DNA of 41,937 bases from assembly GCA_017303995.1 (NCBI GenBank), contig JAFLBE010000038.1, positions 1-41,937 on the forward strand, written 5' to 3'. This DNA is from Bacteroidota bacterium. Its GTDB lineage: Bacteria; Bacteroidota; JABWAT01. Numbering within the stretch: position 1 is the first letter of the stretch; the number at the start of each line of letters is the position of its first letter. The translations under genes were made by a program, and so were the position numbers. The notes below the pieces were generated by a model. That model worked only from the letters and a program-made list of their open reading frames with translations. It had not been told where the DNA came from and ran no database searches. Positions 1-41,937 of the stretch are shown here, one piece after another.

Positions 1-2075
1 GGCGCGAATTGAATTACAGTTCTGATATTGACTTGATTGCAGTTTGCGAAAACAACGATGAGATTGAATGGCGGGGCCGAAATTTACCTGTAACTGATGT
101 TTTGCACAGATGGATTCAGGCTTTTAGTGATGTCATTGGGCAACCTGATTCAGATGGATATTTTTACCGGGTTGATTTCAGGTTACGGCCTGATGGCGAG
201 TTTGGTCCGTTAATTCCAACGGCAAACGGTGCACTCGATTACTATTTCTCCCGTGGCAGAACCTGGGAACGGCAAATGTTGCTGAAAATCAGACTAATTC
301 TGGGAAATCCTGCACTTTCGGAATCATTCCTTTCCGGAATTAAGTCATTTATTTTTAATCCGTTACGTCAGGTCATGGGCATTGAACATCTTCATCAGTC
401 GCTGAAAGCTGTTCATGAAAATCAGAAATTTAACCTGCGTAATATTAAAACAACGCCTGGCGGAATCCGGTCCATTGAATTTTTCTGTCAGACGGTTCAG
501 CTTGAAATCGGGGGATACCATCCTGAATTGTGGAACGGGAATACCCTTGAGGTTTTAGACTTGCTGAAATCTCAATCTCTGATTATTGAAAAAGATGCAG
601 ATATTCTCTCAGAGGCTTACTGTTTTTACAGACAGATCGAACATCATCTTCAATTTCACCAAAACCTTCAGACCCATGAAATCCCAAAGGCAGGAGTTGA
701 ATTTGATCAGTTTGCTGCACGTTTCTCTGACCGTGAACCTGCGGAACTTGAAAAACTCATTTTATTTTTCAGAAATGAAGTTTTAAAAGTGGTTGCCTAT
801 TACTTTCCGGAACCCGTCAAATCTGAAGAAAACATCCACCCGATTATTAATTGCCTGCAGGCCTGGGGTGATCTGCCAAAAGAGATCAGGGTAATGATTC
901 AGCAAAAACCCTTCAAACGGCTGGATTCAGTTGTCAGTTCACTTGACCGTATTTTCAAATCGTTTCCCAGTCCTTCATCACTACTTGCCTTATGGACAAG
1001 TGATTTTTCATTCATGAAGCACATTCTCAGATTGCTTGATGATGCACCTTCAGTGGTTTCAAAGCTGATTTCGATGCCTGATATCTGGGAAGGGTTGATT
1101 CTAAACCGACCAGCAAACCGATATGAGGATGATGATCTGCACCGTTATCAGACTTATGCAGAAATCTGGAGTGCTCTGGCGTTTACATCAGGCCGGTTTT
1201 CGCTTGATGACTATTTCAAATCGATCACAGAAATGTATGATCACATTCTGGTGAAACGATTTTCTGAAAACCCACAACTTTCCTGTAAAATCCTTTTGAT
1301 TGCTTTGGGGAAACTGGGAAGTCAGGAACTCGCTTCCGGAAGTGATGCTGATCTTGTTGTTTTTTCGGTTGATTCACCCGATCCAAAAGTATCTGCAGAC
1401 TTCAAAAAAATTAATCAGATTTTTTCCCATTATACCCAATATGGCATTCACTTTCAGGTTGATTACCGGCTTCGTCCGGAAGGAAAAAATGCCCCTGTGC
1501 TTCCGGATCTCAGGTCGAATGTAGCTTATTACGAAAACCGGGCGGATTACTGGGAATTTCAGACCTTCACAAGGGCGAGACGGCTGTTAGGTTCAGAAAC
1601 TGAGTTCAAAAACTTCCAAAATGAACTTGACCGGATTTATTCCGTCAGGAAAGAAACCTTTGCTCCCCGTTTTCTGCATCTCAGACAAGCGAGAATGAAT
1701 CAGAGTAAATCAGATCCGCTTTCAGTATCCTTAAAAAAAGATCCAGGAGGCATTCTGGATATTGAAAGTCTGATCCAGCATCTGAGTCTCAGGTCAGGAT
1801 TTCTTTTTTCGGATTTGGGCGGAAAACCCATGACTGACCTGTTTTTACAGCTGAATGAAAAATTGAAAGATGAACGGCTTGAACGGCTGAGTCTTTTATA
1901 CCGTGAATTCAGGCGGTTTGAAGTTGAACAAAAATTATCAGATTGTTACAAATCAGGATTATTTAGTCCCAAAACACCTATTTTATCATCTGTCATCAGG
2001 GATTTCACAACTTTACGCAATTTTATAACCGAATCGAAGCAACTCATTGAACAACTTATCAGAGAGAATATATGA
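1..2075 (+). CDS. glnE: Glutamine synthetase adenylyltransferase/deadenylylase (partial, 5' end outside window)
   Basis: GlnE attaches AMP to, and removes it from, a tyrosine of glutamine synthetase, tuning nitrogen assimilation in the cytoplasm. The window opens inside the first nucleotidyltransferase motif: the frame reads R-E-L-N-Y-S-S-D-I-D from base 3, matching the family signature GGxELNxSSDID. The TTG at base 9 is therefore an internal Leu codon, not a start. A second copy of the motif, GKLGSQELASGSDADLVVF, lies around 1306-1362 and belongs to the C-terminal adenylyltransferase domain, followed by VDYRLRPEGKNAPVLPD, which parallels VDFRLRPDG in the first half. This two-domain layout is characteristic of GlnE. 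About 690 residues are visible of a usual 940-1000, so some 250 N-terminal residues lie upstream. The stop overlaps the next gene by 4 bp (ATGA), so the two are probably co-transcribed. No PII gene is in view. The family call is very secure. Confidence 0.95.
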   Translation, partial: RELNYSSDIDLIAVCENNDEIEWRGRNLPVTDVLHRWIQAFSDVIGQPDSDGYFYRVDFRLRPDGEFGPLIPTANGALDYYFSRGRTWERQMLLKIRLILGNPALSESFLSGIKSFIFNPLRQVMGIEHLHQSLKAVHENQKFNLRNIKTTPGGIRSIEFFCQTVQLEIGGYHPELWNGNTLEVLDLLKSQSLIIEKDADILSEAYCFYRQIEHHLQFHQNLQTHEIPKAGVEFDQFAARFSDREPAELEKLILFFRNEVLKVVAYYFPEPVKSEENIHPIINCLQAWGDLPKEIRVMIQQKPFKRLDSVVSSLDRIFKSFPSPSSLLALWTSDFSFMKHILRLLDDAPSVVSKLISMPDIWEGLILNRPANRYEDDDLHRYQTYAEIWSALAFTSGRFSLDDYFKSITEMYDHILVKRFSENPQLSCKILLIALGKLGSQELASGSDADLVVFSVDSPDPKVSADFKKINQIFSHYTQYGIHFQVDYRLRPEGKNAPVLPDLRSNVAYYENRADYWEFQTFTRARRLLGSETEFKNFQNELDRIYSVRKETFAPRFLHLRQARMNQSKSDPLSVSLKKDPGGILDIESLIQHLSLRSGFLFSDLGGKPMTDLFLQLNEKLKDERLERLSLLYREFRRFEVEQKLSDCYKSGLFSPKTPILSSVIRDFTTLRNFITESKQLIEQLIRENI

Positions 2076-3109
2076 AATTTCTGCTTTCTGTCCTGATTCT
2101 ATCAGGATTCACTTACATTGCCTCCGCTCAGAATCCATCTGATACTCTTTTCGTCGGATGGTATAATGTTGAAAATCTTTTCGACACAGTAAACAACCCG
2201 AACGCCTACAACCAACCTGATGGCAACGGTGACGATGAGTACATTCCCGGTTCAAAATCAGACTGGACACCAGAACGGTATCAGGCCAAACTGAAAAACC
2301 TGGCTCAGGTCATCAATGGAATGAATAACGGTCGTGGACCAGATGTTCTCGGGGTTTGTGAAGTTGAAAACCAATATGTGTTGTGGGATTTGATCAACGG
2401 TCACTTCATCAATAAAAATTTCAGTCTGGTGTTCAAAGAAAGTCAGGATGGCAGAAGTATTGATATTGCCATTTTGTACAGGAATGACAAACTAAAATGG
2501 GACTGGATGAAGGCCTACGGAGTTCCAATGGAAGGAAAACGCCCAACCCGGGATATCGTTTTTGCCAAATTCCTTTCGGGTGATAAACCGGTTTATTTTT
2601 CAGTTAATCACTGGCCATCAAAAAGTGGTGGTGCAGAAGCATCAGAACCGTACCGTGAAAAAGCTGCTGAGCGGACACTCGAAGGTGTGAATGAAATTCT
2701 TGCAACCGATAAAAATGCTGACATTCTGTTAATGGGTGATTTCAACTGCAATCCGGATGAAAAACCCTTGCAAACCATTCTTGGCGCACGAACAGTTGCT
2801 GAAATCGGAAAAGAAAAATCGCAGTTGTGGAATCTCACCACCCCGGTCTGGAATCCTGAAACTACCGGCACCCTTCAGTACAAAGGGAAGTGGGATCTTA
2901 TCGACAATTTTATTGGTTCCAACGGACTTTTTGACAAAACGGGATATCAATTTCTTGATGGCTCAGTCTCCATTCTCAACTATCCGGAACTGAAAGAAAA
3001 AGAAGGAAAATATGCTGGATCGCCATTCCGTACCTATGCGGGAGCCAAATATCTAGGCGGGTTTTCAGATCACTTTGCTATTACGTTGAAGCTTGTGGTT
3101 AGTAAGTGA
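2072..3109 (+). CDS. Secreted endonuclease/exonuclease/phosphatase (EEP) family protein
   Basis: The 345-residue protein begins with a signal peptide (MKFLLSVLILSGFTYIASAQ), so it is exported. The EEP (DNase I / AP-endonuclease-like) metal-dependent phosphoesterase core is readable: WYNVENLFDT at about 30-39 (Asn32, Glu34), GVCEVEN with the metal-binding Glu97, the catalytic-type H180 in VNHWPSKSGG, MGDFNCNP with D223/N225, and the closing SDH at 332-334. The substrate (nucleic acid, sugar phosphate or lipid phosphate) cannot be read from sequence. The ATG overlaps the glnE stop by 4 bp, implying translational coupling although the roles seem unrelated. Transcription ends at the strong hairpin at 3281-3319. 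Family assignment is secure and the biological substrate unknown. Confidence 0.88.
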   Translation: MKFLLSVLILSGFTYIASAQNPSDTLFVGWYNVENLFDTVNNPNAYNQPDGNGDDEYIPGSKSDWTPERYQAKLKNLAQVINGMNNGRGPDVLGVCEVENQYVLWDLINGHFINKNFSLVFKESQDGRSIDIAILYRNDKLKWDWMKAYGVPMEGKRPTRDIVFAKFLSGDKPVYFSVNHWPSKSGGAEASEPYREKAAERTLEGVNEILATDKNADILLMGDFNCNPDEKPLQTILGARTVAEIGKEKSQLWNLTTPVWNPETTGTLQYKGKWDLIDNFIGSNGLFDKTGYQFLDGSVSILNYPELKEKEGKYAGSPFRTYAGAKYLGGFSDHFAITLKLVVSK

Positions 3110-3270
3110 TATGTGGTATGTGGTAAGTGGTAAGTCGAACGGAGTGAAGATCCCGAACTAGCTTCTGGGTTATAAGTGGTAAGTGGGATTAAAAGCTGGT
3201 CACTGAGCGGAGTCGAAGTGCCCAGCTTTTACCAATTGTTTGTAATTTGTAACCCGAGATTCGTAACCAT
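3110..3270. repeat. Intergenic low-complexity and palindromic repeat patch
   Basis: No gene is visible between the EEP gene and the terminator. The stretch starts with tandem GTGGTA(T/A)G units (3108-3134, again at 3172-3187). Bases 3113-3132 match 12672-12691 exactly in inverted orientation (20 nt). Bases 3132-3159 match, in inverted orientation, the stretch beginning with GTTCGGGATCTTC near 9928 at about 25 of 28 positions. A hairpin AAAAGCTGG/CCAGCTTTT (3191-3199 with 3222-3230) encloses an imperfect CACT...AGTG unit. The segment ends in TTGTAACC-type sequence also seen near 26241-26256. These look like decayed dispersed intergenic repeats. Confidence 0.6.
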
Positions 3271-3280
3271 TCATGTCCAT

Positions 3281-3319
3281 TAAACAAAAAAACCCGTTTC
3301 TAACGGGTTTTTTTGTTTA
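3281..3319. terminator. Bidirectional rho-independent terminator
   Basis: A near-perfect hairpin: stem AACCCGTT (3291-3298), loop TCT, stem AACGGGTT (3302-3309), extended on the outside by A-rich and T-rich arms that also pair. It works in both directions, ending the glnE-EEP transcript on the plus strand and the MFS gene on the minus strand, which are convergent here. Confidence 0.9.
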
Positions 3320-3333
3320 ATCCAATTCAAAAT

Positions 3334-4650
3334 TTATTCTCTGATATCGTGTGTGTCTTTCACAAAGAAAACTCCGGCGGCGGCAAGTGCCATCGAAACA
3401 CCGGCAACACCCAACATCCAGACAGGATCACTTCCCATAGACATTAAAATCATACTGCCAAGGAATCCGGCTGCAATCTGTGGAATGGTAATGGTTGCGT
3501 TGAAAAGCCCCATATAAACACCCATTTTGCTTGCAGGAAGTGCAGCAGAAAGAATGGCATAAGGCATGGCAAGAATTGCAGCCCACGCCATACCAACCCC
3601 GATCATCGAGAAGAACAATCCGTACTTCGTTCCTACAAACACAATTGAGAATAACCCGATTCCACCTGCAAGAAGCGAGAGACTGTATACTGTTTTTCTG
3701 CCCAGCATTTTGGCAAGTTTTGGCAGAGCAAGCGAATATAAAGCTGCAAAAACACTATAAACGGCAAAAATTACACCCGTCCAGTTACCAGCTTCATTGA
3801 ATTCTGCCGAGAGGGAGTCAGTTGTTCCCCAAACATTTGAGGCAATTCCGGAAGTAGTATAAACCCACATAAGGAAAAGTGAAAACCAGGAGAAAAACTG
3901 AACAATTCCCAATTCGTACATGGTTGCCGGAATTGTTTTCACAATTTGAATAAAGGAGGTTTTTTCTTTCTCCTCAGCGGTTACGTTATTGTATTTCTCG
4001 TATTCAGCTGGTGGAAATTCCTTGGTTGTAAAAGCCGTCCAGAGGACAGAAATAAGAAGCGTTCCGCCACCAAAATAGAATGCCCAGATTACAGAATCAG
4101 CTACTTTTTCACCGGGGGAAGGGGTATTTGAAACGCCGGCCCATGTGAGGGCGAATGGGAGTAAGGATCCGATTACAGCACCTACGTTGATCAGAAAACT
4201 TTGGATTGAATAGCCAATGTTGCGTTGCTCATCGTTTACCATATCACCAACCAAAGCCCGGAATGGCTGCATGGTCACGTTAAAGGCAGTATCCATAAAA
4301 AGAAGCATGGTTGCACCGAATATAACCGGAGGCAACAAATAGGCAAAAAATTCAGAATTTGGCATGAAGAACATGGCCAAAGCAGAAGCAAAAGCACCAC
4401 CTAAAATAAAAGGAACCCGACGGCCAATCCGCGTCCAGGTTTTATCGCTTGAAAGCCCGACGATAGGTTGAACCAGAAGTCCGGCAAAGGGAGCAGCCAG
4501 CCAGAAATAACTCAACTCATGAACATCAGCACCCAAAGCAGAAAGAATGCGGCTGGTATTACCATTCTGGAGTGAATATCCGATCTGGACGCCAAGAAAT
4601 CCGAAACTGAGATTCCAGATCTGCCAGAAGGAAAGACGCGGTTTTGTCAT
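3334..4650 (-). CDS. MFS transporter, SLC45 / sucrose-transporter-like
   Basis: A 438-residue integral membrane permease with about 12 hydrophobic segments. The loop after helix 2 carries SSDKTWTRIGRRVPF (residues about 67-81), the RxGRR(R/V)PF signature of the SLC45/SUT (sucrose and disaccharide proton symporter) branch, and GDMVNDEQRNIGYSIQSF matches the helix 4-5 region of the same branch. By family it most likely takes up a disaccharide or glucoside with protons; no sugar-utilisation gene is adjacent to name the substrate. I chose the ATG at 4650 (MTKPRLSFWQ) over an upstream in-frame ATG at 4749 because AAGGA sits 8 bases before it and the extra 33 residues do not resemble the family. 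It is transcribed towards, and ends at, the shared terminator at 3281-3319. Confidence 0.85.
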   Translation of the reverse strand: MTKPRLSFWQIWNLSFGFLGVQIGYSLQNGNTSRILSALGADVHELSYFWLAAPFAGLLVQPIVGLSSDKTWTRIGRRVPFILGGAFASALAMFFMPNSEFFAYLLPPVIFGATMLLFMDTAFNVTMQPFRALVGDMVNDEQRNIGYSIQSFLINVGAVIGSLLPFALTWAGVSNTPSPGEKVADSVIWAFYFGGGTLLISVLWTAFTTKEFPPAEYEKYNNVTAEEKEKTSFIQIVKTIPATMYELGIVQFFSWFSLFLMWVYTTSGIASNVWGTTDSLSAEFNEAGNWTGVIFAVYSVFAALYSLALPKLAKMLGRKTVYSLSLLAGGIGLFSIVFVGTKYGLFFSMIGVGMAWAAILAMPYAILSAALPASKMGVYMGLFNATITIPQIAAGFLGSMILMSMGSDPVWMLGVAGVSMALAAAGVFFVKDTHDIRE

Positions 4651-4771
4651 AATTCGTTTCCTTTTTGTTAAAAAATTGACCGGTAAAGGTATAACGGGGA
4701 AAGGATTAATGCAACGCAGAAAAAGTAAAAGCGGTTTTCTAACCGGCACTTAATTAAATTGAAACAAAAGA

Positions 4772-4804
4772 TTTCGAATAAACGTAAAGGTATCCTTATC
4801 TTTG
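4772..4804 (+). promoter_or_regulatory. Candidate Bacteroidota-type promoter for the PorV-like gene
   Basis: TATCTTTG at 4797-4804 fits the TAnnTTTG -7 element described for the Bacteroidota primary sigma factor. A weak -33-like TTTC lies at 4772-4775, 21 bases upstream. The predicted start near 4811 would leave an untranslated leader of roughly 90 nt before the ATG at 4900. Matched by eye only. Confidence 0.4.
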
Positions 4805-4899
4805 AAACCAATTCTAATTTTAATCCTGATTCATAACAATCAACAACATTCAGAAAACGATTCCGACCGAAACCATCTTTTCATCAAAAAGGAGCGTCA

Positions 4900-6123
4900 A
4901 TGAGAAAGCTACTACTTCCCCTTTCACTAATTTCCTGTTTATTATTTACTGATGGGCGGGCACAAATTGTAACAACAGCCGCATATTTCCTAAGAATTCC
5001 AACTTCAGCTACAATTAACAGCATGGGTCGGTCTGGTGTAGCCCTTCAATTTAATGACCCTTTTCTGGCTCTTGACAATCCGGCTTTTATGGCTTCATTT
5101 TCTTCCCAAACAAACCTGGTTTACGGCAGTCAATATTCTACATTGTTTCCTGAACTTAGGGGAAACCTGAGTTTAAACAACCAGGCTGTTGCTGCCGGCA
5201 TTAATCTTGAATCGCTAACCAACCTACCGATGAAAGTACAATTTACCTATACACGACGTTTTTTTAATCTCGGAGAAAATGTAAGGACGACTGAAACTGG
5301 GGAAGAACTGGGTAGGTATTTTTCCTATGAAACTGCTAACAGTATAACTGCATCAGTAAGTTACAAATATGGTGCAGAATGGTTTTTGGGAGCTGGGTAT
5401 ACCCGCATTTATTCCCGGTTAAATCCATTCCCCGCAGATGAAGACAAAGATGGAATCTCGAGCGGAAATGCCTTTTCATTTGGTTTATTATCCCGGTTAC
5501 CGTTCCATGAATGGTATACATGGGCGGATACTGAAGATCAATTTTATCCGGAATATTTCTTAAATCTGGGAATGTCTGTACTCAATAAAGGTGACAAACT
5601 CATTTACATTGATCCAGTACAAGCAGATCCTTTACCTAAGATGGCAAAAATTGGCTATAGTGTTGTCTTTAATTATAACCTTAAATATGAAAATACATTT
5701 CTGAACCTGGCAAGTTTTCAATGGTCGGCAGATGTAAATGATCTTCTTGTAAAGAGAAGTTCAGAATTCACGATGGATTATATTGATTTTCCTGGTGATA
5801 TCAATGTTTTCAAACATGTGATCGGATTAAAAAAGGATGATGCTATTGAACTTCACCGTGGATACTCAATCAATTTACTGGAAACGGTTACCATCATGCA
5901 GGGGTGGGACGATCAGATTGGTTTTGGTGAGACTAAAACTTATGGACAGGTTTACAGCACCAGCGGACTTTTTAAATATCTGACAGGATTTACAGATAAT
6001 GTGATTTTAAAAAATGTATTAGCTGAAAGTGCAATAACTTACTCTGTTTCTGGAGTAAAAAGTCGCCTTACTACTGGAACCGTCTATAAAGGATTCTCTG
6101 CAAATTTCGGGTTTACTTTTTAG
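4900..6123 (+). CDS. PorV/PorQ-like outer-membrane beta-barrel protein
   Basis: A 407-residue protein with a signal peptide (MRKLLLPLSLISCLLFTDGRA) and an alternating beta-strand pattern ending in an aromatic residue (GFTF), typical of outer-membrane barrels. After the signal, FLRIPTSATINSMGRSGVAL followed by a stretch rich in N-P-A (LALDNPAF) matches the start of the PorV/UPF0164 family, whose usual form is F-L-x-I-P-x-A-R-x-x-G-M-G. In Bacteroidota, PorV and PorQ act in the type IX secretion apparatus, but many paralogues have no known role, and no other por/gld gene is present here. A separate promoter (TATCTTTG at 4797) and an AGGAG ribosome site (aaaaaggagcgtcaATG) suggest a monocistronic gene. 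Family level is likely; T9SS function is not shown. Confidence 0.72.
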   Translation: MRKLLLPLSLISCLLFTDGRAQIVTTAAYFLRIPTSATINSMGRSGVALQFNDPFLALDNPAFMASFSSQTNLVYGSQYSTLFPELRGNLSLNNQAVAAGINLESLTNLPMKVQFTYTRRFFNLGENVRTTETGEELGRYFSYETANSITASVSYKYGAEWFLGAGYTRIYSRLNPFPADEDKDGISSGNAFSFGLLSRLPFHEWYTWADTEDQFYPEYFLNLGMSVLNKGDKLIYIDPVQADPLPKMAKIGYSVVFNYNLKYENTFLNLASFQWSADVNDLLVKRSSEFTMDYIDFPGDINVFKHVIGLKKDDAIELHRGYSINLLETVTIMQGWDDQIGFGETKTYGQVYSTSGLFKYLTGFTDNVILKNVLAESAITYSVSGVKSRLTTGTVYKGFSANFGFTF

Positions 6124-6132
6124 GGAAATTCA

Positions 6133-6173
6133 TTTCACAGAGTTTCGGAGAGAAAAAACAGAGATACACAGAG
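6133..6173 (+). repeat. Left CAGAG arm of the GxxExxY unit
   Basis: Starts with TTTCACAGAG and continues with further CAGAG copies at 6158-6163 and 6167-6173. It begins 10 bp after the stop of the PorV-like gene and pairs with the right arm at 6694-6703. It contains no gene. Confidence 0.6.
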
Positions 6174-6188
6174 ATTCTTACGAACAAA

Positions 6189-6560
6189 TTAAAAACGAAA
6201 TCTCCTGATTCCATTTTTCAAAATGACCGAATTGAAATTAATCAGGAGACCAGTTGAAACCTTTGATAATTTCATATATGTTAAGATTTGAGCCTCATGA
6301 ACTTTTGAAAAACTTTCGACTGTTTTTAATTCAACGATAACCTGATTTTCAACTAAAAGATCAATCCGATACCCAAAATCCATTTTTATATCTTTATAAA
6401 GGAGGGGCATCGGCTTTTGTCGTTCAATTTTAAATCCGGCATTTTTCAGTTCATAAGTTAAACACTCTTCGTATGCCGATTCCAACAAACCTGGCCCCAA
6501 AGAACGATGAATATCAATTGAAAATCCTATTACTTTTTCTGTAATTTCGTTAATAAGCAT
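6189..6560 (-). CDS. GxxExxY protein, PD-(D/E)XK nuclease-like
   Basis: A 123-residue protein. The name-giving motif is G24-L-L-E27-S-A-Y30, within HRSLGPGLLESAY. A PD-(D/E)XK core is readable: Asp67 (YRIDLLVE), Glu77-Leu-Lys79 (VIVELK) and Q91-x3-Y95 (QILTY), the last as in RecB-type nucleases. Function is unknown in the literature I recall; nuclease activity is inferred from the fold motif. An in-frame ATG at 6659 would add 33 hydrophobic, Phe/Cys-rich residues with no family resemblance. I prefer the ATG at 6560 (MLINEITEKVIG), where family members usually begin, although its ribosome site is weak. The gene sits inside inverted CAGAG-rich arms, reads opposite to porV and in the same direction as fadE, and is more AT-rich than its neighbours. 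Confidence 0.85.
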   Translation of the reverse strand: MLINEITEKVIGFSIDIHRSLGPGLLESAYEECLTYELKNAGFKIERQKPMPLLYKDIKMDFGYRIDLLVENQVIVELKTVESFSKVHEAQILTYMKLSKVSTGLLINFNSVILKNGIRRFRF

Positions 6561-6666
6561 ATTTAAAATCCCGGGATTTTTTAAGCACAGGCAAAATAAA
6601 TAAAACCTATTAAAGAAAAAACCAAAACGACACGTGAGGAAAATCAGAATGAATCCCACTTAATAA

Positions 6667-6703
6667 AAATTACTCTGAATTACTCTGAATTTCCTCTGTG
6701 AAA
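6667..6703 (-). repeat. Right CAGAG arm of the GxxExxY unit
   Basis: On the minus strand this reads TTTCACAGAG followed by two TTCAGAG copies at about 10-bp spacing, mirroring the left arm. It ends 10 bp before the stop of fadE (6713), so it also occupies the place where a fadE terminator would be expected; no other terminator hairpin is visible there. Confidence 0.6.
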
Positions 6704-6712
6704 GAATAATCT

Positions 6713-8494
6713 CTACATATCGTATTTCCCCGATTCAATTTGGCGTTTGGCAATCCGGCGCCGTGCATCACGGGTATTGATGGGTGTCCAACGCATGAAT
6801 CTTTTCAAACCGGAAAGCAACATCTTCAATTCATCACCATCCGTCATGGATGCAATGGCATTTTTTGCATTGGCGGTGATTCTTTCAACTGAATCATTTA
6901 CATAAACTGAAACGGCATCAACCAGATGTCCGCACTTATCCAAACCTTCTTTTTCGATTCTTTTTTCTGTCCGGATAAGAGCAGATTCCATTCCGTAAAT
7001 ATCAATAATGATATCGGCAATGTTCATCATGATTTCCTGCTCATCGGCAATTTTATCCATGTATTTCTGAACGCCAAAACCTGCGCACATTAAAAATACT
7101 TTCTTGGCACCGGCAAGCACTTTCTTTTCAACTTCAAACAATTCACCGGTTCCCTCTTCCAATCCACCAATAGACATGAGTTCACCCTGAACTGCCATTG
7201 CCGGACCCATCAGGTTCAACTGACCTTTCATGGCTCTTTTCAGTAACATTCCGGGAATCAGCAGCCGGTTGATTTCATTGGTTCCTTCAAAAATCCGGTT
7301 GATCCGGCTGTCACGATACGGGCGATCCATCGGATATTCGGCACTGAAACCATATCCACCCAAAATCTGAACGCCTTCATCGGCCACATAATCCAAAATT
7401 TCAGAACCGGCAATTTTCAGGATTGAACATTCCACGGCAAATTCTTCAATTCCCTTCAGAACGGCTTCTGCACCTTCAGGAGTTGTTGCTTTTTTACCGG
7501 CTGTTGCCATATCGAGAAGTCCGGCAGTGCGGTATAACATCGAGTTACCCACATAATTCCGGATCGCCATTTCAGCGATTTTATGCTGCATGGCGCCAAA
7601 CGTAGAAATCGCCACACCAAACTGTTTCCGCTCATTTGCGTATTTGATGGCTTCGGTCTGAACATATTTCGAGGCACCCAGAGTTGATGCGCCCAATTTG
7701 AAACGACCCACATTTAGAATATTGAAGGCAATTTTGTGTCCTTTACCGACTTCACCCAAAACCCGGTCGAGCGGGATGATACAGTTATCCATCTTCACAA
7801 CCCGGGTAGAAGATCCTTTGATACCCATTTTCTTTTCTTCAGCACCCAGAGAGACACCCGGATCATTTCTTTCAATGATAAAACCGGTAAAATGCTCGCC
7901 ATCAACTTTGGCAAAAACGATGAAAACATCAGCGAATCCGGCATTGGTGATCCACATTTTTTCACCATCAAGAATCCAGGATTTACCGTCAGCAGATTTC
8001 ACAGCTTTTGATTTTGCACCCAACGCATCAGAGCCGGAACCTGCTTCGGTTAGCGCATAAGCACCCAGCCATTCACCGGTTGACAACTTCGGAATATACT
8101 TTTGCTTCTGTTCTTCAGTGCCGAAATAGAGAATCGGCAACGTTCCGATTCCGGTATGAGCACCCAGAGAAACCGCAAATGAAGCACCTTTGCCTGTATT
8201 TTCTGCAACAATGATCGACGTGGTTTTATCAACTTCCATGCCGCCGTATTCTTCAGGAATAGCAACGGAGAGAAGTCCCTGTTCACCGGCTTTTTTCATG
8301 ATACCGGCAAGAAGTCCTTCTTTTAATTTATCAATTTCATCGAGATGAGGAACGACTTCCTGATCAACAAAACTGGCAGTCAGTTCAGCAATCATTTTAT
8401 GTTCTTCAGAAAATTCTTCGGGGGTAAATACAAGGTTTTTGGGCGTTTCAGAGATCAGAAACTCGCCGCCTTTGAGGGTAAAAGTATCAGCCAT
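6713..8494 (-). CDS. fadE: Acyl-CoA dehydrogenase, long/very-long-chain type
   Basis: A 593-residue FAD enzyme for the first step of beta-oxidation (acyl-CoA to trans-2-enoyl-CoA). FAD/substrate motifs are YALTEAGSGSDALG (about 146-159) and KMWITNAGFADVF (about 179-191). The catalytic base is Glu403 in RIFEGTNEINR, the position used by MCAD/VLCAD-type enzymes. The 590-residue length, with about 170 residues after the catalytic domain, matches the VLCAD / Bacillus FadE class rather than the 380-residue short-chain class. It is the last gene of the minus-strand fad cluster, 110 bp after fadA, with a palindromic repeat in the gap. The electron acceptor (ETF) is not encoded in the window. The product is secure; chain length is inferred. 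Confidence 0.93.
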   Translation of the reverse strand: MADTFTLKGGEFLISETPKNLVFTPEEFSEEHKMIAELTASFVDQEVVPHLDEIDKLKEGLLAGIMKKAGEQGLLSVAIPEEYGGMEVDKTTSIIVAENTGKGASFAVSLGAHTGIGTLPILYFGTEEQKQKYIPKLSTGEWLGAYALTEAGSGSDALGAKSKAVKSADGKSWILDGEKMWITNAGFADVFIVFAKVDGEHFTGFIIERNDPGVSLGAEEKKMGIKGSSTRVVKMDNCIIPLDRVLGEVGKGHKIAFNILNVGRFKLGASTLGASKYVQTEAIKYANERKQFGVAISTFGAMQHKIAEMAIRNYVGNSMLYRTAGLLDMATAGKKATTPEGAEAVLKGIEEFAVECSILKIAGSEILDYVADEGVQILGGYGFSAEYPMDRPYRDSRINRIFEGTNEINRLLIPGMLLKRAMKGQLNLMGPAMAVQGELMSIGGLEEGTGELFEVEKKVLAGAKKVFLMCAGFGVQKYMDKIADEQEIMMNIADIIIDIYGMESALIRTEKRIEKEGLDKCGHLVDAVSVYVNDSVERITANAKNAIASMTDGDELKMLLSGLKRFMRWTPINTRDARRRIAKRQIESGKYDM

Positions 8495-8535
8495 AATGCT
8501 ATCTCCAGGTCTGTTATTGTCAGAAAAAGGCTTTT

Positions 8536-8598
8536 GATGGGGGAAACATCCCCCATCCCGTCCCGTTTACGGGATCGGGATACCCCCTTCAAAGGGGG
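8536..8598. repeat. Palindromic GC-rich repeat in the fadA-fadE gap
   Basis: Three hairpins in tandem: GATGGGGG/CCCCCATC (8536-8543 with 8550-8557), CCCG-TTTA-CGGG (8562-8573) and CCCCCTT/AAGGGGG (8583-8589 with 8592-8598). The end AAGGGGGAATTTT resembles the end of the larger element at 12538-12660. No T-run follows in the minus direction, so it is not an obvious terminator; it could stabilise or process the fad mRNA. Confidence 0.65.
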
Positions 8599-8604
8599 AA
8601 TTTT

Positions 8605-9783
8605 TTATAATTTCTCGAAAATTCCGGCGACACCTTGTCCGCCACCAACGCAGGCAGTGACCATGCCGTATTTTACGTTTCTGCGGTTCATTTCATTCAG
8701 AAGCTGAACTGTTAATTTGGCTCCTGAACATCCCAACGGGTGGCCTAAAGCAATGGCTCCGCCGTTCACATTGACGGTTTCCATGTTAAGTCCGGCCTGG
8801 CGGATAACCGCAAGTGACTGGGCTGCAAAGGCTTCGTTGAGTTCGGTCAGTCCGATATCAGAAAGGGCTAGTCCGGCTTTTTTCAGTGCTGCAGGAATTG
8901 CTTCAACCGGACCAATTCCCATGATTTCGGGATGAACGCCTGCAACCTGGTAAGTTACCAGTCTGGCAATCGGGGTCAGGTTCAATTCTTTCAGGATTTT
9001 TTCGGAAACGATCAAAACCGCAGCCGCGCCATCTGAAGTCTGACTGGAGTTTCCGGCGGTAACCGTTCCGTTGGTGATAAAGGCAGATTTCAAACCGGCA
9101 AGGCGTTCAATTGAAGTATCGGCTCTTGGACCTTCATCCACAGAAAAAACGGAGGTTTCTTTTTTGATTTTCCCTTTTTCATCGAGGAACGTACGTTCAA
9201 TAGTTACAGGGACAATTTCACCTGCGAATTTTCCGGCAGCAATTGCAGCGAGAGCATTCTGATGACTGCGAAAAGCAAAGGCATCCTGATCTTCACGGGA
9301 AATGGAATATTTTTCACGGACGAGTTCAGCCGTCAATCCCATTCCCAGATAATAATTCGGAACGGTGTCCACCAATTTTGGATTTGCAGAGAACTTAAAT
9401 CCGCCCATCGGAACCAAACTCATACTTTCGGCACCGCCGGCAATGATCACATCTGCCATTCCGGAACGGATTTTTGCAGAAGCAAGGGCTATCGATTCCA
9501 ATCCGGAAGCACAAAACCGGTTTACGGTCATGCCTGGAACGGTAATTGGCAAATCAGCCAAAAGGGCAACCATTCGCCCGATATTGAACCCCTGTTCAGC
9601 TTCAGGCATGGCACAACCAATAATCACATCATCAATTCTGGCTGCATCAAGAGCCGGAACTGAAGCAACCAAATGCTTGATTACGGCAGCTGCCAAATCA
9701 TCCGGACGTGTAAACCGGAGTGATCCTTTTCCTGATTTTCCTACTGCCGTTCTGAAACCGGCAACGATATAAGCTTCCTGCAC
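8605..9783 (-). CDS. fadA: Acetyl-CoA acyltransferase (thiolase)
   Basis: A 392-residue degradative thiolase, the normal length, cleaving 3-ketoacyl-CoA with CoA to release acetyl-CoA. All catalytic residues are present: nucleophile Cys91 in NRFCASGLE, His348 in GGAIALGHPLGCSG and Cys378 in TACVGGGQG. The start is GTG at 9783, fixed by a strong GGGAGG ribosome site 4 bp upstream (9788-9793 on the plus strand); the first residues MQEAYIVAGFRTAVGK align with family N-termini. It lies between fadN and fadE on the same strand. A biosynthetic acetoacetyl-CoA thiolase cannot be excluded by motif alone, but the fadN-fadA-fadE context favours beta-oxidation. Confidence 0.93.
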   Translation of the reverse strand: MQEAYIVAGFRTAVGKSGKGSLRFTRPDDLAAAVIKHLVASVPALDAARIDDVIIGCAMPEAEQGFNIGRMVALLADLPITVPGMTVNRFCASGLESIALASAKIRSGMADVIIAGGAESMSLVPMGGFKFSANPKLVDTVPNYYLGMGLTAELVREKYSISREDQDAFAFRSHQNALAAIAAGKFAGEIVPVTIERTFLDEKGKIKKETSVFSVDEGPRADTSIERLAGLKSAFITNGTVTAGNSSQTSDGAAAVLIVSEKILKELNLTPIARLVTYQVAGVHPEIMGIGPVEAIPAALKKAGLALSDIGLTELNEAFAAQSLAVIRQAGLNMETVNVNGGAIALGHPLGCSGAKLTVQLLNEMNRRNVKYGMVTACVGGGQGVAGIFEKL

Positions 9784-9787
9784 AAGA

Positions 9788-9793
9788 CCTCCC
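9788..9793 (-). promoter_or_regulatory. Strong ribosome binding site deciding the fadA GTG start
   Basis: GGGAGG on the minus strand, 4 nt before the GTG at 9783. Many starts here have weak ribosome sites, so this match is a good reason to accept a non-ATG start. Confidence 0.75.
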
Positions 9794-9846
9794 GGATTGG
9801 GAAAATTATGAATGTTAAATTTTAAATGCTGAATGAAAAATTTTGC

Positions 9847-9866
9847 GGGCGACCAGCCGGTCGCCC
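9847..9866. repeat. Dispersed-type hairpin GGGCGACC/GGTCGCCC
   Basis: An 8-bp perfect stem (9847-9854 with 9859-9866) with a 4-base loop in the fadN-fadA gap. It is much more GC-rich than the surroundings and is followed by CCTAC, a layout I recall from dispersed intergenic palindromes in many environmental genomes. Confidence 0.6.
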
Positions 9867-9918
9867 CTACAAAACAATTCAGACTAAATCGTATTTCTAC
9901 TGTCTACTAACTTCTACT

Positions 9919-9956
9919 CCCGAAAGCGTTCGGGATCTTCGCTTCGCTCGACTTCT
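9919..9956. repeat. Second hairpin repeat in the fadN-fadA gap
   Basis: CCCGAA/TTCGGG (9919-9924 with 9929-9934) is followed by GATCTTCGCTTCGCTCGACTT. From about 9928 this matches the inverse of 3132-3159 at about 25 of 28 bases, so the same repeat occurs at least twice in the window in opposite orientations. With the hairpin at 9847 it fills most of the 185-bp gap; no small gene was seen there. Confidence 0.6.
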
Positions 9957-9968
9957 AACTTGTGATTT

Positions 9969-12371
9969 TCAATTCCTAAGCGGTTTTCCGGTTTTCAGCA
10001 TGTGCTGAATTCTTTCGAGAGTCCGGCGTTCACCGCAAAGCTGAACGAAAGCTTCCCTTTCGAGATCAAGCAAATACTGTTCTGAAACCCGGGTTTCCTC
10101 GCTCAGATTTCCGCCGCACATGATATAGGCCAGTTTTTCTGCAACCACTTTATCATAATCGGTAATCTGCTTTGCCATCCACATGAGATAAATGCTGGCT
10201 TTCACGGTTGCAAGTCCGGCTTTGCCCAACACCCGAATATCCGTTCTGGGCTGGGGTTGTTTATAGCCTTCCTGAGCCAAAGCCAAAACCTGACGTTTCG
10301 CATCGGTAATTTGACGGTCTTTGTTCACCGAAATACTGTCAGTGGGTCTGATAATTCCCATCGGAATGGCTTCATGGGCTGATGTCGCCACTTTACCGGT
10401 TCCCATAATCATGAACGCATCACGAAGATTGGGTAACGCCACATCGCCATCGGCAACTTTATCCATGGCCCGAAGTGTCATTTCCTTCGTTCCGCCACCG
10501 GCAGGAATCAGCCCAACGCCAACTTCAACCAAACCGATATAAGTTTCTGCAGCTGCCTGAACGTGATCGGCATGAAGGGTAAGTTCACAACCGCCGCCAA
10601 GTGTTAATCCGTGCGGAGCAACCACAACAGGCCGGTTTGAATACCGAACCCGCATGGTCATTTTCTGAAACTGACGGATCATAAGTTCAATTTCGTCATA
10701 ATCGCCTTCATTCGCAGCCATGAGAAGAAGAGCAAGATTTGCCCCGGCTGAAAAATTGGGTGCCTGATTTCCGATCACCATGCCTTCCCAGCCGGCTTCC
10801 ATTTTATCGAGCGCTTTCAGTACAAATCCGACCGTATCAGGTCCGATAGCATTCATTTTGGAATGGAATTCGAGTCCGAGCACGCCATCACCCAAATCAA
10901 AAAGCGAAGCAGCGGCATTTTTCTCAATTACTTTGTTTGTGCGTAAATCGTCGAGGAAAATGTATTTTTCAGCATCAGGAACGAGGCAATAGGATTTGGA
11001 CGGAATATCGTAGAAATATCGTTTTCCATCCTTCCGCTGATAAAAAGAAGTGATTCCAGCAGCAATCATGTCCTTCACCCAGGAAGCTGCCGGCCGGCCG
11101 TTTTTCTCCATATTTTCAACAACCCGTTTAACCCCGAGTACATCCCAGGTTTCAAACGGACCTAAATCCCAACCAAATCCACCACGAAGAGCTTTGTCAA
11201 TTTTGTAAATGTCATCTGAAATTTCGGGAATCCGGTTCGAAGCATAAGAAAACAGATCTTCTGCCATGATTTTAAAGAATTCGGCAGCTTTATCCATTCC
11301 CATGTAAATCATTTTCAGACGTATGTTGAGATCATCAACCGGTTTGGTCATTTCAAGGGTCGGGAAGGAGACTTTTTTCTTGGGCTGATACTCAAGTGTT
11401 TTCAAATCAAGAGTCAGAATGTCTGAAGAACCGTCCTCTTTTTTAACTTTTTTGAAAAATCCCTGCTTGGTTTTATCACCCAGCCATTTGTTTTCTACCA
11501 TTTTGGTGAGATAGGCGGGGATTTTAAACACTTCCCTTTTTTCATCTGACGGAAGGGCTTCGTACAGATGTGAAGCAACCAAAACCAATGTATCCAACCC
11601 AACAATATCAGCCGTTCTGAAAGTTGCTGATTTTGGCCGGCCCACAACCGGACCTGTCAATTTATCAACTTCGTCGACTGAAAGTCCGAGCTGTTCCATG
11701 ACTTTAAAGGTGTTCATCATTCCGAAGACACCGATTCGGTTGGCGATAAAATCAGGTGTGTCTTTACATTCAACGGTAGATTTCCCGAGGAACAGATCAC
11801 CGTATTCAAGAATAAAATCGACAACTGCACGGTCAGTTTCAGGGGTGGGAATCACTTCCAGAAGTTTGAGATACCGGGGCGGATTAAAAAAGTGAGTTCC
11901 GAGAAAGTTTTTGCGGAAATCTTCAGAACGGCCTTCAAGCATGAAATGGACTGGAATACCAGACGTATTTGTCGAAACGATGGAACCGGGTTTTCTGAAC
12001 TGATCAACTTTTTCGAAAACTGACTTTTTAATGTCCAGATTTTCAATAACGGCTTCCAGAATCCAGTCGGCGTCTTTAATTTCGGGGAAATTATCTTCAA
12101 AATTTCCGGTTTTTACCCGGGAAGCAAGATCTGCCCGGTAAAAAGCAGCAGGATTTGATTTAACCGCATTTTCAAGTCCTGATTTTGCAAACCGGTTTCG
12201 GAAAGCAGGAGATTCTGCTGTGAGACCTTTTTTGGTTTCATCATCACTAAGGGATTTTGGCACGATATCAAGCAGGAGGACATCAACACCATTATTTGCA
12301 AAGTGGGCTGCAATTCTTGATCCCATGACGCCAGATCCGAGGATGGCGGCTTTTCTCACTGTACGTTTCAT
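9969..12371 (-). CDS. fadN: 3-hydroxyacyl-CoA dehydrogenase / enoyl-CoA hydratase bifunctional enzyme, FadN type
   Basis: An 800-residue fusion carrying out the hydration and the NAD-dependent oxidation steps of beta-oxidation. The dehydrogenase comes first: Rossmann motif ILGSGVMGSRIAAHFANNG (residues about 10-28), then catalytic His in GTHFFNPPRYLKLLEV. The hydratase is C-terminal: oxyanion-hole motif NFSAGANL, LGGGCELTLHADHV with one catalytic Glu, and LVEVGVGLIPAGGGT with the second. This order (dehydrogenase then hydratase) is that of Bacillus FadN (about 790 aa), the reverse of E. coli FadB. ATG at 12371 has GGAG just upstream. It forms the centre of the fad cluster, 185 bp ahead of fadA. 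Both active sites appear intact. Confidence 0.93.
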   Translation of the reverse strand: MKRTVRKAAILGSGVMGSRIAAHFANNGVDVLLLDIVPKSLSDDETKKGLTAESPAFRNRFAKSGLENAVKSNPAAFYRADLASRVKTGNFEDNFPEIKDADWILEAVIENLDIKKSVFEKVDQFRKPGSIVSTNTSGIPVHFMLEGRSEDFRKNFLGTHFFNPPRYLKLLEVIPTPETDRAVVDFILEYGDLFLGKSTVECKDTPDFIANRIGVFGMMNTFKVMEQLGLSVDEVDKLTGPVVGRPKSATFRTADIVGLDTLVLVASHLYEALPSDEKREVFKIPAYLTKMVENKWLGDKTKQGFFKKVKKEDGSSDILTLDLKTLEYQPKKKVSFPTLEMTKPVDDLNIRLKMIYMGMDKAAEFFKIMAEDLFSYASNRIPEISDDIYKIDKALRGGFGWDLGPFETWDVLGVKRVVENMEKNGRPAASWVKDMIAAGITSFYQRKDGKRYFYDIPSKSYCLVPDAEKYIFLDDLRTNKVIEKNAAASLFDLGDGVLGLEFHSKMNAIGPDTVGFVLKALDKMEAGWEGMVIGNQAPNFSAGANLALLLMAANEGDYDEIELMIRQFQKMTMRVRYSNRPVVVAPHGLTLGGGCELTLHADHVQAAAETYIGLVEVGVGLIPAGGGTKEMTLRAMDKVADGDVALPNLRDAFMIMGTGKVATSAHEAIPMGIIRPTDSISVNKDRQITDAKRQVLALAQEGYKQPQPRTDIRVLGKAGLATVKASIYLMWMAKQITDYDKVVAEKLAYIMCGGNLSEETRVSEQYLLDLEREAFVQLCGERRTLERIQHMLKTGKPLRN

Positions 12372-12537
12372 GAAAACTCCGTGAACTCAAAACTATTAAA
12401 TTCTATAAGATAAATTTACACTTCAGAAGAATCAAGCATTCATAAATGATTCATGATTCATTTTTAAAACGGCGGAACTTGGCCTAATCTTTTGTGCTGT
12501 AAAACAATTTGTAAAATTTTGAAATTGAATCTTAGCT

Positions 12538-12656
12538 CCCCTCCTTTGCAAGGAGGGGAAATCAGTCTTAAGACTGATGGGGTGGTTTTTCCATCAATTT
12601 TTCAAAAACAACCAAACCACCCCGGCTTCGCCACCCCTCCTTTACAAAAGGAGGGG
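12538..12656. repeat. 119-bp composite nested palindromic element
   Basis: The 333-bp gap between fadD and fadN (12372-12704) has no gene. It holds in order: CCCCTCCTT/AAGGAGGGG (12538-12546 with 12550-12558), an 18-bp perfect palindrome ATCAGTCTTAAGACTGAT (12561-12578), GGGGTGGTTT/AAACCACCCC (12579-12588 with 12614-12623) and CCCCTCCTTT/AAAGGAGGGG (12634-12643 with 12647-12656). Similar outer hairpins bound the whole. This is a MITE/REP-like structure lying inside the fad transcript if fadD and fadN are co-transcribed. Bases 12372-12530 are AT-rich; a TAGTTTTG on the minus strand at 12388-12395 is too close to the fadN ribosome site to be called a promoter. Confidence 0.7.
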
Positions 12657-12663
12657 AATTTTA

Positions 12664-12691
12664 ATACCACATACCACTTACCACATACCAC
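12664..12691. repeat. ACCACATACC-type tandem repeat
   Basis: Imperfect tandem units of TACCACA/TACCACT. Bases 12672-12691 are identical over 20 nt to the inverse of 3113-3132. It lies directly after the composite palindrome and 14 bp before the fadD stop. Confidence 0.6.
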
Positions 12692-12704
12692 GGACCACCC
12701 GAAT

Positions 12705-14492
12705 TTACAATTCCAGCCCTTCATTGGCATAAATTTCGTCAACAAGCGATTGATACCGCTGCATGATGATTTTACGGCGGGGTTTCAGGGTTGGGGTAAG
12801 TTCGCCACTGTCAATCGTCCATTCATGATGAAGCAGTTTGAACTTTTTGATTTTGTCAGTCTGACTCAATCTTTCGTTGACCTTTTCGACTTCTCTTTCA
12901 ATCAGCTCAATCACTTCAGGATTATGGATCATTTCAAGATTATCCAGAAGTTTTGTGTGTTTCTTTCTGAAATGGTCAGTTAATTGAAGGAAAGAAGGAA
13001 CAATCAGAGCAGCAGCAAATTTATGACCATCGCCTATAACCATTGCCTGTTCAATGAAACGTGAGCCTTTCAGTTCATTTTCAAGGGGCTGAGGTGCAAT
13101 ATATTTTCCGCCGGAAGTTTTGAAAATTTCCTTTTTCCGGTCGGTGATGAATAAAAATCCGTCGGCATCTATATGTCCAATATCTCCGGTATGGAACCAT
13201 CCATCTTTAATCACTTCATCCGTAGCTTCCGGTTTTTTGTAATATCCTTTCATGATATTCGGACCTTTGGCGAGAATTTCACCATCTTCGGCAATTTTAA
13301 CTTCCACGCCGGGAATGATTGGTCCGATACTGCCAATGCGGTTACGGGTTAATTTACAAACTGAGATTACTGGTGAAGTTTCAGTCAGCCCATAACCTTG
13401 AAGCAACAGAATCCGGCCAGCGGTAAAAACAGTTGCCAGTTTTGGAGAAAGAGCAGCACCACCGGCGATGATATAATTCAGATTTCCGCCAAGTGCTTCA
13501 CGCCATTTCGAAAAAATGAGTTTGTTGGCAAGAGCCAGCTGGGTATTATACCAAACTCCCTGATTGATTTCAGGGTTATAATTTTTTGCAAGGTTCAATG
13601 CCCAGAAAAACAATTGGCGTTTAACGCCATGCAAGGCAGCACCTTTTCCAACAATTTTATCATAGACTTTTTCAAGAAGGCGCGGAACCGTTGTAAAAAG
13701 GTTGGGTTTAATTTCTTTCAGGTTATCTGCAATGGTTTCCATCGATTCAGCATAATAGATTCCAAGTCCGTTATACTGATAGAAATAGTTCACCATTCTT
13801 TCGAAAGAGTGACACAGCGGCAGGAAAGAAAGAGCTTTGTCTTTCCCTGGATCAATCGTTATAACTTCACGAACGGCCAGCACATTACTCACAATATTGG
13901 CATGAGTGAGCATAACACCCTTGGGTTCACCGGTTGTACCTGAGGTATAAATGAGAGTTGCCAGATCAGAAGGTTTTACCTGAGACTTTAATTCAACGAT
14001 TAATTCAGGTTTTTCAGCAAACAGTTTTTCCCCTTCTGTCAAAACTTCTTTCCAAAACGGCATTTTTTCTACATTGTTAATGGTAAAAACCTTTAGGCAG
14101 GATTTTACATTTTTATAAATGGGAGAAAACCGTTCGTGGAGCACTTCATTGCTGACGAAAAACAATTTTATTTCGGCATCATTCAAAATATATTCTGCCT
14201 GATCAAGCGCTGAGGTCGGGTAAAGCGGAACCAAAACTGCGCCAAGAGACAAACAACCCAAATCGATAAAATTCCATTCAGGCCGGTTTTCTGCAACGAT
14301 ACCAATCATATCTCCTTTCCGGATGCCAAGGGCATAAAGTCCGAGAGCAAATTTTTCTGCAAGAGAAACAGCTTCTTCAGCAGAATACCGGATCCAACGG
14401 CCATTCACTTTATTTACAAAAGCATCTTTACGGGCATAGTGGTGTCGGGAATATTCGAGCAATTCGAACAAACGGGTAGGTTGTGCGTTCAT
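12705..14492 (-). CDS. fadD: Long-chain acyl-CoA synthetase (AMP-forming)
   Basis: A 595-residue ANL-superfamily ligase that activates fatty acids to acyl-CoA using ATP and CoA. The P-loop-like motif YTSGTTGEPKG is at about 182-192, GYGLTETSP marks the A5 region, GWFHTGDIG the A7 region and TDRKKEIFKTSGGKYIAP the hinge plus C-terminal region; the Lys of GGKYIAP is the candidate catalytic lysine. The 600-residue length fits the long-chain (AMP-binding FAA-like) class. ATG at 14492 follows an AGAGGA ribosome site. It heads the fad genes and supplies their substrate; the 97-bp gap to the upstream cobalamin gene shows only a small CCGG hairpin near 14539-14550. Fatty acid chain length is inferred. 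Confidence 0.9.
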   Translation of the reverse strand: MNAQPTRLFELLEYSRHHYARKDAFVNKVNGRWIRYSAEEAVSLAEKFALGLYALGIRKGDMIGIVAENRPEWNFIDLGCLSLGAVLVPLYPTSALDQAEYILNDAEIKLFFVSNEVLHERFSPIYKNVKSCLKVFTINNVEKMPFWKEVLTEGEKLFAEKPELIVELKSQVKPSDLATLIYTSGTTGEPKGVMLTHANIVSNVLAVREVITIDPGKDKALSFLPLCHSFERMVNYFYQYNGLGIYYAESMETIADNLKEIKPNLFTTVPRLLEKVYDKIVGKGAALHGVKRQLFFWALNLAKNYNPEINQGVWYNTQLALANKLIFSKWREALGGNLNYIIAGGAALSPKLATVFTAGRILLLQGYGLTETSPVISVCKLTRNRIGSIGPIIPGVEVKIAEDGEILAKGPNIMKGYYKKPEATDEVIKDGWFHTGDIGHIDADGFLFITDRKKEIFKTSGGKYIAPQPLENELKGSRFIEQAMVIGDGHKFAAALIVPSFLQLTDHFRKKHTKLLDNLEMIHNPEVIELIEREVEKVNERLSQTDKIKKFKLLHHEWTIDSGELTPTLKPRRKIIMQRYQSLVDEIYANEGLEL

Positions 14493-14589
14493 GGCATCCT
14501 CTTAAGGTCAGCAATTTTCAGGTTGATTGCGATTTTGGGTTCCGGCAAACCGGACTCAAGAGGTAATATGGCAGATTGAGGTTAGAAAA

Positions 14590-15144
14590 TCAACCCCTTA
14601 CTTTCCATTCTGTTTCAGAAACACCCGATTTCAGATTAATATACCGGGCCATAACAAATAATAGGTCAGAAAGCCGGTTCAAATAAATGATAATATGCTC
14701 AAATTCAGGTGAGGATTCTGAAAGTTGGACGATCAGGCGTTCTGCCCGGCGGCAAACAGTTCGTGCAACATGAAGGTGGGCAGCAGCAGGAACGCCACCC
14801 GGAAGCACAAAAAACTGAAACGGCGGACATTGATCCTGATAGTAATCAATTTTGTTTTCAATAAGTTCAAAATCGGATGGTTGAATTCTGGGAACCTTTG
14901 CATTGGGTTTCGTTCCGCCAGGAGTTGCCAGGTCAGCACCCATCACAAATAAATCATTCTGAATGTGTTTTAAAAGGTTATCTTCTTCAGGAAGTTCATT
15001 TGTTTTAAGTCTCACAACCCCAATATAGGAATTCAATTCATCAACAGTTCCATAGGCTTCTACGCGAAGGGATGCCTTACTCACACGTTGCCCGCCAAAT
15101 AAACTGGTACTTCCTGAATCTCCCGTTTTGGTGTAAAGTTTCAT
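14590..15144 (-). CDS. ATP:cob(I)alamin adenosyltransferase, PduO type
   Basis: A 184-residue PduO/MMAB-type enzyme that transfers the adenosyl group of ATP to cob(I)alamin, giving coenzyme B12. The ATP-binding N-terminus TKTGDSGSTSLFGG (residues 5-18), RVEAYGTVDELNSYIG (27-42), the helix with HVARTVCRRAERLIV and the C-terminal YLNRLSDLLFVMARYIN are all family signatures. Its ATG overlaps the stop of the MFS gene by 4 bp, so both come from one transcript. AdoCbl is needed by methylmalonyl-CoA mutase, which would process propionyl-CoA from odd-chain fatty acids; placement just ahead of the fad genes fits that, but no mutase is in the window. Confidence 0.93.
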   Translation of the reverse strand: MKLYTKTGDSGSTSLFGGQRVSKASLRVEAYGTVDELNSYIGVVRLKTNELPEEDNLLKHIQNDLFVMGADLATPGGTKPNAKVPRIQPSDFELIENKIDYYQDQCPPFQFFVLPGGVPAAAHLHVARTVCRRAERLIVQLSESSPEFEHIIIYLNRLSDLLFVMARYINLKSGVSETEWKVRG

Positions 15145-16358
15145 ATTGTTTTTCCATCCTTTTGCAAACTTCTGAAGTACCAGACTGTGAGAATCAAGGC
15201 CACAACCATCAATAGTGCTGAAGTATGAAACGGTGCAGTATGACTAATCGTTCCGAAAGCAAATCCGCCCCAGATTGGACCGATAATTCGGGCCAGACTT
15301 CCAAATCCTTGAGAAATACCCAGAATTTTGCCTTGCTCATTTTCACTGGCTGAGTTTGAAATCATGGCATTTGCGCTTGGTGTAAAGATAGCGAGTCCGA
15401 GCGAATAAGTGATGATCAGAACAATTAACATCCAAACCATATCAGGCTTTGCAAATGGAAGGAAAAGCTGAGAAAATGCAGTCAGAATCAACCCGGCAAT
15501 AATCAGTTTTTTACTTCCTGCAAGTTTTGTTAAAGGTCCTATCAGACCACCCTGAATGACAGCCGTTACAATCCCAATCAGAGCAAAAAGATAACCTACT
15601 TGTTTCGCATCATAATTCATCTGAGCTGCCATTAAAAGTGCGAAAGTTGCCTCAAAAACGGCGTGCCCCATAACAGTGAGAAAAAACAGCATGATCAGAT
15701 TAAAGGTATGGTTTTTATCCTTTTTGAGCAGAAATGTATTTTTAAAAAGAGAAAAAAGACCAGGTTTTTTCGGATGGGAACCCGATACAGCTTTGTCACG
15801 GGCTTCTTTCGGGTAGCTTTCAGGCAGGAAAAAAACTGCAAAAAATAAGTTAATTACGCAAAGTCCAACTGCCGCCAAACCGGGAACCTGAAATCCGTAT
15901 TGCGAGAGCACACCCCCAATTGCCGGCCCGAATATGAATCCAAGCCCGAAAGCAGCACCAACAATGCCCATTCCCTTCGATCGGTTTTCCTTGGTTGTAA
16001 TATCGGCGATATAAGCTTGGGCAGCTCCAAAATTTGCACTGAAAGTACCTGCCATAATTCTGGAAATAAACAGAACCAAAAGTGAACCTGAAAAAGCAAA
16101 AACGGTGTATGAAACCAGATTTCCAACAATGGAAAAAAGCAATATCGGCCGTCGGCCATATTTATCAGACAAACTTCCCCAAAATGGTGCAAAAATGAAT
16201 TGCATGAGAGAGAAAACAGTTGAAAGCAGGGTTACTTCAAGCGCGCTGGCCTGATAATTCAATGCATAGAATGGCAGCAGGGGAATGACGATTCCAAAAC
16301 CGACAAGGTCAATGAAAATCGTAAGGAAAATAGCAACAAGAGACGGTTTACGGTTCAT
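15141..16358 (-). CDS. MFS transporter, DHA1 / TetA-like
   Basis: A 405-residue permease with about 12 transmembrane helices. Motif A is GSLSDKYGRR (residues 61-70). The N-terminus (VAIFLTIFIDLVGFGIVIPL) and the helix-5 antiporter motif (GAAFGLGFIFGPAIGG) match the TetA/multidrug DHA1 group, which exports drugs or metabolites against protons. The substrate is unknown and resistance should not be assumed. It precedes the cobalamin adenosyltransferase with a 4-bp ATGA overlap. A well-formed promoter (TTTG-N19-TATCTTTG) lies just upstream at 16379-16409. Confidence 0.85.
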   Translation of the reverse strand: MNRKPSLVAIFLTIFIDLVGFGIVIPLLPFYALNYQASALEVTLLSTVFSLMQFIFAPFWGSLSDKYGRRPILLFSIVGNLVSYTVFAFSGSLLVLFISRIMAGTFSANFGAAQAYIADITTKENRSKGMGIVGAAFGLGFIFGPAIGGVLSQYGFQVPGLAAVGLCVINLFFAVFFLPESYPKEARDKAVSGSHPKKPGLFSLFKNTFLLKKDKNHTFNLIMLFFLTVMGHAVFEATFALLMAAQMNYDAKQVGYLFALIGIVTAVIQGGLIGPLTKLAGSKKLIIAGLILTAFSQLFLPFAKPDMVWMLIVLIITYSLGLAIFTPSANAMISNSASENEQGKILGISQGFGSLARIIGPIWGGFAFGTISHTAPFHTSALLMVVALILTVWYFRSLQKDGKTI

Positions 16359-16378
16359 CAGATTTTATAAAAGAAGTA

Positions 16379-16409
16379 CAAAGATAGACCTGTGGTCTCC
16401 AATTTCAAA
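16379..16409 (-). promoter_or_regulatory. Bacteroidota-type promoter for the MFS-adenosyltransferase pair
   Basis: On the minus strand TTTG (16406-16409), a 19-bp spacer and TATCTTTG (16379-16386) match the -33 TTTG / -7 TAnnTTTG consensus known for Bacteroidota. Transcription would begin near 16372, giving a leader of only about 15 nt before the ATG at 16358, which has no clear Shine-Dalgarno sequence. This is the best promoter match found in the window. Confidence 0.55.
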
Positions 16410-16511
16410 GATTAAAATCAGACTATAAAATGACCATTTTATCCAGTTAGTCATTCCGTTTACCAAAAGGAATGGTTATAATTGTGATTTGAAACAAATC
16501 AGGATATCGGA

Positions 16512-18188
16512 ATGGCAGTTTTTAAAACGCTTACAATTCCGGAAGCAGTCAGCCAGTCGGTTTCAGCTTTCGCTTCCCGACCCGCCTTAGGAGATGCTGA
16601 GGGCAAATTTTTAACTTATCAGGATCTGAAATACCGGATTCAGGATATCCGGGATTTGCTCAAAACCCAGGGTATCATCAAAGGTGACCGGGTTGCGATT
16701 CTGAGTGAAAACCAGATTAACTGGGGTGTTGCCTACCTGGGAATTACAACCTATGGTGCAGTGGCCGTCCCGATTCTGCCCGATTTTCATGCAACTGCAA
16801 TTGCTCACATTCTCAGACATTCAGAAGCCAAACTGGTTTTGGTTTCCTCAAAATTTTCATCCAAAATAGCCGACGTCCAGGGCACTATTCAGGTCAGCCT
16901 TGAAGATTTCAAGGTCAGACCTGCCGGTAGTTTTATTGAGGGAATTCTTCATCAGGGAGAAACAAAATTTTCTCACCTGAAGGAAACTGCCATGAAATGG
17001 ATGGGAAAAATAAAACACGATATTGCTGAAGATGATCTCGCCGTTATCATTTACACATCAGGAACAACGGGACATTCAAAAGGGGTGATGCTATCTCACA
17101 AAAACCTCATTTTTGATGCGGTGAAAACCCTTGAAATGGTTGAAATTCTACCGACAGACCGATTTCTTTCTATTCTTCCTTTGGCACATACCTATGAATG
17201 CACATTAGGGTTACTGGCTCCTATGATTCATGGTGCCTGTGTTTATTATCTTGACAAACCACCTACGGCAGCAGCACTTCTTCCTGCTTTGGCGAAAATC
17301 AAACCAACCATTATGCTTTCCGTTCCGCTTGTCATTGAAAAAATGTACAAGCTCAGAATATTGCCGAAATTAACTGGCAACTTTCTGATGCGGAAAATTT
17401 ACCCTTTACCTATTTTCAGAAAATTGCTGAATAAAGCCGCCGGAAAAAAACTAGCTGAAACCTTTGGCGGACAACTGAAAATGTTTTGTATTGGTGGAGC
17501 AGGGCTTGCTTCAGATGTTGAATTCTTTCTTCGGGAAGCTGGTTTCCCCTATTGTATTGGGTATGGACTCACAGAAACTGCCCCGCTTGTTACCGGAACC
17601 AATCCTGCAGGAACCCGATACAAATCAGCAGGAAAAGTCCTAAATGGGATGCAAATCAAGATTCATGACCCTCACCCTGCAACAGGCGAAGGTGAAGTTT
17701 GGATCAAGGGCAATAATGTTATGCGGGGATATTACCGTGATCCGGAGAAAACAGCGGAAGTTCTAACTTCTGACGGTTGGTTTAAATCTGGAGACCTTGG
17801 AATCATTGACAAAGACGGGTTCCTTTTTATAAAAGGCCGCCTGAAAAATATGATTTTGGGTCCGAGCGGAGAAAATATTTATCCAGAGGAAATAGAGTCC
17901 ATTCTGAATGAAAATGAATGGCTTCTGGAATCATTGGTATATGAAGAAGCCGGCCAGCTTATTGCCCGTGTCTTTTTAAATTACGAAGTCATAGATATTG
18001 ATATTGCCCACCGTCATTCCCACAGTGAACAAGATTCCCGCCGGATAGTTGATCAGTATCTGGAAAAGGTGAAAAACGATACCAATGCAAGAGTCAGTAA
18101 ATTTGCGAGACTCGCCAGAATCATCGAACAGACAGAACCGTTCGAAAAAACACCAACACAGAAAATCAAGCGATACCTTTACACATAA
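16512..18188 (+). CDS. AMP-dependent acyl-CoA synthetase/ligase
   Basis: A 558-residue ANL-superfamily ligase, distinct from the fadD-like gene. YTSGTTGHSKG is at 181-191, GYGLTETAPLV marks the A5 region, GWFKSGDLG the A7 region and GRLKNMILGPSGENIYPEEI the hinge and catalytic-lysine region. Here the usual GGK(Y/N)IxP is GPSGENIYPEE, so the conventional lysine must be elsewhere, for instance in PTQKIKRY at the C-terminus, the usual place for the A10 lysine. The likely reaction is fatty acid to acyl-CoA (or acyl-adenylate). It is divergent from the MFS gene and ends at a bidirectional terminator. Substrate not determined. Confidence 0.85.
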   Translation: MAVFKTLTIPEAVSQSVSAFASRPALGDAEGKFLTYQDLKYRIQDIRDLLKTQGIIKGDRVAILSENQINWGVAYLGITTYGAVAVPILPDFHATAIAHILRHSEAKLVLVSSKFSSKIADVQGTIQVSLEDFKVRPAGSFIEGILHQGETKFSHLKETAMKWMGKIKHDIAEDDLAVIIYTSGTTGHSKGVMLSHKNLIFDAVKTLEMVEILPTDRFLSILPLAHTYECTLGLLAPMIHGACVYYLDKPPTAAALLPALAKIKPTIMLSVPLVIEKMYKLRILPKLTGNFLMRKIYPLPIFRKLLNKAAGKKLAETFGGQLKMFCIGGAGLASDVEFFLREAGFPYCIGYGLTETAPLVTGTNPAGTRYKSAGKVLNGMQIKIHDPHPATGEGEVWIKGNNVMRGYYRDPEKTAEVLTSDGWFKSGDLGIIDKDGFLFIKGRLKNMILGPSGENIYPEEIESILNENEWLLESLVYEEAGQLIARVFLNYEVIDIDIAHRHSHSEQDSRRIVDQYLEKVKNDTNARVSKFARLARIIEQTEPFEKTPTQKIKRYLYT

Positions 18189-18220
18189 AAAAAAAGCCAG
18201 TCGTCTGACTGGCTTTTTTT
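18187..18220. terminator. Bidirectional terminator, GCCAGTC stem
   Basis: GCCAGTC (18196-18202), loop GTCT, GACTGGC (18207-18213), flanked by an A-run and a T-run that extend the stem. It starts at the stop of the acyl-CoA ligase and serves the convergent PKD gene as well. The core stem AAAAGCCAGTC/GACTGGCTTTT is the same as in the terminator at 33842-33880. Confidence 0.9.
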
Positions 18221-18238
18221 ATGCTTTTGTGACTTATT

Positions 18239-21200
18239 TTACTTTGCTGTAACGGTATAAATGGTTTCAGCAGGTGTTCCGCCATAAATATCACGATCTG
18301 TAACTCTTAGTGTAAACAAGTTTTCACCTTGTTGGATTTTCACCGAAATACTAAGTCCGAAACCAACTGATTTCCCGGCGTTAAACCATTCATAGATTAC
18401 ATTTTTATCTTCCGGGCGATTGATTTCTGGTGCTTCAAGTTCAACCGTTGGATTTGCTGGATTCCACTCAACATTCTGCCGAACATTTTCAACTGATTTG
18501 AAAGTAAGCGCTTCCCAAACTTCTACCTTGAAGTTTTCCTGTTTCAGAATTTCATTTCTTGGCTTCCAGACAACTCTGATTGTTCTCGTTCCAAGTGTAT
18601 CTGCAACCCAGGCAGATTGAACTTTCCCAGCAGAATGAAATCCTGCAAACTGAGGAAGGTAAAGTGATTCTGCGGGAATTATCGTTCCCTGGCTAATATT
18701 TTCAGCAACTTTGATTGTAATATAAGGTGCAGGTTTGACAACAATGAGTTGCTCAATACTATCGGCCGAGTTAGTCATTCCTTTGTTGTCATTCTGAATC
18801 AGAGTCAGACGATAACTGCCAGCCTGGAGCTTCAGAACCGGATCTGTAAGTACAATTCCATCAAGTTTCCATACTGAAGACAGAATATCTCCGTCACGAT
18901 CACTCAATTCTGATGGTTTTAACGTAACCGTTTCCAGTTCATAAACAGGTAAATTCAACGTCATTCTAGGCAGTGGTGCTGCATTAACAATTAACTGACT
19001 TTGAAGGGAGGCAGTTTTTGTTGTTGTTGTTGAGTTGTCATATACCTTTAGTTCCAGATTGTACTTACCAAACCTGGGTGACGGAACGGTAATGAACGGA
19101 TCTGTACCGATTACTTTTCCATTTAATTTCCATTCAAACAACGTAATAATACCATCAGAATCTGTTGATCCTCTTCCATCAAGTACCAACGGATCTCCTT
19201 CCCCAATCATTGCAGGAACGACCCAACTGGCAACCGGTTTTAAGTTGACTGCAACTGTTTTTTCGGTAAAAGCTTTGTTATTGGTTCCATCAATATTGGT
19301 GATGTTAAGAACAACCAGATACTTTCCGGGTTTGGTAAAAGTATGATTGATAACCGGCCCTGAATAGCTGGCAGAATCTGTTTCACTCTTAATCTTCCAT
19401 TGAAAATTAGTGATTGTAACGGGTGAAAGTGATCCGCCACCATCAAACCGGACAGATTCATCAAGTGAAACCCAATCCAAAGATTTAATTACAGCAACTG
19501 GCCCGTCTAGAACTTTTACTGTTCCTGATGACTGACTTACCGGCTGTTCAATGCCTGCATCGCCGCCCTTTACTGTCAGCGTTACAATATAATTTCCGGT
19601 AGTTTTAAAGGAGTAAGCCACATTTGCACCATAGGCTTTATCACCATTTCCAAAATCCCATTCATAATAGGTGATTTTGCCGGATTGGTATTCTGAGCGG
19701 ATTCCGTTAAACTGAATAGCCTTTCCGATAAAAGCTGTTGTATCTCTGAAACCCATGTTTGCAACCGGGTAATTCTGAACCTCAAGTGCAACAGTTGTAA
19801 TTGTTGGCTGGTCTGAAAAACCATCAGTTAATTCAGCCGTTACCAGATAAAACCCGGGTTTTTGAAATAGGAAGGAAGGTTTTATTTCAGTACTTGTTGC
19901 TCCGTTAACGAAAGTCCATTTAACTTTCACCTCATCACCATCCGGATCAAAACATTTTGATGCATCAAAATCAACGGGCCTGCCTGCTTTTACCACCATG
20001 AATGAATCCATAATAGCAACAGGAGGCCGGTTAACAGTTACCAGAATGGTGTCTGCAACTTTTGAATTTATCCGTCCTTGCTGATCGTCAATTTCAACGG
20101 CTAGTTTATGATCTCCACCATCAGGAGCATACCATTGAACTGCAGGTTTTTCACTTCTGCCACCGTCGGGGAACGTCCATAAAAATTTAAGTTCCTGACC
20201 ATCAGCATCAACAGATTTGGATGCATCAAGCTGTACCCTGCGGGCATTTGATTTTATTGTGCGGTTTATTACCAGCTTTGGAGCAGTATTAATCTGAACA
20301 ATATTTCCTTCAGAGGAAACAACCGAATTACTAAATCCCTCACCATCATCAACAGACAATGTAAATTTTTCAGGACCCGTTTTTGAAAATTTCTTGGTCA
20401 CCTTTTCACCAACCATGGTAACACCATCTGAAAAGGTCCACCTATAAACTTTTATTTTTCCGTCAGGATCAACAGAACCGGTTCCATCAAATTCAACTGG
20501 TGTTTCTGGATCAGAAACTGTTGGGGTAAATTTTACTTTGGGTATTGGTGAAAAATTGACATGAACTTTCTTTGAAACCACATTGACTGCCTGATCAAAA
20601 CCGGAATTATCTCTAACTTTCAGGGTTAAAACATGATCTCCGGGTTCTGAAAGCGGCGTAGAAGCTTTCATTTCATTTGAAAAAACAGCGCCATTTATCA
20701 ACCATTCAAATGAACTGATTTTTCCATCGGCATCCGTTGATTTTTCTGCACTTACTTCAAGTGTCTTTGCTGGATCATGGCGATCAGAAGCAGAAATTAC
20801 AGCATTAGGATGTTCATTGATTGTAATAGAATGAGTGGTTGTTTGTACTGAATTGGGTTGCCGCTGGCCGTCGTCTACCGTTAATGTAACTTTGTAGGTG
20901 CCAGGCTTTTGATACACGTGATTAACCTGATTCCCTTGTTCCCTGCTGCCATCACCAAAATCCCACTGGTAGCTAAAAATACCCTGATCTACGTCTTTAG
21001 AGCTATCTGCATTAAAGAACTGGGAAGCTGAATAATCTCTATCTTTTGCAAGAATAACAGGTTTTGGTGGATAGTTGACCAAAATTGTCTTTTTCAATTC
21101 CTGAATAGAATTACTTGATCCTTCCAAATCATTAATTTTGAGGGTAACCGTATAACTTCCGGGATTTGGAAATGAGGCTGTGTTGGTTTGTCCGGTTAAT

Positions 21201-22975
21201 GTTCTGCCATCAGAAAGAATCCAGTCAAACTGAAGCTTTTTATTATCGGGATCAATTGTTTTTTCAGCGTTCAATGCAAATCGCTGATCAGTTCCCACCA
21301 TTTCAGGTAAATCAAAATTAGGTGAAGGCGGGGCATTTACTTTATACTTAAACGTGGTTTTGTAAGTCGAATTTGACGCACCAATTGGATCGCTTACAAT
21401 TAAAGTGAGTTCGTAATTGCCAAAACGTTCGTGTTTGACTAAAACTTCCTCCTGATTATTACTCGAAACAATTCCAGAACCAGACCAGGTATATGAAAGT
21501 GCCTGACGATCCTGATCTTCTGTATTCTTGGCAGTAAATTTAATCTCTTCACCTTGTGAGAATTTCTCGGTTCCTTCAATTTCAGTATAAGGTTGAGAGT
21601 TTACGATGACTTGTTTTGATGCAGTATCAGATGCACACGATGAATTGGTATTCTCACCTGAAACAACAAGCTTTACATTGTAAACCCCTGGAATAATAGT
21701 TGAGAAATCGAATTTTAAATCAGTTTTTCTAAGCTGATCATTTACAAACCACATGTACCTGAGGCCTTCATTTTCTTTACCCGGTGGTGCAATTGCATTG
21801 AATTTGATAAGTTCAGAAGGGGCAACATTGTCTTTATCAGAAACAATTACTGCGTTTGGCCTGTCACGAAAGGTGGCAGAAGTTGAATAAGTCCAATATT
21901 GAGGAAAGTACACTTTTTGTGTCGGGAAAATGACATTTATTGGGTAGGTACCCGCATTGCTAAAACTGATGGTTGCAGTAGCGCCTTCAACAAATTGGTT
22001 TTCACCATAGATAAAGGCGGCCTTTGTACGCATTGAAAGCTGATCTGGCGGCACTTCAAGACTAAAATACATAGAAAAACAATCTTCAACCGTTTGCTGG
22101 TTCACTGTAATTTTTGGTTTTCCAAGAATTGCAGTTGAAATGAAATTCATGTTCCATAGAACTGGTTTTGCTTTACCATAAATACCCAGCGTATTATTTG
22201 GCTCGTCTGTTCCTGTGATGGTGAGTCCCCATTGGTTTTGGATTCCAAATTTTTCGGATTCCCATTTAGTCTGATCTTTTCCAACAAGAAATGCTGACCC
22301 AAAATAATCTTTGATATAAATTTTTGAATCATCAATACCCACAGTCTCAAGAAGGGGCGGTTCAAATTCAGAATCAAAGGCAGGTTGAAATTGAATTTCA
22401 TCGTTTTCATTCAGATTGAAAACTGTAACTGACATGTCAGTAGAAAGAAGTTGCCATTTTGCACTTTGAGTAAAATTTCCTTCCCGGTCGGTAACAACAA
22501 TTTTAAAGTTGTTGATGTCGTCACCATCATTGGTGTAAACGCGGAGTATATAACCGTTTGGGCTGTTTTTTATTGATGAAAAGGTTACCCACCGGTTTGA
22601 GTATTTACTTTCTGTTCCAGCCACCATTGAAACAGCCGGTTCTGCAGTGCTGGCTTTTGTTACCAGGTCTGTACCACTCAAATCATATAAGGTTTCAAAC
22701 TTATAAAGTGCAAAAGTGGTGTTTGTATTCGGATCATCATTCAGAAAATCAGATGAACCAGCAATCCCGGCATCAAACAATTGAATAACTGCCTCGCCGG
22801 CATCCTGGTTTGGCCTGATCCAATAGTCAAAAAGATGATATTTATCGCCCGATTCTGATTTTACTTTTACTCCGGAAATGGAAAGAAAAACATCAGACTG
22901 ACTATATACCTGTCCACCAAAAATGGTAACCAATAAGGTCAGGCAATACAAAGTAATCAATACCCGTTTTTTCAT
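18239..22975 (-). CDS. Large secreted PKD-repeat protein (1578 aa)
   Basis: The signal peptide MKKRVLITLYCLTLLVTIFG is followed by a unique N-terminal region of about 330 residues and then about twelve tandem PKD (Ig-like) domains. Each carries a variant of the PKD core such as YQWDFGDG, YRWTFSDG, FLWTFPDGG, VKWTFVNG or YEWDFGNG, usually preceded by a (S/T)xDxDG loop and closed by a G-x-Y-x-V-x-L strand. A C-terminal segment of about 130 residues (from about PAPYITIKVAENIS) does not look like a PKD and may be another beta domain; it ends ETIYTVTAK. No LPXTG, no membrane anchor and no clear T9SS C-terminal domain were recognised. The probable role is an extracellular or cell-surface scaffold, adhesin or polysaccharide-binding stalk. 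No enzyme domain is visible. It ends at the terminator shared with the acyl-CoA ligase. Confidence 0.85.
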   Translation of the reverse strand: MKKRVLITLYCLTLLVTIFGGQVYSQSDVFLSISGVKVKSESGDKYHLFDYWIRPNQDAGEAVIQLFDAGIAGSSDFLNDDPNTNTTFALYKFETLYDLSGTDLVTKASTAEPAVSMVAGTESKYSNRWVTFSSIKNSPNGYILRVYTNDGDDINNFKIVVTDREGNFTQSAKWQLLSTDMSVTVFNLNENDEIQFQPAFDSEFEPPLLETVGIDDSKIYIKDYFGSAFLVGKDQTKWESEKFGIQNQWGLTITGTDEPNNTLGIYGKAKPVLWNMNFISTAILGKPKITVNQQTVEDCFSMYFSLEVPPDQLSMRTKAAFIYGENQFVEGATATISFSNAGTYPINVIFPTQKVYFPQYWTYSTSATFRDRPNAVIVSDKDNVAPSELIKFNAIAPPGKENEGLRYMWFVNDQLRKTDLKFDFSTIIPGVYNVKLVVSGENTNSSCASDTASKQVIVNSQPYTEIEGTEKFSQGEEIKFTAKNTEDQDRQALSYTWSGSGIVSSNNQEEVLVKHERFGNYELTLIVSDPIGASNSTYKTTFKYKVNAPPSPNFDLPEMVGTDQRFALNAEKTIDPDNKKLQFDWILSDGRTLTGQTNTASFPNPGSYTVTLKINDLEGSSNSIQELKKTILVNYPPKPVILAKDRDYSASQFFNADSSKDVDQGIFSYQWDFGDGSREQGNQVNHVYQKPGTYKVTLTVDDGQRQPNSVQTTTHSITINEHPNAVISASDRHDPAKTLEVSAEKSTDADGKISSFEWLINGAVFSNEMKASTPLSEPGDHVLTLKVRDNSGFDQAVNVVSKKVHVNFSPIPKVKFTPTVSDPETPVEFDGTGSVDPDGKIKVYRWTFSDGVTMVGEKVTKKFSKTGPEKFTLSVDDGEGFSNSVVSSEGNIVQINTAPKLVINRTIKSNARRVQLDASKSVDADGQELKFLWTFPDGGRSEKPAVQWYAPDGGDHKLAVEIDDQQGRINSKVADTILVTVNRPPVAIMDSFMVVKAGRPVDFDASKCFDPDGDEVKVKWTFVNGATSTEIKPSFLFQKPGFYLVTAELTDGFSDQPTITTVALEVQNYPVANMGFRDTTAFIGKAIQFNGIRSEYQSGKITYYEWDFGNGDKAYGANVAYSFKTTGNYIVTLTVKGGDAGIEQPVSQSSGTVKVLDGPVAVIKSLDWVSLDESVRFDGGGSLSPVTITNFQWKIKSETDSASYSGPVINHTFTKPGKYLVVLNITNIDGTNNKAFTEKTVAVNLKPVASWVVPAMIGEGDPLVLDGRGSTDSDGIITLFEWKLNGKVIGTDPFITVPSPRFGKYNLELKVYDNSTTTTKTASLQSQLIVNAAPLPRMTLNLPVYELETVTLKPSELSDRDGDILSSVWKLDGIVLTDPVLKLQAGSYRLTLIQNDNKGMTNSADSIEQLIVVKPAPYITIKVAENISQGTIIPAESLYLPQFAGFHSAGKVQSAWVADTLGTRTIRVVWKPRNEILKQENFKVEVWEALTFKSVENVRQNVEWNPANPTVELEAPEINRPEDKNVIYEWFNAGKSVGFGLSISVKIQQGENLFTLRVTDRDIYGGTPAETIYTVTAK

Positions 22976-23313
22976 ATCATCTACTCATTTATATTGTTTA
23001 AAATCTAAACCCGAAACTTTTGATCGATTCCTTACATTAATTATGTAAATCTAATTATCGATATTAGATTACAATTTCATTTCCAAAAACCCAAACTGAT
23101 TATTTTTCGCCAGAATAGGCAATTCCATTGCAAAGAAAAGAAAAAAAGCCGGGGAATTCAAAGTAAAAACAAAAAGCATTTAAAGGTTTATAAAATCAAA
23201 ATAAAAGGCCTTCCACACTGTCAATATGTAAAATATTGTAATTTTTATAGTTAGATCGATTAATTTACCCAGTTCTGAGAAAAAATTTAATAAAGAATTA
23301 AACCTGGATTATG
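22976..23313. other. 338-bp AT-rich gap upstream of the PKD gene
   Basis: No gene, tRNA or terminator was recognised. It must contain the promoter of the PKD gene (minus strand), but no TAnnTTTG match was found on that strand. The one clear structure is an 8-bp inverted repeat AATCTAAT/ATTAGATT (23048-23055 with 23063-23070) around TATCGAT, 73-95 bp before the PKD start, which could be an operator. Confidence 0.4.
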
Positions 23314-24225
23314 TCAGAAAAATAGAATCGCAACCCCGGTTACTGATAAAAATGCTCCGATAATTTCTTTTATCGTCACTTTTTCGCCAAATAAAAACAC
23401 TGACGGTGGAATAATGAGAACAGGAACAATTGACATAATCGTGGCTGCAACCCCTGCATGGGTGTGCTGTACAGCAAGCAAAGAAAAAGATACGCCCAGG
23501 AATGGACCAAAAAAGGCACCCAACGTAAGCCAGGACATTGCAGACCGGTTTTTAACGGCAGAAAATACTTGAGACCATCTGCCGAAAACAGTAAAAATGG
23601 CCGCAAAACCTATCATACCCGCAATAATTCTGATTTGAGTCGACGCAAAAGCATCATAGTTCTGCATCCCTATCTTACTGAGAATCAAACCCAGTGCCTG
23701 ACCTACTGCCCCGCCAAAAGCCAAAAGCAAGCCACTTAACGGATAGGATAGCTTGAATTTTTTCCCAACTTCACCATCTTCATGTCCTGGCTGATCGAGA
23801 ACCACCATTGCAATTCCAGACAAGGTAAGAACCATACCAACACCATGGTACCAGGTTAGAATCTCGCCAAGAAAAATCCACCCGAAAAGAGCTGTCATTG
23901 GCGGAGCAAGTGCCATAATCAGCATTGAAACCCGGGCGCTCATCACCATGTAGGAACGAAAAAGAAATAAATCGCCAAGCACAAACCCAACAAAACCGGA
24001 AAGCATGAGCCAAAGCCAGGCATGAGTAGTTGCATCAGTCGGGAAAAAATAACCGCGTGAAATCCATGAATAAACTGAAATAAACAAAAAAGCAATGACC
24101 AGCCGGATAATATTAACCGGTAGCGATCCAACAGATTTACTGGCTTTTTCAAAAGAAAGTGCAGTAACAGTCCAGAAGATCGCAGTTAACAAGGCAGCAA
24201 GTTCACCAATATGTCCGACTGGCAT
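23314..24225 (-). CDS. DMT-superfamily permease (EamA)
   Basis: A 303-residue membrane protein with ten hydrophobic helices and the internal duplication of EamA permeases (GELAALLTAIFWTVTALSFE at the N-terminus; GLLLAFGGAVGQALGLILSK at the start of the second half). Such carriers export amino acids or other small metabolites; the substrate cannot be named. I chose ATG 24225 (MPVGHIGELA) because AGAGG lies 5 bp upstream; an in-frame ATG at 24249 adds only MDHFLEDK. The end SVTGVAILFF matches the family. It stands alone between the PKD gene and the divergent M2 peptidase. Confidence 0.82.
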   Translation of the reverse strand: MPVGHIGELAALLTAIFWTVTALSFEKASKSVGSLPVNIIRLVIAFLFISVYSWISRGYFFPTDATTHAWLWLMLSGFVGFVLGDLFLFRSYMVMSARVSMLIMALAPPMTALFGWIFLGEILTWYHGVGMVLTLSGIAMVVLDQPGHEDGEVGKKFKLSYPLSGLLLAFGGAVGQALGLILSKIGMQNYDAFASTQIRIIAGMIGFAAIFTVFGRWSQVFSAVKNRSAMSWLTLGAFFGPFLGVSFSLLAVQHTHAGVAATIMSIVPVLIIPPSVFLFGEKVTIKEIIGAFLSVTGVAILFF

Positions 24226-24375
24226 CTTATCCTCTAAAAAATGATCCAAAAATCAGAGTTGGATCCTTCGAATCAAAACGTTAAACCATTGATTTTTATA
24301 GGGAGAAGTCTGGTCTGATAGGATTTCGTTTTCTATCTTGTGTCAACTCACCGCAATCAAAACGGAATATCGAAA

Positions 24376-26163
24376 ATGAAAAATTTCGCATTTGCATTCT
24401 GTCTTTCGCTTTTAATCACTTCCTGCAACAAAGAAACTGCAATTCAACGTGAAGTGCAGGCCTATCTGGATGATTATAATGCAACCTTTACCGAACTGGT
24501 TACCAGTGTAAGTGAAGCCCAATGGAAACTGAACACCGTCATCAGAGAAGGTGATTCACTTACAGGAAAACTGGCAGATGAAGCGAATCTCGCCTATTCT
24601 GAGTTTACCGGCAGCACAGCCAACAGTGAAAAAGTAACGGCTTGGTTAAAACAATCAGAACAGCTGACAGATTTGCAAGTCAGGCAACTGAGAAAAATTC
24701 TGTATCTGGCCGGTAATAATCCGGAATCCCAAAAGGAAAAAGTAAAACTTAGAATTTCTGCAGAAACGGCACAAACCCGAAGTCTTTTTGGATATGATTT
24801 TAAACTTAGCGGAAAATCAGTATCAACCAACCAGATTGATTCCATATTAAGCCATTCTGACAACCTTCAGGACCGTCTTGTTGCCTGGCAAACAAGTAAA
24901 GAAGTTGGCCGGGTTTTAAAACAGGGACTTTCTACTCTTCAATCCCTCAGAAATGAAACTGTTAATGGCCTCGGATACACTGATTTTTTTTCCTATCAGG
25001 TCTCCGATTACGGAATGACTTCCGAAGAAATGATGGAACTGAATCAGCAGGTAATCAGGGAAATCTGGCCACTTTACCGTGAATTGCATACCTGGGCACG
25101 TTATGAACTGGCAAAAAAGTACAAATCTGCTACAGTTCCTGATGAAATCCCGGCGCACTGGATTCCAAACAGATGGGGACAAGATTGGACGGCTCTGGTG
25201 GATGTAGAAGGTCTGAATCTGGATTCAATACTGGCAAACAAATCCCCTGAATGGATTATGAAAAAAGGTGAGGAATTTTACACCAGTATCGGGTTCCAAA
25301 AACTTCCCGCTTCCTTCTGGGAAAAATCAGATTTATATCCGCTTCCGGCTGGTACAAATTACCGGAAAAACAACCATGCTTCAGCCTGGCATATTGACCT
25401 CAACCATGATGTTCGCTCTTTGATGAGTGTTGAATCCAATGCAGACTGGTATGAAACAGTGAACCATGAACTTGGGCACATTTACTATTATCTCAGTTAT
25501 ACAAACCCAGATGTTCCACCACTTCTCAGGGAAGGGGCAAACCGGGCTTACCACGAGGCAATCGGGACCCAGATTGGCATGGCTGCCATGATGAAATCCT
25601 TTCTCGCCTCAAACGGGCTTTTACCGGCAAACAGCCAGACTGACGAAACCCGGACGTTATTAAAACAAGCATTAAATTACGTTGTTTTTATTCCCTGGTC
25701 TGCAGGTGTAATGACTGAATTTGAACATGACCTGTATGCAAATAAATTGCCCGCTGAGCAATACAATAAAAGATGGTGGGAATTGGTTAAAAAATATCAG
25801 GGAATTGTACCTCCCTCACCTAGAGGAGAAGAATTCTGTGATGCGGCTTCCAAAACCCATATCAATGATGATGCTGCACAATACTATGATTATGCCCTTT
25901 CAAATGTGATTCTTTTTCAGTTGCATGAACATATTGCAACCAACATTTTGAAACAAGACCCGAGAAATTGTAACTATTACGGAAACAAAGCGGTTGGCGA
26001 TTTTCTCAAATCTATCATGATTCCCGGATCGGGTAAAGACTGGCGTGAAGTACTGAAAGATAAAACAGGAAGTGACCTGAGCGCAAAAGCGATGGTTAAC
26101 TATTTTGCGCCTCTTCTTGATTATTTGAAAAAAGAAAATACCGGCAGGAAATACACGCTCTAA
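24376..26163 (+). CDS. M2-family (angiotensin-converting-enzyme-like) peptidase lipoprotein
   Basis: A 595-residue zinc dipeptidyl carboxypeptidase homologue. The zinc site is HELGH at 364-368, with the third ligand Glu394 in REGANRAYHEAIG, the pattern of ACE (HEMGH...HEAIG) with two extra residues between. Start ATG 24376 gives a lipoprotein signal (MKNFAFAFCLSLLITSC) with Cys17 as lipidation site; an in-frame ATG at 24340 would add 12 polar residues ahead of the signal and is less likely. The mature protein would sit at the envelope and trim peptides from their C-termini. The length is normal for bacterial M2 enzymes. It is monocistronic and convergent with the cyclophilin gene; physiological substrates unknown. 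Confidence 0.92.
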   Translation: MKNFAFAFCLSLLITSCNKETAIQREVQAYLDDYNATFTELVTSVSEAQWKLNTVIREGDSLTGKLADEANLAYSEFTGSTANSEKVTAWLKQSEQLTDLQVRQLRKILYLAGNNPESQKEKVKLRISAETAQTRSLFGYDFKLSGKSVSTNQIDSILSHSDNLQDRLVAWQTSKEVGRVLKQGLSTLQSLRNETVNGLGYTDFFSYQVSDYGMTSEEMMELNQQVIREIWPLYRELHTWARYELAKKYKSATVPDEIPAHWIPNRWGQDWTALVDVEGLNLDSILANKSPEWIMKKGEEFYTSIGFQKLPASFWEKSDLYPLPAGTNYRKNNHASAWHIDLNHDVRSLMSVESNADWYETVNHELGHIYYYLSYTNPDVPPLLREGANRAYHEAIGTQIGMAAMMKSFLASNGLLPANSQTDETRTLLKQALNYVVFIPWSAGVMTEFEHDLYANKLPAEQYNKRWWELVKKYQGIVPPSPRGEEFCDAASKTHINDDAAQYYDYALSNVILFQLHEHIATNILKQDPRNCNYYGNKAVGDFLKSIMIPGSGKDWREVLKDKTGSDLSAKAMVNYFAPLLDYLKKENTGRKYTL

Positions 26164-26255
26164 AGGGTCACAAATTACGGGTTACGGGTTACAGAACCAC
26201 ATTCAAAATTCAGAATTTCTATTTTATTTGTGAATTGTGATTTGTAACCGGTAAC
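26164..26255. repeat. TTACGGG / GGTAACC intergenic repeat between convergent genes
   Basis: Contains TTACGGG twice in tandem plus TTAC (26175-26192) and GTAACCGGTAACC (26244-26256), which can pair imperfectly with it; TCACAA (26168) and TTGTGA (26235) add to the stem. It may act as a weak bidirectional terminator but lacks a clean T-run. Similar TTGTAACC sequence occurs at 3246-3268. Confidence 0.45.
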
Positions 26256-27026
26256 CTATTTAAGAATTTCAATATCAAAGATTGTTACATCTTCATAGGG
26301 CCAGCCACCATCGTCTGACTTCACTTCTGCAATTTTATCGATGACATTTAATCCGTCAATGACCTCACCAAAAACGGTGTGTTCGCCATCCAGATGGGCA
26401 GCCCCACTATTGGATCGGTAATACTCCCGTTGCTCCTGGGAAAATTTATAATTTTGTTCTCTCTCAATCTTTGCCAGATCAGGCTCGGCGAAGGTCGTTC
26501 CCTGTACGATATAAAAATCATAGGGTGATGACCGTCTGGTCGGATTGTCCCCATAATCCCGGGTTGCAGCCAAAACTCCCCTTTTATGAAATCTGGATGA
26601 TCTGAATTCAGCCGGAATTGAGTAAGATCCAAAACTTTCTTTGTACTCTTTTCTTCCCTTCTGATCAGTATCTCCTCCTTGAATTGCAAATCCCTTCACA
26701 ACCCGGTAGAAAACTGTATTGTCAAAAAAATCAAGTTTAACCAACCGGATAAAATTTGCCCGGTGGAGTGGTGTATCAGTGTACAACCTGATTTTCATAT
26801 TTCCTTTACTGGTTTTCATGAGCAACACCGTTTCCTGATTTTTGTCACCGAAATCAGAAAGATAAGATTCGACGATTTTATTGTTCAGTGCACGACCAGA
26901 TTTACCGAATTTTGGTTTTTCTACCGATTTCTGAGGCTCCTGCGGCAGAATGGACTGAGGTTCTGATTGGGGTTTACAACCAAAAAACGAAACCAGGGAC
27001 AGAAGAATAAAAAAAAGGTTTTTCAT
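26256..27026 (-). CDS. Cyclophilin-type peptidyl-prolyl isomerase lipoprotein
   Basis: A 256-residue protein with a lipoprotein signal (MKNLFFILLSLVSFFGC, Cys17), a linker of about 50 residues and a cyclophilin domain. Domain motifs are LYTDTPLHRANFIRLV, FYRVVKGFAIQGGD (the F-x-x-x-Q-G-G-D core with the catalytic-type Arg), the YDFYIVQGT region in place of the usual S(M/Q)FFI, and EHTVFGEVIDGLNVIDKI. The protein should help fold proteins at the envelope. The insertion after IPAEF (about 40 residues with an R/Y-rich segment) is typical of Bacteroidota cyclophilins. Upstream gap 27027-27231 has no recognised promoter. Confidence 0.9.
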   Translation of the reverse strand: MKNLFFILLSLVSFFGCKPQSEPQSILPQEPQKSVEKPKFGKSGRALNNKIVESYLSDFGDKNQETVLLMKTSKGNMKIRLYTDTPLHRANFIRLVKLDFFDNTVFYRVVKGFAIQGGDTDQKGRKEYKESFGSYSIPAEFRSSRFHKRGVLAATRDYGDNPTRRSSPYDFYIVQGTTFAEPDLAKIEREQNYKFSQEQREYYRSNSGAAHLDGEHTVFGEVIDGLNVIDKIAEVKSDDGGWPYEDVTIFDIEILK

Positions 27027-27231
27027 GAATTTTACTTTGACGGCAAGGCTTACCTATTTAATTGAATTAAAAATCAAAAAAAATGGAAATCAGGTCAATT
27101 TTATAACCCAAAAGAAATTAAGATTTTAAAAACAAATCGACACCATTTATTAACTATTTATTATCACATCTTGACTTCAGCAGAAAAGAATCAGATATTG
27201 CCATCCAAATCTAACTATTCCCGGAGTACCG

Positions 27232-27912
27232 ATGACTTCTAAATATTATACCCTTTTACTTGTTATGCTTACATTTTTAACTGTTGGCTGTTCAGAAGAA
27301 AAAGAAGACACAGAGGAGGCAATCCTTTCAGGCAAGGTTACCGATGCAAGTGGAAACCCGATTGTTGGTGCCAAAATTTTTTACAAATTTTATTCAGTAG
27401 AATCAAGTGTTGCTAAACTTGCAAAGCCAAATCCATCAACAAATATCTCATTTTCCATCCCTGTCTCTGAGCCCATCACTGTTACCCTTCACCAATATTA
27501 TACCAATAACCTGTTGGCTACACTTTACTCAGGAACACCTGAAACAGGAAATCTTTCTATTGCCACTTCAACTGATAATTTCCGGATTTCAACTGGTTTA
27601 TATAATTATAAAGTTACTGGCAAAACAATATTTTATAATGGAACATTTTCTAACGAGATTTTAGACTCAGAACAATTAAATGAAAGTACACCTTTAGCTT
27701 CTTCTGATTCAAAAGGTGAATTCAGTATCCTCATACCAGTTTTAGGAATCGGCTATACCACAAACAGAGTAAATGAAAAAGGTGAAGTGATTGGAACAAG
27801 AAAAATAAAAGATACTATTGATCTGATTGTTTACACTCCCGGCAAACCTGTTCAAACCAAATCAGTGACGATTGATACAAAGAAATCAAGTCAGGTTACT
27901 TTTCAGTTTTAA
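27232..27912 (+). CDS. Small lipoprotein with carboxypeptidase-regulatory-like domain
   Basis: A 226-residue protein. The signal peptide ends at TVGC (Cys20), predicting a lipoprotein. Residues about 31-50 (ILSGKVTDASGNPIVGAKIF) match the start of a CarboxypepD_reg-like / Ig-like beta sandwich, common in Bacteroidota surface proteins; the remainder is beta-rich (SDSKGEFSILIPV, VYTPGKPVQTKSVTI) without a recognised enzyme motif. Function unknown; a structural or ligand-binding role at the surface is plausible. It is divergent from the cyclophilin gene and ends at the terminator at 27926-27987. Confidence 0.75.
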   Translation: MTSKYYTLLLVMLTFLTVGCSEEKEDTEEAILSGKVTDASGNPIVGAKIFYKFYSVESSVAKLAKPNPSTNISFSIPVSEPITVTLHQYYTNNLLATLYSGTPETGNLSIATSTDNFRISTGLYNYKVTGKTIFYNGTFSNEILDSEQLNESTPLASSDSKGEFSILIPVLGIGYTTNRVNEKGEVIGTRKIKDTIDLIVYTPGKPVQTKSVTIDTKKSSQVTFQF

Positions 27913-27925
27913 TTTTCGTAAACCG

Positions 27926-27987
27926 AATAAAATAAAAGCCCGGTTACATCCTCTAAAAAGAGTCTGTAATCGGGCTTTTATTTTATT
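27926..27987. terminator. Long bidirectional terminator hairpin
   Basis: A 22-bp stem with a single mismatch (a G-U pair in RNA): left arm 27926-27947, right arm 27966-27987, GC core AAGCCCGGTTAC against GTAATCGGGCTT, with A/T-rich bases. It sits between the convergent lipoprotein and creD genes and ends both transcripts. Confidence 0.92.
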
Positions 27988-28003
27988 ACTGTTATTCTTC
28001 TAA

Positions 28004-29323
28004 CTATTCCGTTTCACCTCTTAGGGAATCCGGATTAAACCAGTCAAAATTCCGGCTCATGTACATCACCGCTGCCAACACACCAAACAACCCGAGACTT
28101 CCAATCAGAAGTGCATAATCCTCAAGCTGAAGCACGACAAACAGGAACAAATAAAGAAGTAACAAAAGCCCTGTTACGAGTCCGGTTTTACGCATTTCTT
28201 TAAGAACAGCTTTTGAATACAACCCAATCAAAGTTAAAATGGCACCTGCTGATATCCAGTAAGCCCAGTTAAAGCTGAGATGCTCAGAAATCGAGAGCAG
28301 TAAAGTATAAAAAATAATCAGGGCAAATCCGATCAGTAAATACTGAACCGGGTGAATTCTTCTTTTGGAAGCAATTTCAACCATAAAAAAAGCCAGAAAA
28401 GTAAGTCCGATAAACATAATGGCATACTTAACCGTCCGGCTGGTTTTCTGATAATGATCAACAGGGATCATCAGATTTACACCAAAGCGGGTTTCTTCAA
28501 TTTTATAATCTCCGTTTATCCAGGTTTGAGGGAAATTCCGGTTAAGGTGAAGCACTTTCCAGGTGGCTGTGAAAGAAGAATCTGTAACCGTTCTGGTATC
28601 AGGGAGGAAATCACCGGCGAAACTGGGATTTCCCCAATTTGACGAAACTGTTGCGTGCGTTTCTTTACCTGCAGGAACGATAAAAAACCGGCCATTTCCA
28701 TTAAGATTCAGTTTTGTGGAAAAGGGAATATTCAACTTTGAAGGATCTATTGGATATTTGACATTCACACCGGAAGTTAAATATTCATTTGTTAAAACAG
28801 ACGGATTTGCTGTTAAAAGGGAGTCACCGGTTTTTACGACAATCAGATCCTGAATCCCCTTCAAATCAGAAATACCGAGAGCAAAAAAAGCCTGATCCCA
28901 TTGCATCTGATCCTGACTGAGACCAAATTCCTTCAAATTTGGCAAAAGAAATGCCCCGTCCAGTTTAATTTCAGACTGATATAAAACCACTTCAAAGATG
29001 CCACGATATCTTTTTTCAGGCTTCAGTGTCGTATTTACTTTTAATGATTCGGGTAAAATGTAAAGATTCTGGGTAACGGTTTGGGCTTTTCCTTCAGACA
29101 TGACCACCTTGGTAAAAGGAATGGTCAGTACAGGTCCGGTGATGGTTTGCTGACCACCCCACTTTGATCCAACTTCAACAACAGCTTCATTTCCAGACTG
29201 ACTGCGTTCATTTATTAATCCTTCAATCATCATGGCAGGAATGGTAAGCAGCAGTGAAAGTGCAATGATAATGGCGAGACGCCAGCCAATTGAGCGGGTT
29301 GAAATGAAAGGCATAGAAGACAT
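28004..29323 (-). CDS. creD: CreD-family inner-membrane protein
   Basis: A 439-residue membrane protein. The N-terminal helix (IGWRLAIIIALSLLLTIPAMMI) and following ERSQSGNEAVVEVGSKWGGQQTITGPVLTIPF match CreD; a long extracytoplasmic domain precedes a cluster of about five C-terminal helices. In E. coli CreD belongs to the CreBC regulon and affects envelope integrity; the biochemical role is unknown. I chose ATG 29323 (MSSMPFISTR) because GAGGTG lies 3 bp upstream; the open frame extends back to 29428, overlapping ccoS, but that extension is Met/Lys/Arg-rich and unlike the family. Only 13 bp separate it from the ccoS stop, so it appears to be the last gene of the cbb3 assembly operon. No creBC genes are present. 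Confidence 0.88.
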   Translation of the reverse strand: MSSMPFISTRSIGWRLAIIIALSLLLTIPAMMIEGLINERSQSGNEAVVEVGSKWGGQQTITGPVLTIPFTKVVMSEGKAQTVTQNLYILPESLKVNTTLKPEKRYRGIFEVVLYQSEIKLDGAFLLPNLKEFGLSQDQMQWDQAFFALGISDLKGIQDLIVVKTGDSLLTANPSVLTNEYLTSGVNVKYPIDPSKLNIPFSTKLNLNGNGRFFIVPAGKETHATVSSNWGNPSFAGDFLPDTRTVTDSSFTATWKVLHLNRNFPQTWINGDYKIEETRFGVNLMIPVDHYQKTSRTVKYAIMFIGLTFLAFFMVEIASKRRIHPVQYLLIGFALIIFYTLLLSISEHLSFNWAYWISAGAILTLIGLYSKAVLKEMRKTGLVTGLLLLLYLFLFVVLQLEDYALLIGSLGLFGVLAAVMYMSRNFDWFNPDSLRGETE

Positions 29324-29336
29324 GTTCACCTCTTGG

Positions 29337-29519
29337 TTATTTGGTTTTGGTTCCATTTTGGGGTTTTGTCGGAACCTCATCATCATCTTCATCAAAAACC
29401 TGATATTTGGTTTCCTCCAGATCTTCAAACTGACCCGTTTTTACTGCCCAGATATACAATAAAAAGGCACCTGCGGCAATTAAAAGTGAAATAATAATCA
29501 GAATGTAGAGGGAAAACAT
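29337..29519 (-). CDS. ccoS: cbb3-type oxidase maturation protein CcoS
   Basis: A 60-residue protein with one N-terminal transmembrane helix (LYILIIISLLIAAGAFLLYI) followed by WAVKTGQFEDLEETKYQVFDED, the diagnostic CcoS segment, and an acidic tail. CcoS is needed for cofactor insertion during cbb3 oxidase assembly. The ATG at 29519 (MFSLYILI) follows a GGGG stretch; an in-frame start at 29540 would add seven residues and is less likely. It lies 53 bp after ccoI and 13 bp before creD on the same strand. Confidence 0.93.
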   Translation of the reverse strand: MFSLYILIIISLLIAAGAFLLYIWAVKTGQFEDLEETKYQVFDEDDDEVPTKPQNGTKTK

Positions 29520-29572
29520 AGATACCCCGTTTTCTTTCAAAGATTCCAGTTGCCTGAACCACTGACAACCGG

Positions 29573-32056
29573 TTAATAGCCCATTCGACGGAAGGAGGAA
29601 GAAACAGTTCTTCGTAAAAGGAGGGAATTAAAAACGACCGAAATGGAACTTAATGACATGGCAGCAGCAGCCCAGATCGGAATTAAAATACCAAAAGCCC
29701 CAATTGGAATCATCACTACATTATAAAAAAGAGCCCAAAAAAGATTTTGCCTGATTTTGCTGTAAGTTGCCCGGGCAAGTGTAATCGATTTTACAACTGA
29801 AGGGAGTGAATTATTCAGCAGCACAACGCCTGAACTATCCAGACTGATCTGACTTCCCTCACCCATTGAAATCCCCACCTGTGCAAGTGAAAGGGCCGGT
29901 GCGTCATTCACACCATCACCAATCATCATCACGGTTTTACCTGATTCAATTAATTTTCTGATTTCGTTAGCTTTATCTTCAGGAGATAATTCACCTTTAA
30001 CCTGGTCTTGTGATAAACCAAGAACACGGGCGAGCTGATTTACATTTTCTTTTCTGTCTCCAGAAAGGATTATGACAGGAATTTTCATTTCAGCCAGTTT
30101 TGCAAGGGTTTCTTTTGCCTCTGTGCGGATTTCATCAGCAATTTCAAGAATTGAAACCAATGTTCCATTAACAGCAATCAGAACCGGAACATGACCATTT
30201 CCTGCAATCGATTTGATCAGTCCCAAATGTGATAAAAATTCAACACCTTCATCTTCCATGAGTTTCGTATTTCCGGCTGCTACTTTATAAGAACCCGTTT
30301 GAAACGTGATTCCCTTGCCACCAAATCCGGCAAAATCAGAATACCCCTCATATTTCCCGGTCAGGCCAAAAAAGTGAGTCCGGATGGCACGGGCAACCGG
30401 GTGATAAACTTCGGTTTCTGCGTGAGCCAATGCAGAATACAATTCAGTTTTGTCAACAGTTTCATCAAATTCATGAACGGCAACAACTTTCATGATCCCT
30501 GTTGTGAGCGTTCCGGTTTTATCAAATACAACCTGATTCACTTTCACCAGTTCCTCAAGAACTTCCCCACTTTTTATCAAGACACCTCTTTTCAGAGATT
30601 CACCGGTTCCGACAAGCAAGGCCATTGGGGTGGCAATTCCCATCGCACACGGGCAGGCTATAACCAGAACCGAAATGGCAATTGGAAAGGCGATTTCAAA
30701 ACCAGATGTCAGATTCCACCAGATAAAACTTATCGATGCAGAGAGCAGAATAAAGTAAATAAATTTTGTTGAAACCTGATCAACCAGTCGCGAAATGGGT
30801 GATTTGGACAGCTGACTGTCTTCAATCAGTTCTAAAACCCTTGAAAAAATGGTTCCGTCACCAACCGAAGTCACCTGCATGATAAAAGTGTCGTCCAGAT
30901 TCCGGCTGCCGGAAATCACCTGATCACCACTCGTTTTTTGTCTGGGGATGGATTCACCTGTGAGAACTGATTCATCAAACGCTGACGTTCCGTTGGTAAT
31001 AACTCCGTCTACAGGAAGAATATCACCGGGATAAAACTCAAGAAAATCACCCTTCGCAACATCATCGAGTCCTGAATTGATACGAATGCCATCATGGATT
31101 TTAGTGACGGTTTCAACCCGGTAATCATCATACTTATCGGTTTCTTTTAAAATTTTTTGTTTTGCTTTTGATTCAACATACCGGCCAAGCAAAATAAAAA
31201 AGATCAGCATATTGGCGGTGTCAAAATACGTTTCACCCACACCGGTTATGACATGCCAGACCGAAAGAAAAAAGGCTGCAAGTGAACCGAGCGCAATCAG
31301 AACATCCATACCGGGACTTCCCGATTTCAGATTATACCAGGCACCCTGAAGGATTGGTTTTCCTGCAAAAAAAACGCCGGGAATAGTCATAATCATATTA
31401 ATCCACTGAAGAAACGCTTTCATCTGTGGATCCATCCCCTGAAAATATCCGGCATACAGCCCAATTGCCAGCAGCATCACATTCATCGAAATCAATGCCG
31501 ATGCGCCGAGCCTCATGGTCAGATCTTTGGTTTCAGCGTCGAGGGTCGGTTTTGCTTTTGAGGGATGGAAGGGGTAGGCGTAATACCCAATATTGGCGAT
31601 GGTGTTCAGGATTTCAGCAAGGGTAATCAGCCGGTTATCCCAACGGATTTTTGAGCGGTGTGTTCCAGGATTGATATTGAATTCAAGAACGCCGGGAAGT
31701 TTTCTGATGATTTCTTCATTGGCAAAAACGCAGGCAGCACAATGAATTTTCTCGATTTTCAGATAAACCAGCTTGATTTCGCCGGAACCCTGAACAAATT
31801 CCCGGTAAAGTTCATCCATGCGTGCCTGTTCTTCTTCCGTTAGAATTACAGCACCACGCTCTTCACCAAGCCCGAGTTCTTTTCTTTGCAGGTTGTAATA
31901 ATCATCATACCCAACCTGTTTGAGAACCTTAAACGATAGTTCACAACCCGGGCAGCAAAAATGACGTTCAACACCATTTACCGGTGTTTTTGTCAGTTTT
32001 TTTTCTGGTGTGAGTTTACTGCAGTGGTCACAGTAAAAATGGGTTCCCTTTTGCAT
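29573..32056 (-). CDS. ccoI: Copper-transporting P1B-type ATPase for cbb3 oxidase assembly (CcoI/FixI/CopA2)
   Basis: An 827-residue heavy-metal ATPase. An N-terminal cysteine-rich domain has CDHC (9-12) and CCPGC (34-38), the metal-binding module typical of CcoI. A heavy-metal-associated domain follows with CAAC at 106-109. Core motifs: TGES (actuator) at about 366-369, the membrane CPC at 468-470 (ACPCAMG), DKTGT with phospho-acceptor Asp512, and GDGVNDAP at 713-720. CcoI-type pumps export Cu(I) to the periplasmic side for loading CuB of the oxidase, not for resistance. ATG 32056 follows AAGGA with a 4-bp spacer. The gene follows ccoH by 9 bp and precedes ccoS. Confidence 0.95.
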   Translation of the reverse strand: MQKGTHFYCDHCSKLTPEKKLTKTPVNGVERHFCCPGCELSFKVLKQVGYDDYYNLQRKELGLGEERGAVILTEEEQARMDELYREFVQGSGEIKLVYLKIEKIHCAACVFANEEIIRKLPGVLEFNINPGTHRSKIRWDNRLITLAEILNTIANIGYYAYPFHPSKAKPTLDAETKDLTMRLGASALISMNVMLLAIGLYAGYFQGMDPQMKAFLQWINMIMTIPGVFFAGKPILQGAWYNLKSGSPGMDVLIALGSLAAFFLSVWHVITGVGETYFDTANMLIFFILLGRYVESKAKQKILKETDKYDDYRVETVTKIHDGIRINSGLDDVAKGDFLEFYPGDILPVDGVITNGTSAFDESVLTGESIPRQKTSGDQVISGSRNLDDTFIMQVTSVGDGTIFSRVLELIEDSQLSKSPISRLVDQVSTKFIYFILLSASISFIWWNLTSGFEIAFPIAISVLVIACPCAMGIATPMALLVGTGESLKRGVLIKSGEVLEELVKVNQVVFDKTGTLTTGIMKVVAVHEFDETVDKTELYSALAHAETEVYHPVARAIRTHFFGLTGKYEGYSDFAGFGGKGITFQTGSYKVAAGNTKLMEDEGVEFLSHLGLIKSIAGNGHVPVLIAVNGTLVSILEIADEIRTEAKETLAKLAEMKIPVIILSGDRKENVNQLARVLGLSQDQVKGELSPEDKANEIRKLIESGKTVMMIGDGVNDAPALSLAQVGISMGEGSQISLDSSGVVLLNNSLPSVVKSITLARATYSKIRQNLFWALFYNVVMIPIGAFGILIPIWAAAAMSLSSISVVFNSLLLRRTVSSSFRRMGY

Positions 32057-32065
32057 GAATTCCTT

Positions 32066-32539
32066 TTACCGGATGGTAAACCGGAATTCCTTGCGGAAGT
32101 AAAAATTTTTGAGCTGGATTCCCGCTTTGATATACCAGTCACCCGATTCAGTAAAATTGTGTTTAAAGACAAATGAAGAATCGGTTGCAGGAAAAACAAG
32201 ATGGAGAGAATCAGTTTTTACAGAATTTACCCGAAACACAATAAACCTTGCTGTATCAGCAGGATTCAATTCCTGCCTGGGTGAAAAAGCAAACTGAAGG
32301 GTTGATTCGCCTTTTTCGAAGGAAGAAAGCTGCATCTTTAGTGCAATTCCGGATGCTTCCTGAGTGGCACGCCGGTCAGATTCTGGCTGAAAAAAGTCCT
32401 GCTGTTTTTTAAAATCATCTTTAACTGGCGGTGTAAACAGATCTGTGCCCACATAAATAATGTGGACGAGCCCTGCAATCAGAGCCACAAAAAGCAGCGG
32501 AATAGTAATAACCCAATGCGTTGGAACTTTATTTGACAC
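32066..32539 (-). CDS. ccoH: FixH/CcoH-family cbb3 oxidase assembly protein
   Basis: A protein of about 157 residues with a short cytoplasmic start, one transmembrane helix (HWVITIPLLFVALIAGLVHI) and a beta-rich extracytoplasmic domain (LQFAFSPRQELNPADTARF; ESGDWYIKAGIQL), matching FixH. FixH supports oxidase maturation together with CcoG and CcoI. I place the start at the GTG at 32539 (VSNKVPTHWV) because AAGGA lies 7 bp upstream and overlap with ccoG is then 11 bp. An in-frame ATG at 32587 would give 173 residues but overlaps ccoG by 59 bp and lacks a ribosome site. The start is uncertain; the family and neighbourhood are clear. Confidence 0.85.
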   Translation of the reverse strand: MSNKVPTHWVITIPLLFVALIAGLVHIIYVGTDLFTPPVKDDFKKQQDFFQPESDRRATQEASGIALKMQLSSFEKGESTLQFAFSPRQELNPADTARFIVFRVNSVKTDSLHLVFPATDSSFVFKHNFTESGDWYIKAGIQLKNFYFRKEFRFTIR

Positions 32540-33761
32540 GGAAAAATCCTTGTTTAATTTCTTTTTTGTCACCCTCTTCATCTTCAACCACTAAGATAAA
32601 GCCGGTTTCTGTCATTTCCACCGGAAGTTCAACCATTAAAGGCAATCTTACAGTTTCATTACCTTTTAAGTTATACTGATTAACCGTTGGAAGCAATTTA
32701 AATTCTGAAGGTGAAATCGATACTGAAATCCTTTTTTCATCTGAACCGAGGTTATCAAGAACCAGTGTGTACCCATTTACAATCTGGCCATCAATAATTT
32801 TTCCGGTGAAGAACGGATTTCTGCTCAGATTGACCTGAAGGTCGACTTTGAAGAATACCTGCCAGATAACAAAAATCGTAGCTAGAAGTCCAACAACAGC
32901 AACAATCAGGGATTTATCTTTAATCAAAGATGGAATTTTTTCTGCGCTCCAGTATCTGACAAGGTTTTCTTTTCCCTTTTTTGCCATGATTGGTTCACAG
33001 GCATCTGCACAGGCAGCGCAAGCGATACACGACATCTGAAGTCCGTCACGGATATCAATTCCGGCCGGACAAACACGAACACACATGAGACATTGTGTAC
33101 AATCAGTTTCACCCCTTTTTTCATCATAGGCAACAACAGTTGTACTTTCAGAAAACAGAGCACCTTGCATTTTTGCGTACGGACATAAATATTCACAAAA
33201 GCTTTGTCTGACCAGCACCATATCCAGCCAAGTAATGATGAAAGAAACGAGAAGAGAACCAATCGCAAAAGCACTTAACGTTCCGGTTGTTAATCTGTTT
33301 AAAAAATCGTACGGATTGATAAAGTACCAGACAACATCAAGTGCGACCAGAAATACAAATCCGGTCATGGTTGCGTAGGAAGCGATCAGACGCAGGTATC
33401 GTTTCACTCCTTTTATATTTTTCCGGGGTAACCAAAATTTTTCAAAGACCCGAAGAAAATCAGTGATAATGGTTTGGGGACACATCCATCCGCACCAAAC
33501 ACGTCCCCAGATCAAAGTCACATAAATCAGTGCTGCAACTCCGGCAATGGTGAGACCGAACAAAACGTAAAACTGGGTAAAAGGGAAAACTCTGAAAAAG
33601 AGGTGAAATTCCATATTTACGACATCCAAAAGGAACAAACTTGCTCCATCGATGACAATAAACGGAACACCAATTAAAAAGGTGAAGAAAAACAATCCGA
33701 CCCATCGGCGCCTGTTGGTATAGGTACCAGATTCCGGGTGGAAATAGGGAACTTTTCGCAT
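32529..33761 (-). CDS. ccoG: Cytochrome cbb3 oxidase accessory protein CcoG (RdxA/FixG)
   Basis: A 410-residue polyferredoxin membrane protein. Several transmembrane helices surround CGWMCPQ and CEYLCPYAKMQG, followed by two 4Fe-4S clusters, CTQCLMCVRVCP and CIACAACADACE, and a C-terminal Ig-like domain (FixG C-terminal) from about residue 300. CcoG is reported to act as a Cu(II) reductase supplying Cu(I) to the oxidase assembly path. ATG 33761 (MRKVPYFHPESG) has AGGAG upstream. It opens the assembly operon ccoG-ccoH-ccoI-ccoS-creD and is separated from the structural genes by the terminator at 33842-33880. Confidence 0.95.
   Translation of the reverse strand: MRKVPYFHPESGTYTNRRRWVGLFFFTFLIGVPFIVIDGASLFLLDVVNMEFHLFFRVFPFTQFYVLFGLTIAGVAALIYVTLIWGRVWCGWMCPQTIITDFLRVFEKFWLPRKNIKGVKRYLRLIASYATMTGFVFLVALDVVWYFINPYDFLNRLTTGTLSAFAIGSLLVSFIITWLDMVLVRQSFCEYLCPYAKMQGALFSESTTVVAYDEKRGETDCTQCLMCVRVCPAGIDIRDGLQMSCIACAACADACEPIMAKKGKENLVRYWSAEKIPSLIKDKSLIVAVVGLLATIFVIWQVFFKVDLQVNLSRNPFFTGKIIDGQIVNGYTLVLDNLGSDEKRISVSISPSEFKLLPTVNQYNLKGNETVRLPLMVELPVEMTETGFILVVEDEEGDKKEIKQGFFRVK
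32547..32551 (-). promoter_or_regulatory. Ribosome binding site supporting the ccoH GTG start
   Basis: AAGGA on the minus strand, 7 nt before GTG 32539 and inside the 3' end of ccoG. The upstream ATG candidates at 32587 and 32581 have nothing comparable. Confidence 0.5.
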
Positions 33762-33841
33762 AACAACTCCTAATTTCCTGATCTGACACCATAGATTGCT
33801 GAAAATGTCGGCAGAAAGATGATAATAAGATTAGGAAAGTG

Positions 33842-33880
33842 AAAAAAAAAGCCAGTCTGTCTGCTGACTGACTGGCTTTT
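33842..33880 (-). terminator. Terminator of the ccoNOQP operon
   Basis: Stem AAAAGCCAGTC (33847-33857) with GACTGGCTTTT (33870-33880). Read on the minus strand it ends in a run of nine T, placed right after the ccoP stop at 33902. The stem sequence is the same as in the terminator at 18187-18220. Some read-through into ccoG is possible, but no separate ccoG promoter was recognised in 33762-33841. Confidence 0.85.
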
Positions 33881-33901
33881 CAAATAAACATGATGGGTCA
33901 A

Positions 33902-34420
33902 TCAGGGTGCAACTGAAAGACTATGGACAAAAGCGGTAAGTTTCAACATATCATCGGTAGAGATCTGACCTTTATAGGCCGGCATTCCCTTCGGACGACC
34001 AATGTTAATTGACTTGAAAATGGCTTTTGCATCACCGCCATACACCCACTCTGCATCTTTCAGATTAGGACCAATAAGACCTTCACCGCCAGCACCATGA
34101 CAAGCAGCACAGGGTTGTGTTGCGTATAATGTTTTTCCTTCTTCAACAGCAGCAGCATCAGTAAAAAACTTATCATACTGAATTGAATCAACAGCTGTTG
34201 CTGCCAGTTTTTTCTTATAAACTTCCATATCAGAGTTGAATTCACCTTCCTGAGTCCACCCGGAAACTCCCGGGAGATAACTTGGGGTATAATATATCCC
34301 AAATCCAAGAAGAACGAGAGCAATCAATTTAAAACTGAAAGGAAGCTTATTCCTGGTTTCAGGATTGTATTCAATTCCATCATAATCAGATTGCTTTTCT
34401 TTGTTTTCATTTTCTTGCAT
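33902..34420 (-). CDS. ccoP: cbb3-type oxidase cytochrome c subunit CcoP-like, mono-heme
   Basis: A 172-residue protein with an N-terminal polar region, one transmembrane helix (about 29-48, FSFKLIALVLLGFGIYYTPS) and a single cytochrome c domain: CAACH with Cys104, Cys107 and His108, then GLIGPNLKDAEWVYGG and the axial-Met candidate in GMPAYKGQIS. The N-terminal layout (YDGIEYNPETRNKLPF) matches CcoP (FixP), but proteobacterial CcoP has two CxxCH sites and about 300 residues; only one is seen here, with no sign of truncation. ATG 34420 is preceded by GAGGAGA 6 bp upstream; an in-frame start at 34438 is less likely. It overlaps ccoQ by 14 bp and is followed by a terminator. The subunit completes electron transfer from soluble cytochrome c to CcoO/CcoN. 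Confidence 0.88.
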   Translation of the reverse strand: MQENENKEKQSDYDGIEYNPETRNKLPFSFKLIALVLLGFGIYYTPSYLPGVSGWTQEGEFNSDMEVYKKKLAATAVDSIQYDKFFTDAAAVEEGKTLYATQPCAACHGAGGEGLIGPNLKDAEWVYGGDAKAIFKSINIGRPKGMPAYKGQISTDDMLKLTAFVHSLSVAP

Positions 34421-34562
34421 CTTGAATCTCCTCATCATCTTTTAGCATATCATACTTGGGTTGCTCAACAGATTTCTTAATGCTCTTCCGGTAGTAATAA
34501 ATGATAATTACGAGCATAGAAATGCCGAGCAAAATAGTTAAGCCTGCCTGGATATAACCCAT
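34407..34562 (-). CDS. ccoQ: cbb3-type oxidase small subunit CcoQ (FixQ)
   Basis: A 51-residue gene, short enough to be missed by standard length cut-offs. It translates as MGYIQAGLTILLGISMLVII then YYYRKSIKKSVEQPKYDMLK and a short acidic tail: one transmembrane helix, a positive cytoplasmic stretch and a polar end, the layout of CcoQ. The ATG is 1 bp after the ccoO stop, and the stop lies 14 bp inside ccoP. Position N-O-Q-P is the conserved gene order. CcoQ stabilises the oxidase complex and has no cofactor. Sequence conservation in this family is weak, so order and topology carry most of the evidence. Confidence 0.88.
   Translation of the reverse strand: MGYIQAGLTILLGISMLVIIIYYYRKSIKKSVEQPKYDMLKDDEEIQDARK
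34427..34433 (-). promoter_or_regulatory. Ribosome binding site of ccoP within ccoQ
   Basis: GAGGAGA on the minus strand, 6 nt before ATG 34420. It lies inside the ccoQ coding sequence, so ccoP translation is probably coupled to ccoQ. Confidence 0.65.
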
Positions 34563-34563
34563 A

Positions 34564-35271
34564 TTATTTGACCCCGGATACGGAAATTGAATTCAGGGAG
34601 TCAGCAACTGTTGTACTGTCGGGTACAACGAGAGCTGAATCAACCACTGTTTCAACAGCAGCTTTGTTTATCATAGTTCCGAGAACCTGCAGGTAAGCAA
34701 CCATAGCATCCATTTCTGTTTTACCGGTGAGTAACCCGGGAGCGGCAGAAATGTCTTCATCTGTGTAAGGAACCCCAACCGTACGCAATGCTCCCATTTT
34801 ACTTTGAATGGTAGATGGATCCAATGGTGTGGTGGCCATAAAAGCATAAGCCGGCATATTGGATTCTTTAACAATTGATCTCGGATCAATCATGTGCTGA
34901 ACATGCCAGGAATCAGGATACTTGCCGCCGATGCGGGCAAGATCAGGTCCGGTTCTTTTTGAGCCCCAAAGAAAAGGATGGTCGTAGGCAAATTCTCCAG
35001 ATTTGGAAAATTCACCATAACGAAGCACTTCATCACGTAATGGACGAACAGTTTGGGTGTGGCAGTTATTGCAACCTTCACGCATATAAATATCACGGCC
35101 TTCGAGCTCAAGAGCTGTGTAAGGTCTTACCGTTGAAATTTTTACTTCCATCCCTTCCATGAAAAAAGGAAGTAATGCAGTTACAACACTCCCGATCAGG
35201 ATAACCAGAAGGGTAACAATAATCAGAATGACTGGTTTGCGTTCCAGAACATTTACGTTTTGATCACTCAT
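34564..35271 (-). CDS. ccoO: cbb3-type oxidase subunit II, mono-heme cytochrome c CcoO
   Basis: A 235-residue protein with one N-terminal anchor helix (about 13-38), then the heme c site CNNCH (Cys67, Cys70, His71) in YMREGCNNCHTQTVRPLRDE, a CcoO signature. RYGEFSKSGEFAYDHPFLWG, KRTGPDLARIGGKY and HMIDPRSIVKESNMPAYAFM (containing the axial Met region) are equally typical. The Thr/Ser/Val-rich C-terminal tail is family-variable. Its ATG overlaps the ccoN stop by 4 bp. CcoO passes electrons from CcoP to heme b of CcoN. Confidence 0.97.
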   Translation of the reverse strand: MSDQNVNVLERKPVILIIVTLLVILIGSVVTALLPFFMEGMEVKISTVRPYTALELEGRDIYMREGCNNCHTQTVRPLRDEVLRYGEFSKSGEFAYDHPFLWGSKRTGPDLARIGGKYPDSWHVQHMIDPRSIVKESNMPAYAFMATTPLDPSTIQSKMGALRTVGVPYTDEDISAAPGLLTGKTEMDAMVAYLQVLGTMINKAAVETVVDSALVVPDSTTVADSLNSISVSGVK

Positions 35272-36683
35272 ACTGCACCTTCAGTCTTTAAAGATGGGGT
35301 TGAGGAAGCGTTACTTCCCTTTTGGATAGTCTTGAAAATATTGTATGCAAAGATAATAGCACCGGCAAGGAAAATAACACCCCCGATGGCTCTGATATCC
35401 CAATAAACATACGAAGCAGTGATTGAATCCTGGAATGTATATTTCAAGGATCCGTCAGGATTTGTAGCTTTCCACATGGCACCCTGCATGATTCCTGCAA
35501 TCCACATGCTGATACTGTATATAATTTGCCCGGTAAACACCAACCAGAAGTGAGTGTTTGCAAGTTTAATAGAGTACAAGTCAGTTTTGTAAATTTTTGG
35601 AATGACATAGTAGAAGGAGGCCATGATCGTCATTGCAAACCAGCCCATTGTTCCCATGTGAACGTGACCGGGAACCCAGTCGGTATAGTGAATCAGTGAG
35701 GAAATAGACCTGATAGCCTGGGATGGACCTTGCAAGGTTTGCAGACCATAAAAAGTGATTCCCAGAATGAAAAACTTGGCAAGATAGTTGGTTTTCATTT
35801 GTTCCCAGTTATTGCCCATGGTCATATAACCGTTAATCACACTTCCCCAACTTGGTGCAATAAGCATCAGTGAGAAGGCAATAGCCACAGTTTGCAGCCA
35901 GTCAGGAACCGGTGTCCAGATCAGGTGGTGAGCACCCGTCCAGAGATACATAAAAACAAGTGACCAGAAAGCAACAATACTCAACCGGTGAGAATACAAC
36001 GGCAGATTGGTAACTTTCGGGAAAAAGTAAAAGAAAATCGCAAGAATAGGTGTAGTGAAAACAAATGCCACGGCATTATGACCATACCACCACTGAACGT
36101 TTGCATCGTTCACACCTGCATAAAGAGAGTAAGATTTAAACAAAGAAGCAGGAACTGCCAGATTGTTAAAAATATAAAGTACTGCCACACCAAGAATGGT
36201 TGCAATGACGTACCAAAGTGATACATACATTTTGTCAACCGTTTTCATGAAAATCGTTCCAAGCATATTCACTGCAAAAAATACCCAGAAAAGAACAACC
36301 AGAATATCAATCGGCCATTCAAGTTCAGCGTATTCTTTGGTTGTGTTAAAACCAAGATGAAGGGTGATAACGGCAGCTGCAATCGTCAGATTATACAGCC
36401 AGAAATTAATTTTGGCCAATTGGGGCAAAAACAACGGAGCCTTGGCAAGCCTGGGCACCATATAATAGGAAAGAGCAAAAATTCCTGAGAGCCCAAAACC
36501 GAAAGCACCACCATTGGTGTGAATCGGGCGCATTCTCCCGTAGGAAAAATATTCCCCAAAATTTAATCCCGGATAGACCATCTGAAGCGAAATCACAACT
36601 CCGTAAAGTAATGAAGCCAATCCCCAGATAATCATGGAATAGGTGTAAGCCTTAACAGGCCAGCTATCATATCTTTCTTCCAT
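35268..36683 (-). CDS. ccoN: cbb3-type cytochrome c oxidase catalytic subunit CcoN
   Basis: A 471-residue heme-copper oxidase subunit with about 12 helices that reduces O2 to water at low oxygen. Visible ligands: His55 (RPIHTNGG) and His342 for low-spin heme b, His340 for heme b3 (VPGHVHMGTMGW), and His202 (WYGHNAVAF), His252 and His253 (GAHHLIW) for CuB. Tyr246, six residues before His252, is at the position of the cross-linked tyrosine of cbb3 enzymes. ATG 36683 follows AGAGG 5 bp upstream; a GTG six bases earlier lies within that ribosome site and was not used. First gene of ccoN-ccoO-ccoQ-ccoP; ccoN and ccoO are separate, not fused. Confidence 0.97.
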   Translation of the reverse strand: MEERYDSWPVKAYTYSMIIWGLASLLYGVVISLQMVYPGLNFGEYFSYGRMRPIHTNGGAFGFGLSGIFALSYYMVPRLAKAPLFLPQLAKINFWLYNLTIAAAVITLHLGFNTTKEYAELEWPIDILVVLFWVFFAVNMLGTIFMKTVDKMYVSLWYVIATILGVAVLYIFNNLAVPASLFKSYSLYAGVNDANVQWWYGHNAVAFVFTTPILAIFFYFFPKVTNLPLYSHRLSIVAFWSLVFMYLWTGAHHLIWTPVPDWLQTVAIAFSLMLIAPSWGSVINGYMTMGNNWEQMKTNYLAKFFILGITFYGLQTLQGPSQAIRSISSLIHYTDWVPGHVHMGTMGWFAMTIMASFYYVIPKIYKTDLYSIKLANTHFWLVFTGQIIYSISMWIAGIMQGAMWKATNPDGSLKYTFQDSITASYVYWDIRAIGGVIFLAGAIIFAYNIFKTIQKGSNASSTPSLKTEGAV

Positions 36684-36926
36684 AATCACCTCTTTAGTAT
36701 TTCAACATCTGAATTCACTCAAATTCTTCCCCTTTTTATGGGTCAATCAGGTGAATTGCGCGACAAATATTCTTCTTTTCCACCCCAGATTTCCACTTTT
36801 GTTACACTTCCATTACAGTTCTAATCCATTTCTAAGAAAAAACAGGTATTAAGCAGGCAAATTATCCACATTCTGACACTTTTATGCTGTTTTTTTATCA
36901 GAAACTTTCAAGCTGAAAGATGACAA
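36684..36926. promoter_or_regulatory. Divergent regulatory region between ccoN and the TlpA-like gene
   Basis: 243 bp that must contain the ccoNOQP promoter (minus) and that of the thiol-disulfide gene (plus). No TAnnTTTG element and no FNR-type TTGAT-N4-ATCAA palindrome was found by eye. AGAGGTG at 36687-36693 is the ccoN ribosome site. Oxygen control would be expected from the function but is not shown by the sequence. Confidence 0.4.
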
Positions 36927-37433
36927 TTGAAAAACAAAGTAGTGATTTCTGTTTTAAAGTGGGTTGGATTAATTGTCCTGCTTCTTTCATTTATTTCCTG
37001 GTGGGGACATACCAGAAATTCTGATTCCGGATCGGTATTAATCTATAATGAAACTGATATTGCCGGTAACCTGATTTCTTCTGATTCTCTTAAAGGAAAA
37101 TGGGTCATAATCAATATTTGGGCCACGTGGTGTCCCCCTTGCAGGCTTGAAATTCCAGGACTTGAAAGGGTTCATGATCCGTCTGATGTTGTGGTTTTGG
37201 GTGTCACTACAGATGAGGTAAATGACCTGACTGAATTTATGAAAACGCATACAATTGACTACCCGGTTATTTTACCATCGGCTGGTCTGATGGCACGCCT
37301 GAATCAGTTTCACCAGATTGAAAAACTTCCCACTACCTTTATTTTTGACCGAAATGGCCGTCTTGTTAAAATTCAGGAAGGTTTTTATGGAGAATGGCAG
37401 ATCAGATGGGATAAATTCTGGTATGACAATTAA
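36927..37433 (+). CDS. TlpA/ResA-like membrane-anchored thiol-disulfide oxidoreductase
   Basis: A 168-residue protein: an N-terminal anchor helix (about 8-26, SVLKWVGLIVLLLSFISWW) and a thioredoxin domain with active site W68-C69-P70-P71-C72 and a cis-Pro region in KLPTTFIFDRNG. Such TlpA/ResA/CcmG proteins reduce CxxCH motifs of apocytochromes c, or copper ligands, outside the membrane. Position opposite ccoN suggests service to the two cytochrome c subunits of this oxidase; this is inference. The frame opens at TTG 36927, right after an in-frame stop at 36921, with only a weak ribosome site; GTG 36942 is an alternative. The stop overlaps the convergent BFD gene by 4 bp. Confidence 0.85.
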   Translation: MKNKVVISVLKWVGLIVLLLSFISWWGHTRNSDSGSVLIYNETDIAGNLISSDSLKGKWVIINIWATWCPPCRLEIPGLERVHDPSDVVVLGVTTDEVNDLTEFMKTHTIDYPVILPSAGLMARLNQFHQIEKLPTTFIFDRNGRLVKIQEGFYGEWQIRWDKFWYDN

Positions 37434-37651
37434 AAAAGTCTGAGTTGTTTTTCGTCACCAGCAGATTTTTCAAGCCGGATTTTCTTGATCAATGCAGGAA
37501 TAATGACCTCAAGATCTGGGTGACAACTGGTACATCCTCCACCAGCTCCAGTTACTTCCATTACTTCGTCTGCTGTTTTTGCTCCGTTCCTCACTGCCTC
37601 ATAAAGTTCTTCTACCGTAATCCCATAACAGAAACAAATGACAGGACTCAT
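37430..37651 (-). CDS. BFD-like [2Fe-2S]-binding protein
   Basis: A 73-residue protein with the four cysteines of the BFD (bacterioferritin-associated ferredoxin) fold: Cys6 and Cys8 (ICFCYGIT) and Cys40 and Cys43 (GGGCTSCHPDL). The EELYEAVRNGAKTADEVMEV helical stretch between them is typical. Members carry a [2Fe-2S] cluster, either as free ferredoxins that release iron from bacterioferritin or as domains in NirB/NifU-type proteins; no bacterioferritin is present here. It is the last gene of the M23-GWxTD-SDR-BFD operon, its ATG overlapping the SDR stop by 4 bp. At its 3' end it overlaps the convergent TlpA-like gene by 4 bp. Confidence 0.88.
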   Translation of the reverse strand: MSPVICFCYGITVEELYEAVRNGAKTADEVMEVTGAGGGCTSCHPDLEVIIPALIKKIRLEKSAGDEKQLRLF

Positions 37652-38322
37652 TTTCCCAGCCTGATTAACGATCCGGTAACACTACTGCTTTTTTCGGAAA
37701 GAAGAAATTCAAGTACGGAAATGAAATCGCCAGTTTGAATCCAATCTGAAAAATCCGCATTTGGCATTGAAATTCGGTTTGCAGGTGTATCCAGTATCGT
37801 AGGAACCAATGTGTTCACGGTAATTCCGCGACCTTTCAACTCTTCTGCAAGTGTCTGGGAAAAATAATGCAGCGCTGCTTTTGATGCGCCGTAAGCACCA
37901 TAGCCTGGTTTTGGGGTAAACCCACCCTCTGCGCCAACAAATACAATGGGAGAATGTTTTTGTTCATTTAAGGCAGGAATAACAACCGGAGCCAGTTCGT
38001 AAGCAGATTGAAAATTCATTTCCATCATCTGGCGGGTTTTGTCCGATGGTGCATTTTCAAAACTGGTTCCTCCCCAAAAACCACCAGATAAATGAAACCA
38101 GGCATCAAATGGTTGAACAGAAATCAGGTAGCTAACCAGATTTTCAGTCAGATTTAAATCATTTGTTTTCCAGTTAACCCAAGTCAGGTTCGGGTAGTTT
38201 TTTGTGGGTTTATCACTGCTGTAAGTACCAGTTACCCGATAACCGTTAAGGCAAAAAAATTCAGTAACAGCCAAGCCCAATGCCCCGCTTGCGCCAGAAA
38301 TAAATAGTGATTTCATAGTCAT
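37648..38322 (-). CDS. Short-chain dehydrogenase resembling dihydropteridine reductase (QDPR)
   Basis: A 224-residue SDR. NAD(P)-binding motif GASGALG (10-16) and catalytic Y144-G-A-S-K148 are present, but the usual Ser about 13 residues before the Tyr is replaced (Ala131 region, VFVGAEGGFTP). Two stretches match animal dihydropteridine reductase as I recall it: GGFWGG (80-85; GGWAGG in QDPR) and DTPANRISMPNADFSDW (178-194; DTPMNRKSMPEADFSSW). QDPR also lacks the Ser. QDPR reduces quinonoid dihydropterin with NADH; no pterin-dependent hydroxylase is in the window, so the substrate here is open. ATG 38322 is 3 bp after the GWxTD stop; ATG 38316 is an alternative. The stop overlaps the BFD gene (ATGA). 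Confidence 0.85.
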   Translation of the reverse strand: MTMKSLFISGASGALGLAVTEFFCLNGYRVTGTYSSDKPTKNYPNLTWVNWKTNDLNLTENLVSYLISVQPFDAWFHLSGGFWGGTSFENAPSDKTRQMMEMNFQSAYELAPVVIPALNEQKHSPIVFVGAEGGFTPKPGYGAYGASKAALHYFSQTLAEELKGRGITVNTLVPTILDTPANRISMPNADFSDWIQTGDFISVLEFLLSEKSSSVTGSLIRLGK

Positions 38323-38325
38323 GTT

Positions 38326-39765
38326 CTACTTCAGATTTCGTTCCCATTCACGCCGGTATTCAGACCAAAAATCATCGTAAGTGTAATAGTCGTAATAACG
38401 GTCAAAGCTATAACCAACAATTACATCATCTACTCTAATTGGATTAAAACTGAGCGGAATTAAACTTCCTGCCCGTTTATAGCTGTAAAACCACGATAGT
38501 TCAGTAGGTCTCCATTCAACAGTTTCGGGTGGACCCAAAACAATATACAGCATTCCAAGATCGGTTTTCCAACCTGGTTTATAAGTTGAAAAAAGATGAT
38601 TTGCATCCTCTGCCCGTTGATAAAAAAGTGCAATTTTTCGTTTTGCAACCTCAACATTACCATTGGAAAGCCGTAGCCAGAATTTATCAAAGTTTTGCTT
38701 AAGAAGTGAATCACCATTTTCTACAATTGATTCATACTCGCTTGCAGTAGCCAGATATCTGACGATTTCTACTGCATCCTTCATCGATTTTATATAAGGA
38801 TATCCTTTAGGGAAAATAAAAAAGGTTTCCTTTTTTGACGTAAAAACCTTTTCACCATAGCGTAAAAATACCTGACCCGTATAAACCCCTGATTTAAGTG
38901 TATCGGGAACCGGTAGGGTAAACTCGACGGAATGCGCAGATGTTGACCGAAGAATAGTGTCAAGTGGAGAAAAAGTGTAAAGTACCACATCAGGTTTGTA
39001 ACCACGGGTTTCAATGGTTCCTTCAATGGGATTTAGTCCCCAAATGGGTCGGGCTACATTTGTATCACACTTCAGGCTGTTTACTTTAAGTTCAATTTTT
39101 ATATCCTGAGTAGAAACCGGGAGACTCACATCAAAGTTAAAGAATGCCCCCTTTTTATCACCAACGGGGATTCTTTTGGTAAGTGAAATATCGTTTTTAT
39201 TATCTGAATCAAGAAATCTGAGGCTTGAAAGCTGAATTTCATAATCCTTTGGGTCAAGTTTATATCCTGATGTAACTTTAAAATCTGACTTTGAGTTTTC
39301 ATCAGTAAATAAACCATCGATCCTGTAAACACCACTGCCACCCGGAAGATTTAAATGGGCTTTTTCAAAGGTAACCTCTCTTGTTTGTGCAAAGGTTTCA
39401 ACAGTCTTTGTACGTGTGACCAAAGTGTCAAGAATAATTCCGGAATCGTCCTTTTTAATACTTAGTCTGAGCGAATAATTTGCTTTAAATCCTTGAGGCG
39501 TTTGAATAAAACTGAGTTCATTCCGGGGTATCTGCAAAGAAAAATGTACATCAAGTTGGTTGTTGGTAATCCGGGTGTAAACTGCATAATTGATGTGTTT
39601 TCTTGAGAACGGGTTAACCTGGTCAGCAATATATTGTCTACTTGATTCTGACTGGGAGCAAGACTGGGAAAAAAAGAACAAACTCAGAAATAAACTAACG
39701 GACAGAAAAAAATATTGCCGTAACCAGTGGGCAAAATAAACCGTTTTCGCGGAAATTATTCTCAT
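38326..39765 (-). CDS. GWxTD domain-containing protein
   Basis: A 479-residue protein with an N-terminal hydrophobic export segment (about 19-32) ending near SQSC, a weak lipobox. A beta-rich middle region is followed by the C-terminal GWxTD domain: GWKTD at 398-402, then LGMLYIVLGPPETVEW and the aromatic-rich tail (FDRYYDYYTYDDFW). The family is widespread in FCB bacteria and Acidobacteria, and its role is not established; an envelope location is likely. ATG overlaps the M23 peptidase stop by 4 bp and the stop is 3 bp from the SDR start, so it is firmly within one operon. Confidence 0.88.
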   Translation of the reverse strand: MRIISAKTVYFAHWLRQYFFLSVSLFLSLFFFSQSCSQSESSRQYIADQVNPFSRKHINYAVYTRITNNQLDVHFSLQIPRNELSFIQTPQGFKANYSLRLSIKKDDSGIILDTLVTRTKTVETFAQTREVTFEKAHLNLPGGSGVYRIDGLFTDENSKSDFKVTSGYKLDPKDYEIQLSSLRFLDSDNKNDISLTKRIPVGDKKGAFFNFDVSLPVSTQDIKIELKVNSLKCDTNVARPIWGLNPIEGTIETRGYKPDVVLYTFSPLDTILRSTSAHSVEFTLPVPDTLKSGVYTGQVFLRYGEKVFTSKKETFFIFPKGYPYIKSMKDAVEIVRYLATASEYESIVENGDSLLKQNFDKFWLRLSNGNVEVAKRKIALFYQRAEDANHLFSTYKPGWKTDLGMLYIVLGPPETVEWRPTELSWFYSYKRAGSLIPLSFNPIRVDDVIVGYSFDRYYDYYTYDDFWSEYRREWERNLK

Positions 39766-41864
39766 TGACGGCCTTTCCAGTTGAATTTATCAGTAGTCCG
39801 GTTTCCGGTTTTATCTGAAAGCGTAAGTGTAAGTAAATAAGCAGAGGCGGGTTTCACACGGTCAGTAAAAACTTTCAAAATTGCTTTTTCCGGATCGAAT
39901 TCTGCCAGACACCACTGGTTATTGATATGAACTTTTATGGAGGCTGTATTTAGCCCTGATCCGGCATCTTTGATTTTAAATTCGATGACCTTTTCATTAA
40001 ATCTTTTATCAGATCCCACCTTTTGAATCAATATAGGCGCAAGGGTATCTTGCCCAAATCCAAAAACTCCGGCTGAAATAAAACCCTGGATAAAATAACC
40101 ATCCTTTTTCTCATTCCCAATAAAGGAGGAATATTTTCCATCAAATTTGTAAATTCCAACACCCGAACCCATCTCTGGTACACTTTTTATCTGAAGTTCC
40201 CCTGAAGAGAAAAAAGGTACTGAAGGTGGACCGATTTCGAGTCTGTAATCACGAAATTCTGACAACTTACCTGATTCTGAAACGGAAATCCAAACAGGTT
40301 CAAAAAGCGAACCCGGTTTAAAAAGTATCTGATTTCCTGATTCTAATTCGATCCGGGTTTGACTGGCATTTGAAGCAAAATGAAACTTCATTTTTTTCAT
40401 TGATATGATCTGATCTTTGGTATTCATCAACCTGATCTGGAAATCCTGACCAGCTGGCAAACCGTTCACCTGATAATCAATATAAACAGACCGCTTCCCG
40501 GTATGAACCAGTAATGGCAGTAAACTTTGAGTCCCCTGTTGTAATGCAACTCTGAAATCTTTTAGACCAATTTCATTTCCAATGAGCCGCACCCTGATTT
40601 TGTCTTCTTCCCTTTCAAAAAGCAGAGTATCCAAATCTGATTTCTCAAGATCACCTTTTCCGCCTATGACCGGGTACCAAATAAGGGAATTTAAATTCTG
40701 AGGAATATAGGCTCTGAAGCCTGGTAAGGAAAAGTCATTTTTAATTGCAACTGGCAGAAATTGAGGACCTATTATTTCAGGTTCCGTCCGGAACTCAAAA
40801 TTAAAGAATAATTCAGTTTTGTTCCCGAATAAATCGCTTACAATTACTTTACCTGAATGGAGTCCATTAGTTAAACCTGAAATCCTTCCTGCTTTTTTAG
40901 TTGGTTTTTCATACATGACCAGTGGATTTGGCTCCGCTTCAAATAGACGGGTATACCTGCCAAGCCCTTCTTTGAGCAGTTCAGGATCTCTATCAAGCAA
41001 AATGTACCGGGCTTCATCAACCGGGAACTGATCATAGGTAATCTGATAATGCAAACCGCCATCAATCCAAAGCTGAACTTGATGGAATCCGTATTGATTT
41101 GATTTACCGGAACTCAAATCATAACCGTTGATCAAAAAACCTACGTTAGTTGTTAAAACCGGTGTTTCATCCAAAATAAAACCACCCGTACCCTGTTTTC
41201 GGAAGTTTTTATAGACAACAGGTTCAACTCCATGATTGACTCGCCCTGAAAAATCAAGAGGTTTCACACCAAAACCAGTTAGTATTGGGGGAACCAAATC
41301 CTGAAACTGTCCTTTTTCAAACCGAAGCGGATTGAGTTCATTACCCGCTGGATCTCTGATTTCAAAATGAAGGTGAGGGGTTCCAATTCCTGTTTCTCCG
41401 GTGAAGGCAACCAATTCTCCCCGTTTTACAGGTAAATCCTTCGGGTTCAGAAAAATGTTAAGTTCATTCCGCTTGAGTTCATAATGTTTTTCAAGAACAA
41501 AATGCTTAACCTTGCCGGCAAACCCATTCAGGTGGGCATAAACCGTAACATATCCATTTTTGTGGGTGATGTAAACTGCTTTACCATAACCTGTTGGTGA
41601 AACCCGTATTCTCGAAATAAAACCATCTTCAGCAGCATAGACATCATAGCCAACCTGATTCCAGGTTTTAATATCAATACCATAATGATAGTGGGTTGCC
41701 CGGTATTCGGCAAAGGTTGAAGTCAGTTCATGACTCGCATTGGTAGGCCAGATAAAATCAAGACCGATCTTTTGAGCGGCCTCAAGGTAGGCTGGTGTTT
41801 GAGCAGTTAACTGAAAGGAAAACAGAAGGCCTGCAAAAAATGCAAAAAAGGGAGACAATTGCAT
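39762..41864 (-). CDS. M23-family (LytM/peptidase M23) metallopeptidase, exported
   Basis: A 700-residue protein with a signal peptide (MQLSPFFAFFAGLLFSFQLTA). The M23 domain lies at about 50-180, near the N-terminus: H60-Y-G-I-D64 and HLHFE (His164, His166) give the Zn site, plus YVTVYAHLNG with His111. All catalytic ligands are intact, so it may cut peptidoglycan crosslinks. The remaining 500 residues are beta-rich without a recognised family, an unusual arrangement since M23 domains are more often C-terminal. First gene in view of the operon with the GWxTD, SDR and BFD genes; no clear ribosome site precedes ATG 41864. Confidence 0.9.
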   Translation of the reverse strand: MQLSPFFAFFAGLLFSFQLTAQTPAYLEAAQKIGLDFIWPTNASHELTSTFAEYRATHYHYGIDIKTWNQVGYDVYAAEDGFISRIRVSPTGYGKAVYITHKNGYVTVYAHLNGFAGKVKHFVLEKHYELKRNELNIFLNPKDLPVKRGELVAFTGETGIGTPHLHFEIRDPAGNELNPLRFEKGQFQDLVPPILTGFGVKPLDFSGRVNHGVEPVVYKNFRKQGTGGFILDETPVLTTNVGFLINGYDLSSGKSNQYGFHQVQLWIDGGLHYQITYDQFPVDEARYILLDRDPELLKEGLGRYTRLFEAEPNPLVMYEKPTKKAGRISGLTNGLHSGKVIVSDLFGNKTELFFNFEFRTEPEIIGPQFLPVAIKNDFSLPGFRAYIPQNLNSLIWYPVIGGKGDLEKSDLDTLLFEREEDKIRVRLIGNEIGLKDFRVALQQGTQSLLPLLVHTGKRSVYIDYQVNGLPAGQDFQIRLMNTKDQIISMKKMKFHFASNASQTRIELESGNQILFKPGSLFEPVWISVSESGKLSEFRDYRLEIGPPSVPFFSSGELQIKSVPEMGSGVGIYKFDGKYSSFIGNEKKDGYFIQGFISAGVFGFGQDTLAPILIQKVGSDKRFNEKVIEFKIKDAGSGLNTASIKVHINNQWCLAEFDPEKAILKVFTDRVKPASAYLLTLTLSDKTGNRTTDKFNWKGRQ

Positions 41865-41881
41865 AAAAAAGGGGAACGATA

Positions 41882-41937
41882 TTAAAATGAAAGATTAAAA
41901 GTCGAAGTTCCGATTTCGGAAATGGAAACGGTCACCT
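41882..41937 (-). CDS. Possible 3' end of an upstream gene (partial)
   Basis: From the right edge, one minus-strand frame reads VTVSISEIGTSTFNLSF then TAA (41882-41884), 17 bp before the M23 start. The alternating pattern with a terminal Phe is that of an outer-membrane barrel end, and tight spacing would fit the operon. Another frame is also open for 14 codons, so this is weak. Confidence 0.25.
   Translation of the reverse strand, partial: VTVSISEIGTSTFNLSF

Follow-up and report, generated by a model that had tools for sequence, protein, structure and literature searches.

A GxxExxY nuclease gene enclosed by inverted arrays of short words: a possible selfish or mobile element of a kind not yet described

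The gene, its arms, and its neighbours

The window, which is the whole stretch of 41,937 nucleotides analysed here (contig JAFLBE010000038.1 of a Bacteroidota genome, G000), contains at positions 6133–6703 a small gene enclosed by two inverted arms. The gene (6189–6560, minus strand) encodes a 123-residue protein of the GxxExxY family (TIGR04256 / PF13366 PDDEXK_3). The left arm (6133–6177, plus strand), which is the downstream arm in the gene orientation, carries the words TTTCACAGAG...GGAGAG...ACAGAG...CACAGAG, while the right arm (6670–6703, minus strand), which is the upstream arm, carries CTCTGAAT, CTCTGAAT, and CTCTGTGAAA. The outermost 10 bp on the left, TTTCACAGAG (6133–6142, plus strand), are the exact inverse of the outermost 10 bp on the right, CTCTGTGAAA (6694–6703, minus strand); the perfect inverted arms thus agree in letters and coordinates with the original prediction, made from the sequence alone. 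The inner words of both arms, ACAGAG (6158–6163) and CACAGAG (6167–6173) on the left and the two CTCTGAAT words (6673–6690) on the right, are degenerate. The left neighbour (4900–6123, plus strand) resembles the PorV/PorQ family, with 67.5 bits against a cut-off of 90, and the right neighbour (6713–8494, minus strand) is an acyl-CoA dehydrogenase gene of the FadE type, located on the same strand as the GxxExxY gene and upstream of it. The stops of both neighbours converge on the unit, each at a distance of 9 bp from the nearer arm, and the GC content of the unit is 31.7%, compared with 41.3% for the window.

Dinucleotide shuffling produced a perfect inverted match of 10 bp somewhere in the two flanks in 73 of 2000 trials (p ~0.04); with the match required to lie at both outer edges, 19 of 20000 shuffles had one (p ~0.001). 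The perfect arms of the window unit are, taken alone, weak to moderate evidence, and the question was therefore settled by comparison with other copies. The folded DNA of the unit is more stable than its shuffles (z -2.5), and a search of eight loci gave no match in Rfam. The left array recurs in a copy from a sister species (L041), whose arm 'tttcacggaggaaaattcagagtaatacagag' is matched by the right arm.

Pairing of the arms across 193 copies

We collected 80 named relatives, the Nostoc loci among them serving as the cyanobacterial comparison, and about 107 further loci of the phylum, which gave 193 distinct genes with both flanks. The upstream flank of each was aligned to the reverse complement of its own downstream flank. 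The mean pairing score was 15.8 for own arms, compared with 9.7 when arms were exchanged between loci and 9.4 for control ORFs at the same loci (own arms versus control ORFs, p=2.5e-32). For the CACAGAG class, the exchange errs on the conservative side as a null because similar words occur at many loci. While 128 of the 193 copies exceed the 95th percentile of the controls, the arms of about one third, some with an intact gene, do not rise above the control level. A direct-repeat control of the flanks gave a mean of 19.8 and a median of 10 with a long tail, and it provides no clean null because the genes often lie within tandem runs of whole hairpins.

The typical arm is an inverted array of a ~7-bp word repeated every 8–11 bp, and such arms bracket most of the 193 copies in several phyla. 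Upstream, 308 words of class A (CRCNRAG) have the orientation expected of an inverted array and 98 lie on the wrong strand; downstream, the counts are 332 and 88. The spacing of these words peaks at 8–11 bp. Good-scoring arms are also present in Nostoc, Chloroflexi, Planctomycetes, Verrucomicrobia, and Ignavibacteria; they are missing from the one archaeal locus (Methanothrix, L113). The window copy scores 11, and it is a decayed, old copy of this widespread hairpin element.

Copies in the same genome and turnover of sites between sister species

According to the original prediction, GxxExxY genes occur in several copies per genome in similar repeat surroundings, and both points hold: G000 contains five, genomes elsewhere contain up to 12, and all five in G000, like most of the 193, lie between inverted word arrays, with the words differing. 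The CACAGAG word is shared by the window copy and a copy at C84:9078, the latter situated among gene-less hairpins of ~165 bp that follow one another in tandem; the copy at C84:91544 has the word CGCAGAG/CGCTGAG, and those at C66:13845 and C34:17120 have CAGGAT. The word TTTCACAGAG occurs 27 times in G000, compared with 6 times for the reversed word, and many of these occurrences are gene-less word arrays; the genome has 28 triple-word arrays, few of which adjoin a gene. The sister species G001 and G002 present a like picture with other words, such as CACGAAA, ACAGAA, CGCAAAG, and CGGATT.

Of nine gene sites across the three species, only two are common to G000 and G001, and from site to site the sister species have a gene, a gene-less hairpin, or nothing. 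The C66 site corresponds in G001 to two gene-less CAGGAT hairpins, and at the site on contig C11 of G002, both G000 and G001 have a hairpin that lacks the gene and is built of another word. At the G000 counterpart of the C11 site of G001 (L168, G000:C59:29200-30500), CACAGAG hairpins surround an OmdA/DUF1905 gene, a possible third cargo, where the sister species has a CACGAAA-type GxxExxY element. Further states of the gene were observed in three places: L046 (G002:C11:5253-5561) is a decaying copy with a seemingly frameshifted N-terminus and degenerate arms, L124 is a decaying copy with an internal stop, and L205 (G091:C4:68683-69764) is a tandem pair of GxxExxY genes, 99% identical, that share their arms, a recent local duplication.

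The C34 site (L033) is empty in G001 (G001:C21:411570-412048). There, 13 nt resembling the first arm word remain. Directly after the stop codon the site keeps TCAGGATTTTCGG, which is absent in the outgroup G002 and is either an excision footprint or a word that was already there beforehand. Given this remnant and a similar edge at L029, deletion is as possible as insertion, and no target-site duplication was found at the empty site; loss and gain are indistinguishable here, and a gain event is proven at no site. An empty porV-fadE junction had also been proposed as a check, and none was found, the unit being present in G001 and the junction rearranged in G002, where fadE has a different neighbour.

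These comparisons bear on the proposal that the unit is a non-autonomous mobile cassette. The gene-less hairpins found in the genome and its relatives do look non-autonomous, but for the gene-bearing copy the term is probably wrong.

The GxxExxY protein

The window protein is a full member of its family, scoring 149 bits against TIGR04256 (curated cut-off 35 bits) and 144.9 bits against PDDEXK_3 (PF13366). Its GxxExxY motif is G24-x2-E27-x2-Y30, and its nuclease residues are E27, D67, E77-x-K79, and Q91-x3-Y95; the positions predicted earlier for D67, E77, K79, Q91, and Y95 were correct. E77, K79, and Q91 are present in all 193 copies, the set of D67, E77, K79, and Q91 in 192–193 of 193, and Y95 in 186 of 193, and every member with a residue at the position has E27, D67, E77, K79, and Q91. 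The AlphaFold2 model (m6484660cca87) has a pLDDT of 94.8, and its closest fold in the PDB is Cas4 SSO0001 (4ic1; E 5e-4, with a TM-score of only 0.5), followed by lambda-type exonucleases; no solved relative was found by sequence search. By modelled fold and conserved active-site residues, the protein is predicted to be a RecB/Cas4-type PD-(D/E)XK nuclease; a structural check for a PD-(D/E)XK fold with arranged active-site residues had been proposed earlier, and the model supports that fold. It shares with Cas4, RecB, and lambda exonuclease (4ic1, 1avq) the PD-(D/E)XK core with the Q-x3-Y motif; unlike Cas4, it has only 123 residues, lacks an Fe-S domain, and is encoded outside a CRISPR locus. 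Between the window gene and its G001 ortholog, dN is 0.028 and dS 0.371 (dN/dS 0.076), and the low dN relative to dS indicates that the protein is under purifying selection.

A RecB/Cas4-like fold would also suit a solitary defence nuclease held in repeat-rich cassettes for shuffling, and a part in defence had been among the roles first proposed. PADLOC, however, yields only weak Cas4 matches, and neither partner genes nor a defence island accompany the gene at the loci read; it stands alone between neighbours that are mostly housekeeping (agmatine deiminase, acyl-CoA dehydrogenase, RadA). The defence role is unsupported, and we regard it as very improbable.

We considered and dropped phage or plasmid cargo, since GxxExxY is absent from the 50,697 phage records, present in 8 of 72,556 plasmid records, and found at one locus in IMG/VR. 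In the literature searched, there is no report of transposition, binding, or cleavage by GxxExxY proteins. Passages naming the family in that literature do not mention flanking arrays, and no description of the association between gene and arrays was found in a search of openly accessible journal papers.

Association of the words with the protein and of the arrays with the gene

The class of the arm word follows the protein phylogeny. With copies taken as exchangeable and shared descent left in, 29 changes of word class suffice on the protein tree, compared with at least 61 in 500 label shuffles; protein distance and word similarity between genomes are correlated with a Mantel r of -0.24 (null minimum -0.05); and the closer words belong to the nearest protein in another genome rather than to own-genome paralogs by 66:32. 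Judging from these sequence comparisons, word and protein travel together, which descent of whole elements could yield without any binding. At an orthologous site, the agmatine-deiminase junction, in three species (L031, L043, and L283), the gene is kept and the arms differ; own pairs score 19, 17, and 23, and swapped pairs 8.5–14, indicating that both arms changed together.

We searched 118 genomes of the phylum with the pattern CACAGAG-CRCNRAG-CRCNRAG, allowing gaps of 2–6, and obtained 176 triple-word arrays in 23 genomes, mostly without a gene, and none for the reversed pattern. The GxxExxY gene is present in 58 of the 118 genomes, with up to 12 copies each, and arrays were found in 22 of these 58 against 1 of the 60 without the gene (Fisher p=2e-7, uncorrected for kinship). 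In the sole array genome without the gene (G100), the word is spaced differently. These results bear on whether the arms are ordinary terminators or UTR hairpins that flank a small gene by chance. The window unit, with its converging stops and its folding stability, would fit such a reading, but most copies lie within tandem operons rather than at converging gene ends, and the arms are arrays of A/G words that change together, track the branch of the gene, and are absent at control ORFs and swapped pairs. With gene-free genomes nearly free of arrays as well, chance flanking by terminators is scarcely plausible.

Wherever GxxExxY copies from different genomes are at least 90% identical, they occupy the same site, which implies that movement is infrequent on that scale. 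Among pairs that are 80–90% identical in different genomes, the outer flanks are non-homologous in 16 of 25.

Four-helix-bundle and Y1 transposase genes in the same genomes

Genes for four-helix-bundle proteins (TIGR02436, S23) in gene-bearing genomes are bracketed likewise with other words. At these loci (L173-L182, L184, L185, and L309-L332, from G000-G003 and other genomes of the phylum), the arrays lie between protein genes and consist of 7–8-bp words that are different at nearly each locus, such as GGGTTAC, GTAGGTA, and AGTCAGG. In the pairing test, 35 S23 loci scored 15.6 against 9.2 (p=1.8e-17). The TAACTGA arrays of Beggiatoaceae and Cyanobacteria (PMC4679880) resemble S23-type words.

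Transposases of the RAYT/Y1 (HUH) type are also resident, with seven Y1_Tnp genes in G000, and RAYTs are thought to move REPIN hairpins (PMC3116915; TnpA-REP, PMC8266576); such an enzyme could move the present hairpins with the GxxExxY gene as a passenger. The flanks of 12 Y1 genes (L295-L306) do give the same signal in the pairing test, but they carry their own GC-rich REP palindromes, such as gtctgctttagctgacgg and tagctccgtaggagcga, and no CACAGAG-type arrays. These expected palindromes serve as a positive control and argue against a RAYT as the mobiliser, as do the tracking of the GxxExxY tree by the word class and the co-occurrence of arrays with the GxxExxY gene, and we consider mobilisation by a RAYT highly unlikely.

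Orientation and transcript context

At loci with tandem neighbours, the gene is in sense orientation relative to the host operon by 130:12 (p=3e-26), and no more than 25 nt separate the end of the 5' arm from the start codon at 67 of the 74 loci whose pairing exceeds the 5% limit of swapped arms. Both observations suit an element that acts at the RNA level, in which the arms serve only as an mRNA hairpin (for IVS-like insulation, for processing by RNase III, or for autoregulation in which the start codon is sequestered), while the nuclease acts elsewhere and the whole is vertically inherited and not mobile. The joint variation of the arms at an orthologous site is also in its favour, as is the 23S intervening sequence (IVS) of Coxiella, in which an S23 ORF lies in a hairpin loop excised by RNase III (PMC4990558). 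Against it stand the gene-less hairpins, which far outnumber the genes and lie at unrelated sites, the turnover of gene content between sister species, and the non-homologous outer flanks of similar proteins. We judge a purely RNA-level role unlikely, though it is the most credible of the alternatives.

A candidate mechanism and its relation to known systems

Mobilisation of the hairpin element by its own nuclease is the mechanism we prefer, with modest confidence, on the basis of the comparisons above. The element consists of two inverted arrays of a ~7-bp word, about one word per helical turn, with what is probably a minimal RecB/Cas4-type nuclease encoded in the loop. The nuclease may recognise the word arrays of its own element at the DNA level, probably when they form a cruciform or are single-stranded during replication or repair, and would cut or trim them, upon which copying of the hairpin or its re-insertion between genes could follow. 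Hairpins without the gene would be mobilised in trans. Since read-through from the upstream gene would yield a folded transcript in which the start codon lies next to the 5' arm, the host may tolerate the insertion and make little of the protein, as with the 23S intervening sequences that RNase III removes.

The element works most like REPIN/RAYT systems or 23S intervening sequences and belongs to neither. With REPIN/RAYT it shares inverted, word-bearing hairpins around a single-domain DNA enzyme, words matched to that enzyme, and gene-less inverted hairpins scattered between genes. In contrast to REPIN/RAYT, the enzyme here is a putative PD-(D/E)XK nuclease (TIGR04256) instead of a Y1/HUH transposase, and each arm comprises 2–4 A/G-rich non-palindromic words instead of one GC-rich palindrome. 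In the case of the Coxiella 23S IVS, GACAGAT heptamers precede the start of the S23 ORF, and the sequence has been termed a selfish element and long suspected to be mobile (PMC4990558). An ORF in a hairpin loop, short tandem heptamers by the start codon, and sense orientation in the transcript are common to both, but the window unit lies between porV-like and fadE genes instead of in 23S rRNA, encodes a predicted nuclease instead of a four-helix bundle, and has other words. TAACTGA heptamer arrays, which occur between genes in Beggiatoaceae, Cyanobacteria, and Bacteroidetes and whose origin is unexplained (PMC4679880), are likewise intergenic heptamer runs just upstream of starts with a patchy distribution between phyla; however, they are direct repeats of one word, are linked in that work to no gene family, and have been read as translational control.

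The finding holds up and extends beyond what the original prediction described, and the interpretation offered there is supported in part. Taken together, the GxxExxY gene and its word-array hairpin have the look of a selfish or mobile element of a kind not described before. We tentatively suggest, short of holding it probable, that GxxExxY proteins may be self-contained mobilisers of clade-specific word-array hairpins and thus a new class of selfish elements, with S23 proteins and 23S intervening sequences as a parallel second class.

GxxExxY genes are common, with many copies in some genomes, and have no known function, and CACAGAG-, CACGAAA-, and CAGGAT-type repeats are dispersed in environmental genomes without explanation. 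The link between gene and repeat gives both a testable meaning, that of a nuclease and its cognate repeat, and the matched pairs of protein and word are natural material for binding and cleavage assays. The architecture of the S23 loci, in turn, connects the old puzzle of the 23S intervening sequences with hairpin elements that form a genome-wide class.
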